From Hypomesus transpacificus (taxonomy: Eukaryota; Chordata; Actinopteri; Osmeriformes; Osmeridae): DNA of 64,000 nt. The stretch is taken from NCBI RefSeq assembly GCF_021917145.1, contig NC_061063.1, positions 9,349,102-9,413,101 of the forward strand, read 5' to 3'. The notes below the pieces were generated by a model. The model did no database searches. It was not told the origin of the DNA and saw only the letters and a program-made list of their open reading frames with translations. Below are positions 1 to 64,000 of this stretch, one piece after another (position 1 is the stretch's first letter; each line of letters opens with the position of its first letter). The position numbers were made by a program, and so were the translations under genes.

Positions 1-540
1 TATATTGAAAATAAAAGGCCATCTCTAACCTGTCAAACCTCTCTAACATCTATAACATCTCTAACGGTGTTACAGGGGTTAGTGCTGAGGAACAGCCTGT
101 TCTGTAACGAGACAGTAAAAAAATAAGGTGATCTCAGCTGTGGATCTCGACTCTGCTCAACTGCAGCAAGAGCGCCAACTGTAAAACTGCACGGATCCAC
201 AGACAAGACAGTTTCATTGGCTCTGCTTGCTTGTTGCCTTCTGGAAGACAACACAGCCTCTGGAGTCTGCACCAGTATTGAAGATTTGGCTCTCACTGTG
301 AGACTGCACTGCAACAACATCAACAACGACAAAATCAGCGCTGGAACTGCAGCTCAGCCCTGATGATATGGACACGGCTGACGTGGTCCTGAAGACCCTC
401 CAGCAGCAGATGCCGGGGGCCCTGCCCTTATGCCATCCAGCCATCAATTAGCACCTGGCTTGTGATGACAATGGGACACCGAGCAGCGGTTAATTGAAGA
501 GTGTTGCTATGGAAACTGCAGATGCCAAGCGGGAGATGGC

Positions 541-790
541 ATTGAAGGGAGGGTGAGGGGGGGGGGGGGGGGGGGGGAGAGGAAGGGAGGGAGGGAGTAG
601 GGAGGAAAATATAGAGAGAAGGGAGGGAAGGAGAGAGGGGAGGGAGAAAGGGGAGTGAGTGAGAGGAAGGAGAGAATGTAGAGGAGAGGAAGGAGAGGAG
701 AGCGGGAGAGAGAAGAGGGAGGGAGAAGGGGGGTATCGCCTATGGCTTCTGGGTGGGGAGGAAGAGGGGGGTAGGCGGGTTGGGGTGGGG
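541..790 (+). repeat. Purine-rich (GGGA/GAGA) low-complexity tract
   Basis: Almost uninterrupted G and A on the + strand, including a G-run near 559-578. It is a polypurine-polypyrimidine tract of the kind that can form triplex DNA. The long Ser/Pro/Leu frames on the reverse strand come from its composition and are not genes. Confidence 0.85.
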
Positions 791-1118
791 GGGGAGGAGA
801 GGAGAGGGTGTAACAGCCGGGGGAGGTAGTGCTCACATAGGGCAGACAGACTAGAGGAACTCACTAGGTTTATATCTCCAGGCAGCCGGGCTTCTGCTGG
901 TGATTGTTGGCACTAATGATGCCATGGAAATTGTCAAGTGTAACACAGAGATGGAGGGCTGGAGAAGCGTATGTTTGTTTTCCTGGCGTGGTCCCACTTG
1001 GTCTTCCAAGGGGACACTGTCGAGGCTTGAACAGAGGAGAGAGGCAACAACACTGTTAGGACTCGGAACTTCAGTTCCTTGATCTTCTGCTGTACTTATA
1101 CACACACTTGTTTGTGTG

Positions 1119-1150
1119 TCGCTTTGGATAAAAGCGCCTGCCAAATGAAT
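1119..1150 (+). mobile_element. L2/SINE-type 3' tail
   Basis: The sequence TTGGATAAAAGCGCCTGCCA matches the conserved 3' tail shared by fish L2 LINEs and the SINEs that use them. Related tails occur here at about 9549-9575, 44473-44513, 26271-26297 (reverse) and 63424-63450 (reverse). The element body upstream (about 850-1118) is too decayed to assign. Confidence 0.6.
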
Positions 1151-4100
1151 GAGATGTACTAAAAATGAAACAGAGTTTGAGTAAACATGTGTCTGAAGGT
1201 TATTTGCAGCCATCTTGTTTTCTTTGTGTTGGGGAGAATCTTTGCACACTGCATGTTTTCTATTCTGCAGAAAAGTATGTTTGCTGTGTTCACTCTGCAG
1301 ACCAAGGGTCTGTTTTTCATGCCAATGCTGCATGAATTAAGTATTCAAAGATGCAGATAAATACCGGAGGGGAATAACGGTCAAAATTACCCTGTCAGTG
1401 TTTTTAATACCGGTATTTTCAATAGGCATGTGCAAAATGTGAGTACATCTTTGTCGTCCAGTAAAATAAAAAGTAAATGCCCCGGTGTTGTTCTTAGGTT
1501 TGCTTTCCTCTGTAATATTCTGATCTGCATCGATGTCATGCTATCACTCTCAACCTCTGGCTGTGGGTGGTGGTGTAACCCCGCTGTGCTTGTTAAAGGT
1601 CACGTAAACGGTAGGCACAACAAACAGCAATCAACCGGGGAAGAGTGACGACATTCGGCACACTCAGACACCGGTTTGATTGGCCTGTCCCGACGTTTCC
1701 GCTTCTAGAAGCATGCAGCTTTCTATTGAAATGATTCTCTTGTCTGATGGACACAGGGAAAAGGAGAGCGTGAGTGCGTGACACATCCGCTGTCTGGACT
1801 TAAATGGTTTGTTTCCGATGGCGAAATTACAGTTGAATATCAATGTAGCCATGTTCGAAGAAATCTGAGGACAATTACTGCATCAACTTGTCAGTTAGGG
1901 GGTGGGGTTCTGTGTTGGATTGGGGGACTTGTAGAGAGGTTAGTGGTTCGTTGTTACATGAACGTACGCCTACACATTTGGCAGCCTATAACATTATTCC
2001 GATTATTATGAATGCTCGTCAATGAAAGAAGAACAAAACGTACAAAATACGTAAGAGTGCCATTGAAAAAAACCTCCTCCATGATACCTTTAGGAAGTTT
2101 ACCTACTTCTCTGAATGACTAATGTCAATTGCGGCGGAATACTGCTGCGTTTGTGCGTCATAAGCAAATGCCAACATTCTCTTGAGCCGAGTTCCCTGGA
2201 GGGGTCGGTCTCTCGGTTCAGTCCCAGGCCCATGTTAGCCCTGCAGGGGACTTCTACCGGGGGCGGCTAATGACCAGCAAGAGCGGTAGAGGTCTTAATG
2301 GAAAAGCTCATGTAGAAACAATTCAATTGCCGTCTGAACTAAATGCCAGAAGAACTATATTCACCGAATAGCCTAAGCAGACAAAGACAAGTTCTTAAGT
2401 GGTCGGATGTCGGTTGTTTTGTGTGCGTGTGTGTGTGTGTGACACGCTTTCGTTACAGAAAATCCACACAACTCGTGTAATTCCCATTATTTGTGCTATA
2501 GCAATTCAATAGGCCTTACATTCGCTCCTTTTATGTCTGGTGTTTCCTATGGATGCACACATAGTCCAGGCCCTCTCGCGCCGCAACATCCCCATGGCAA
2601 CAGAGAGAGCAAGCAGTCAGCTCATTGAGGTCGTTACCGAGACATAGATAAAGAGGCAGAGCGGACCGAGGAAGGATCTGACCGCAGCTATAGTTTAGAG
2701 GTCATCATGGTCGCCAGTCGAGATGGCTTCATTATCATCACCATTATCATTAGACGGTCGTCACCATCACCACCACCACCTTTGGCGGCGCTACACGTAT
2801 TTTCACCGAGAGCCATATTGAGAGTTTAGTGAATGTTCATTTTGGATGCCCAATTCTGATTGCACTTTTTGCAGTGAAATGTTTCAGGGGGGAAAGAGGT
2901 CTAGCCGTTTTAATCTAGCTAGTCTCGTACGATGGTAGCTACAGAATGGAGGTAGACTTATCTCACCATATCTCACGTATAACACATGCTTCAATCTAAA
3001 TCCAAACGCTTTCTGCACGGGAAAACTTGTTCCCCTCCCCAATGGGAAGACGCCATGTCAGTAAAGTTGTGGCGTGCTGTCACAGGGAGAGAATACGCTG
3101 CAGCCACGAAGAAACACTTAACGTCGTTCCTGAGGAAGGGTGTGGACTGCAATATGCTGCAATACCATGTAGCCATGGCTTTAGCAAAGCCCGGCGTATA
3201 ATTGACAAATTGTCAGAATCAATGCATGTGATACATTTTACTGGCAAAAGCAAGCAACACATTATCTAACCTATGAGAGTAAATCTTTCATACGGGGACA
3301 CTGGCCTCAAATTGAAAGCTCTGCGCGACCTTACTTTGTCTTTGCTCAGATTTGTGCTGTTGCCAGGATACTATTTCCTATGGCAACACTTGAGCTGGCG
3401 AGGTGAGTAGATACACGCAGGTAACTGGCTGTTCCATCTCCTGCACACCGGAAGCCCATTCATGTACAGACACAGAAAATAAGAAATAATGCAATCTCCA
3501 ATAGTTTAACTAGCCTATAGTTTGCCTTGTCAGGGAGTTTTCACCATTCATTGCAGTTCATCCGTAGACCTAGAAGCATTGTGCAGCATTGTGTTGTTTG
3601 TCCTGAATTAATTGATCAATTATAATTCATTTCATCATTTCTGTCTCCTTTCTTTTAGAAAGCAGATTCAAAAAACAAATCATTGTGCTACTCTGAACCT
3701 TTCAAATGGATTTGACTATTAGTTATTATTGTGCAAACAAATAAAACAAATAAGCACCATCACTTTCATTGGCATAAACAACTGGATGTTGCCTGTATGG
3801 TACACTGACGAGCAAAACAATCTAGATACAAGCACACATATTGTCTTTATTTTCCCTATGTGATTGATTTGATACCAGACACTTATATAATGCAAATAAT
3901 ATTTTTGTTCTTATTTGTCTATGGCAGTCGCAGCTTAAACATCAGACCGTAGTCTGATCATGCATATTACATACATCTATAGATATCTCTTTCAGAGAGT
4001 AAAATTAAACATGCATAAATAATATATATTGCAGATCATATCGAATAAAGGTATTGCATTGTTAATTTGACATTATAAAAAGGTAACATGAGTTTTTGAC

Positions 4101-5206
4101 TACTTAGACTCACAACTCACTCTTACCCTGAGAGTAATGATCATGCAGATTGCTTATAAAAACATGCAATCACTTTTATATAACAATGTGTTGAATACAG
4201 TTTATCAAGGAGGATGTTTGCTGTTTGCAGAAAGCCAGTGGGATTTTTAAGTGTCAATTGCATGAAATTGTGTTGAGCCACACTGCCACCCTGTGGTTGT
4301 TAGCTAAAACTGCAATTTAGTAGCATTTCTATAACTGACCTTGAGATGGAGTTGCTCGTCAACTGTTGCATTAGACTACAGAATATATACAGCGGGAAAA
4401 TAAGTAACGTTTTAAATGTAAAAACTTAAAAATTCCCTTTTTGATAGCTGGAATACATCAATAATAAACATGAACCTAGAATTATGAGGAAAATACAGCT
4501 TTAACCAGGAAAATTATCCAAACTCAATGCTATTTGCCATGGTTCAGATAAATTATCTTCTTGTTTTTAGCGTGTAGTTCTCATTTGGTGGACTCCTTCC
4601 TTCTCACTGCTTTACCTCAAAATTCAACGAATTCTCTTTAATTCAAACCCTCAAGAAAAAGCAGCTATAAAACCAGACTTTCTTGTTCAAAAAGCTGTGG
4701 GCCTCCTTTCCTTTCGCTGTGTTTAAGTGTCATACAAACGTCCCCCATGACTGTTCGGTTGCCTCCCGTTCGTAGCGTTCAGAGTAGAGAAGACATTGTG
4801 GAGATCATGGGCGTATCTACCCCTATTTTCCCCCCCAAAAGTTTCGTTAGCCCCCCCCCCAAAAATGAAAAATATATATTTGTCTTTCTTTTTTCTTTCA
4901 TATTTTAAATCTAAATGTATTAATTTCTCTTTCTAAAACCCACCAGAGGACACTGTTTAAAAGGATATTTTCAAAAACGTCTTCTGGGGGAACATGCCCC
5001 CAGACCCCCCTAGTTTTTCTGGGTCACAGGAAAATATGTGGGGACACACTGGTGGTTGTTGACCTTGACGTCCTCAGTACCATGGATGATTTAGAGAGAG
5101 TCTGGTCCAGTTGGACTCATTCGGCTCTTCTCTGCTATGAGCTTTGTCATCCAGAGATTGTATACCTTTTGAGTGCTTCCATGACTCATCCGGCCTAACA
5201 CCCTCT

Positions 5207-5211
5207 CTCCT

Positions 5212-5291
<80 letters not shown>
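5207..5291 (+). repeat. CT microsatellite
   Basis: An almost pure (CT)n run with occasional TTT interruptions. It explains the Ser/Leu-rich frame across it. It lies about 475 bp upstream of the atp5if1 start codon. Confidence 0.95.
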
Positions 5292-5294
<3 letters not shown>

Positions 5295-5676
5295 TAGTAC
5301 ATATCCGCTTGTGTCATCTCTCCTCTAGTTCTGAATGAGCCTTCAGTGCCATCGTACTCAGAGGAAATGATATGGCCTCTTTGTAACCTGTCGGATTGTA
5401 AAGCCACTCTGAATTCAATCCAAAGTCTGCTGGGTCATTATAAAATATCAGTTCAGACTTTACAGGGTTGATTATTGTGGCTTTAAGAAATCATTACCGA
5501 TTATCTGACACAACTGGACCAGGTTGCATGATTACAGTTACACGTTTTAAAAAACAATCTGTTTAAATAGCCTATGTAATAGTCTACCACTGGTTGCTCT
5601 ATAATTCTCAACACTGTGTGACCTCCAATGGCTTAGGAACAGGAGCAGAGGGCAGTAGAGAGGGGCCAAACGGGAA

Positions 5677-5683
5677 TATAAAA
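5677..5683 (+). promoter_or_regulatory. Candidate TATA box of atp5if1
   Basis: TATAAAA sits 83 bp upstream of the atp5if1 start codon in a stretch with few other ordered motifs. The position fits a short 5' UTR of about 50-60 nt. This rests on sequence and spacing only. Confidence 0.45.
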
Positions 5684-5765
5684 GGCCAATTTCCGCTTTG
5701 AGGATCCAGTCAGGAATTTAAATCCCCCTGCGCAGAGCTCACTTGATAATTTGAAAGAAAAAACA

Positions 5766-6937
5766 ATGGCGAGGTTTCTATCGAGATCCATCTTCAGAGG
5801 TTGCTTTGCTAACCAGTTCAGGATGTCGTCCGATCAGGTAGTGTTTTACGAGTGATGACATGGAGAGTGTCCTGTGTGCACACAAGAAAGCCAAAGTTTG
5901 ATTGAAACTCAAAGCTAGCTATATACATAGCTAGCTAGCTCTAAATATAACAACAACAGCTAGCTAATCATTGCTAGCTGCGGGCATGGGGTCATTCAAT
6001 TGTACATCTGCTTGTCTACAGATTAGCTCTAGCTTTTGTTGCCATATTTAGCTCTAGTACTAGAAGAATTCCACAAATAGTAAACAATAAAATAAATCCT
6101 GTGCACCAACAAAGGGTGCATCGGTTTACTTAAAAGTACAACTTTTTTTGTTTGTTTTTTGTCATAGGTCGGCGACCTGGGCCAAGGAGCCGGAAAAGGG
6201 GGAGGGGGAGGGGGCTCCATCAGGGCGGCCGGTGGGGCCTTTGGAAGAAAAGCAGCTGCCGAAGAGGAGCGTTATTTTTGGCGAGTCCACCTGTTTTTAA
6301 ATAATTTCAAGGATCCCAATCCTGCTCCGTTACGACGAATATTAGCAGTAACATGTCCATGGATACAATGAGCTACCACATTAGCTAGATTGTTTTCGTA
6401 GATGCAATGGATATAAAGTGTTATACAATTAGTCTAGCTATGTTAAGTGTGTGTGTGGTTGAATCATTGGAATCCAAAGTAAACTTGTCCAGTGTAGTGA
6501 CTTGACCGTAGTCAGCAGACCAATGGCAACGAAGTTGTAATGGGGCTTCAAGCTACTTGTACAACTCTTGTTTAACCAGTAATGAAGGTTGTGTGCTTTT
6601 TGTTAAGTTGGGCGTCTCACTATATTTGACCTCATATGACCTTGCTTTTCTCAAACCATAATCGAGTACACATGATTTTACTTGAAGCTATCTGGTTAAT
6701 TTAAATAAATTGAGATTGGGGGTGAACCTACAGGAGGGTAGATCTCCAGGGGCAAGTTTTTCATTTGATTTATTATGATGTCTTTCAATTCCCAGGGAAA
6801 AAAGCCGAGATCAGTTGGCGGCGCTCCATCAACACCATGAAGAGGAGATCGACCACCACAAGAAGGAGATCGAGCGACTGCAGAAAGAGATTGATCGTCA
6901 CTTGGGAAAGATCAAGAAGCTGAACCATGACGACTGA
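5766..6937 (+). CDS. atp5if1: ATP synthase inhibitory factor 1 (IF1), mitochondrial
   Basis: Three exons: 5766-5837, 6168-6280 and 6796-6937, joining to 108 codons plus stop. IF1 is the mitochondrial matrix protein that binds F1 and blocks ATP hydrolysis when the membrane potential falls. The first 24 residues are basic and hydroxylated like a mitochondrial targeting peptide. Next comes a Gly-rich segment (GKGGGGGG), then the inhibitory motif around GGAFGRK and EEERYF. The C-terminal half is a Glu/Lys/His coiled coil ([20 protein letters not shown]) ending in NHDD, as in vertebrate IF1. Length fits the family. The second intron has no GT donor at the place the reading frame needs and seems to use GC (6281-6282) with an AG at 6794-6795. 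In human the gene is next to DNAJC8; here hnrnpr and a small gene lie between them. Confidence 0.93.
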
Positions 6938-7015
6938 ACTCCAATATTCTATAGGAGTCTTAGCCTATATCACAAATCAATATGCTGGATTTGATGGTTT
7001 ATAGCATTATTTATG

Positions 7016-7021
7016 AATAAA
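7016..7021 (+). terminator. Polyadenylation signal of atp5if1
   Basis: AATAAA about 79 nt after the atp5if1 stop codon, followed by a GT-rich stretch near 7041-7070. This is the usual layout of a vertebrate 3' end. Confidence 0.75.
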
Positions 7022-7039
7022 TGCTTTTGGATTTTCTGT

Positions 7040-8319
7040 AAAGTGGTCTCTTGTGATTTGTAAAGGTGGTACTGAGAATACTAAATCCCTTTCTGAAATC
7101 CGATTGGCCCTACAAGCTAAATTTTGGGAGGGGGAGGGGGGCGGTGTAATCTTTGGGGGTGACAGCAGTCTCGTTTCTTAGTTATAAATCCAAGACACGG
7201 ACGTTAGCCTACCTGGCGAATACAAACGAGTTTGACTGATCTTGGACATAAAACGGTAGCTACGATACAACTACCATTATGTCTGGAAGCTTAAATTTGA
7301 AACCGCTTTTCTGTTTTAGGAGTAAAACGATTGGCGTACAAAACGTCAGTCAATTTTAAACCTCTTGGATTGGTTGGGGAGTCTGCTACACAGAGCATGG
7401 GGGCGTGTAGCTCAGAAACTGGGTTCGTTGCCAAGCGGTGGCGTTGTGTGAGCGACTGGGCCGTCTCGAGATCTTGTCTCGTGGGTAGACCAAAACATAT
7501 TATTCATATCAGCAGTTTTGGATCAAATTTACAGGTTAATTGTCGCCAAAGATTAACGCCACTGGTAATTTACCGGAATAGATAGGTAAGATATTGATAC
7601 AACCTAATGCTTATCTGTTTGGGCGCGTGCTTTATTGGAATTCTGAAAGGTGTCTGCACACACAAGGCCGTAGCCCCACCATTAGCTAACCAGCTGTGAT
7701 ATTTTTCGTAATTTTACTCAATTCGCCGCTTTCCAACCTGTGCAATATTTTTTGGCATTTGTCATGCTGCAACCTCGGTGTAGTCTCCTTGATTTCTGTA
7801 TTCTGTCTTGTTTTCTGCTGCCTGCTAGCTATGTAATCTGATGTTAGCCCTTTTAGCAGACTAGCTACATGCGAAGGGGGCGGGACGGCGCTGTCCAGCA
7901 AAGAGAAAAAAAACCCTTAGAAAATCGTGAAGTCAATGAAACCGAGCTAGCTAGCTATCAATCATCTTTGCAATTAACAAGCTGTAGTTCAATTCTGACC
8001 GTTGCACCTGTCAATTCCTTCGCCAGGCATATATTTAATTCAACCATTAGTTTAATTTAATTTTGTGTGGGTCTTGGTTAAGAAACCATGAATCATTGAA
8101 TGAATGTAATTTGGACTGACGGCGTTTGCTGAACTTTTCGTCAAAAAAAAAGGTGTAGTGTGCGATGTTGGGGTTGTTTAGTAGCTTAAACCCCTGTCCC
8201 TGTTTGCAACATGTCTCCACCGGATGACTGTATCACTAGCCTACACATAATAGTTGAACTGTAAATGAACTCACATCTCGGATTTTTTCTTTTTTTTCCA
8301 CTTGTTTACTTAAAGGAGA
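7040..8319. other. Intergenic; probable hnrnpr promoter and 5' UTR
   Basis: No coding sequence is supported here. It contains repeated GCTAGC-type stretches (for example 7947-7955) and moderately GC-rich DNA. The hnrnpr start codon is preceded by a pyrimidine tract and AG (TTTACTTAAAG), so at least one non-coding 5' exon probably lies in this interval. I cannot place it. Confidence 0.5.
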
Positions 8320-11300
8320 ATGGCAGCCGCCGAGGTGAACGGAAGTTCTGCCCCGGTAAGGGAGGAGGAAGAGCCGATGGACATCAGCAGCACCCACACA
8401 GAGAACTACCAGACGCTCCTCGACGCTGGGCTGCCCCAGAAAGTGGCAGAAAGCCTCGACAACATCTTCCAGACAGGTGCGGGGAACCACGGGTTTGACA
8501 ATTCCCACTCTCCGTGTTGGAAAAACAGAAAACGCTGCAAGCTGCACAGGAGAACTGAGTTAAGAGAAGCGGGTGCGCGTGTGGGACAGGGATGATAGTG
8601 ATCTTAGCGTGTCTTCTGTCGTCTAGGCTTGGTGGCGTATGCGGATCTGGATGAGAGGGCTATCGATGCCCTGAGGGAATTCAACGAGGAGGGGGCTATG
8701 TCCGTGCTGTTGCAGTTTAAAGAGAGCGACCTGTCCCATGTGCAGGTGAGGACTTTTGTTATTGTTGCCACGTGCCTGGTAGCAGAGATATTGTTATTGT
8801 TGCACTGTGATTGGTAGCAGAGATATTGTTATTGTTGCACTGTGCCTGGTAAATACAGACAGTTCCTTGACTCTAACCACTGAAATACTGTTTAAACGAC
8901 CTACTTTTGATCCTTAATTTTCTGTTGCTTTGGATAAAACCAGATTTGTTAAAATGTTGTATTAAGACTTCATCAGACTAGTTAAAAAGTATTGGTTACC
9001 ATCACAAACCCACCCTAGGTGAAGTGACCCCTGTTTCCACAGAACAAAAGTGCGTTTTTGTGCGGCGTCATGAAAACATACCGACAGAGAGAGAAACAAG
9101 GAAGCAAAGTACAGGAATCGACAAAGGGACCCGACGAGTCCAAAATAAAGGTGCGTTGACGACAAGTGTTGAAGTCGAGTCTTCGGGAGGCGTCTCTGTG
9201 GGGCGACACACCTGCCCAGGTGCGGTGGGGCGACACACCTGCCCAGGTGCGGTGGTGCTGACGTGGCCTCTCTCCCCAGGCCCTGCTGGAGAGGACGGGG
9301 TACACCCTGGACGTCACCACGGGACAGAGGAAGTACGGAGGCCCGCCGCCCGACGACGTCTTCAAAGGAACACAGCCTGGAATTGGAACTGAGGTAAAGA
9401 ATGGCTGAGCGGTTAAGGAGTTGGGCTAATCAGAAGGTTGCCGGTTCGATTAATCGGCCGTGCAAAAATGACGTTGTGTCCTTGGGCAAGGCACTTCACC
9501 CTACTTGCCTCGGGAGTATGTTCCTTTACTTACTGCAAGTCTATCTGGATAAGAGCGTCTGCTAAATGACAATGTAAAGATACTTCGTCTCAGAGCGACC
9601 CTAACTACGTCGCCGCTCTCTTTTTGGTCGGCTCCATCGTTTGTAAGTCACTTTGGATGAGATTTGGATTTTCTTGCGCAAACAACAAACAAATCTGCGT
9701 ATTTACTGTCAGAGCAATGGAGTTCACGCGCTACGCCAACTGTAAAAATTGTATTTTTCACCTAAATCTTTTCCTCCGTAGCAACACTGTAAAAAAAAAA
9801 CAGAACAACGTAGATTTTTTATCAGGCAAATCTCCAGGGCAGACCCACTGGCCTCTCCCCTCTGCATTACCACGCGTAGGACCCTAACCAGATCCAGTCA
9901 GTTCCTAGTGGACTGCTGACTGCCCTGGCTGCTTCCTCCACCAGGTGTTTGTGGGGAAGATCCCCAGGGACCTGTATGAGGACGAGCTGGTGCCGCTGTT
10001 TGAGAAGGCCGGGCCCATCTGGGACCTGAGGCTGATGATGGACCCCTTGTCGGGCCAGAACCGCGGCTACGCCTTCATCACCTTTTGCAGCAAGGACGCC
10101 GCGCAGGAGGCTGTCAAACTGGTGAGGGGGGAGGGGGGGAGAGGGTGGGTGGACGTGGAGGGGAGAGGGTGGGGGAGGGAGGGGGGGGGGTAGATTATGG
10201 GATTGGGTGTAATTTAGTGGTAGAACATAGGGACGGTGTAGCTTGGTCGTAGAGCAGGGGATGGGTGTAGCACAAGAGAAGGTTTAGAGTATTCATGTTT
10301 GATGTTTCCTGTCTCCAGTGTGACAACTATGAAATCCGGGCTGGGAAGTACCTCGGAGTGTGCATATCTGTGGCCAACAATCGTCTGTTTGTGGGTTCGA
10401 TCCCAAAGAACAAGACCAGAGACAGCATACTAGAGGACTTTGGTAAAGTCACAGGTAAGATGGTAGTTCCTGTTTATGCGCGTTCCTCCTAGTCAGCGAA
10501 ATTCTTCCAGGTCAATAAAATCACAGTGCAAATCTCCAGCAGATTTCTCTCTTGTTAGAGTGCTGATCTTTGTCTTCCTCTCCAGAGGGCCTTCAGGAGG
10601 TGATCCTGTACCACCAGCCGGATGACAAGAAGAAGAACCGGGGCTTCTGCTTCCTGGAGTACGAGGACCACAAGTCTGCGGCCCAGGCCCGGCGGCGCCT
10701 GATGAGCGGGAAGGTGAAGGTGTGGGGAAACCCCGTCACCGTAGAGTGGGCCGACCCTGTCGCAGAGCCAGACCCAGAGATCATGGCCAAGGTCAGACTC
10801 GGTCCTTTTCATCCATCTGTCTCCATCTGTCTTTTCCCTCTGTCTCTCTTTCTTCTTCTCTCCCTTTTTGTGTGATGAGTGTGTTTTGTATCATTCTGAG
10901 TGTTTGTGTGTGTGTCTCCAGGTGAAGGTGCTGTTTGTGAGGAAGCTGGCCACCCCAGTCACAGAGGAGCTGCTGGAGAAGACCTTCTCCCAGTTTGGGA
11001 AGCTGGAGCGAGTCAAGAAGCTGAAGGACTACGCCTTCGTTCACTTTGAGGAGAGGGACGCGGCCGTGAAGGTGGGAAACATCCCCCCCCCCCCACCACG
11101 ACCCCCTTGCACTCCCTAAGTCAGCGGCCGCAGTCATGTGTCCTTGTTGACACGTGGCGATGACGCCGTTTTCCGCCGTTTTCTCTCTCAGGCGATGGAC
11201 GAGATGAATGGAAAGGAGCTGGGTGGGGAGGACATAGAGATCGTCCTGGCCAAGCCTCCGGACAAGAAAAGGAAAGAGCGGCAAGCTCAGAGACAGACCA

Positions 11301-12073
11301 CCAGGAACACAGGGTGAGGCTGCTCAGAGGGACAGCCCAGGCTTGACTCACATCTGGTAGATATGAAGGAACCTTGACAGACCTTGAGATTTGACCCGTG
11401 TAGCTCACCCCGAGTGTGTTTATTTTTTTGAAAGCTGTGTTGTTGACTTGCTCTTTCCTGCAGGTACGACGATTATTACCACTACCCTCCTCCACGCATG
11501 CCTCCTCCGGGCAGGGGGAGGGGCCGAGGGGGGCGGGGGGGCTACTCCGCCTACCCCCCAGACTACTACAGCTATGAGGACTACTACGATGACTACTACG
11601 GCGGCTACGACTACCACGACTACCGCGGCGGCTACGAAGACCCCTATTATGGCTACGACGACGTCTACACCATGAGGGGCCGAGGCAGCCGGCCCAGCAG
11701 GGGGGCCCCTCCCCCACCCAGGGCCCGCGGGGCACCGCCTACCCGGGGTCGAGGGGGCTACGCTCAGAGGGGGCCTCCCATCGGGGGTCCACGGGGCGGC
11801 AGAGGGGGCCGGGGGGCCCCTTTCCAGCCACAGAGGGGTCGGGGTGCCAGGGGTCCCCGGGGGAACCGTGGAGGAAATGTGGGCGGGAAGAGGAAGGCGG
11901 ATGTGTTCAACCAGCCGGACTCCAAACGCAGACAGACCAACCAACAGAACTGGGGGTCCCAACCCATCGCCCAGCAGCCCCTGCAACAGGGGGCCGACTA
12001 TTCCGGTAACTATGGTTACAGTAATGACACCCTGGAATTTTCACAGGATTCCTATGGGCAGCAATGGAAGTAA
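8320..12073 (+). CDS. hnrnpr: Heterogeneous nuclear ribonucleoprotein R
   Basis: Ten coding exons: 8320-8476, 8627-8745, 9043-9150, 9280-9393, 9945-10121, 10319-10454, 10586-10791, 10922-11071, 11192-11313, 11464-12073. They join in frame to 632 aa, against about 633 aa in human. The protein is an RNA-binding nuclear/cytoplasmic hnRNP of the HNRNPR/SYNCRIP family, acting in pre-mRNA processing, mRNA transport and stability. The acidic N-terminal domain ([22 protein letters not shown]) comes first. RRM1 starts near residue 167 ([15 protein letters not shown]), RRM2 near 245 ([13 protein letters not shown]) and RRM3 near 340 ([17 protein letters not shown]). The C-terminal part is rich in RGG and DYY, with a KRKADVF nuclear signal and the family-typical Gln-rich end ([14 protein letters not shown] to YGQQWK). 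The C-terminal TL/FSQDS and the N-terminal AAAEVNG separate it from SYNCRIP. Introns are very short. The start codon chosen is the first Met in the conserved N-terminus. Confidence 0.97.
8757..8858 (+). repeat. Short tandem duplication in an hnrnpr intron
   Basis: A unit of about 35-37 bp, built around GTTATTGTTGC and TGGTAGCAGAGATATT, occurs about 2.7 times. It begins only about 12 bp after the donor of the second coding exon. Confidence 0.7.
9198..9255 (+). repeat. Two-copy 29-bp tandem repeat upstream of an hnrnpr acceptor
   Basis: Two identical copies of a unit containing GGGGCGACACACCTGCCC lie just upstream of the acceptor of exon 9280-9393. The core CACACCTGCCCAGGTG has palindromic character (CACCTG...CAGGTG). 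Confidence 0.7.
9396..9580 (+). mobile_element. tRNA-derived SINE in an hnrnpr intron
   Basis: A tRNA-like head has an A-box-like TGGCTGAGCGGTTAAGG and a B-box-like GGTTCGATTAA. A body with CTTGGGCAAGGCACTTCACC follows, and then an L2-type tail (GGATAAGAGCGTCTGCTAAA) and a short TGTAAAGA end. This is the standard plan of a fish SINE that borrows an L2 LINE 3' end. It starts 3 nt after the donor of exon 9280-9393. Confidence 0.8.
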
Positions 12074-12827
12074 ATGCAACAGAAAGGTATTTGGCAGAAA
12101 GTAGAAAAAAAGAGAGAAAAAAAAGAGGAGATTGGCCGCAGTTTTTTGATTGACTTTTTATTCTTCATCCCCTCATGAAAACAAACTGACACACACCCCA
12201 AAAAAACACTGACAAAAAAAAATGTTAAAATGGACAGACCCCAGAATTGGCTGAAGTTGATTGGCTGAAGAAGTAACCGTTATACTGAAGCAGTTCTTAC
12301 TCCTTACGGTTACATGGGACATACGTCTTAAAACAACACATACACACCTTTACTCCTTTTTGTTTGTGGTTCTTTTAAAGCCAACAATGAACATTTTAAA
12401 AAGCGGACGTTCATTTTCAAAAGTCTGAGAGGACATTAAATCATGAGATTGCCTTGCAGGAAGTTTGTGTCCACCCTCCCCCTCCCCCACTTGTACTCCC
12501 TCTCTTTCTGGTTTCTACTAGTCGCTTAGGGACTTGCTTGTAAATATTTGCATATGGCTAGAGCTTCATAATCATTTTTTGCAGTGGTGAAGAAAATAAT
12601 CCACAGGAAGGAGAGGCGAGAAAAAAAAAAAAGTTTTGTAACGTTAAAACGTGTATGTCTAGCATTTCTAGAGGTAGATTGATTGTGTTTTTTAAATCTG
12701 ATATTATTATCTTAACTTCCTATGTTTTCTTTGAACTTGCCCGTTAGAACATGGTTTGGCTTACCTTAAGAGCCACCGTTTGTTCTTTGATGTTTGTATT
12801 TATAACTTTTACGTTTTGTTCCGTTTC

Positions 12828-12833
12828 AATAAA
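12828..12833 (+). terminator. Polyadenylation signal of hnrnpr
   Basis: AATAAA about 755 nt after the stop codon, following an A/T-rich 3' UTR. A second AATAAA near 13137 could be an alternative end. Confidence 0.65.
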
Positions 12834-12839
12834 ACTCAG

Positions 12840-14858
12840 TTGAGCATCAATTCAATTGTCAGATACCTCAAATTTAATGGTGTCAATCAATATTTTGAGT
12901 CGATTCCTACCTCAAATTTCACATTTGGGCAATTTTTTCAATTGTGTATCAAACAAGACTGGACAAGAGAAGATACATAGTTTTTTAATAACCGAAAAAC
13001 TAAAAAGGATTTTAACCCTTTCACTTTTCAGGATGTCTTCTTTTTTTTTTTTTTACCATAGTAGCACTGTTTGGGCAAGCATTCATATTGTCCCCATTAC
13101 AATACCATGTGTACATTAAACACCTCAGACCAATTCAATAAAGTGCTAGGAACAAATCACATTTCCTGAAGACACTGTACTGAAAAACTGGCTCAATTGT
13201 AATTCACCTCCACTCATCCTTCATGTGGGGCCCGTGGGATAGTTGAATGAGAAACGCTTGATGGAGCTGATTGAATCCATATGGACAAAAACGGATCCGA
13301 TAATCCTCAAGGGTTAAAATTCTTACCTGACACCAGAATTAATCTCTATATTGAATTAATTTCTTTCTTGTATTCCTTACGCTTTTAAAAAACTTTTTTT
13401 TTTTCTTTCATTTTCCAAAGCAACGTGCTTGAGAGCAAATTGCCTTGTGATGAAAGCGCTTGTGTTTGTTCATGTTCTGTCCTTCTATCCCAACATACCC
13501 AGGTGGTGAAGCAGGTGCAGCATCGCTAACGTGAGGAGCTCACCCACAACTGTGTTCTTACAAGAGGGTGAGCTAGTTTACAGAGTCGCCTCACCGACTA
13601 TCACCTCTAATCAAGGGGACATTCCCAGCTCAGGCATGTCACACCTACCTACGCTGTTTAACCACTCTGCTAGGAATCACGAGCCACAGTAAACGTATGC
13701 TCGCTCTGTGGGGTGGAAATTCTTTAGAAACACCCCTAAGAGTACTTTTCAGTTTTGTGAACCGTACATACTGGCTCTAGGGGGGGGGGGGATTTGGCCA
13801 TTACTGTAACCAGCCTGACTGGAGAAAAAATTAATCGGTGGTTCTCAAAAGCCGATTGTTGTCAGGTTCTGTCTGGATTAAAGAGTCCCCAAATTAGACC
13901 ATGATGGATTTACTAAGAGGGTGAACCCCCTGCCCTGGTCTTTATAAACACCTGTCACTTGTGGGACTCCTCGTGTTAATCTCCAGTCTGTGCCTTCTCA
14001 AATCTAAGTCTAAGGAGAAACCGTTATCCTTTTTTGCCACTAGAGGGAGACATCTCAATGACGATGGATATACATGGTTTTCATATTTCCTCTGACAGAA
14101 AGGCAATATTACTGTTCAATTGGCTGTTAAATATCTGATAAAGACTCAATAATAAATGCCTGTTAGTATCCTGGTTCTTAAAAATGTATTCATTTTTCAG
14201 TCATGTCGTGTTTTTAAGATTCGGTCGAGACCAGCAAATATTAGAACAATGGATGTCCCTGGAAATAGCTGTACTTGCTGTTAGTGTCCACTAGAGGGCA
14301 GAATATATATTTTCTTCTGTATATAATTATGTAGGGTTGGGGTTATAATATATATATATTTTATTCTTTAATTAACAGGCAAATGTATAACTTGGAGTGG
14401 TTAATTCACCCCCCTGTGATTTGATTTGCTTTTGATTGACAGGTGTCAAATTTAAGGCGTTCTAAGAGTTTATTTGACAGTGTGTTAACTGATGAGTATG
14501 GCTGTGTTTGTGTTTATATGTTGGCTTTGTCACTAGGCTGCAGGTGCGCAGCAGTCACACCTGCCCTCCTCCATCCCTCCCAGCTGTAGGCGTGGCTCAG
14601 AGGGAGAGGAACCAGGGGTAAGGTCTTATTCCAGTACCACAGTGGTTACTTACAAACCCTTTCACCCTCCTGTTAAAATCATCGCACTCTGCACCAGTCA
14701 CAATGCGAGACGTCACAATCGCAAATTATCTCACAATCTCAAATGATGTCACAATCGCAAATGACGACACACCCTTTAGAACATCCACATACAGGACTTG
14801 TTGATTTTAGTGTTTGCCAGCATTGTTTGCCTCACATTCTAGAAACCATTCAGCTAAC
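12840..14858. other. Intergenic, nothing coding seen
   Basis: AT-rich DNA with a T-run near 13038-13055 and a G-run near 13780-13790, and no supported gene. The far end (14520-14858) is presumably the promoter and 5' UTR of the next gene. I see no clear TATA box. Confidence 0.5.
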
Positions 14859-15544
14859 ATGGACCTTACACGATGGCCATTTTCAGACTCTTGCCCTAGA
14901 GAGTTGTCACCTGGCCCCCAGTCCAAGATCCCAGCGTGGGCTTCCGTGGGCCTGGACATCCCCCAGGAAGAGCTGGCAGCCTTCCTGAGGAGCCAGACAG
15001 AGGCCAAACCTCCAGCCCTGGCCCAGGTGGTGGATCTCCTCTCCTCCCCGGTCTGGGCTCTGCTCCTCGCGGTCACCTTTGTGGCCGTCGCCGTCTACGA
15101 CGCTTACAGAAGCTTCCGGAGGAGGAAGGTGAGCCGGCTCAGACCGTGTTTGTTGATCGTAGTTTGTCTGTCTCTTTGTGTGATTCTCTCTAGTTTTGTA
15201 ATTGGCTACCGATAACTAACACTGTGACTTTAATAACCCCACCCTTCCTCCCAACACCTGTATCTAACCGCTGTCTCGTCTCCCCCCCCCACCAGGGCCG
15301 TGAGGAAGAGAACGCCCTGTCAGACCAGCTGAGGAGGATTGTGGCCCTGAGGAGCCGGCTAGAGGACATGGCCCTCAGGCTGGAGGCTCTGGAGGGGACC
15401 AGCAGGGCTCTGAGGGCCCAGGGCATCCAGGGCCTCTGTCCCCTACACCACCACCTCCGCCAGGGGGGCCCCACGCTGCCCACCCCGCTGTCTGGGGAGG
15501 GGAGGGTAGATGGCAGCCCCTTTACGGCTGCTGATGGCCCGTAG
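14859..15544 (+). CDS. Unrecognised single-pass membrane protein with coiled coil
   Basis: Two exons, 14859-15128 and 15296-15544, with a clean GTGAGC donor, a long C/T tract before the CAG acceptor and a phase-0 junction, giving 172 aa. I do not recognise the family. Residues 1-55 are polar, with a proline-rich part and an amphipathic stretch (PQEELAAFLRSQTEAK). A hydrophobic segment of about 22 residues (WALLLAVTFVAVAVYDAY) follows, then a basic anchor (RSFRRRK). This pattern suggests a signal-anchor protein. After the junction comes a predicted coiled coil (SDQLRRIVALRSRLEDMALR) and a Pro/Gly-rich end. The start chosen is the Met at 14859; an in-frame Met at 14814 would add 15 residues. 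Codon use is GC-rich like hnrnpr, which supports a real gene. Confidence 0.6.
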
Positions 15545-16711
15545 GGTCTGCCTGAGAGAGGACGTGCTCCATTGGAAGCGTGGGACATACTCAAAAACAA
15601 CAACAAAAATATGTTCAGATTTTGTTATGTGTTTTTGTTAAATACATTTTGTTGGAGAGAAAAGTGTTTGAGTCATTTATTTGGAGAGTTTGTGTTGTGT
15701 GTCTTTTCTGTGAGGGAATGTTTCAAGTTTATTGTTGGAATCTGCAGTATTAAGTGGGGCAACATTTTAAACATTTCACATGAATGTGGATAAATACATA
15801 AATCTGGTTGCCTAGCATAATGACCTCAACATTCTATTTCAACACAAAAAGTATCCTGAGGAAATGTACAACTCAACATTCAACCAACATGTTTCTTTCA
15901 ATCCACCTCTTGACGACAGAAGCAAATCTTTAGAAGATGTGTGTAAGTACTTGTGTACTTTTTACACAAATATCTATACTTCTTACACTGATTACACGGT
16001 TGTAACACTTATTACGTTATTACACTGTAGTTACAGTTTTTGTTATTACACTTGATACACCTGTTACACCGTTATTACGTTGTTATTACACTGTTAGGTT
16101 GTTATAACACTTGTTACACTGGTAGAGGGAGTTAGCGATGTCGACATGACAGATCGGAGACATTCCTGATCAGCCATGGCCATATGGGCTCGGCATATGG
16201 GCTTGGCAATGCCTATGGTGTGTTTTGGTATCAATGTATTAATATGATGTGAGGTCCAGTTACCAAGTGACAGTAAAACAGGTAGTAGTAAAGGCTCCTT
16301 TTTAAATATGTCAGAGCCTATAATCTTTACTCTAACTTGAGTGAAAGGTGTTGCCCCGGGATGCGAAGCAATTCTCTGATGTGTCCGACTAAAACATTCG
16401 ACACCAGCCGCGATGATTCTATGGGCTTTTATAATAATGAAAATTGTAATTTGTGATTTCGATTTATTGATTTGATAGAATACAAAGATGTTACATTTCG
16501 TGCCTACACGCATACATATGGATTATAATACGACTTCTAAATCATAATATACCTACTTGCCATAATTTACATTCATTGATTATCTTTTTTTCAACACCTT
16601 TTCTTTTGACTTTGAATTCACAATAAAAATTTAGAAAGACTAAGTTTAAAACGCTGCATTGGCATTCACGTGGTCAAAAATATTTGACGTCATTTAGAAG
16701 CCCGAGCCAAG
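15545..16711. other. Intergenic, AT-rich
   Basis: 3' flank of the preceding gene followed by AT-rich DNA. A degenerate TTACAC/TTATTACAC-rich patch lies at about 15952-16122. No coding sequence is supported. A reverse-strand frame at 16094-16513 has no homology that I can see. Confidence 0.5.
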
Positions 16712-16717
16712 ATGGCG
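16702..16717 (+). promoter_or_regulatory. YY1-type motif over the dnajc8 start codon
   Basis: GCCAAGATGGCGGCTG matches the classical YY1 consensus (AAGATGGCGGC), whose ATG is here also the start codon. This arrangement is common in housekeeping genes. The match is seen directly; binding is inferred. Confidence 0.6.
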
Positions 16718-19690
16718 GCTGCAGGAGGAGAGCCTTCTTCCCAGGGCGGTTCGGATGATTTATTTCAACACTTCTACACGGAGGTTTGTCAAATTCAACA
16801 GAAATACGTATAGAGGTGTCATCATTTACCTTCCTCAAAAGATTGATCAGTCTCGGTCTATTACTCTCTCGAATATGATCCAGCTAACATGAGACCATCA
16901 CTACTGCTAGCTAACGTTAGCTAGTTGTCTAGCGAGCTCAAATCTATCATCTTATATTAGCTAGATATGCTTAATTTTGTTATCTATTTATCTCATCATT
17001 GCTCTCCATGCTGCTGTCAAAGCCAACGTCCTAGCCATTTACCGATCATGTTCCAGTGGGGCATAGTTATGCCACCACCACCTGGCATTCAAGTCTACCA
17101 CCACCTAGTTAGCTTGCTAGCCGCATGATAGCGCTAACACTCAACTGTATGGTATTGTTATTGTCACACAGGTAAAGCAGATTGAGAAGAGGGACTCTGT
17201 GTTGACCTCAAAGCAGCAAATTGACCGACTGCTCCGACCGGGATCATCTTACTTCAATCTGAACCCTTTTGAGGTATGCGCGGTTACTCTCCGCTAACCC
17301 GGTTAACGTCACTTACACGTTCTCTAATTGAGGTGACCGAGAGAACCGTCTGGACCAATTGGCATTGTTTCGTTCGAATCAGTGTTTTGATCTTGTTATC
17401 AGCGTGCCCTGAACTAGCCTGTCGACATGTTAATGAGACGTCTGTTGGATTGAAGGTGTTGCAGATTGATCCCGAGGTCACAGAGGACGAAATGAAGAAG
17501 AGGTTTCGACAGGTACGAACATGGCATACCAGTTCAGAACAGAGATGTCTCCAACAACTTTTTTTTTCCGTCAAGGATACAATTATCTTCCTCTTTCCCC
17601 CAGCTGTCCATCTTAGTCCATCCAGATAAAAACCAAGATGATCCAGAGAGAGCACAGCAAGCCTTCGAAGGTACAAATGAAATGCTAAGTTGTTCTACAT
17701 TACCCAGTTCAATGGCGGCTGTAATACTAGTGAGGAATTAACGTCACGGTGTCTTTAGCCGTGGACAAAGCCTACAAGCTTCTTCTGGATGGTGAGCAGA
17801 AGAAGAGAGCGGTGGATGTGATCCACGCAGGAAAAGAGTATGTTGAACACAATGTGAGTGATCCTGCTTTTACCATCATCCACACTCCTCAGATGTACGT
17901 ACTTCCCACCCACGACAGTCATCCTCAGAGCTCACCTGCCAATTCCCCCCCCCCCCCAGTTGAATAAGTCAAACTCTGTATTAACACTGCCTGTCTGTGC
18001 CATTGAACTGCCAGCTTTAGGATTGGTGTTGTCTGGCTATAACGGTGTTTGTAAAAAGGTGTTTGTGTGAGTGAGACAGAGGACCCTAGTTCAAAGTGTG
18101 TGGGCAGTTCAGGGAAGGAGCAATACTGCTGAGTGATGCCAAGACCCACCTGTTACATCTGTATCTGTGTAGGTTAGGGTTCACCTTATTGGCTGCATGT
18201 ACACCTGTATCTGTGTAGGTTAGGGTTCACCTGATTGGCTGCATGTACACCTGTATCTGGAGGTTAGGGTTCACCTGATTGGCTGCATGTACACCTGTAT
18301 CTGGAGGTTAGGGTTAACCTGATTGGCTGCATGTACACCTGTATCTGTGTAGGTTAGGGTTCACCTGATTGGCTGCATGTACACCTGTATCTGGAGGTTA
18401 GGGTTCACCTGATTGGCTGCATGTACACCTGTATCTGGAGGTTAGGGTTCACCTGATTGGCTGCATGTACACCTGTATCTGGAGGTTAGGGTTCACCTGA
18501 TTGGCTGCATGTACACCTGTATCTGTGTAGGTTAGGGTTCACCTGATTGGCTGCATGTACACCTGTATCTGGAGGTTAGGGTTCACCTGATTGGCTGCAT
18601 GTACACCTGTATCTGGAGGTTAGGGTTCACCTGATTGGCTGCATGTCTTCATTTCTCCCAGCCTTTCCTGTCACACTTCACTTGACTGTTTAAGTGACTT
18701 CGTTTTTCACTTATTTGTCTTTTTGCTTTTGACAGATGAAGGAGAAGAAGAAACAGCTAAAGAAAGATGGCAAACCCCAGTTTGTTGAGGAAGACGACCC
18801 GGAAATGGTCAGTTACACATTCAAACTCTGCATCTCTGTGTTTATAAGAGAGTGTTTAGGTTGCGAACAAAACGCAGCTTCTCCGTGTCAGATGAAACTC
18901 ATGTCGTCGGCTCACCGGGGAAGAGTGCGTACCACATAGGCTAAGGCCTTACCGCAGGGGACCGGGTTCGATTCTGGCCCGGGGCACATTTCCTGCATGT
19001 GCTCCCCTCTCTCTCCACTTTGTTCTCTCTCTGACTGTCTCTATCAAGATAAAGATCAGAAGAAAATTATATGTTTTTTTGACAGTTACAGATGGACAAA
19101 ACTAATGCCTTGTTTTGTTTTGGTCCTCAGTTCAGGCAAGCGGTGTACAAGCAAACCATGAAGCTGTTTGCAGAACTAGAGATTAAGAGGAAGGAGAGGG
19201 AAGCCAAGGATATGCATGAAAGGTAGGAGGCTGTCAGTCAATCACCTGTGTCCCAAAGCCTCTGGTTGTCCATGTCAACAGAGAGCCAACACAGACGGTT
19301 TAGTATTAAAGCAGCAACCACAATTTGTCTTCTTTTTTTTCTTCTCCACAGGAAAAGGGCGAGAGAGGAAGAGATCGAAACACACGAGAAAGCCAAACGG
19401 GATAGGGAGTGGCAGAAAAACTTTGAGGTATGTTTTAATTTTTTAATGATGGAATTATCGTCGTCATGGTTGATTTGTATCTGGGAAGAAAAGTGCTGTT
19501 TTGGGGGGACAGTACCTGAGATTTTGTACCTGATGCTGTAGGGAGGTAAAATCCTCTTTATTTCCCTCAGGAAACGAGGGACGGTCGAGTGGATAGTTGG
19601 AGAACCTTCCAGGCCAAGGGCAAGAAAAAGGAGAAGAAGAATAGATCGTTCCTTAAGCCGCCCAAGGTTAAGATGGAACAGAGAGAGTGA
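16712..19690 (+). CDS. dnajc8: DnaJ homolog subfamily C member 8
   Basis: Nine exons: 16712-16783, 17172-17273, 17456-17512, 17604-17670, 17759-17853, 18736-18807, 19131-19222, 19352-19427, 19571-19690. They join to 250 aa, close to human DNAJC8 (253 aa). This J-domain protein is found with spliceosomal complexes and is a cochaperone for Hsp70. The J domain begins at FEVLQIDPEVTEDEMKKRFR, and the essential HPD is at residues 83-85 (LVHPDKN). A long Lys/Glu-rich helix follows (KEREAKDMHERKRAREEEIE), then the conserved end (SWRTFQAKGKKKEKKNRSFL). Exon 6 begins after a long intron filled with a minisatellite. The exon phases agree throughout. Confidence 0.96.
18165..18645 (+). repeat. 44/46-bp minisatellite in a dnajc8 intron
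   Basis: About 11 tandem copies of a unit containing GGTTAGGGTTCACCTGATTG and GCTGCATGTACACCTGTATC. Two length forms (44 and 46 bp) differ by GGAGG versus GTGTAGG and are interleaved, which shows repeated unequal exchange. Each unit holds one TTAGGG, spaced out and not in a run, so this is not telomeric DNA. It fills most of the intron between exons 5 and 6. Confidence 0.95.
18912..19062 (+). mobile_element. tRNA-derived SINE in a dnajc8 intron
   Basis: A tRNA-like head ends in a B box (GGGTTCGATTCTGGCCCGGG). A body with TTTCCTGCATGTGCTCCCCT and a TCTCTCTGACTGTCTCTATC end follows, then AAGATAAAG. The copy on the opposite strand at about 31195-31335 in clk2 shares this body. Confidence 0.7.
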
Positions 19691-19868
19691 TTGGTCTGAT
19701 GTGGTGCGGGAGGGATGGCCCCTCCCCCTTTGATGGCCCCTCCCCGTTCGATGGCTCCTCCCCCTTCCTCATCAGACACCCCACCTGTAAAGTGTAGGTC
19801 TGCGTCCCCCATTCTTTTTAATGTACATATTTGTGATCTTCAACCTCCGAGAGCATCCGAATGAGCTC

Positions 19869-19874
19869 AATAAA
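19869..19874 (+). terminator. Polyadenylation signal of dnajc8
   Basis: AATAAA about 180 nt after the stop codon. Further AATAAA hexamers at 19964 and 20218 could be alternative ends. Confidence 0.65.
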
Positions 19875-19899
19875 GAATGAAAGGAAATCTTCCATCTCT

Positions 19900-20659
19900 G
19901 TATCAACCTTAAGTTTGTCATGAATCTTGTGCTGTAATCTTTTATTTTTTTTATTGTACCATTAAATAAACGCTTGTTTGTAACAAGCCGATTTTCACGC
20001 CGTCTCAAGTTAACTGCCATTTGGTTGTCTTAATTTTTTTCTAAAATATATAGAAATCATGACAGTCACCCATTTTGGGTTTTCTCCACAAGGCAAGAAG
20101 AGTGATTATTTTCTGCAGCTCTGTTCAGTTTGCAAATCCTCCGTAGTAGAAGACTTTCTGTTTAAGTCCTGGATGGAGTCTTGTGGTTGATCATGGGAAA
20201 CTAATCTACAGTATTGTCAATAAACTGAAAATATTCTCAAACGGTAATATGCAAGTGTGTAAACTTGTACTCATTACTGTACTGTATAGATCTGTTAAAT
20301 ACTAACAGATTTTAACAATCATTTAATCATTCTTTTGGCAGAGGCAAATTGTGCAAACAATACAATGTAACAAAGTTAGAATTCACAGTACAAAGGAATA
20401 ATTATATCTACTATTAATATATATTATATGAACCTCATAAAATGTTTCAATATGTTAAGAAACATCAACAAGGAAACAAGACACACAGCATCTAGCAACG
20501 TAAATGCAAGTACACTTCTGCAATCAAACTATTGCTCTCAATCTGTCCAGGTGCCCCGAGGTCCCTCACGATCAGAGGGGATCCTCAATGTCCTGCATGT
20601 AATGTTGCTGTGTGATCTCCAGGTAGCGACTATGGCAGAGGCTTTAGACACGTTCCTCC
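19900..20659. other. Convergent intergenic region
   Basis: Lies between the 3' end of dnajc8 (+) and the stop codon of the complexin-like gene (-). AT-rich, with no coding sequence seen. It must hold the 3' UTR of the - strand gene. Confidence 0.5.
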
Positions 20660-21424
20660 TCACATGACCTTGCACGGTTCGGCAGTTGGAGTCGTGTTGG
20701 TGTTGCCCGTCAGCCCATCTAGACTGAGACCCTGGAACGCTCCGAATAAAGTGTTTGGGTTCTTCTTGGGTGGCTTCCTGGTGTTAGAACTCTGCAAAGA
20801 GACGAAGAAGATAATGGGATGAGCAGTCACCTTGGAAGTCGGTTCTGACTGCACAAACATGTCAACACACACGTACCCTACGAAGACAGTGCTGGCTCCT
20901 GAAGTTTGCTCTCACAGTTCTCTCAGCATTCTTCTTGGCAAACTTGGCCTCTCTCAGTTTCCTGATCCACAGAGCACAGGCACACACAAGGAAGATTAGA
21001 CACGTGCACGACTAAACAAGCTCAAAGCACTTCACAATGTTACCCGTAATCCTACATGCTAGGACTACCAAAGATTATCTACACAAATCACTCCTAGCAA
21101 CCCCGCTTCTTTACAAAAGTAGCCAAGGCCTACCCAAGAGAGGCACTTCCAAACATCACCCCCCCCCCGTCGTTACTTATTCCCATCGCCGTACCGTTCT
21201 CTCTGAAGGTCCGCTTGATAGACCCGGAGCCAGGAGTCCGGAACTTTCTGGCTGGTGCACGGGGCGCTCTTCCTACGAACGACGCTCTTTCTGCGAGCGA
21301 TGCTCTTCCTGCGGACGGCCGGGGTGTTCTTGACGCTACCACGCCTGCCGTTCTTCGTCCCGTACACGTAGTTGGTCAGCTGCTTGATGGGAGCTGCCAG
21401 TGACTTCTTCATAGCCGCATCCAT
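20660..21424 (-). CDS. Divergent complexin-3/4-like protein with CaaX box
   Basis: Three exons in transcript order: 21424-21195, 20961-20877, 20791-20660, all in frame, giving 149 aa. The N-terminus (MKKSLAAPIKQLTNYVYG) resembles the start of complexin-3. The segment SWLRVYQADLQRERKLREAK followed by FAKKNAER and FR aligns with the complexin accessory/central helix (YQ..L....R.A.F......AER) without gaps up to AER; after AER one residue is missing relative to complexins. The middle exon holds this helix, as I recall for complexin-3. The C-terminus is CKVM, a CaaX box like the prenylated ends of complexin-3 and -4. Between the N-terminus and the helix is an Arg/Lys/Ser insert with three RRKS repeats. 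Complexins bind SNARE complexes and control vesicle fusion; whether this one does is inference. The acidic mid-section of complexin-3/4 is replaced by a basic linker. Confidence 0.6.
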
Positions 21425-24420
21425 CTCTGTGGCTTTTGTGTACGTGTGTGTACGTCAATGATACTGTTTTCTACTCCTACCAGAACTCCAGTTTGGGAGT
21501 GCTTTTGTGTAAGGTGTCAGTAAATTTCAGGGTCGAAGAACGGACTGTCCAGCCACAGATCTACAGATGCAAATACATGCAGTAGCAACAATTACAAAAA
21601 ACAATCCCGCGCAAAGTCGAACGTCCAACCGCAACGTTAAAACAAAAGTATCTGAATTATCTGAACAAACTTCTCACGCGTGTTCGATCCGCGGAGGGAT
21701 CTTCACTACTGAGTCTCAGCAACGGCGGTCCTCAGGTAGGGCCTACGCTGCTCGGGTTCGTCCCTCAGGTACACTCTTCAGGATTGGATCAGACTCTGTT
21801 CCCAGCTGCTCTTAAACGAGATTGGAGATAACTCCACCTGCTTGTCTACTAGATTAGCTACTCTTACGTCTTCAGGTAATCTCATAATCTGCCGGCGAGG
21901 AAGGATACGGACCTGGGGTGGGGTGGTGGGGGGACAACTCTTGAATGGGGACATGATGTTTATACAGGACGAGTTTAACGAAATATGTTTTTCAAGGGGC
22001 GAATTCATCTCAGTTGTGAGTTAAAGGACGTTTTGTAGTTATAGGAAGTTAATTTTACTTTTTGGTTTACATTCTCGAGGACAGTCATGTCAAAAAACAC
22101 TAATCTTTCACCAGAACGTTATTTCATTCTCTATTTTGAGGTTACTACTGGTATTTATAAATAACCAGCAGCTATAGGATCAAGCATGACCCATTAGGGT
22201 ATTTTTGTCAATGGACAGATGATTGGGTGACTTGACCTCATGTTTGAAAAAGAGCTGGCACCAGTAACAGATGGCAGAGACAATTTGGCAAAGAAGGGAT
22301 TTCGTGTTCACAGGGGAAGAGCACGGGGGACTGATGACGAATGCCAAGATGGGTGGACCAATCACAGGCCCGGTGTTGACAACTGCAAACACGATAGAAC
22401 TGATGTGTAGTCTACCAATTGATATACCGATGTGACCCTTCCATTTCTGTCTCCATAAGTATTTTAGGGTTTCTGCAGGTTTTAGTAAGTCAAATTTCAG
22501 ACCTACACGACGATTTACCCCCCAAAAATATTTTTATTTCAATGAATATAGTCATTGAAAAAGTATTAATTAAATTTAGGATAAAGCAATCAAAAATCTA
22601 TTCACATATGAATTGCAATTCAGTCTTCTAGCAATTCACATTGATTCACTTTTTCTTTTTTTTTAAACATGTAAGCATATATAAAATCGCAATTTGTTTA
22701 AAAAATCAAAATTATCTGACCTCAAGAATCGGAACAAAACCCGATCAAAAGATTCTCAGCCATAATAGACGAAGCTGTACATTTCTGTTAAATATTTATC
22801 TGTGTTGCAGAAATAACATCCGTCTGGCCGTTTTTAAGACGTTTTTAGTTCAGAATTGTAGACTTTTTTAAGACCACCTGGGAACCTTGTTTAAGATGAT
22901 TCCTGCATGTTAGGTAGACATTTCAGTTTGTCAGAAGTTAAAACTGGAAGCGACCCCAAATCATGTAAAGTAATCTCTTTCTAATCTAATCATATTAGTT
23001 ATTCTTGAACTTTAATTGTCCACTTCACCCTTTTGTCACTATTTTCAATAAGATTATTTCCATTATCGTTCTGTCTCTCGATCCATCTATCACTTTGATA
23101 ACAAATACTCTCCATCTTTCCATCCCTTGGTGTGGCGCGTTCAGACGAGAACCAACCAGACCGCCACTGAGTACTTTTCATAGAAATAAATGGGGACGCC
23201 ATCTTAAAAGACAAAAGTATCTTACTCTAGTTATATTAACTCTATGGAGCCAACGCCACCAAACCCACAACGGAGGACAGTCACTCCCTGCTCTCCCAAA
23301 ATGAAGGATTGAGTCAGTCAGGTTATTTGAAGACCACCTGCCTCCCCTTGACTCTGCCAGAGTCTGAGGGTGACAGGGATCACGCTGGAACCCTCGGCAG
23401 GGAGGACTCATCTTTATTTCTACACAATCGTACATATATACAGGTTTATACATTTAAATTCATACAAAAACAAACTTATGTACAATGGAGGAGGGGGGCG
23501 GGGCACTGTTGCTTCCATAATAAATACTGTAAACACATGCTGTGTCATGTCCTGGATGTGTGCTTAATCTCATAGACCACAGGCCTGAATCCTTCACACA
23601 TGGAAAAAGGCAGTTTGTGTAGTGGTGTGTGTGTGTGTGTGTGTTTATATCGGGACTTCCCAAGAAGATAAGAGAAAGGACAGCCAATTAAAATAAAACA
23701 GTTGGGGAAAAAAAAAAGTGAACAATACATTATAATGCCGGCGTATTAATCCAGCCCCCACACAAAGAAGCGTTGCATAACGTAACAGAAATAACTATTT
23801 ACCTATATCAGAGGCTACACAGGCCTATATGGGTGGAGTGTTCATCAATGCCTAGACTTGTCATCTCACCAGCTCAAACGAGAACCAAACATTCCATGTT
23901 GTCTTTCACAGAACGAGCAAACACAATTCTGCTCTTGGCTGTGTCTCAAGCCTCGCTTCAAACCAAAGGGGTTTGACGTCGCTCCCAGGCTGCGGTTCTG
24001 CCTCCCAAACGCAGGGCAGCCCCATACGCTCAGAAATATCCCTCCTCACCAGCACATGCAGAGGGAAGGCCGGGGGGGGGGGGGTCTGCTATAGCTGGGG
24101 GGTAAAACAATCCTTTCTTGGTCACTGTACCTCGACAGAGAGGGAAGGGAGGGAGGTGAGAACTATACTCCTTGATTCCTTCCCGCCTCTGCAGTCTCCT
24201 AGCTGAGGGTCTGTCTCTCTCTGGGAGTCTGTCTGGGGAAGCAGTCTGGAGGGGGTCTGGGTGTGCTGGGAGCAGAAGGGAGGGAGGGAGGAAGTCCATG
24301 CTACGAAGATCAGATCACGAGAACACCTTGAGACAGCCACAGGCCTCACCTGACACACCTAGTCTGCGCTCAGCCTCCAGCCGGTCAGGGGTCGAGGGGG
24401 TGATCAGGGGAGGCCCCGTG
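21425..24420. other. Intergenic plus clk2 3' UTR
   Basis: AT-rich DNA with no supported gene. A YY1-like site in reverse (GCCATCTTA) is at about 23198-23206, a GT microsatellite at 23622-23644, and a G-run at 24072-24086. The part nearest 24420 is the 3' UTR of clk2. A reverse-strand AATAAA at 23413-23418 is a candidate end for that transcript. Confidence 0.5.
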
Positions 24421-27400
24421 TCACCGGCTGATGTCGCGGTTCCCCTCCCAGCTCTTCCCTCCCGCTGGGTCGCCTGCCACGCCGGCCTCGAAGAAGGGGT
24501 GTTTCAGGGAGTCGGCCAGCGCCAGCCGCTTGGACGGCTCGTACTCCAGCATGCTCTCGATCAGGTCAAACAGCTGGTGGTGATCCTCTGCCTCAGACAG
24601 CAGGTACCTCTGAGGGAGGTGAGGGGGGGGGAGGAAGGTGAGGGAGGTGAGGATGGAGGTGAGGGAGGTGAGGGGGGGGAGGGAGGTGAGGGGGGTGAGG
24701 TGAGGGAGGTGAGGGGGGAGGTGAGGGAGGTGAGGGGGGGGAGGAAGGTGAGGGGGGTGAGGTGAGGGAGGTGAGGGGGGAGGTGAGGGAGGGAGGTGAG
24801 GGGGGAGGTGAGGGAGGGAGGAGGTGAGGGAGGTGAGAAGGGGAGGTGAGAGGTGAGGGAGGGAGGGGGGAGGTGAGGGAGGTGAGGGGGGGAGGTGAGG
24901 TGAGGGAGGTGAGGGGGGAGGTGAGGGGGGAGGTGAGGGAGGGAGGGGGGGAGGTGAGAGGTGAGGGGGGAGGTGAGGGAGAAAGAGAGAGATGTCAGTC
25001 CCTGCAGTGAGACCACAGATGGTGTTTTATCCTCCTGCCTCCTCTCTCCTCCTCTCTGCTCTGGTCCACTTACCCTCAAAGGCTTGCAGTTCTCCCTCAC
25101 GTACTTCCCTGCAGACGAGCTCTCGTCCCAGTCCAGACGGCCTCGGTAGAAATACTTCTGTTTCCTGGAGGGCAGGCAGATCATATGTGAGAGTGTGTGT
25201 GTTAGTGTGTGTGTATGTGTGAGAGTGTGTGTGTGTGAGTGCATGCACGCGTGCAGTTCTGACCTGGTCTTGCGGATCATTCTAGAAGGCACCGGGCCCA
25301 GGATTCTCTCCATCATGGCCAGATGCTCCCTGTTGTCATGCGTCTGAGACAGAGTTTGTCCAGTTAGACAAGCAGCTTCTCGACACAGATAAATACCAAC
25401 CAACAGCCATGTCCAAAACCTGCTCCTGAATCCCAAATCAACTGCCTCCTAAATCATAGACCAACAACTACGGGTACAGTGGAATTCTTGACTGTTTCCT
25501 AACTTTGTTATAACAGACATATATGGTTATTAAAGTAAACTTCCTGAAAGAAAAACACAAACACATTAAATCTGCAAATATCCATTAACAGACTTCCTCT
25601 CAGCTAAGGATCAGTATTGGCTCTTTATGGGGGATAAAGCCCCCCCCCTCCCTGGTTGATCTGTAGTGATGTCATCGGCCCATATGAGGCGCTGGGTCCT
25701 GACCTGGTCCGGCCCCTCCTCACCAGACCTCAACCAGGGGGTAATCCCCTGGGATTAGCAGCCTGCCTCCCTCCTGCTCCCTGAGAATGTCTCTTTCTGT
25801 GTGTGTGTGTGTGTGGGTGTGAGAAAGACAGTGTGTGTGAGAAAGAGAGAGTGGGCCAGAGGAGCAACAAACACACACTTTCTCTCACACACACACAGGA
25901 TAGACAGGAGTGTGTGTGTGTGTCTCGTAGGAGCGCAGGCTAGTTTGTCCCGTACCTGGAACAGCGTGAAGCCCAGGTAGTACTCAAACAGGATGCAGCC
26001 AAGGCTCCACACGTCACAGGGCTGACTCCAGCCCAGCTCTGTAGGACCACAGCACACACAACATGTCACAGGGCTGACTCCAGACCAGCTCTGCAGGACC
26101 ACAGCACACACAACATGTCACAGGGCTGACTCCAGACCAGCTCTGCAGGACCACAGCACACACAACATGTCACAGGGCTGACTCCAGACCAGCTCTGCAG
26201 GACCACAGCACACACAACAGGTCACACACACAGGACCAGTGACCACCACCCACCAGGACACATTCCTTTGTTTAGCAGATGCTTTCATCTACAGCGACAG
26301 ACAAATAGGTTCCCTGCTTAGAGCTGGGAAGGTGTTAGGTTGGTAGAGCTTGCTGGTTGAACTCTAAGGTCAATGTTTGGATGACAACACCAGTTTGCGT
26401 GCTAGGGTTTATGTCTCAACAGAGGACAGTTTGTGAAGCCTTAACAAGCCTAGGAGCCCCTGGCACCACCAGGGAGACACCCGGATTTAGCCTGCGCTTA
26501 AAAGTGCCCCAGAAGCAGTGGCAGGGCTCCAGTAATGTGGTGCTCTCCTGGAGGAGGGCTTTCCAAGAGGCTCAGTGGCACTTCGGAGAAGATGTCAACC
26601 TAGCTCTCAGGAACTACGGTACGAAAATACATCTACGTACCAAAACAAAAGTTGTGTCATGTTCTGATGGAAGGGTGCCAATATCCTAACAGAGGAGTTC
26701 TAATGGAAGAGTTCTAACAGAGGAGTTCTAATGGAAGAGTTCTAACAGAGGAGTTCTAATGGAAGAGTTCTAACAGAGGAGTTCTAATGGAAGAGTTCTA
26801 ACAGAGGAGTTCTAATGGAAGAGTTCTAAAAGAGGAGTTCTAATGGAAGAGTTCTAACAGAGGAGTTCTAATGGAAGAGTTCTAAAAGAGGAGTTCTAAT
26901 GGAAGAGTTCTAAAAGAGGAGTTCTAATGGAAGAGTTCTAAAAGAGGAGTTCTAATGGAAGAGTTCTAAAAGAGGAGTTCTAATGGAAGAGTTCTAAAAG
27001 AGGAGTTCTAATGGAAGAGTTCTAAAAGAGGAGTTCTAATGGAAGAGTTCTAAAAGAGGAGTTCTAATGGAAGAGTTCCAGCCTGTTACTGAGATCTACG
27101 AAGAGTGATCCAGCGTTTTACTGTGACCACAGGAACAGGGTTAGGGGACTGCCCTTGTGTGACCTTGGGGGGGGGGGGGGGGGGGGTCAGAGTTCAGGGT
27201 TAGGTGACTGACCTAGTATGACCTCGGGAGGGGAGGGGGGGTCAGAGTTCAGGGTTAGGTGACTTACCTAGTATGACCTCGGGAGGGGAGGGGGGGTCAG
27301 AGTTCAGGGTTAGGTGACTTACCTAGTATGACCTCGGGAGGGGAGGGGGGGTCAGAGTTCAGGGTTAGGTGACTGACCTAGTATGACCTCGGGAGGGGAG

Positions 27401-29263
27401 GGGGGGTCAGAGTTCAGGGTTAGGTGACTTACCTAGTATGACCTCGGGAGGGGAGGGGGGGTCAGAGTTCAGGGTTAGGTGACTGACCTAGTATGACCTC
27501 GGGAGGGGAGGGGGGGTCAGAGTTCAGGGTTAGGTGACTGACCTAGTATGACCTCGGGAGGGGAGGGGGGGTCAGAGTTCAGGGTTAGGTGACTGACCTA
27601 GTATGACCTCGGGAGGGGAGGGGGGGTCAGAGTTCAGGGTTAGGTGACTGACCTAGTATGACCTCGGGAGGGGAGGGGGGGTCAGAGTTCAGGGTTAGGT
27701 GACTGACCTAGTATGACCTCGGGAGGGGAGGGGGGGTCAGAGTTCAGGGTTAGGTGACTGACCTAGTATGACCTCGGGAGGGGAGGGGGGGTCAGAGTTC
27801 AGGGTTAGGTGACTGACCTAGTATGACCTCGGGAGGGGAGGGGGGGTCAGAGTTCAGGGTTAGGTGACTGACCTAGTATGACCTCGGGAGGGGAGGGGGG
27901 GTCAGAGTTCAGGGTTAGGTGACTGACCTAGTATGACCTCGGGAGGGGAGGGGGGGTCAGAGTTCAGGGTTAGGTGACTTACCTAGTATGACCTCGGGAG
28001 GGGAGGGGGGGTCAGAGTTCAGGGTTAGGTGACTTACCTAGTATGACCTCGGGGGCGCGGTAGTGCCTGGTGGACACGATGGTGCTGTGGTGCTCGTGGT
28101 CGAATGTGGCGCTGCCAAAATCCACCACCCTCACCGCCGTACTCTTCACCGTGCGCTCATCACGTTTCTGTCAGGGAGCAACGGAGCAACACAAGTTATC
28201 CTGCTGGGTGTCGTGTTCGGAATGTAGACAAGACGTTCATGTTCGCGCCAGCTAGATGTCAGTAAGCGACCTTGTATAACCCCGCCTGTAGCAGTCGAGG
28301 AAATCGCTTCTCGAGTTTGAGAAAAATAATTTTGTCCCTCCCTCCTCCTACCTTCTCTACATTGTAGGTCATGGTGAAGTCTGAGTTGACAAACAGGATG
28401 TTTTCTGGTTTCAGGTCTGTGTGGGTCAGCTTGTTGTCATGGAGAACTGTTGGGGGAGGGGGAGGGAGAGAGAGAAAAGCCTGGTTAGAACACAAAACGA
28501 TAAACACTTCCTTCCAAGATGTCTTTCACAGATTAATGATTCCTGTCAGATAAGCAGTCCTATGAGCTGTGGTTGAGCTAGTGGCTCCCCCTTGTGGTTG
28601 AAGGCTGTGTCCTACAGCCAGTGGCGCCACCATGTGGCTGAAGACTGTACTACAGCAAACAATGGTGACTTTTCATGGCAAACGTAAAGGGCGGGAGTGA
28701 TTACGTCAACAGAGGATGAACGAGGGTCTGTGTGCCTGTGAGAACGCTCACGAACGCTGGGGTCAAGGGTCAGACACTGCAAACAAGCCAACACATCAAG
28801 TGTGCTCAACTTCAGTATAACCAGTGCAGCGCCACATCGTTGCAAGCTGGGAGGTCAAATAAGTAAGGTTTATATTTGTTTTTAATCAAATGCATGAACG
28901 TAACACTTAATGGTGTTACTTTCTTGTAAGTGATTTGAAAATAAGTACTTGAAATAAAAACGTATGACTTGACTGAGTTCTTGATTTAAAAAGTATGAGG
29001 TAGATGGAGACGGAGAGAGATGGAGAGAGCAAATGGCCTCCGAGGGAGAACTTACATTTGACGGCCAGGCAGACCTGGTAGGCCATGTGGCGGACCTGGC
29101 TGATGGAGTAAGGCAGATAGTTGTTCTCCTTCAGGAAGTCAAAGGTGCTAAGGGCCAGCAACTCGAAGGAGATGCACATGTGGCCGTGGTAGTCGAACCA
29201 GTCGTGCATCTGGACACACAGGCTGGAGGACAGAGACAGAGAGAGACAGAGAGACAGAGAGAC

Positions 29264-29302
<39 letters not shown>

Positions 29303-32300
29303 AAAAACACCATCAACCACTGGACAGAACGTCCCTCCACACGTGAAGCAGGATGAGGGTAAGAGGGAGAACTGTTGTACAGGAAGTAGGAACAACTATA
29401 ACCATCTCACTCATTGAGCAGACACAGACAGCGGGATTTGAACCTGCGACCTCTCGATCGGGTGTCAGATGCTCTAACCGCTACGCTGAAACTCACTGTT
29501 TGTTCTCTGGGTCCTTCTCGTTGATCCTCTCCAGAACGTTGATCTCCAGACGCGCTGCCTCCTTGTACTTCTCCACGTTCTTGATGATCTTCAGAGCGAC
29601 GTTGGCCCCGCCCCTGAGGAACACAGACGTATGACATGTTACTGACAGACAGAGAGAACACTGCCCCAAACGGCTCCCATAATGCACCACTGACAGGAAT
29701 TTTCGTGCGTAACACATCTGAATGTTAAAAGGAACAGATCAGTGGCAAATTTTTCCCTTTCAAGTTTCCAGATAATGTCTTGTACAAATAAATAACGAAG
29801 AAAAAATAAAAGATACATGTATCAGTGTAGGGAAAAATAAGACTTAATCATTTGATGCCAGTGAAGCATCAAGTTACGGCAGTGAGATGTGGCATGGGGA
29901 CATAAATAGCGCTATTGGTTTTCTATTAGAGGTATCAGTTGCTAAAAGCTCCGGCCGCAGCGGTGCAAAACGCAACTAGTTTGGTTTGCCTTCCAGCTGC
30001 TGTGAAAAACGCAATTGCTCCACTATTAATCTGGGGTGGTCAGGGGGTGTGGGGAGAGAGCAGAGAGAGAAGGGGGGAGAGGGGAGAGAGCAGAGAGAGA
30101 AGGGGGGAGAGGGGAGAGAGCAGAGAGAGAGAAAAGCAGACACAGCCAGTGAGGCAAGGCAGAGAGACAGAGACGGCAAGGCAGAGAGACAGAGACGGCA
30201 AGGCAGAGAGACAGAGACGGCAAGGCAGAGAGACAGAGACGGCAAGGCAGAGAGACAGAGACGGCAAGGCAGAGAGACAGAGAAGCAGAGAGACAGAGAC
30301 GGCAAGGCAGAGAGACAGAGACGGCAAGGCAGAGAGACAGAGACGGCAAGGCAGAGAGACAGAGACGGCAAGGCAGAGAGACAGAGACGGCAAGGCAGAG
30401 AGACAGAGACGGCAAGGCAGAGAGACAGAGACGGCAAGGCAGAGAGACAGAGACGGCAAGGCAGAGAGACAGAGACGGCAAGGCAGAGAGACAGAGAAGC
30501 AGAGAGACAGACTAGATAGAGAGAGACAGGCAGGCGTTCCCCAGGCGGTTATTCAGGGAGTAATCCGCCCAGCCCCAAACGCTTCCATGTGATCGAGTAA
30601 CAACAACAGGCTCAGGAAGGACTAGCGAACACGCTCCAGGACAGGAGCGCTGCGTGAGAGCAGGCCTGCTGATCTACCATCACGCCTGCTGATCTACCAT
30701 CACGCCTGCTGATCTACCATCACGCCTGCTGATCTACCATCACGCCTGCTGATCTACCATCACGCCTGCTGATCTACCATCACGCCTGCTGATCTACCAT
30801 CACGCCTGCTGATCTACCATCACGCCTGCTGATCTACCATCACGCCTGCTGATCTACCATCACGCCTGCTGATCTACCATCACGCCTGCTGATCTACCAT
30901 CACGCCTGCTGATCTACCATCACGCCTGCTGATCTACCATCACGCCTGCTGATCTACCATCACGCCTCATCTCCGCTGTGTTCCAGGGCCAACCTGTGTC
31001 ACAGGTCCCACACCTTGTTTACACCCTGAGAATAACGAGCTAGGTCTTCATAACCCAACAGCTGGACCAACGCGGATGACCGGTTGGCTCCCTGTCGGTC
31101 ACCATAAACCGGGGAGAAACCAGACTCCCAAAGAGGGTCTGGATGACGCGAGCAGACAGCTGGCGTTTGTTTGGCAATTTTTCCTGCTTTATCGGACAGT
31201 TTTAAATAAAGTGCGACAGGAGAAGCAGAGAGAGCGAGCTCCAGACAGAGAGAGGAAGACGTGCAGCAAAGGGCCAAGGCAGGATTTGAACCCTGGCCGC
31301 GGGGTGAGACCTCAGCCTACACGGTACACTCATACACACCTGCGGTGGTCGACACACTGCATCACCCGGCCAAACGTGCCTTCCCCCAGCGTGTTGAGGA
31401 TTTCGTCTGCAACACACACAGAGAGGGGGGAGAGAGGAAGCGGGGAGAGAGGAGGTAAAGGGAATTAGAGATGTGGCCAGAACAGACACTTTAGACACAC
31501 AAAGTGACAGGCGTTCCCTAGCAACGCCCACGACCCCTTCCCCAAAACGTAGAGCGGAACTACGCCACTCAGGACACATAACCTAGGATAATTTGGCGTC
31601 CACGCACCCTCGCACGTGACCGAACCTATGAGGGAGTACCCTTCGACGCCCTCCCCCCTTTACTTTACTGCCTGCAGCCAACAAAATGCTAAAGGCACGT
31701 GTATCCCTTTTTAAAGAGCTGATAAATAGGAGTTAGTGTATAGAAAGAGAGGCTCCTTCTACATAATCCTACAGAGAATACACTAGACAAATCCAGAGAA
31801 ATGTGAAACCTACTGGTTAACGTCATCTGTGTTGTCTTTCAGGAGGTCTAACTTAAGGGTTTGGCAGAGCGTTACGTTTAAAGAGAACGAAGAAACAACT
31901 TCTCGACATCCTTTCTAAACGTTCCCCATTTTTCTACGACTATTCCTGGAAGAGTCCTTCTACAAATTTATGATTTGTTTTTAAATTTAGATTCGGATGC
32001 AAGTTAAACCTGACGCACGAGAGACGAATAAAAACAAATCGAAATTCCTCTGACATGGAACATACCCGTGCTCAAAACCAAAAGCAGTAGCCTAATAATG
32101 TCCAAAAAATTCAAAATACAAAGTAAAAAATACAAAACTTGTTTTGTTGTGTTGTTTTTTTTGCAATCCACCCTGCTTTTTCAGCAAGAGCAAACAACAA
32201 CCCTAGCATCATCATCATCATCATCAGGCACTCCCCCTGTCAGTGAAAGCTCTCTAGTTGTTTTGTTTATACTCATATGGAGAAAGGTTACGATAGAGTA

Positions 32301-33245
32301 GTGGCAGTGAGTACATCTCTCTTGCAGGACGTCCCCAGTCCGGCAGATCAGGTGACCCTCCTCGTCGTCCCTCACACTCAGAGCCCTTGTCCGGCTGTCG
32401 CTCCGCTGTTTTCAGCCCCCACGACATCAGCAGCAGGTCACAACACGACCGACAGGGGACAGGAGGAGAGGGGGGGGTTCGGGGGGGCAGCCGTAGCCAC
32501 GGCGACGACGGAGGTGGGCGGCAGAGGAAGAGGAGGGTGGTGTAGTTGATGTAGTGGTTGTAGTAGTAGGTGGATTTGGTGGTCATTGGGCGGTTCGTAT
32601 GACACCACGTGAGGAAATATATAACGATAGGGATATAGTGCAAGGGAACAAGTCAAAGATAACATTTCTTCCTCTGCTTCTCTCCCCCTCTACACTGCAG
32701 CCTTAGCTGCTCCAGAGCACACAAGCAACCTACACATCCACTCATGAATGGAAAACCAGGTCATGAAAGACAGTGAAAAGCAACTTACTGAAAAACTATC
32801 ATGTTTTCCCCCATTTAGTTAAAGCAGAGTAGGACTATCCCAGCAAACACAAGATTATGTGATAGTATGTCAGGCGATCAAGCTGACAACAGGACAAGAT
32901 CACCAGCAGAGATATACAAATCCCAGCCTCTTTTCAATTAAGTTTCTATAATGCAGAGAGGGAAAAAAAGTGGGGAGGGACAATATTTGATCCACCCCAT
33001 GTCCACTCCAGTCACAGTAGTCAACATGATCCTTAACCACTACATTAATACGGTGACTGTTGATTTAACTGCATTTTGACTGCGTCTTCTAAATAAATAA
33101 AAAAATTCAAACTAAATGAAATCCTGCTGACAAAAAAAAAACTAGACAAACTAAAAAGATTGTGCTACTTACCGATACCAGGAGCTGCGGGACAAGAGAA
33201 TGTTAGAGAGGAGGAGAGACAGACAAGAGAAGGAGAGAGAGAATC

Positions 33246-33302
<57 letters not shown>

Positions 33303-34172
33303 AGCGGGTGGGAGGTGAGGAGAGGAGGGAGGACTACAAGACAACCAGAGGTGGGGCTGTACTCACCGAAGAGGATGGGCTATAGGACCTTGTTCTACGT
33401 CGCCTTCGTTTGTGCTTACGCCTGCTGCCTTTCTGGCGGTGCGACTCCTCCCACTCTCGGTCGCGGCCCCGCCGGTAGTCGTACATGGCCGGGGAAAAGT
33501 CGCGGGCATAGTAGCCTTCCCCCGCTCCGTGTTCACGCTCCTGCTCCAGTCTTCTGTAGCCCTCGCAGTAGCGCCGGTCGAAAGGCCTGCGCTCTGCTGA
33601 ACGATTGTCGTAGCTGAAAAACAGGGAGAGAAGGGGAAGACGACTGTCACAGTTGAACGAGAGAGAGAGGGAGAGAGAGAGAGAGAGAGGGGGGGGGGGG
33701 GAGAGAGGGAGGGAAAGAAAAGAGAGGATGGGTATTTAAAAACATGCATGTGGGTTGTATAGAGTGCTGTGCACTATTAACCCCTTCTGTGTGTATTACT
33801 TTGAATGAAAAGTAAATAAATACATCACTACACTAAAGATTTCATTTCTGTGCCAACATCCGTTTTTATTTTCAAAGTCACTACTCATGAGCTGAAAAAC
33901 AACAAAGATACAACATTAAATTAAAACACTATAGAGCACTGCGGAAGTTTCCAGCCTTACCTCCTCGACCGTGCATAGCTGACTTCCTGTCTGTGTCCCC
34001 GTCCTCTGCGATCTCTGTCTCGGTCCCTCTCCCGGTCACTGCTCGATGAAAAAGAGGGCGACCTCCGGAGACGCTGCTTGCGACCCCGGTCTCTGTCTCT
34101 CTCCCGATACCGGTCCTGGAAGCTGCTCCGGCTGGCTCGCTCCGAAGACGGAAACCGTCTCGAGTGAGGCAT
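24421..34172 (-). CDS. clk2: Dual-specificity CDC-like kinase 2
   Basis: Exons in transcript order: 34172-33961, 33613-33367, (optional 33184-33173), 32405-32315, 31406-31340, 29613-29497, 29222-29056, 28446-28352, 28167-28038, 26038-25956, 25343-25264, 25164-25074, 24609-24421. They join to 522 aa, or 526 with the optional 12-nt exon; human CLK2 has 499. CLK2 is a nuclear LAMMER kinase that phosphorylates SR proteins and so controls splicing, including its own. The N-terminus is Arg/Ser-rich ([18 protein letters not shown]). Kinase motifs, numbered without the optional exon, are the Gly loop GEGTFGRV (191-198), the ATP lysine in VALKIIK, catalytic HTDLKPEN (Asp311), VDFGSATF (Asp348) and the signature [12 protein letters not shown] (409-420). 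MPHSRR and DDEEGHL match CLK2 better than other CLKs. The ATG directly follows a CAG acceptor, so a non-coding 5' exon exists. Its introns are full of minisatellites, two of which repeat splice sites. Confidence 0.96.
24612..24985 (+). repeat. GTGAGGGAGG minisatellite at the last clk2 acceptor
   Basis: About 370 bp of variants of GTGAGGGAGGTGAGGGGGGG. On the clk2 strand this is an expanded pyrimidine tract (CACCTCCCTC repeats). It runs directly into the CAG acceptor of the final exon (24609), so the acceptor tract itself has become a repeat array. Confidence 0.95.
25190..25250 (+). repeat. GT microsatellite, clk2 intron
   Basis: An interrupted (GT)n/(GA) run just after exon 25164-25074 on the + strand side. 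A similar block occurs at 25795-25850. Confidence 0.85.
26014..26221 (-). repeat. 52-bp tandem repeat carrying a splice acceptor
   Basis: Four copies with an exact 52-bp period, starting near 26014, 26066, 26118 and 26170. The first copy includes the true clk2 acceptor and the first 25 nt of exon 26038-25956. The other three repeat that acceptor, as GGTCCTGCAG where the true site has GGTCCTACAG, together with the exon start, giving potential acceptors before 26090, 26142 and 26194. In the transcript the three duplicates come before the true site. Confidence 0.95.
26271..26310 (-). mobile_element. Reverse L2/SINE tail fragment
   Basis: TTTAGCAGATGCTTTCATCT is the reverse complement of the conserved fish L2/SINE tail. 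The adjoining CAGCGACAGACAAATAGG is typical of the body of such elements. It is only a fragment. Confidence 0.5.
26692..27080 (+). repeat. 28-bp minisatellite, clk2 intron
   Basis: About 14 copies of a 28-bp unit made from AGGAGTTCTAATGGAAGAG and TTCTAACAG. Early units have CTAACAG and later ones CTAAAAG, so the array homogenised from one side. It lies in the same intron as the two splice-site repeats. Confidence 0.95.
27170..28060 (-). repeat. 55-bp minisatellite carrying a splice donor
   Basis: Sixteen copies with an exact 55-bp period. The + strand landmark ACCTAGTATGACCTCGGG starts at 27211, 27266, 27321 and so on to 28036. The last copy is the true exon end and donor of clk2 exon 28167-28038; on the transcribed strand it reads GAGGTCATACTAG then GTAAGTC. 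The other fifteen copies repeat the last 15 or so exon bases and the donor. Units at 27266, 27321, 27431 and 27981 keep the strong GTAAGT; the other eleven have GTCAGT. The remainder of each unit is a G-rich block on the + strand. Confidence 0.97.
29225..29300 (+). repeat. GA/CAGAGA microsatellite at a clk2 acceptor
   Basis: (GACAGA)n passing into (GA)n. On the clk2 strand it is the pyrimidine tract directly before the acceptor of exon 29222-29056. Confidence 0.9.
29418..29492 (-). mobile_element. tRNA-derived SINE head fragment
   Basis: On the - strand a tRNA-like stretch has an A-box-like GCGTAGCGGTTAGAGCATC and a B box (GGTCGCAGGTTCAAATCCCG). No acceptor stem can be paired and no discriminator end is visible, so I read it as the head of a SINE and not a working tRNA gene. 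It lies in the intron next to the donor of exon 29613-29497. Confidence 0.6.
30050..30515 (+). repeat. 22-bp CAGAGACGGCAAGGCAGAGAGA minisatellite region
   Basis: The main array, about 30150-30510, has a 22-bp period with a core of AGAGACGGCAAGGCAGAGAG and about 16 copies, two of which lack the ACGGCAAGGC part. Before it (30050-30130) a GAGAGAGCAGAGAGAGAAGG block repeats. The long Arg/Asp/Gln frames on + and the Leu/Ser/Cys frames on - come from the repeat and are not genes. Confidence 0.95.
30664..30966 (+). repeat. 20-bp minisatellite, 15 near-identical copies
   Basis: The unit CGCCTGCTGATCTACCATCA repeats 15 times with almost no variation, so it expanded recently or is still changing. It lies in the clk2 intron between exons 31406-31340 and 29613-29497. 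Confidence 0.97.
31195..31335 (-). mobile_element. tRNA-derived SINE in a clk2 intron
   Basis: On the - strand the head ends with the B box AGGGTTCAAATCCTGCCTTG. The body TTTGCTGCACGTCTTCCTCT and a CT-rich stretch follow, ending near TTTAAAACTGTCCGATAAAG. It is the same family as the copy at 18912-19062. It ends within a few bases of the donor of exon 31406-31340. Confidence 0.7.
33173..33184 (-). CDS. clk2: Candidate 12-nt microexon of clk2
   Basis: On the clk2 strand, CTCTAAC (branch-point-like), a pyrimidine-rich stretch and CCCGCAG are followed by 12 nt and then a perfect GTAAGT donor. Both flanking exons join in phase 0, so the 12 nt keep the frame and would add Leu-Leu-Val-Ser between the RS-rich region and the kinase domain. 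The splice signals are seen; use is inferred. Confidence 0.45.
33230..33300 (+). repeat. GA microsatellite, clk2 intron
   Basis: (GA)n with short interruptions, upstream of the candidate microexon on the clk2 strand. A second GA/G block lies at about 33658-33725. Confidence 0.95.
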
Positions 34173-35436
34173 CTGTTACAAAGACATGCAACATTCTCAA
34201 CGTTCCGGAGTTTATTTAGCTGGAATGGAGTTGAAGTTAAGAGTCCATCTGCCCCTTAAAGGGTGGGGTTGGTGTGTTGAATGCATCTCGAAAGATTGTA
34301 TGAAGAGCTGCTTTGTGGAGAATGGGAGATGAGAATAGCGAGCCTGGTTAGAAATGGGTAGCGGGTAGTTTATTTATGCCTAAAAGAACTGTCAACTCGT
34401 CAAATTGTTCTCATGGAGCAGGATAGCCAACTTTCTGGTGATACCTACGGTACCCTCCCACTTCTTGCTAACGTCATGCAATCTATTACCTTATACGTTT
34501 CTTAAGTAGACAGGAGGAATGGTAGCTTAACAAGGACAAAATGTGTATTTCCAAAAACAACTCTAAAATAAATGTATACGGATGGTTAACTTCCTTGCTG
34601 ACGTTTTCGTCTGTCAAAACATCGTCGATTGGTTTGTTTGCTAGCTAGCGACATTGACCGTCTAAATCAGCTTATTCAGATTAAAAATGTGCAGACAAAT
34701 GAATGTCACCTTAAATAATTAATATGGCCTGTATAATAATGCCTAGCCACGAAACATTAGCACTAGATTTTAAATAGGGCTACAGTACCCGCTATAACGT
34801 TAGCAAGCAACCTGTGTCGACTTCAATAGCTAATTTTGACCGCCATCTTGGCGTCTTAGTTACTTAGCTAGCTAGCACTAGATGGACTAACCATACTGGC
34901 TAACCAACGTTGCTTGGTACTCCAATAACGGTAACGCAGTACTACTAGCCACTGAGCAACCATTCGATCAACAGCTTACTATTAGACTATATTCTGTATT
35001 CACTGAAAAAAGGCTACTTTACTGTACCGTTCTAGCAGCGAGGCCTGTGCGTTTGTCCCACAAGAAATCCGTGTTGGCGCTTCGATTCTTGTTTTCGTGT
35101 TCTGGCAAGCTAGCAAATTTACAAAAAAAAATCCTAGCTAGCCAGCTAGCTGCCTGGTTGTGAGTGGACTTGCTTCGCTGCTCCTCCCCCGTCGTAGAAA
35201 ATGTGCGCTCTGCACGTAAACAACCAGTCTTCACAACTGCGTTGTACCGACACATCAGTCTAATTTACTTCAGATTGTATGCACATTATACATTTATTTA
35301 AGTAACTCTGCATATACGTTCGGATAAAATTGTATCACAGCATTAATATGACATCAAGATACAAATATGTTTTATTTGAAATGTGTAAAAAATAAAACGA
35401 TACTAAAATGTATTTCATTTATGTACAGTTGGACTA
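34173..35436 (-). promoter_or_regulatory. clk2 5' non-coding exon and promoter region
   Basis: The clk2 coding start follows an acceptor, so the first exon must be upstream in the transcript, within about 1.2 kb before the setdb1 stop codon (35437). A YY1-type motif on the - strand (GCCAAGATGGCG) lies at 34842-34853. The GC-richer part at 35030-35250 is the likely promoter. The setdb1 3' end and the clk2 promoter are therefore very close or overlap. Confidence 0.5.
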
Positions 35437-38400
35437 TCATATTTTTCCCGTGCATTTTGGGGAGCCGCAGAAACATTTCACAACACTTTCATTCAGTGCA
35501 CCAATCTGTGACCTGTAGTCCCAAGTCAATTCTGAACCAGCCTTGATGCGCCTAAAAAGACAGACAGAAAGACAGAAACGAGTGAACAAACAGGTTAGAA
35601 CCAAGCTATAAACTTCCTACTGACCAAACTTGTACTGAACACCAAGCTATCATGCTGAGGTCCTCACATAACATAAAAAATACATTGTATGCCTTGAACT
35701 ATACACCTGAATGAGTTCAATACTTCATGTCATAGATAATCGCTTGATGTTGTACGGATTGAGAGAATACTGCTTACTTTTTGGCAAAGAAGGCTATCCA
35801 GGGGAAGCGAAGATCATGGTTGTCCACAAATACATTCTGACCAAACAGGTTAGGGGAACAGCTGTGCTACAGGGGGTGAAGGGATGTAGGAAAGGGAGAC
35901 AGAGGAGAGGGAGGGGGAGAGTCATATTACCCTCTCACTAACACATACACAACACAACACAACAACACTCTAGGTCCTAGAGTAGTTGTATTATTGCTGC
36001 AGTAAAGTACAGGGTATAAATTGTATCTGCTTATCCGTATCCAATCGACTTTTCTTTCAAGATGTGCCTATAAAGAGAAGGTCCTAGATTTGTTTGAATT
36101 TTAGAAAGATGTAGTTTAAACTAAGCTTCGGTACAGCGCGTGTGATAATACCCCTCCAAACTATTTTCCAAACTCACGTTGAAAAAGCGAGCCACATTTC
36201 CCGCCGCTTTAGAACTGATGACATAGGAGGTCTTCTCATCTTCGAAGAACCTTCTGGTGGTCGAAGAACCTTCTTCTTTGTTGTTTTTGTCAGTTGGCCG
36301 GCCAGGAGATTTGTCCTCTGACTCAGCCTCCTTCTCTGGGCCTGTGAGAGGAATATCAACCAAAGTCCTGTCATCCACAGTCATGAAAAGGAAGGATATC
36401 AAATTTCTGTATAGGGTAGAGGAAACTCCTGATGCTTGCGTTACATTAGACGCGGTGATACATCTCCCAGCCGTCTTACCTTCCTGTAAGAGTTTGTTGT
36501 TGCTGCGCGTGACGTAGCTCCTCTTCAGAGAGGAGACGTCAGACCGATATTCCACGTCAGAGTTGCGGTTGGTGTCGCGGTCAGAGCCGGCTCGATCCTC
36601 ACCTCCCCTCACCTGTTCGGAGTCACTTCCGTCTGAGGATAAGGAAGGAAGGAATTGTTTCTGAATAAAGTTTTCTTAATCGCCAAATGTGAAATTAATA
36701 AAGTGTCTTTCGACGGAAAACACAAGCACCTGTTTCGTTCTCAGAGCAGGGGGCCTCGCTTTCGTAGCCGTCCTTACTGTGGGTCTCAACCCCCTCTATG
36801 AGGTTCAGTTTGGCACAGAAGAGGTCCAACATGTTGTTCTTGAACTCCTCGCTAGTCAACACCTTGCCTGAGGCGAGACAGAGAAAGGGGATTCAGAAGG
36901 GGAAGCTAGGACCCAGGGCGTTGCAGGAAGTAGAGAAAGAACACGAGACATCATATGGAGCCCATCATACATGGTAGAATATACTAAATGTAGCTGACGT
37001 GGTTTAATGATTATAGGGCAGGTAGGCAGGCATGTGGGGTATTCAGTGGTGAGGAAGAAGGCCTCGGTTTGGGATGTGATATCTGTACAGTAGAAACATG
37101 TCCTGAACTAGTCTCTAGTAAGGAATGTGGGGGGGTTTGGCCAAGGTTGAGAAAGGGAAACAAACAGGGAGAGAAAAGGTAGAACAAGGCACAAACTTTT
37201 AAGCCTTCAAAACCTAAGTCCATTTTGAATGGGAGTCTATGGGCGGATGCCCAGAGGCACAAACTTTTAAGCCTCCAAAACCTAAGTCCATTTTGAATGG
37301 GAGTCTATGGGCGGATGCCCAGAGTCAGCAGGATAGGAGACTGTTGTATGTGCTTGTATCTCAAAAGGGGGTTGTTATGAGTCCCAAGAATTAAACAACA
37401 TGGCTCCCAAGGACAGTGAAGCGGGAAGTGGCGATGGGTTAACATCTGGGAACTTGAAGGCCATGTCTTTGGGTTACTACTGATTTTGAGATCTATGATC
37501 ACCATGGGAATGAACTAAGGACCAAGAGTAGAACGTCAAGTTGGCACAACCAGATAAGTAAGGGGGGGGGCACCCATGTCGGTCTCATTGAGGGTGTTTG
37601 CTATCAGGATGTGAAGTTTATTCCAGCGAATACGACAACAAGTTTGTCTCAACGACACCACCGACCCTGCCCTTAAGTAAACAGTGTTTCATACCGGCGT
37701 AGCAGCAGATGAAGGAGCCCATGGCCACGTCGTCAAGACAACGCACGCCCCAGCCCATCCTCTGGGTCATGAACACCTGCAGGCGCACCTGCAGCCCGTG
37801 CTGCACCACCCGGTTTGAGCAGAAGCGTGGGTCACAGCGACACAGAGAGTTACACTCGTACACCCTGTAGGGGGGGGGAGGGAGTGGTGAGGGGGAGGAG
37901 AAAAGAGAGTTTGGTTAGAAATGGGTGGCGGGGTAGGTATGCTTAAAAAACAACTGTCAAATAGTCAAGGGGCAGAGGGGTGGTTGAGAGAGGAGAGAAA
38001 GGGGCAGAGGGTAGTAGAAGAGAGGGGGATGAGGGGAGGAGGACACAGAACAGATATGATTCATACGTAGCTGAAGACTAGAAGGATGAGGACAAACTGC
38101 ACAAACCAAAAGTAAAGGCTCACCGGTGACAGCGTGGAGCAAAATAAAATCCAGACCTGTAGGTGTGTACCAAAATAAAAGTCCTACCTTGTCGGCATGT
38201 ACCAAAATAAAAGTCCTACCCTGTCGGCGTGTACCAAAATAAAATTCCTACCCTGTCGGCGTGTACCAAAATAGAAGTCCTACCCTGTCGGCGTGTACCA
38301 AAATAAAAGTCCTACTCTGTCGGCATGTACCAAAATAAAAGTCCTACCCTGTCGGCAGACGCTTCTCCAGTCTCATGTGGGAGTAGCCAGCGTTGACGTC

Positions 38401-41400
38401 CACAATCCCACCAGCCTCCAGCGCCGTGGCCTCCACCGTCAGCTGGTGACAGGAGCAGCTGGTCCTGCAACCAGGAAAGCAGCAAAGAACACCGATAAAC
38501 CGACACACACAGAGGCACGTACCCCAAACAAAACACACACAAATGTTCCCCTCAAAACACACACACGCACACCCCTTACACACAAACCCACGCACCTGTC
38601 CCTGCAGCCGTCCGTGCAGTCGCAGCCCACCAGGAAGTCCGGGCTGGTGTTGATGCTGACTGCTCCGTCCCCCACCTGCTGCCTGATGTAGGAGAAGATC
38701 CCACGCGGACGGTTATTGTGCAGCTCATTGATGCAGGACAGAGGCTGCGCCTCGTGGCCCTGGCTCAGGTCCGGGATGAAGATCTTGGCCTCGGTGGCCT
38801 GTAAGGTGGTGGTGACGGACACAGAGGGGTCCAGGCAGAACATTTTGATGGAGAGGTAGTCGCAGCGGGTCTGGTGCAGGTAGTCCTCCAGCACGGGCAT
38901 GCTTGCCAGAGACACGCCGCACGGGGAGCGGTAGAAGATGTGGAAGGACTTCTGGAGGGGGAGGAGGATGAGGGAAGGAGAGGGGGGAGGAGGAGGGGGA
39001 AGATGAGGGGAGGAGGGGGAGAGGGGATGAGGAGTGGGGGAGAGTAAGAAGAGACACACACAGGTGTTTGTGGTTCACCTAGCCATGTCACAGTACAGCC
39101 CAAACCCACAGGTTCCTGGGTCTCACCTTTTTTTTGTCCCCTACAGTTAAGCGGGCCTTCTTGCGGCTGAAGCCACAGAGCAGAGGGAAGAACAGGGGGT
39201 TGCATCCGCGGTGCTCTCCCCTGGGGCCGAGGCAGGCGGGGCAGCAGCGATGGACGGTGTAGGGGGTCGACGAGGCACGAGGCGGAATGACGGTGCTGCT
39301 GTGATAGGGGTGGAGAGAGAGGGTGAGAGGGGTGGAGAGAGAGGGTGTGGGTGGGCGAGGAGAGAGGTGGTTTGTGGGTAGACACAGGAGGGGAATGGAT
39401 GGGTGGGAGAGGAGGTTGGTGGGTTGAGAGGGGGTGGAGGAGGAGGAGTTGGTGGCCAAATGAGTGACAGGATAGGGGAGAACAGTTCCAAAGAGACAGA
39501 AACACCCCCCTATTAATTTTAATTCCATGTCATGTTTTAAAGCATGATGGATACAACACATGTGGTAAATCAGCTTCCATTCATGGCATTTGATTATATC
39601 TCAGAAGTAGATCATTTTTTAACTGTTCACATAGCGTATATGTCACAGAGGCTGATGGAACACAGACTGTACTGACGTGAGAGGAGAGCATTTTGCAGGT
39701 TTGGACGGGGCCGCTGCACTGGAAGAGGCCCGGCTGGAAGAGCTGGACGACAAGATCTTCCGATACTTCCGGGGCTTTAAGACGGCTGAGGTAGTCGTTT
39801 TCTGAGGCAACGCTGGATTGTGAAAAGGGAGATAATAAGTTTCAAATATCTTTTATAAATGTAAATTCATTTTATTTTATTAACCCTTTGTGCTGTCTTC
39901 GGGTCACAATGACCCGAAAGTTCACGACGACCCAACGTTACCCAATACAAAAACAAATAAAAACCCCCGCACTGTGGGGGTTGTGAGACAGCCCAACGGT
40001 TAAAAGAAAATGCTTCACCTAATCTCTGTATTAGGTAAAGTTGCCGCAACACGACGGTGGGGTCACAATGACCAGAAGATAACACAAGGGTTAAAGTGAG
40101 TTCAAGAAAATGGCAAAGAGATTTAGGCAAACAGACAAAAGAGAGAGAGACAGAGAGAGTAAAAGAGAGACTAACCAGAGTTAGTCCCTGAAGTCTCCTT
40201 TGACGCTTGTTTCTTCATTTGGGCCAAGTGTTGCAGACGCGTAGACCCTCTATACAGCCACTCCTTGTGCTGGTCGTCCTGGAAACACAGAGACACAAGC
40301 CTGGAACCTCTCTCTCTCCGTAAACATCGCATGACGACCTACACACCGTCATCTGTCTGCTAGATCAGGGGTTCTCAAACTTTTTGGGGCTAGGGACCCC
40401 TTACAGGGGAGAACATTTTCCAAGGACCCCCCCCATAAGCGTAACATTCAGCATACCCTTTGTGCTCTTAACTTGACACAATTATTCTTGTTTTATTGGT
40501 GTAAATGGTCCCATTTGTAGATCATTTTTTATGTTATCACTTTTTAAATGAGACAGTACAATTTTACCATTTTATAATTTATGGTAAAATGCTTTCGCGG
40601 ACCACCTGGCTATGGTTTGCAGACTCCTAGGGGTCCGGGGACCCCACTTTGAGAATCACTGTGCTAGATGAGTAAAAACTCATCAAATACGACCCCTTCT
40701 CACCTGGAAGAGGATGTGTATGAGGCTGCTGTCGATGGCCTCTACTTGGCATCTCTTCTGGATGCCGTTGTGCTCGGTGTTGATGTGCTGCCCCAGGCGG
40801 TATTGAGCCATGGGGGTGTAGGGGTACACCCTCAGGTACTCCACCAGGAAGTCTTTGTACGTCTTATCCTCAATGTCTTCATCGCTAATGCTCTCCACTG
40901 AAGACGAGACCGGAGAAAAATCCTGTCTTTTTATACTTGTGTGAGTGTGTGTCTGTGTGTGTGTGAAGAAGAAAAGAAAGGATATTCTTACACGGTCTGC
41001 AAACCAAGCGAAGCCGAGGCAGACCGACGTAACACGGCGTTCCATTGTCGAGGAACACCAGAAACCTGAAACGTCAGAAAGAGTGATCAGCGCTTTGCAA
41101 TCAACGATGCTTTCATCAAAACACTTTTCTTCTCATGACTTCCGATTAGGATGCATAATAAACCCCTCTCCTCCTTCCTCCTCTCCTTACCTCATACGGT
41201 TCTTAACGATGGGCAGTTCTGCAAGAGTACCGGAGGAGAACTCTGACTGGTTGGCCTCCTGGCCCTTGGCCAGCAAGCGTACCCCAACGTACAAGCTGCC
41301 CAGCGAAGGAGTGTGGTCAAACGCAATGTGGTGTCCGGGCAGCCAGCTTCCCTTCCCTTTCAAATCCACCTTATACTTATCTCTGTTGTCATTGTCTGTG

Positions 41401-43614
41401 AGGAAACGCATGGAGAAGGAAAGGCTTTAACGGCTTACGGCATAATTCAAGTGTGTGTGTGTGTCCATGTGCAGCACCATGTGTGTGTGTGTGAGTCCGG
41501 GGTGTCCTTTCTCTCACCAGCTGATTTGATCTCAAGGATCTTGCTCTGTTGCCAGTTCTCTGTACTTTTCCGGGCCAGAACCACCATGCCCACCTTGACG
41601 GGCTCCTGAGAGAGCTGTGAGGGGGTCCGGGTGGCCGGGTTGGAGGAGGCCGGCACCACCGAGGATTTACCTGCCGGGAGAAATGTACACGCTTGTGATG
41701 AGAAAAAAATCGCTTCAGCTACACAGCGGTTGGATTCGGAAGTGGGAGTTTGAGAAGTGAAGTCACCTGTGTTTCCCTGCGGCGGTTGTGCCGAGGCAGG
41801 AGAGCCGCTCGTGCCGGTCCTGGACGGAGTGCCGGTCCTGGACGGAGTGCCGGTGCTGCTGGGATTTCTGTTCGGCTCACGTTCTTCCCTCTTCTTTGTG
41901 GTGGTTTTGGTTTGTCCTTTGTGCGTGGTGAGACCAGGACGCCCTCGGTTCCTCGGCGCAGCAGCAGTCCCTCGGCCAAGACTCTTGGTGCCAGGAACTG
42001 AATCTGCTTCGCTCTCCTCCGAGGACTCTGTCCCGGCGCTAGAGCTTTGGTAACTGCCTTTAGGTGGCTTCCACGATGCATCTGACCCATCGCTGCTCTC
42101 CTCTGCCACCTCCTGTTTCTCCTCCTCCTCCATTTCCTCCTCCTCCTGTGGCTCTGCCTCCTGTGGCTCCGCCTCCTGTGGCTCCACCTCCTGTGGCTCC
42201 ACCTCCTGTGGCTCCTCCTCCATTTCCTCCTCCTGTTTCTCCTCCTCCCTCTGAGCCCTGGCCCGGGTGACAGAGTCAAGCAGCCTGGGCGCTGGAAGTT
42301 TGCTCAGCACCAACACCTCTTTACCGTTCTTCAACACTGGAAACTGAGCAGCGACTTGTTGGCAGCATTGCTCCCGGGGCGGGATTTGATCCTGGGTCTC
42401 GTCAGCATTGCTCGGCCTTTGGCTCAGCAAGTCAGAAGAACTGTCTGTTCCGCTGACAGGGCTGATTCCACGGGGGGGGCTTGAGACTACGGTGCTGGAG
42501 GGGGACGGCTGGCCGGTCCAGTTCTCTGTGCCGGGGGTCTCTGACGGCAAGCAGGGTGGCTCCTGAGGGTCACTGTCCCATTCACTGGGCATAGACAGTG
42601 ACGATTCCCCTTCACACTGATGGAGAGCAAAGAGAGAATATCAGAGCTGGGTGGGTGGGTGGATGAGTGGGTGGGTGGGTGGATGAGTGAGTGGGTGGGT
42701 GGGTGGATGAGTGAGTGCACGCGTGAGTGAGTGCGTGTGTGATCCCACCTTTTTATCACCTTCACGGCCATTGACCATTTGGGGAGCTGAGGAAAGGTGA
42801 GACAGAGAGTTAGAGACACGACAGGCTGGGAGGAATAACTTCAACACAGATCTTCCTCACCTTCGTCCAGACACATGACGTCACTATCCTCATCCAGGTC
42901 GACAGCATCATCTTCATCATCTATCTCTATGACCATGGGTTGGACTTCCTCCTCTTCCTCAGAGTCAGTTTCCTTGTAGACCATGTCTATCTCACGGTAC
43001 AACTCCTTCATCGAGGTCTCACACCCAGCCATCAACCTAGGAGCATTAAGTGGAGAGATAGCTAGATAGATAGCTGGCAATCGATTTCTCTGTGTTAACC
43101 TTAGCTAAAGTCAAATGTTCTGTCATCTCATTTCAGCATAATCTCACCCCACAAAAAATTCAACCATCGTCAAAAGACATAACGTTGCTGATTTTTTTTT
43201 TTTTTGTTTTTACAAAGAGTAAGGTTAGTGTAAGTATACATAACATTTTACACAAGAACAGGACAACGTCATAACGATCATTTACCAAGCCAACATATTT
43301 TTTTAAATGTATATAAAGTGTCAACAGAAGAATATATGTCACCCCCCCAATGTTAAAGTCAAATTAACCGCTGTCTTACGTAACCACTGTCATACTTCAG
43401 GGGCGAGGCCGACTACTCACTTGTGTGTGCGGTTCAGGAGGACCTTAGTGCTGGCCATCTGATCTTCCCTGCGCTCTATCAGCATCTTCATCTGATCGAG
43501 CTGGGTTTTCTTCAGGTTCAACAACTTGTTACCCTCCACCTCCTTCTGAATCCAGCACCGGAGTTGTTCCACAGTCATGTCCATCTCGTCCTCATCTCCG
43601 TGAGCAACCTCCAT
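35437..43614 (-). CDS. setdb1: Histone H3K9 methyltransferase SETDB1 (divergent copy)
   Basis: Nineteen coding exons in transcript order: 43614-43421, 43036-42861, 42786-42749, 42616-41767, 41670-41518, 41395-41191, 41065-40992, 40897-40704, 40278-40176, 39812-39677, 39298-39127, 38951-38596, 38464-38348, 37864-37695, 36867-36730, 36632-36480, 36341-36178, 35866-35778, 35551-35437. All phases agree, giving 1,198 aa. SETDB1 deposits H3K9me3 with ATF7IP and represses genes and retroelements. Visible parts are an N-terminal coiled coil, an acidic run, Tudor repeats (exons 5-9), an MBD-like segment ([11 protein letters not shown]), Cys-rich pre-SET ([12 protein letters not shown]), and a split SET domain with [16 protein letters not shown] and post-[11 protein letters not shown]. 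The SET insertion is only about 110-130 aa, against roughly 350 in human. The acidic exon 4 holds [10 protein letters not shown] repeats. Fish can have two setdb1 genes and I cannot tell which this is. The start is the first ATG; the frame upstream has none. Confidence 0.93.
37190..37325 (+). repeat. 68-bp tandem duplication, setdb1 intron
   Basis: Two copies, 68 bp apart, of a unit containing CAAACTTTTAAGCC, AACCTAAGTCCATTTTGAAT and GGGAGTCTATGGGCGGATGC. They are nearly identical, so the duplication is young. Confidence 0.85.
38150..38350 (-). repeat. 32-bp tandem repeat carrying a splice donor
   Basis: Six clear copies and one degenerate copy with a 32-bp period. The last copy is the true end and donor of setdb1 exon 38464-38348 (on the - strand GCCGACAGG then GTAGGAC). 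Further copies place the same exon end and GTAGG at GT positions near 38315, 38283, 38251, 38219 and 38187. The rest of each unit is the intron start (TTTTATTTTGGTAC on the - strand). One copy reads CAGA before the GT and one reads CAAG. Confidence 0.95.
39880..40094. mobile_element. piggyBac-like MITE with TTAA ends
   Basis: A 215-bp unit including TTAA at both ends. The inverted ends begin CCCTTTGTGCTGTCTTCGGG and, read in reverse from the right, CCCTTGTGTTATCTTCTGGT, continuing for about 30 bp with the shared GTCA..TGACC. A TTAA target and CCC-starting ends are typical of piggyBac elements. There is no internal gene. It sits in a setdb1 intron. Confidence 0.8.
40366..40661. mobile_element. 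hAT-type MITE with perfect 8-bp target duplication
   Basis: A 296-bp element. Ends are CAGGGGTTCTCAAACTTTTT on the left and, in reverse from the right, CAGTGATTCTCAAAGTGGGG. It is flanked by TGCTAGAT on both sides (40358-40365 and 40662-40669), the 8-bp duplication expected of hAT transposition. Non-autonomous. It lies in the setdb1 intron between exons 40897-40704 and 40278-40176. Confidence 0.9.
42640..42735 (+). repeat. GGGTGGAT/GAGT minisatellite, setdb1 intron
   Basis: Tandem variants of GAGTGGGTGGGTGGGTGGAT, about 3-4 units, between exons 42786-42749 and 42616-41767. Confidence 0.85.
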
Positions 43615-43726
43615 CGATCGTTGCAAGGCGATTATCCAACTCCCTCTGAACACTTTTTTTTTCGGGTGGCCACCGTCTGACGGTCTAGTGGTGCTTGTTC
43701 CTGCTGAGGGAAATCAGTTACTTTAA

Positions 43727-44513
43727 ATGACTAATGTTTGCGTCCCCTCCTTTCAGTCACCACTGCCCTCCAGTGTGCCAGAGCGGCTTCCAGGTCATCC
43801 GTCATCATTTTGCTGCCTGGACCTTTCTGCAGCGTTTGATACGGTTAACCACCAGATCCTGCTCTCTAGACTTTCTGAGATGGGCATCACTGGCACTGCA
43901 CACCAGTGGATCTCATCCTACCTGTCTGGAAGATCCTACCAGGTCTCCTGGGGAAGTAAACTGTCAGGCCCTCGCCAGCTCTCCACTGGTCTCCCACAGG
44001 GCTCCGTCCTTGGACCCCTCCTCTTCCTTCTGTACACCACCTCACTTGGACCAATCATCACCTCCCATGGCTTCTCCTACCACTGCTACGCTGACGACAC
44101 GCAGCTGTACCTGTCATTCCCCCCGACTGATCCGGGGATCTCAGCTAGGATTGAGGCCTGCCTCACAGACATCTCCACCTGGATGACCGAGCACCACCTG
44201 AACCTCGCCAAAACAGAACTTCTCATCATCCCGGCTAAACCATCCATCTCCCACGATCTATCAATCACCCTGGGATCTGCGACAGTGACCCCTTCATCCT
44301 CTGCCTAATTTGTAAATTGTATAACTGCATGCACTTATGGGTCTTCCCTTCGGCACTTGTTTAGTTGTTTCACAATGTATGCTTCATGTTTTGGCTGCTT
44401 GCAATGTTTGGGACTAATTCGTTTTTACGATCAGTGATCTATGCTCTTTTGTAAAGCTCTCTCTTGGAAGTTGCTTTGGATAAAAGCGTCTGCTAAATGC
44501 ATAAATGTAAATG
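43727..44513 (+). mobile_element. Truncated L2-type LINE with reverse transcriptase fragment
   Basis: One open frame (43727-44308) encodes part of a non-LTR reverse transcriptase. [32 protein letters not shown] and the catalytic YADDTQLY are all present. The 5' half is missing. After the frame stops only about 200 bp remain before the L2-type tail (TTGGATAAAAGCGTCTGCTA followed by an AAATGTAAATG end), so the 3' part is also shortened. It lies just upstream of setdb1 in the opposite orientation. A dead copy, though its frame is intact over about 190 codons and so fairly young. Confidence 0.9.
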
Positions 44514-44562
44514 TTTATCTGGTAGCTGTTGCGGAAACCAATTAACTTTGCGTACAAATATT

Positions 44563-44736
44563 GGCCAAGTTTCCGAGATTCGTTAAGAAGCTCTTAACGC
44601 TAAGAGTGTCTTAAGAACGTTCTAAGAGCGCTCTGAAGCTCTTAACGCTAAGTGTTTTAAGAGCGTTCTAAGAGCGCAACGTTCTTAAGATGATCTTAGC
44701 GTTAAGAGCTTCTTAACGGATCTGGGAAACCCGGCC
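44563..44736. mobile_element. Hairpin MITE with long inverted ends
   Basis: The left end GGCCAAGTTTCCGAGATTCG continues to TTAAGAAGCTCTTAACGCTA. The right end read in reverse is GGCCGGGTTTCCCAGATCCG continuing to the same TTAAGAAGCTCTTAACGCTA. The inside is rich in CTTAAGAACGTTCTAAGAGC, also repeated. ATT lies at both borders (44560-44562, 44737-44739), a possible 3-bp target duplication. I cannot assign the superfamily. Confidence 0.7.
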
Positions 44737-44739
44737 ATT

Positions 44740-45638
44740 GTCAGCAATAGCAGATGTTTTTTTTTATTACAGGGGACCCTAAAGTTTGATTCAATAATTG
44801 CTTTACTCACCTGCAACTGTACAGAGGAAAGCGCCCAGGAAAACGTGGTAATCAGTGTTGTTTTATTCACCAGAGGAAAACAGTCTCAATATCTGAGCAT
44901 GACGCTGTGTCGCGCTGTGTATGTGTTCTCTGCACAGGAAGTAGAAAGCAAAGTGGGCTAGCCCACGTGTCCGGCAGCAGGAAACTACATTGGCATGAAC
45001 CCTTTAAAATAAAGTTTTCGGTTTAACTGATTTACTCAGCTTTATGTATTTTTTATTTTTTTGTTTGTTTGCTTTCTAACCAGTTTTTTTTGGCTCTTTT
45101 ATTTGGGTTTCCTGACAGACAAGCATAGGGGTTGAGACAATGAGGGGTTGAACTGTTACGAATTTAATTTCTATACCAATATAATACTGGGGGCGGCAGA
45201 TTTTCCGTTTTCAAACCGCAGGTTAAACACTTACGCACCTGGTTGGAAGCGAACAGATGTTTCCCCCGATGAAGGAAAATGAAATAACATAAATATAAGT
45301 AACAGTTAACTTAACGTAGGCTATTCTATAACCAGTGTCTTTATGATTATTTGTCTTTCGCACCAATAAGCTGGGTCTTCTATATCTGAATGATGGTATT
45401 GCTAGGCACCAAGCAAGTTGTCTTTTTGAAAGACTGGGACGTTTATTTTGCACGTCGGCTTCATTGCAAGCGGACGCTCTTACTCACTTGTTTGGGTTTA
45501 TGTGCCATTCGCTTATGTGCTAGTGTATATTCTCGTTTCTGATGATGGAAGCGGTTTGGTGATAAAAATGTCGATGTCAATCATAGGCTACCGAATTCCT
45601 CGTCCCCATTGGCTGAAACCCTCAAATAGGTAACACAA
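44740..45638. other. Region upstream of setdb1, no gene
   Basis: No coding sequence is supported. A non-coding first exon of setdb1 may lie here, possibly near 44800-44970, because CAG just before the coding start (43638-43640 region) could be an acceptor. I cannot place it. Confidence 0.4.
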
Positions 45639-45754
45639 TAGTGATGGGAAGTTCGGTTCTTTTTACTGATTCGGTTCTTTGAATCTCGTTCAGTAAAATG
45701 AACGAATCTTTTTTCGAGTCATTTGTTCATTTCAGGGGGGGGGGGGGGGGGGGT

Positions 45755-45789
<35 letters not shown>

Positions 45790-46541
45790 CTATACGTCCA
45801 CTGCAAAGGACGTATAGCCCCTATACGTCCACTGTAGGTTAGTGCATGACATGTGCACCAGCAAATACTATTTCAAAATAAATTCCTGCATTAAAATAAT
45901 GTATCATGAGTTTGTATGATTTGGTCATGTATTATCACACTAGCATTTAATTATCACGTCAAACAATTACACTGCACTAAACTGTAAGTGTAAATGTAAA
46001 GTGAAAATAACAAAACCAGTCAGTATGATGACTTGAGCGAATATCATTCATTCACGTCTTACTAAAACAGCGGCCACGCGAAAGGGAATAAGGAAACTGT
46101 TTCCTCTACTAAAAAATACAATGCGGGTCACGTGAAAAAAGGATCCAAAGACTCGTAGAAAGACCGAGTCGGGGAAGGAACTAATCATTCGTTTCCTCTA
46201 GCTACAGAGCCTATGCAGGTCACGTGAAAAATGATCCAAAGACTCGTAGAAAGACCGAGTCGGGAAAGGAACGAATTGTTCGTTTCCTCTTGCTACAGCC
46301 TATACAGGTCACGTGAAAAATGATCCAAAGACTCGTAGAAATACCGAGTCGGGAAAGGAACGAATCGTTCGTTTCCTCTAGCTACAGAGCCTATGCAGGT
46401 CACGTGAAAAATGATCCAAAGACTCGTAGAAAGACCGAGTCGGGAAATGAACGAATCACTCGTTGAGAGGACTCGTTACTCCCGAGTCCTTATAAGGATT
46501 CGTTCAAAATGAACGAATCATTCACGAACGACACATCACTA
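45639..46541. mobile_element. hAT-like element with TAGTGATG ends and internal tandem array
   Basis: A 903-bp element flanked by TAACACAA on both sides (45631-45638 and 46542-46549), a perfect 8-bp target duplication. Ends are TAGTGATGGGAAGTTCGG on the left and, read in reverse, TAGTGATGTGTCGTTCGTGA on the right. Subterminal GAACGAATC/GATTCGTTC motifs repeat in both orientations. The inside holds a G-run of about 55 nt (45736-45789) and four copies, about 90 bp apart, of a unit with GGTCACGTGAAAAATGATCC and AAAGACTCGTAGAAAGACCG. No transposase. The superfamily is inferred from the 8-bp duplication. Confidence 0.85.
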
Positions 46542-46935
46542 TAACACAATCACATGAAAACTATGATAGACAGAATACATACGAAGCTATCATACAAATC
46601 CTTTATTTACAGAGGCTGCAAAATGATCAATTTAGCCTAATACATCTTGCTGATTCAACCAACTTCACAAACGACCCTTCCACCTTTCCTGCGCCAATTT
46701 TGTTTTTCAGAAACCCGAAAAAAATAGTACATTTTCATCATCTCCTTTCCAGACCAAAGCTGCCACAGCTCGTAAACAGGGGCGATGATCTGAGCGACCA
46801 AGTGGATTTGTCAAACACATTCTACAACAGTGGCAATTGAGAAGTTTAGTTATAGGTATATATAGCTCTATATATGATGCACTGAATGGATGGGTATGGG
46901 TCTCGGTGGTCAAGGAAACCGTTGTGCGCTCCAGC

Positions 46936-47109
46936 TCAGTTGGTGATCTGTTCCTCCTGGTATGTGGAAGTGGAGATGGCGCCGTAGGGGTCCATCACGG
47001 TCTGGGCGCAGCGCACCACCGTCACGAGGAGGAAGAAACACAGGACGAAGAGGAAGAAGAGGGCGAAGCCCAGGTCCACGTCCACCTCCAGCTTGCTAAC
47101 GGGGGGCAG
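46936..47109 (-). CDS. Cortexin-domain protein (CTXND-like), 5' end missing
   Basis: The open part encodes LPPVSKLEVDVDLGFALFFL, a hydrophobic helix (FLFVLCFFLLVTVV) and RCAQTVMDPYGAISTSTYQE, then a stop. This matches the cortexin-domain family: acidic VDVD before one membrane helix, then RCA, DPY.AI.TST. It resembles human CTXND1 and CTXND2; CTXND2 lies on 1q21.3 in human, which fits the neighbours. These are about 55-60 aa single-pass membrane proteins of unknown function. There is no in-frame ATG in this exon. A CAG acceptor precedes 47109, so the start is in an upstream exon. A candidate with a GTGAGT donor ends near 47535 and is open for about 50 codons, but it also has no ATG. Confidence 0.7.
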   Translation of the reverse strand: MPPVSKLEVDVDLGFALFFLFVLCFFLLVTVVRCAQTVMDPYGAISTSTYQEEQITN

Positions 47110-47119
47110 CTGGTGCACG

Positions 47120-50100
47120 TGGAGAGGGGTCAATAAATAAGTTCGATTATGATGATGAGTTAGGTGTATGACTACAGAACTCTACAGGTAGGTGGATATC
47201 ATCAATAGTGCAACTGAGTTTTTTTTCTTATACCCACTGAAGATAACTTCTGTCTGCATTTTTCTGTTGAGTCAGTCCAAATTAGTTTTCCACAGTACTG
47301 ACCCCACCTTTGGAAAGCCCAATCACAAAACCACTAAATGCACCACAGTGCAACACCCTAAAATGTGCTTGAAAACATCTTTGTTTTATCGTGTCTACAC
47401 ATTTTTGCTGTGTTTAAGTAATGCAAGGTGCTGAATAGTTACTATTTACCCCCAACATTTCTCTGATAAGAGATACGCCTACACTGTGGAGAAATTCATA
47501 AAACAATCGAGATCATGAATAATTTCAAACTCACATTTCGGTTATGATCGTCTTGGCTTTGTGTCGGTTGCTTGGCGGTTCTGTTCTCTCCTATCTGTGA
47601 CAGTCCTTGCGCCTGATACCCTGTCCAGTCTGGCTGGTCTCCCCTCAAAAGTTCATCATTACATTCTTTGACATAACCCAGCTATCTGCTAACCTAACCT
47701 CTTTCCCTCCTCCAACCATCAGAGGAAAAAGGAGCTGTCCACAAAATGCCTGCCTGACACGCATACATCACGGAGTACGGAGCTTCTGTATAGGCCTACA
47801 CAAACACACACACACACAAACCTTTGAACCGCATGCACACGCGACCTCCCCCTGGCGCTTAAACCCTTTATTAATAGTTAAGCAGGAATTGAATAACGGT
47901 CCCCACGGTTCACACGTGAATCAAACACCCGGAGCTTTTGTTCTCACATCAACAGGGCCTAAGCCTTTGTCACCTCCAGACGCCATAACTCACGCACGCC
48001 ATGGCGCTCGCTAGAATCTTCATCATGCGTAGACCGATGAGCCCTCTAATGAGGGAGGGAAAGCGAAGGAAAGGCTAGAGTAGGAAACCACAAAGAGGTG
48101 GGGGCGTGAAATGGAGAGTCCAACTCTAGGTAATACGATACATATTTGCAATTAGACTGGGGAGCCAGAGGAAGGACTAGCAGAAAACCGACCCCACCAA
48201 TTTCAAACGGAGATTGTTACAGTTGGGCTGCGAGCGGAGGCCGAGGGTGCCGGGGTAAAGTGATCCTCATTCCTCTGCAATTAGGTGAGGAGGACTTAGA
48301 GGCCTTGGCCAAAACGAGTTGACGGGGAAGTATTTGGACCTGCTGTGTAACAGCGATAACTCTGGATCTGGTTTCATTGAAGTATGGACATGAAAGAACC
48401 GTAGCCTACAATAACTTATCTCTTCACCTGAGTGGCCTCGAGCAGTCGTCCCTTTGTCAATCAATTGGCGTCTAGACTACCCCACACACACACACACTTT
48501 GTTACCCCTTGAGAAGCCCTTGATGTTAATGTTATGGGCTTGCCTGTCCCAGCGTGATAGATCCCACTCATGTGTAGGAGCCAATTGGCCCAACGCTATT
48601 CTCATTGACAACCGTCACGCTGCATGGAAAACGCACATCACCTACGTTCATCTTTCAGAAATACTACAGAGGAAAGCAAAAACGCCCTTCTACAGTAACT
48701 GGGCTTTCTTGTTGTGAATGACAATCGGATCTTACACTTATCAGTAGGGTCAGATAGGTGTTGACCCCTGCAGTAACGGCAGGATCACTGGCGGCGTGTC
48801 CTGCTCCACAGAGACGGGAGAAGGCAGCTTAAGTTGATTAGTTTGAACTGTACTGGCCGGACACCGTCGAATTAGCATGAGGAAACCAAACACAGGATTC
48901 TATCGGTTGACTTATCACGATAAACACCACTCATTACTTATCCTACACTTTGTTTGGTTGTGAGCTTCGTTCACAGTTTAGATCATGTTCCCTTCGAAGA
49001 TCCTGTTTCCATTGAATAGATATTTTTTATCCAATGACGTTAAGATTACATTTTCACGAAGGGTGGTGAATTCCATGTTGCGCTATTTAGATGTTAACGA
49101 AATCAAAAAGACAAGTTGTTTCATCCACAAATCATCTTTATCTTATATCTCGACAAGCGACGAGGCAAAATACAAAATAAAAACATTTGTAGCAGCAAAG
49201 CTGTATTGGGGGTGGGGGGGGGCAGCAAATTGGTACAGGGGCTTGGTTGTTGAGTTGACACAGACTAGAAGACAGAGAAAAGAGACAGGGTAAGGCACTG
49301 CAGGGAAATAAAGTACCAAAACAACAAAAAGCAAGTAACAAAAAGCAAGGATTACAGTACAGGGAAGGGGAAAAGACTTGAGGCAAGAAACAGACAGAAA
49401 TTAAGTATAGGGTGTAGTTGTAGAGAGTTTAGGCACTTGCACACAGAGGCAACCTTAACCAACATGGCAAACGTATACTTTGGGGCTTCCATTCTACTCT
49501 GACATAGCAGAGTCACAATCTCAATGCTTTTTTTGTTAACATTTTTTCTCTCAAAAATAAATGGACATGGACTAAACTCCGATTACGCTTACTGCCGCTC
49601 AAAGCAATGCGGTTGACACTATGATTAGGGCTATGTTCAGCCAATTCTGAGCCATATTTGAAACCCATAAAGTGCATTTTAAATAAAAGGGCAGATGAAT
49701 ACTGATTTGAATGGATGAATGTCTGAAGGGAGGAACCGACGACTCCACTCAGTCAAGTTGAATTTAAGATGAAGACTGAACAGGAAGAACCGTGTTCCTT
49801 GTGAATGCAGACTGGTGAAAAAGATTGACACATTCATAAGTAAAACATAAAAACTAAAACAACTGATAAACTAAAGCATAATAAGAAGAACACAAGTAAG
49901 ATAAAGTCAAGCTGGATTCACTGCATTACTCAGAGATGACTGAAGCTAAACGTTTCATATCAAACTTTCTTCCTTTTCTAAAAAAGTAAAAAGTGTAATT
50001 GTTTATTGCCAAATAGAACAAGCGTAATTGAACTCAACACTGGCACAGTTCGGGTCTGATCATCAATGGCAACTAAAGATCTACAATTAAATAAGTTGTC

Positions 50101-50803
50101 ATTACACCAGTTCCATCTTTCTCTCAAGCTAATTTGTGTTTCAGTGATTCTAACACTGACCTGTACTGAGCCCTGTTCCTCCCAACAGCACCTGCTCGCT
50201 CTCTCTTGGCAGTGGAGGTGTTGGCACAGCCAGTGACATCAGTGTGTGGATCAGTTGAAATGAAAAGTATTGGCCTTTTGCGTTTTCGGCGTAGCAACAT
50301 ACCATCAAGTGTTAACCAGAGACACAAGATTAGCCTGCCTGTGCTAAACAATAACGCAAAAATCCCTATATTTCATTTTCAGTTATGAACAACAACAACG
50401 CTTTGAGGCAGGCACGCTAGCGACTGGTGAGCGACATCGTAACCGAGACAACGGAAGAGGAGAAGGGACAAAAGAGAAGAGTTTGCCACAAAACTCGCAG
50501 GACAGTCCGTCCCACCCTGCCTGTTCTCTTATTACATGTAGTGTGATTTACAGAGCGGTGAAACATGCCAGCAAACTAGGTGGCGTACAAGGAGGGTTTA
50601 GGTTCATGTGCGAGACTAATTAGTCTAAATGCATATTTCTTTTTTTTCTTACTATTAAGCTTTGTGTGTGTGTGTGTGTGTGTGTGTGGTGCCTCCCATT
50701 TGCACTAGACATGCTTTCCAAGTGAGTCCTCCTGGATCAGAAACACAGGTAGAACAGAATCTGCGTCCCGCCGTGCCAGCGTGCGTGCTCCGCCCGCCCG
50801 GCG
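47120..50803 (-). other. Cortexin upstream region and long cers2 3' UTR
   Basis: No coding sequence is supported beyond the possible cortexin upstream exon near 47535-47680. The part 49170-50803 is probably the cers2 3' UTR. A reverse AATAAA lies near 50001-50008, and a (GT)n run at 50665-50688. Confidence 0.45.
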
Positions 50804-51020
50804 TCACTCCGCCTTGCTGTGGTAGTGGTGGTTGTTGTTGAGGACGGCAGCATGGCCGTTTTGCACCTGCCCGTTTTTGGACTTCTCCCTCCTCTCGTGA
50901 ACCTCGTCCTCCTCCTCGGATTCGGCCTCCTCCCTGTCACTCCGCTCGTCCTCGACGATCTCCTGAGGGGGGAGAGAGAGAAAAGGCGTCAGCATTAGAG
51001 AGAGAGAGACAGAGAGAGAC

Positions 51021-51075
<55 letters not shown>

Positions 51076-51131
51076 CGGGGGGGGGGGGGGGAGGAGGAGA
51101 GAGAGAGAGAGAAAAGCGGGGGGGGGGGGAG

Positions 51132-51197
<66 letters not shown>

Positions 51198-51204
51198 TCA
51201 GCAT

Positions 51205-51237
<33 letters not shown>

Positions 51238-52048
51238 GTCAGTATTAGAGTTTAAGAGCTGATCCTGAACATCAGGCTCTCTAAGATTGTATGGTGGCTC
51301 TGCAGAATTGTGCCTACGTTGTTCGGCAGGAACTTGACAACCATGCGCAGTATGAGGGCCGCCCAAAAGACATGCAGGCACTGGAGCACGAACATCAGGC
51401 CATTGAAGAAGTAGTATCCAAAGAAGGGGGGGTAGAGGGTGGCTGGATAAACCCACGTAGTGTGTATGATCCTGCAAGGGACCAGCGCAGAACAGAGGCT
51501 TCAGTCACAGGCCTTCACACAAAAGACGTTTACAAAAAAAACAAACAAAGGATTCGTATTGTCTCTTGTGCAATGTCAACCACCAGGAAGTGGTGTGTTC
51601 CTGTGCGAGACGGAAGAGAATCAGTGTCCCGTGTGACAGGACCTTCTCACCAGAAGGGGAGGATGATGAGGCGTGTCACGATGAAGACGCCAGCGAACAG
51701 GGTGAAGATGTAGTTGCAGGTTTTCCTCCAGCCCGCATAGTTGAACATCTTGGCCGACTTTTTAAAAAAAAACACAAAGAAAACTAATTAATTTTCATAT
51801 ATTCTCCTCTAGAGGGCAGTCTCAGGTTCGAACGATGACCAGAATCAACAGCTGCTGAGTGAGTGAGTTTGCCTGGGTGTTCCAGTGTGTGCGTGTGTGT
51901 GTGTGTGCACGCCGATGTGTGTGAGTGTGTTGTACCTCCAACAGCCAGTCTGATGAATCGTGCACAAGCATTATCAGAGTACCAGCCCGAATGTAGTGGA
52001 CCAGCCAGGAGAAGCCAATCAGAATGATGGTAGCAATATGGTGAATTA
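50804..52048 (-). CDS. cers2: Ceramide synthase 2, 3' half (5' part lost in the gap)
   Basis: Four exons in transcript order: 52048-51936 (cut by the gap), 51757-51651, 51471-51318, 50962-50804. CerS2 is an ER multi-pass enzyme that N-acylates sphingoid bases, preferring very-long-chain acyl-CoA. Visible are the end of the TLC domain (IHHIATIILIGFSWLVHYIR, then GTLIMLVHDSSDWLLE), the next helix (SAKMFNYAGWRKTC), YPPFFGYYFFNGLMFVLQCL, and an acidic cytoplasmic tail (EIVEDERSDREEAESEEEDE) ending with NGHAAVLNNNH. The tail is characteristic of CERS2. The first half (homeobox-like region, Lag1 catalytic histidines) would have to lie beyond 52048 and is absent. Confidence 0.93.
50967..51240 (+). 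repeat. GA microsatellite with G-runs at a cers2 acceptor
   Basis: About 270 bp of (GA)n broken by two G-runs (about 51077-51092 and 51118-51129) and two copies of AAAGCGTCAGCATTAGAGAG. On the cers2 strand it is the pyrimidine tract before the last exon and fills nearly the whole intron. Confidence 0.95.
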
Positions 52049-52548
52049 NNNNNNNNNNNNNNNNNNNNNNNNNNNNNNNNNNNNNNNNNNNNNNNNNNNN
52101 NNNNNNNNNNNNNNNNNNNNNNNNNNNNNNNNNNNNNNNNNNNNNNNNNNNNNNNNNNNNNNNNNNNNNNNNNNNNNNNNNNNNNNNNNNNNNNNNNNNN
52201 NNNNNNNNNNNNNNNNNNNNNNNNNNNNNNNNNNNNNNNNNNNNNNNNNNNNNNNNNNNNNNNNNNNNNNNNNNNNNNNNNNNNNNNNNNNNNNNNNNNN
52301 NNNNNNNNNNNNNNNNNNNNNNNNNNNNNNNNNNNNNNNNNNNNNNNNNNNNNNNNNNNNNNNNNNNNNNNNNNNNNNNNNNNNNNNNNNNNNNNNNNNN
52401 NNNNNNNNNNNNNNNNNNNNNNNNNNNNNNNNNNNNNNNNNNNNNNNNNNNNNNNNNNNNNNNNNNNNNNNNNNNNNNNNNNNNNNNNNNNNNNNNNNNN
52501 NNNNNNNNNNNNNNNNNNNNNNNNNNNNNNNNNNNNNNNNNNNNNNNN
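52049..52548. other. Assembly gap of exactly 500 N
   Basis: A run of 500 N, a round number normally used for a gap of unknown size. cers2 (left) and celf3 (right), both on the - strand, are each incomplete at this gap, so the true missing sequence should be at least several kb. Confidence 0.98.
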
Positions 52549-53679
52549 TCTCAGTGGTGTCGCAGACGAGAGCAGGAGATGATGTTGAATTTGTAACAGC
52601 AGAGTTGAAAGTTAATGGCACCCTTCAGCCTCAGTGCTGCAGTCTGTGTTCCTCCCTGCCTTAGAATTGGTTCTATGTTATTTCTTTGTGGCGTTCCTGA
52701 CAAAGATGGGGAAGTTAATTATTCCTTGGCAGTGCAGGTGCTATTAGATGACAATTACACCACAGCTGGTAGGGGGGGGTGGGGGTTGGGGTCTTGTGGA
52801 GGGCGGAAGGGGGGTGGAGCCAATAAGATGGTTTTCATCATTTCGGGGGAAGGGGTTATGGTACATAAGGCGGACGGGGGGAGAAGGTTGTTCCTCGATG
52901 CTTATACAAGGCTTAAGGTAAGATTGTCTGTGGCAACTAAACCCAGAGTGAGAGGGTGAAGAGTGGAGAGAGAGAGAAAGAGAGAAAGAGAGAGAGAGAG
53001 GGGGGGGGAGAGAGATGGGGGGCAGGAGACAAGAGAGGGGGGATAGGGGCTGAGAGGTTTGGGGGGGGGGGTAACTACGGGGAACCTGCATGCTGATCTC
53101 CTCAGAGAGGTCAGAAAGGTCAGACTACTGTCATGCTAATAATGGGATTTATAGTACTGCTACCCTCCCGCGCGCTCTCTCTCCCCCCTCTCTCCCCTTT
53201 TCCCCCTCTCTCTCCCCTTCTCTCCCCTTCTTCCCCTTTCCCCCTTTCTCTCACTCTCTCTCCCCCTTTCCTTCTCTACCTCTCTTTGTCTGCCCTTCCC
53301 CTATTTCTCCTTCTCTCTGTATCTCTCTCTCCCTCTCTTTCCTCCACACACCCTCCCACCTCAGTCCTGTAATGTCTCCGTCGGAGTAGAGATGATGAGA
53401 ATCCCGACGACAAAATGAAAAGCAGGAGACCGTGAGGGAACAGAAAAGCACAACAGGAAGACAGGGAGAAAATGAGTTTGAGGAGAGGAGTCAGGAAGTC
53501 GGGTTCACGTCCTCCCCGCCGTGCCCGTGTACTCCGTCACCATGGCGACGGCGCAGAGAACGCCTCGTTGCGTCACATTCTGATCCGCAAATGTCACATG
53601 ATCGCACACCTGCTGCCTGGTTCTGCTAATAACGCTGCCTTAACTTTGATTGGAAACACAGTGGAGAGGCGGGGAGGGG

Positions 53680-54015
53680 AGGAGGGGCAAAGAGGTGGAG
53701 AGGGAAGATAGAGAGGAGGGAGCAGAGAGAGAGAGTGGGGAGGGAAGAGAGAGAGTGGAGAGGGAGGGAGGGAGGGAGGGAGGGGAGGGAGGGAGGGAGG
53801 GAGGGAGGGAGGGAGGGAGGGAGGGAGGGAGGGAGGGAGGGAGGGGAGGGAGGGAGGGAGGGAGGGAGGGAGGAGAGAGAGAGAGAGAGTGGGGAGGGAA
53901 GAGAGAGAGTGGAGAGGGAGGGAGGGAGGGGGAAGAGAGAAAGGAGGAAGGAGAGAGAGAAAGAGTGGGGAGGGAGGGAAGGAGGGGGAAGAGAGAGAGA
54001 GAAGAGAGAGAAAGA
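53680..54015 (+). repeat. (GGGA)n/GAGA minisatellite
   Basis: Long tetranucleotide GGGA arrays with embedded GAGAGAGAGTGGGGAGGGAA units that repeat about three times. They give the Gly/Arg/Glu frames on + and Ser/Pro/Leu frames on -, which are not genes. Confidence 0.95.
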
Positions 54016-54317
54016 TGGAACTGAAGATAAAGAGAAGCGAGGGAGGAAAGCTCCGCAGTACGGTCCTAATCTGTCACCTCTCGACCCGAGGAAGAGAGCA
54101 GCCAGACAGGCAGCAGAGTGGAGGGAGACGCGGCCCAGACGGAGGGCAGAAAGAACGCCTGTCCTGACCTTTCTAAGGGCCACGTTGGCTGCAGGGGGAA
54201 GTCAGCCTCACATGTCAGACTCTGTTAATATTTCCGTGTTACAGTGTTGTCTACACTGTGCATCGGACTGGAATGCCACTTTTTTTTTTTTTTTTCGCTC
54301 GGTGCTTCTGAGCGTTA

Positions 54318-54470
54318 GCTGTGTGTGTGGTGTGTGAGTGTTTTTACATGTGTGTGTGCGTGTATTTACGTGTGTGTATTTGTGTGTGTGTATGAGCGTG
54401 TGTATGTGTATGAGCGTGTGTGTGTGAGCGTGTGTGTGTGAGTGTGCGTGCATGTGTGCATGTGCGCTCT
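54318..54470 (+). repeat. GT-rich microsatellite
   Basis: (GT)n with GA and GC interruptions in celf3 intron 2, about 30 bp from the donor of exon 54585-54503. Confidence 0.9.
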
Positions 54471-54502
54471 GCTTCTGTTGAGCGTCAGGAGGAGTGACTC
54501 AC

Positions 54503-55843
54503 CCCTGGTAGCGTCTTCTGTTCATGCAGTGCATTCTGGGCCTTCAGGGCAGACTCGCGGGCACAGTATGTCAGGAAAGCACATCCTGGAAACAGAGAGG
54601 TTGGAGAGTTCAGCCCGCCGAACAGGGCTCATGCAGCGATGCGAGGGGACACGAGTGCACAGGAGAGACTGTGATTTCACGTTAAATTAACGGTTATTTT
54701 TCCGTGACCTTCCCAACAGCCTGTCAGCGGTAAGGCCAGATATTAGTGCCAGTGTGAGAACAGAGAGTTGATAGTATTATCGTTTCACTGTGAAGTTATT
54801 TTTGTGTTTTGTTTACTGGTGGCTGAGATGCGGTTACTTTACGATGCCAGGCCCAGCGGACTCCTGGTCAGATCATTAACCCTAGAAGGACCGGCTATTT
54901 CGAGGCCTTTTAAAAAGCGTTATGGTCAGAGGTGGATGTGGCGAAGGAAACACAGAACGTTCCTTGACTCCGAAATACTCTCAGAACGAGTCACTTCTGA
55001 TCTCTAATCTTATGCTCTATTTACCATATGAACTACTTGCATGTCGCTTGTAAACACTGTGAGTGACAGACCATCCCTGACTATGAATAACACATCTGTG
55101 ATGCCGAGGCCTCAACATTCACATTACCAGGAGACACCAGAGACTTGAACCTTGCCTCTTCCACACTGCCCAGCTCCCCGCAGGGACTGTTTCAGACAGG
55201 GCTAAATATGACACACATACGGTGTTGTGTACAAGGGGGTTGGTTTGCTCCACTAATGACAAACCTTCATAAAGGCTTCACTAGGCGACATGATAAGCCT
55301 TGGACGTCTTTCATATGCAAATGTCATGCAACATTAAAGGTGGTGAAATGGCACTGCCACATTTGACTGAAAGAAAAGAAGAAAAAAACGGTTGTATTGA
55401 CCTCCTGGAAAAAGGTTTCCATGGGAATATATTTGCTTGTAATTTATAATAGATTTCTCTAAGGCTTTCGACGACCAGGTGTGGTGGTCAAACATGGGGC
55501 GCAGACTGTTTTTATTTTCAATATTATGTATTATATCATTTATCTATTTGCCATGGCACATCTGCAGACAATATCACATTAAAGCGTTTTTTTGTGATAG
55601 AACTTGTTCACAACTCATCAAGTCAAGTAATCGGAAGACTGTGCTCGCCCTAGTTCTGAAGACACACGCAGCCGTCTTTAGCCGCGCGCTGGGCTCACCT
55701 TTATGCATCCCCGTGTATTTATCTTTTATCACCGTCAGCTCATAGATCTTTCCAAACTGTTCAAAGATGGGCTTCAGATCCTTCTCTTCCAGGTTCCGGG
55801 GAATCTGCCCGATAAAGAGCTTGATCGCGTCGGCCTCCTTCAT
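54503..55843 (-). CDS. celf3: CUGBP Elav-like family member 3, first two coding exons
   Basis: Exons 55843-55699 and 54585-54503 (145 and 83 nt), the second ending in phase 0. They encode 76 residues that form most of RRM1: [40 protein letters not shown], then [17 protein letters not shown] and the exon-end motif [12 protein letters not shown] proteins are nuclear/cytoplasmic RNA-binding regulators of alternative splicing, mainly neuronal for CELF3-6. The MKE start, [13 protein letters not shown] and VIKDKYTG favour CELF3 over CELF4-6, and human CELF3 lies on 1q21.3 like the neighbouring genes. RRM2, RRM3 and the rest should lie at lower coordinates but are not present before the gap. The start ATG is at 55843. 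Confidence 0.9.
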
Positions 55844-58800
55844 TGAAAAGTCGTGGGGTGGGAACAACCGGTTGATTCCCGGAGAATGACAGACAGAGAG
55901 CGGACAGGGAGAGAGTCAGGGAGACCCAGATCTCCGGAGGACTTGGAGATGATGATGAACAGATGATTCTAAGACGCTCTGCACAAGGGGGATTGGGGGA
56001 GGGAGAGATACAGGTGTTAGATAACATAAATAAAATGGCAGATAGCCTATGCTACTTCAAATGTGGGTATTTCATATTAATTCATTTGTTGATTAACAAT
56101 AACTTGAATTGGGATACATAATTTTTGTGAGTATGACTGATAGAATCGTGCTTCGCGAGAAAACGATTGAGGTAATAAAGAAAAAGAGCTCAACTTAGTT
56201 GCAGGCTCGTGATAATGACGCTGTTATTGTTTCAGCAAGTAAATACTATATGAACGCAATTATCATTATACAGCCGACCCCTGGGGGGTTTATCTAAAAA
56301 TATCTAGATTGCAAAGTAAATAAAAACGGTGATTAGGTTAGTTCTATAGGTTCATGCAGCTGATACTCAAGTGGATAGGCTACATAAAAACAGACATTCG
56401 GTGTCAATATAGGACCTATTGTCAATGTGTTCACTGGCAATGATTTGAATATAATCTATTTATGAAAAATATTTCAAGATCAACAAATGTATCCCTTACC
56501 AGTTTAAGGTCCTCTTTTCTATGCCCACGGTTCGATGGGATCTTCACGGATTTTTCCCTACAATATTCGTTTAATAGTAATTACTGTTGTCCGTGCTCGT
56601 CTCCTGTTCTGTTCATTGGGGTGTAAATCAGGACCTATCTGAGTTACCCTCCGCGAGCGCACGTAACCAATCCCAGCGACTGTTCTTTATCCGACACAAA
56701 CATCGGCCAGTACTGCTTGATCTCGCCGTTTAGTAGTGATCTTTGTGTACCAAACCTTTTTCCCAATCCAAATGTGATTACAATAATATTATATACCAAA
56801 ATGACAACCTCGTTTAGATTATTCAAGCGGTTCGTTAGAATAATAGGCAGGGGAATGGTATTGCCGCCGCTCGCTTCTGTGCAGGCTCCCCCTCTCTGTC
56901 TCTGTGTGTAGGCTACTCCGTTGCTTTTGACGTCGTAAACCGGTGTCTCCCTAGCTGTCGATCTCTGTGCTCCATCCCTCCCTTGGGTTGCAACAAGCCG
57001 TGATGTCTGTGGGGAGGGAACGTCTGCAAATCAAACAAGGAATTGAAAAGAAAAAAGAAAATATTTCCGATTTAAACTTCCAATATAAATTGATAGCCAT
57101 ATATCCGAGGGATATTTACAAGTTATAACACTGTTTTACAATGTATCTACATTCCTTGGTAAAACATGTTGTATTCGTCATGTTTTTCGTCTTTGACGGA
57201 AACCGTGAATTACCAGACGGCCCCTGACATCAAGGGATGCAAATCCCTTCTTTGTTCTCGCAGTAGCTGACCGAGGTGCTGAAATGGTTGTATACGCGTT
57301 CGTGACGGACATTCCATAAAAACCTTTTTAAACGTCAGTCATGTAGGCTAAACAGATGAACAGGTAGGCTACGATAGCCTTATAGTGGATATGAAGTATT
57401 CAATGACTGTCACACAGGGTTCCATGTTCATATCGTGTGTGTCCCCATAAACAAGCAACCATAAACAAAACAAAAACATTCACTATACAGCCAACATGCG
57501 CGCTCAAATTCGGGTGCACATATCAAATAATCACTAACGTGTGGCCTATATTCAGATAAGCATCATACGCCGGAGCCAGGATCGACCCAACAACCACACT
57601 CATTCAATCTCATTTCTTTTCTTTCGCTGTTGTGTTCTAAGCACTTCTTAATTTGCCTCGGACGGCTACCATCTGCCACGGTCCTAAATCCTACGTCTCC
57701 ATTCGACCACTCCATCCCAATAATACACACACGGATAAAGAACTTACAGGACTTAAAATATATTTTCCATTCATTTTAAACTACACGAGCATGAAGAGAA
57801 ATACTTTTAGTCAGTCTGTGTATGAATTTAGATCATACAGTGCCCTACTAGTGGAAATAGAACAAGATGGCAACTGCCAACGATTTATGTCAATCAATAT
57901 GTGAGTGACAAATATAGGACCACGTTATGTAAATAAATGTCTCACATCAGACTGTTTCACCATCACATTGCCGCCATTGTCTGTTGACTACTGATTTAGA
58001 AAAGTAACCAATGAGAGCGTCATGTCACAGGCTGTTGATTTGATCTTGAAAGAACAACCATCATAGTCATGACATGGGCCAATTTAATCAATACAAACAG
58101 AAAATGAAAGCACTTTAGGGTTTGAATTAAATAAAACGTTTATTTACATTGTCTTTTTTTCCAAGACATACATCAATGTGACAGACATGTCAACACATCA
58201 GTTCATCAGATGAAAGTAAAAAAAGTAGTTGTGTGTGTGTGTGTGTGTGTGAGTGAGAGAAAGAGACAGAGAGAAGGGGCGAGAGGAAGAGAGAGATATA
58301 CAGAGAGAGAGACAATACTAATCCTGACTATACTCACCCACTGCATAATAGAGTCAGAGGCATCATCTTGTATCTCACCATCATTTGTTCCCCTCTGGCT
58401 ATGCTCTCTCCTACACACGCACGCACACACACACACAGTACGAGAAGGAACAATAAAACACACATTTGAACAGATTAATCAGCATATCTTCCACAACGTA
58501 CCCCACAAAGATTACATTGAAGAACATAATAATCGTTTCATAATAAAAATGTATTTGTATCATAACCTTCAGTGAATATAAAATCATTACAGTGCCTGGA
58601 CCAGTTGTTTTACAAAACCCCGTATTTCTCAAACAGCTCCAGAGGGGGGGGGGGGGGGGGGCATTCAGGAGTGACAATTAAAGACAACTTCAAGTGAACA
58701 GGCCTACGGTCCTATTCTAACGGTGAGACAGATTGGTAAAAGGACATAACTTGATTGACATATCTTCTAATCTTTTCAATTGTTATCATTTTTCATTGAA

Positions 58801-61416
58801 TCACCCAAAATTAATTGTGACTGCTGCATCTACACCATTATACATTGTATTATAGTGAGCCATAGGAAATGTAAAACTGGTCTGTAGATCGCAAGGTAGA
58901 CTAAATAATCGTTAATAAGCTCATGCTACCCTACACTGATTACTCATCCCGGTTAATGTAGGCCTTGAAATGTGCGTCAGCTGCTCGTGTTTGTAGAACG
59001 CGCTTCTAGAAAAAAGGGTGGAAAACACGGGCTTGTTTTGATTGTTGGGTGCCGACTAATGATTGGGCACAACTTCAGGCGTTCAACGAGATCTGCCAAT
59101 CACAGCACAAAGCTCTTCAAGTGGGCGGGAAGACGTGACAGAGCAATTATTTCCTTCTACCAGTGTAACATGTCAATCTTAATTTATACAGCCATCGTAC
59201 AATACAACGCGCCCACGCAAATACGAAATTTCTGTGTGCTACAATCCCAACAACAACCGGCTAAATTATGTCTGGCTTTGCTCTGCTTCACGCCAACTAA
59301 GGTAGGTTGTGGCAGAAATCTGTGGAGCAAGACAATATTAATCCAGAAAGCTGCTGACATCTAGCGGCAATTTAAAAGAATTGCGACGGCATCTATTAGC
59401 CTATCTCCGGTACAATACGCCCACATGGCCTTCACGTAACAAAATCATTTTATAAATAAACAGCAACAGAAACGCATCAAATTCATCAGTGTACACCGAA
59501 ATCCTAATCCGCAGACTTACTGATCCTAGTTTGAACATCTGTTGAACCTAATACTAAAGTACCTTTATACAAACGATCAAGCCTAATTCACACTCTCTCA
59601 CGGCTACGTCCATGTTTCCTCAAAACACGCCAATCAACAATAATATTACAGTAGGCCCACTACGATAGCCTTCACAAAAGTCAACTCCAACCCACCATAG
59701 AACTGCCGTTCCAGCAGTAACCTAAACCTCACATTTTTGAGGAGCTATAGACCCATAGTGTTTTACGCATCAAATGTGTAAATGAATAAAAAATAGTTGT
59801 GAAAAAATCTTAAATATTCTGGTCTAAATCAAAGTAGCCTAGCACTAATAGCCAAAGACGTGAGAAACAACACCTTTTCGTTTAATTAATAAAATAACTA
59901 CTTTTTCTATAAGACTTTGGATGACTTCGAAGCTGGATCATATCCCTAGCGTGTAATCTTTTCAGACACCAGCCTAAGGAGCAAGAAGCATTCAACCCGT
60001 GTTCAAAATGAAGACGCAAAACCATCAACTGAAATATCAATGATCATCATGGATGATCTTCATGATCTGTTTTACAGAACCAAATACATCAAGACCACAG
60101 CAAAAGAGAATACAGTTAAACTAGTACTCCAATTCTATTTAGCGTCATCTCATCAAAAGCCAGAATGCGTTTCAGATAAAATGCTAAATTGATTGTGATT
60201 TGTGTTGCACCAGACAGAATGAACCAAACTTGCTCGGTACAATGTTTTTGTGAGAAGGATTTATGAGGTAAACTATTTGAATTGGAAAAGGAATCCTAAT
60301 TAAGTGATGAGCAGATATGACTCGGTCTTCGGTTAATAAAAACATAATTGGCCTCAAACAACAATGACACGGTGGTTTTGACACTCAGATTTTTATTATA
60401 AACAGTACAGGTAAAAACGTCCGTTGAAACCGGGGACTCGTTTCTTCCACCTCCAAAATGAACGTCTTCTTTCTGCCGGAACGAAGGCTACAAAATAGTC
60501 TTTCCCCTAAATACCTTTCTCACACACCCCCTTCCCACAACTAGACTTTAGCCTCTCCTCATTGATGACCAGGAGAGACATAAACCGCTTACGAGAGGCT
60601 CCATGTCACGATGTACACTTGATGGCATCGGTTTAGAAATATAACATTCGAGGTCTTAGCATAAACAATCACTGACCCTCTCCCGGTAAAGAAACAAATA
60701 TTGTTTCAACAAAATGCGATGAGAACGGAAAAAAGTGTGATCGTGTTAAACCCTGGCATCTTGATGCTTAGCTGGGCCTTTGAAACGGGAGACTAAACGT
60801 TTAATTCTATAAAATAAAATATAAACCTAACAAGAGCAGAAACAGAAACTACAATTCTGACTTTTTTGTTGTAGTTGCAATAACGAGTAATTTCAAACGC
60901 AGACTAATTAACAATGTATAGGTCAGCCCATCCAAGCAGAACACACTCAATGCTGTCTGAAGGGGAAGGTGAATTATTGATTAAATTTGAACAAATATAA
61001 CGAACGAAATGTAATAGCTATATATCCACCTCATTTTTCCTTTTAGCCACGGTCTTCATACTTCATCTCCACAAACATCTTCAGCGAACGTCGACTTTCC
61101 CTCCCATCTCTCCTCTTCTCCTCTCTTCTCCTCCAGCCTCTCCTCTTCTCCTCTCTTCTCCTCCAGCCTCTCCTCTCAACCTACAGGGCTTCCTGCTTTT
61201 GTGTCTGTTGTCACCCTCACATCTTGCTTTTAAGGGCAAAACCTTTTCCGTCATTTCTGAATCCCTCCTCTCTCCCCCTAGTCCCGACACCGGCAGGAAG
61301 GCATTTCAGTGGTGTGGCCATCGCAGAAGTGAATCCCCGCCCCCCTCACTTCCTCCCCCTCGACACAGAGACCTCGACGTGCTGTGGAACAACGAGCTCG
61401 ACCCTCAGCCCACCAG
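55844..61416. other. celf3 promoter/5' region and rprd2 3' UTR
   Basis: No coding sequence is supported. 55844-57050 is the likely celf3 5' UTR and promoter. 57060-60380 is AT-rich, with a GT/GA microsatellite (58226-58312), a CA block (58414-58438) and a G-run (58644-58661). 60392-61416 is probably the 3' UTR of the rprd2-like gene; two copies of a CTCCTCTTCTCC-type unit lie at about 61105-61165. Confidence 0.5.
60392..60397 (-). terminator. Candidate polyadenylation signal of the rprd2-like gene
   Basis: AATAAA on the - strand (TTTATT on +), about 1.0 kb after the stop codon at 61417. Confidence 0.5.
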
Positions 61417-63792
61417 TCAGAAGTGCGGGGGTAAGTGTGGTCTCTTCGGGGGGAAGAAGGGGCCCCCTGGCCCCCCTCCTAACGGGTGTCCACCAAAGGG
61501 CCCCGGCCGTTTCCCCCGGAGCATGGCCCTCGGGTCGGGGCCGCGGAGAGGGGGGCGGGGGGGCCCGCGCGGGGGCCCCCGTGGATGACCTCTCAGATGG
61601 GGGTGGCGAGCAGGGTGGAGAGGGTGGTGAGGAGGGTGGGGTGGCCGGGGGTGACGAGGGGGGAGGGGGTGCATGTGGCCATAGTGCGGAGGGGAGGAAG
61701 GGCTGCGAGGGGGGTAGCTGTAATAGAAGGGGTCATCGTCGGGAGAGATGGGGGGGGTTAGGCGCTCCCGGGGGTACATGTGAGGGCTGCCTGGGCGGGG
61801 GAAAGGCTCGTAGCCGTCTGGGGGGTAGTAATGGTCTTCTGGGTGACGGGGGAGATTGTGAGGGTAATGGCGGATATCGTCGGGGTGATGGTGAGGGTCG
61901 TCGTAGTAACCACGGACGTCGTCGGGGTGACGGTGGGGGTCTTCGCGGTAGCGGTAGTCGTCGGGGTGACGGCGGGGTTCGTCCGGGCGATAAGGAGACT
62001 TGTGCTGGTGGTCGTGGATGACAACAGGAAGGACACTGCAGACGCCACTCTCCCCCTCCAGCTCTGGGTTAGATGGATTCTCCACGGGTACCATCCCATC
62101 TCTCCCTCCTGGCATGACGGAGCCGGGAGGGCCCTCGAAGCCCTTGGGGGGAGGAGGGAGGTGGGGGATGGGGGGTAAGTGAGGAATAGGAGGCAGAGAG
62201 CCACTGAAGAACCCAGAGGGGGTGCTCTCATGTTGGGGGGGCAGGCCCTGAGACTGCTGGGCAGGGTAGGAACCCTGGCTCTCGCCCTGGTAGCAGTACT
62301 GTCCAGGTTGGCCGTTGCCTCCCGGCACGGGCATGTTGAGGCTGTTGGAGTACATGTTACCGTACCACCCTCCTCCCCCACTGACACCAGAGGTCGGCCC
62401 TGCACCGTGGAAACCCTGCGCCGTAGTCACACTGCTGCTGTTCCCTGGCACGCCACCGTGAGGGACTCCCTGCCCCGCCGCCTGCCCTGCGTAGGGGTAT
62501 GGCTGGTACGCCTGGCCATTGTGGCCCTGAGGGCGGCTGGGGTCCTGCCAGATGTCACTGCAGTAGCCTGTGGTGGACAGGGGGTCCACAGCCCTGCTGA
62601 CCCCTCCAGAGGACACGCAAGTCTGGCTTAAAGATTGAGGCTCCGCCTCGGTCTTGTCCATGATCTCATCTTGGGTGGGGGTGCCCCCGCCCTCATCCCT
62701 CACGGGGGTCCCCTCCTGGTTCTCCGCCCCCGGCACGGGGCTGAGGTCGCTGGTCGTCCCGGGGCCGGGTTCTCGGACGAGGCTGGGGTCACAGGCGAGG
62801 CCCAGGTCAAAGGCACTGAAGCCGGGGTTCCCTTGGAGGAAGCTGTGGATCTTGGACTCCAAGGTGGAGGTAGAGATGGGTGCCGGTTGGTCCTTGATCA
62901 GACTCGTGCTGCCCGGTCTCTGGGGAGGCATGGCTGGGATGGACAGGGGGGCTGCCTGGGGTGTGCTGGAGCTCCTAGCTGGGGTGGAGATTTGAGGGGA
63001 GGGCAGGAGGATGGGAGAGGGCTGGGAGAGGCCTGCAGAGGAGGCTATGGGGGCAGGAATAGGGGCAGAGGTTGGGATTTTGCCGATACTGGAGGAGTTG
63101 GATGATGTGCTTCCAGCTGGGCTGTTCAACAAGGAGGTAAGACCTGAGTGAGAGAGGGAAAACAAAAACAAAGGGCTAAAAAGGGCTGTACACATTTGAG
63201 TTGAGTGACTATTGATATTTAATTCAGTACCCTGTACATTTTGTTGAATGTTTTTCTCCCATTGTTGTAACAATGCAATTTCCTCTTTGGGACTGATAAA
63301 GTGCTACTCCCCTCTAAAAGATATCGCACACACCACCTCCTATTATACTCCTAGTCCATAACCTCCTCCACAGGAATCAATACATAATAAAAAATATCAC
63401 CTTCACTTAAATACTAATAAATAGTATTCACTTAGCAGACGCTTTCATCCAAAATGGGGAGAAATCAAACCTGCAACCCTTCAATCTGCAGTCATGTGCT
63501 TTTATCACTGAGCTGTACCTATCCTTAATCATAACCGGGTCTCTCCCTCCTCCTCCCCCCTCACCTTGCATCACCCCACCCTGCGCGTGTGTTTTGGAGA
63601 GAGCTCCCAGGAGTTCACCCGGGTTCATCTCCACCTTGGATAGCAGGCCGACCTGGGGGGCGGGGGACTGGGGGCCGGGGGCCTGGGGGCCGGGGGCCTG
63701 GGGGGCGGCCGGGGCCACAGGGGGGGGCTTCACTGTGGAGGGGGCCGGGGAGGAGGTAGACCCTGGGTACACACAGGACCCTGGAGCCCCGC
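61417..63792 (-). CDS. rprd2: Regulation of nuclear pre-mRNA domain protein 2-like, C-terminal exons
   Basis: Two exons in transcript order: 63792-63565 and 63143-61417, joined in phase (MQ-G-LTSLLNSP). The N-terminal exons lie beyond the right edge. The visible 651 residues are low-complexity: Pro/Ser/Gly-rich, with the short conserved motif LESKIHSFLQGNPGFSAF and a His/Pro/Asp segment with repeated RHPDD/HHHPDDIR. The end is RGPPRGPPRPP to GPFFPPKRPHLPP. I read this as the C-terminal region of RPRD2, a CID-containing protein that binds the RNA polymerase II C-terminal domain; the CID would lie to the right, outside the window. Support is the LESKI...LQGNP motif, the large last exon, the PPKRP end and the 1q21 neighbours. 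A different large Pro-rich nuclear protein remains possible. Confidence 0.65.
63424..63525 (-). mobile_element. tRNA-derived SINE in an rprd2 intron
   Basis: On the - strand a tRNA-like head (GTACAGCTCAGTGATAAAAG, then the B box AGGGTTGCAGGTTTGATTTC) is followed by the L2-type tail TTGGATGAAAGCGTCTGCTA. It is short, with no middle body. It lies within the intron between the two visible exons. Confidence 0.7.
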
Positions 63793-64000
63793 CTGGTACA
63801 CACACACAGGGGAGTATTTATAGCCAGAAGACAGCATTGTAGCCAAGTATACTTTCGGCTCATTTTGACGAGTCATAAGCTAGCTGGCTCAAGTTTGATT
63901 GTTCACATAAACCTTGTATATTTAAATATCTAATATATATTTATGGCCTTATTTGTTTTAATATGTAGCACAACTTTTCATTACACCAATTTTTCTAAAA
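63793..64000 (-). other. Intron of the rprd2-like gene
   Basis: AT-rich, with a GT run adjacent to the acceptor of exon 63792-63565. No exon seen before the right edge. Confidence 0.5.

Follow-up and report, generated by a model that had tools for sequence, protein, structure and literature searches.

The question raised by this locus is whether a minisatellite that repeats the end of a clk2 exon, together with the donor of that exon, acts as a regulator of the gene or is a product of neutral repeat growth. The original prediction left both readings open, proposing that an array of competing donors in a gene for a splicing kinase could act as a tunable sensor, or could be neutral. The clk2 gene lies on the minus strand of the window, the whole stretch of 64,000 nucleotides analysed here, where its pieces run from 34172 down to 24424 in a tblastn search with a human CLK2 query. 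A query derived from the exons themselves found the CLK2 chains of the PDB as its best match (E 2.7e-83), with CLK4, CLK3 and CLK1 weaker. The exons flanking the donor array lie at 28446-28352, 28167-28038, 26038-25956, 25343-25264 and 25164-25074, with a last one reaching to 24421. When spliced, these six exons give a single open frame that ends in GNRDISR and a stop. The intron between exons 28167-28038 and 26038-25956 is 1999 nt long, and three tandem arrays make up 1448 nt of it (Table 1). The upstream exon overlaps the edge of the donor array.

Table 1. Coordinates of the arrays, splice sites and flanking exons of the clk2 intron (positions of the window; a slash marks an exon boundary)
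Feature	Positions	Strand	Basis
clk2 exon, kinase domain, 130 nt	28038..28167	-	tblastn match to human CLK2 residues 311-354 (95%); acag/...CTAG/gtaagt
55-bp minisatellite, 16.1 copies	27171..28053	-	TRF, period 55, 99% match; unit listing
True 5' splice site, GTAAGT	28032..28037	-	matrix score 10.98; U1 duplex -10.6 kcal/mol
Nearest decoy donor, GTAAGT, strong type	27977..27982	-	site listing; site scores
Other three strong decoy donors (GTAAGT)	begin at 27432, 27322, 27267	-	site listing; site scores
Span of the 11 weak GTCAGT decoys, three strong decoys among them	27207..27927	-	site listing; scores
First bases of the weak decoys	27927, 27872, 27817, 27762, 27707, 27652, 27597, 27542, 27487, 27377, 27212		
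Decayed 17th half-unit, donor GT lost (AAGGGCAGT)	about 27136..27165	-	local alignment, 26/30 positions identical
28-bp array, 14 copies, between the donor and acceptor arrays	26686..27078	-	TRF, 99%
52-bp array, 4.2 copies, whose unit contains the acceptor and some 26 nt of the exon that follows	26009..26226	-	TRF, 97% match; sequence
Next clk2 exon, 83 nt, true acceptor cctacag/AGCTGG	25956..26038	-	tblastn; spliced frame intact

The anatomy of the donor array agrees closely with the original prediction of sixteen copies of the exon end and its donor. The unit consists of the last 16 nt of the exon (28053-28038, predicted as 15 or so), the donor, and 33 nt of intron containing a C-rich tract. 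On the transcript strand it reads GAGGTCATACTAG/GTAAGTCACCTAACCCTGAACTCTGACCCCCCCTCCCCTCCC, and the C-rich stretch, which had also been foreseen, is CCCCCCCTCCCCTCCC. A script listing returned 16 CTAG/GT sites, placed at 28037 - 55k. These comprise the true donor, four extra copies of GTAAGT and eleven of GTCAGT, exactly as had been claimed, and their +3 bases, read from the true donor inwards, are AACCCCCCCCCACAAC. Within units 1-15 the +3 position is the sole variable column of the 55 (A in 5 units, C in 10), while unit 16 carries C at +3 and a C run that replaces its CCTCCCCTCCC end. A pattern arising by chance is ruled out by TRF and by the exact listing of the units.

Beyond unit 16 lies a decayed half-unit, whose alignment score was matched by none of 2000 shuffles. 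It also has C at the place of the donor +3, and the C state is therefore old or ancestral. We infer that the array is old enough to have acquired a decayed edge, and that its core appears to have been homogenised recently. The restriction of variation to +3 was considered as a sign of selection and was not accepted, as it concerns a single column only. A variable column inside the donor is unsurprising, because 9 of the 55 unit positions lie in the 9-nt donor, and which +3 variant amplifies can be a matter of drift. The copy number comes from one assembly, and the first 15 units, differing at one column only, are hard for short reads; the window also contains one 500-N run. It is nevertheless very improbable that the array is real but wrong in length or copy order through assembly error, since the ordered mixture of A-type and C-type units, the variant last unit and the decayed half-unit resemble a real array.

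The consequences of using any copy follow from the reading frame. Every extension of the exon beyond the true donor meets an in-frame TGA at 28014-28012 (minus strand), the stop that had been predicted after the true junction, and all 15 decoy donors, when joined to the true acceptor, run through it, which leaves over 55 nt between a stop and the last junction downstream. Combined with the four acceptors described below, the 16 donors give 64 pairs, and the frame is kept in only one of them, the true pair. In the other 63 the distance from a stop to the last junction downstream exceeds 55 nt, which makes them predicted targets of nonsense-mediated decay (NMD), a prediction made from reading frame and the 55-nt rule only. 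The premature stop that characterises autoregulated poison splicing is thus found, by frame, in 63/64 pairs. Skipping of the next exon would likewise break the frame, because 83 nt is not a multiple of 3.

The decoys differ in strength. By an approximate vertebrate splice-site matrix, TAG/GTAAGT scores 10.98 and TAG/GTCAGT 6.95, with U1 duplexes of -10.6 and -6.5 kcal/mol, respectively. Because of +3C, 11 of the 15 decoys are therefore weaker for U1. The statement that each decoy is a poison donor holds by frame for all 15, but not in equal measure: four are strong and eleven weak, and this difference in site strength rules out a set of equally poisonous donors. Donors of the GTCAGT type are not dead, since exon 25343-25264 appears to use the native donor CAG/GTCAGA (6.96). 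Among 7651 GT sites scored on both strands of the window, 20 reach the score of the true donor, 5 of them within the donor array, and 244 reach that of the C type, 16 of them within the array; outside it, the minus strand carries 1.8 sites per kb at the C-type score or above.

Folding adds little to this ranking. The predicted pairings are UAGGU with ACCUA for A-type donors and GGUCAG with CUGACC for C-type donors, and positions +3 to +6 are predicted to be buried in all three C-type donors tested and to lie largely open in two of the three A-type ones. Mean predicted accessibility, in 6 of the 16 donors, was 0.40-0.46 for the three A-type and 0.25-0.26 for the three C-type sites, against a mean of 0.45 over 559 other GT sites. 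This gap is a weak hint from modelled folds. The folds around the donors are no stabler than those of shuffled sequences (MFE z-scores -0.25, -0.15 and 0.18), and donor hairpins acting as a switch have no more than this hint in their favour.

These strengths bear on one alternative, a silent array in which the true donor always wins and decoy use never rises above noise. The true donor is the most upstream, it ends an exon of normal size (130 nt), and by score it ranks first among seven native donors; equally strong decoys number only 4 of 15. On the other hand, the nearest decoy is identical to it across the whole 55-bp unit, and in the comparable human arrays of ABCA7 and IFI6 downstream units are used. 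Complete silence is unlikely.

The acceptor end of the intron carries a 52-bp array of its own, in which the acceptor is repeated as ...CTGTGGTCCTGCAG/AGCTGGTCTGGAGTCAGCCCTGTGAC. This second array was absent from the original prediction. It supplies three decoy acceptors, with decoy exon starts at 26194, 26142 and 26090; each scores 6.82, a little below the 7.08 of the true acceptor at 26038. The exon has CTG GGC at a place where the copies have CTG GTC, a change that would replace a conserved Gly by Val, and the acceptor copies have therefore drifted from the exon. As outstanding sites the decoy acceptors were rejected: among the best 45 of 124 intronic AGs scored, four unrelated ones (8.1, 7.63, 7.51 and 7.23) outscore the true acceptor, which limits the weight that the acceptor-like sites of the arrays can bear. 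The 28-bp array between the two carries weak acceptor-like CCATTAG/A and CTTTTAG/A in its units, and 16 of the AGs there have scores of 5.1-5.7, where the true acceptor has 7.1. Repeat arrays at both ends of one intron appear unusual. Among the literature matches listed, no title dealt with a clk2 donor array or with donor and acceptor arrays in one intron.

Another reading of the donor unit is seamless, stepwise excision. The unit has a branch-like CTGAC and a C-rich pyrimidine tract followed by TACTAG/GTAAGT. If the true donor were joined to the TAG of a copy, the original junction would be restored, as happens at the ratchet points of recursive splicing, and decoys would be removed without trace. 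At a ratchet point a strong acceptor directly abuts a donor, with a pyrimidine tract and the form YAG/GTRAGT. In favour of this reading, tandem duplication of AGGT, modelled with ATP2A1, is able to provide a new intron with both of its splice sites (PMC4974935). The clk2 array is similar in that tandem copies of an AG/GT-bearing segment create extra splice sites, and different in that they lengthen an existing intron, with no new intron seen. The TAG acceptor scores only 3.66, and the preceding GAG 4.41, compared with 7.08 for the true acceptor. The smallest step would be 55 nt, very short for a vertebrate intron. We therefore give seamless excision hardly any probability.

Whether arrays are drawn to splice sites was addressed across the gene, and donor-like sites were counted in the arrays of the window. 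TRF returned 82 rows, merged by hand into 24 arrays after short simple repeats and low-scoring rows were dropped. The clk2 gene contains 8 of the 24, covering 27.5% of its length. Only 3 of 22 splice junctions fall inside an array or no more than 2 nt away from one; the circular-shift mean is 6.1, and 93% of shifts give at least 3 junctions while 17% give at most 3. In this one gene, with 15 junctions exact and 7 of the 22 approximate (edges of tblastn hits), circular shifts thus show no enrichment of arrays at splice junctions. The three junctions touched are the two ends of the intron discussed here and the last-exon acceptor (24609, 2 nt outside an array), which has a repeat as its pyrimidine tract (24611-24992). 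Read on the plus strand, antisense to clk2, the latter array has 32 donor-like sites, 27 of them strong, compared with 16 and 5 in the 55-bp array; donor-dense arrays therefore arise without a splicing role. A further array at 18154-18646 has 10 donor-like sites on the minus strand, and in 14 of the 24 neither strand has a site that passes the thresholds. Homogeneity is not peculiar to the donor array either, as other arrays of the window are equally homogeneous (20-bp x 15.2 at 100%, 28-bp x 14 at 99%, by TRF). Repeats that are common, not drawn to splice sites and donor-rich elsewhere support neutral growth that captured exon ends.

Comparable systems are known. In the minisatellite (VNTR) of ABCA7 intron 18, the 25-bp unit starts with the donor of exon 18. 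When splicing takes the donor of the next unit, one unit stays in the transcript, and the resulting frameshift leads to a premature stop. This retention of one unit amounts to 2 +/- 1% and is unaffected by the size of the VNTR, whereas larger arrays show more skipping of the exon that follows (PMC5954066). In the minisatellite of IFI6 (6-16), two downstream repeat units serve as donors (PMC4526556, citing Turri 1995). The clk2 array is of this kind: it begins at the exon end and its unit contains the native donor. As in ABCA7, the minisatellite directly follows the exon and, as in IFI6, its units supply candidate alternative donors at the exon end. The differences are that the clk2 unit is 55 bp with 16 exonic nt and a stop within the first unit, that its units differ at one donor base, and that the acceptor of this intron is repeated as well, in another array. 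The alternatives in IFI6 encode protein isoforms, whereas in clk2 every one brings a stop by frame. The effects in ABCA7 were measured; those of the clk2 array are predicted. Elsewhere, intron minisatellites are polymorphic in some genes of fish, among them GH of the sea bream (PMC3045353), and a nematode minisatellite is over-represented near regions of alternative splicing (PMC4039745).

The regulatory reading must be weighed against this background. It would make the array a tunable sensor, in which highly phosphorylated SR proteins shift the choice between the nearly identical donors to intron-proximal decoys, leading to stops, NMD and less CLK2. Splicing would return to the true donor when CLK activity is low, and copy number would tune this negative feedback. 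When donors compete, SRSF1 promotes use of the proximal site and hnRNP A1 that of the distal one, which fits such a scheme, as do the poison frame of all decoys and the identity of four of them to the true donor. The premise that CLK kinases regulate their own splicing stands for CLK1, which acts on the splicing of its own exon 4 through skipping, its self-regulation also involving intron retention (PMC11571805, PMC10082069), and CLK activity is reported to fall as temperature rises in the alligator and the turtle (PMC10082069). The likeness to clk2 lies in the gene family and in feedback through own splicing. In the accounts consulted, the CLK1 event is skipping or retention at another place in the gene, not alternative donors in the kinase-domain intron.

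Further points against a sensor are the weakening +3C in 11/15 decoys, the predicted burial of the three C-type decoys tested in GGUCAG paired with CUGACC among folds whose energies do not differ from those of shuffles, the low and size-independent retention of donor units in ABCA7 (PMC5954066), and the lack of array enrichment at the clk2 junctions. The sensor deserves attention since gene, frame and site identity fit, and is possible but unsupported, with nothing that favours it over neutral growth; a neutral null, as judged from the junction shifts and the antisense array, accounts for what was observed. We judge it distinctly improbable. There is a slim chance that the array is, more specifically, a copy-number-tuned brake on CLK2 that depends on SR phosphorylation and, in an ectotherm, on temperature. 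Such a brake would have for its basis 15 decoy donors and 3 decoy acceptors in one intron, all poison by frame, with a single variable base setting whether a decoy donor is strong.

Neutral growth of minisatellites that captured exon ends, with slight leaky splicing into NMD, is in our judgement the probable explanation, and the array is then not an evolved regulator; the neutral half of the original prediction is the better one. A slippage-type tandem duplication in this minisatellite-rich gene would have captured the exon end and amplified it inside the intron, and the following acceptor would have been captured and amplified separately. Words shared around the boundaries, C-runs before GAGG at the donor and TGTGAC at the acceptor, could have been the seeds of the duplications. 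The first, true donor is presumably used in nearly all transcripts, while in a small fraction splicing may go chiefly to the closest of the strong decoys (27982) or to a decoy acceptor, with a premature stop and degradation by NMD as the outcome. This leak probably depends little on copy number, and any effect of array length would more likely be skipping of the out-of-frame 83-nt exon, as in ABCA7. Three points speak against neutral growth: four decoys share the whole unit with the true donor, and strong identical donors can compete; the gene encodes a splicing kinase, where an array of splice sites is more suggestive than elsewhere; and the presence of such arrays at both ends of a single intron seems unusual. 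What the sequence shows is the anatomy of the array, its reading-frame consequences and, by simple models, the relative strength of its sites.

The clk2 intron represents a natural test substrate with multiple donors and multiple acceptors, in which near-identical 5' splice sites stand at an even 55-nt spacing. The donors differ at one base contacted by U1, and the gene that holds them encodes a kinase controlling SR proteins. The array bears on how the spliceosome chooses among near-identical sites, and on whether neutral repeat growth burdens a splicing regulator or is co-opted by it.

Splice-site repetition in clk2 is found at both ends of the intron under study, as the main array (27171-28053), which repeats an exon end and its 5' splice site, is accompanied by an acceptor-side array carrying three decoy acceptors, all of which break the reading frame by frame enumeration. 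Two further arrays of the window contain donor-like sites as well, with 10 on the minus strand of the 44-bp array and 27 strong ones in the CCTCACCTCC-type array, on the strand opposite to clk2. The pyrimidine tract of the last clk2 exon's acceptor is itself part of the latter array.

Tandem arrays accompanying the main array, by position along the window
Array	Positions	Copies	Identity	Placement
44-bp	18154-18646	11
CCTCACCTCC-type	24611-24992			extends to acceptor of last clk2 exon
52-bp	26009-26226			acceptor and start of next clk2 exon repeated; intron end opposite the donor array
22-bp	30153-30497			clk2 intron other than the one under study
20-bp	30664-30967	15.2	100%	same intron as the 22-bp array

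The native donor at 25264 (exon 25343-25264) reads CAG|GTCAGA, and shares its rare +3C with the weak decoys, the GTCAGT donor copies of the main array. On the template (+) strand, every unit of the main array contains the G-rich tract GGGAGGGGAGGGGGGG, and 17 start positions fit a simple G-quadruplex pattern. This may contribute to instability of the main array.
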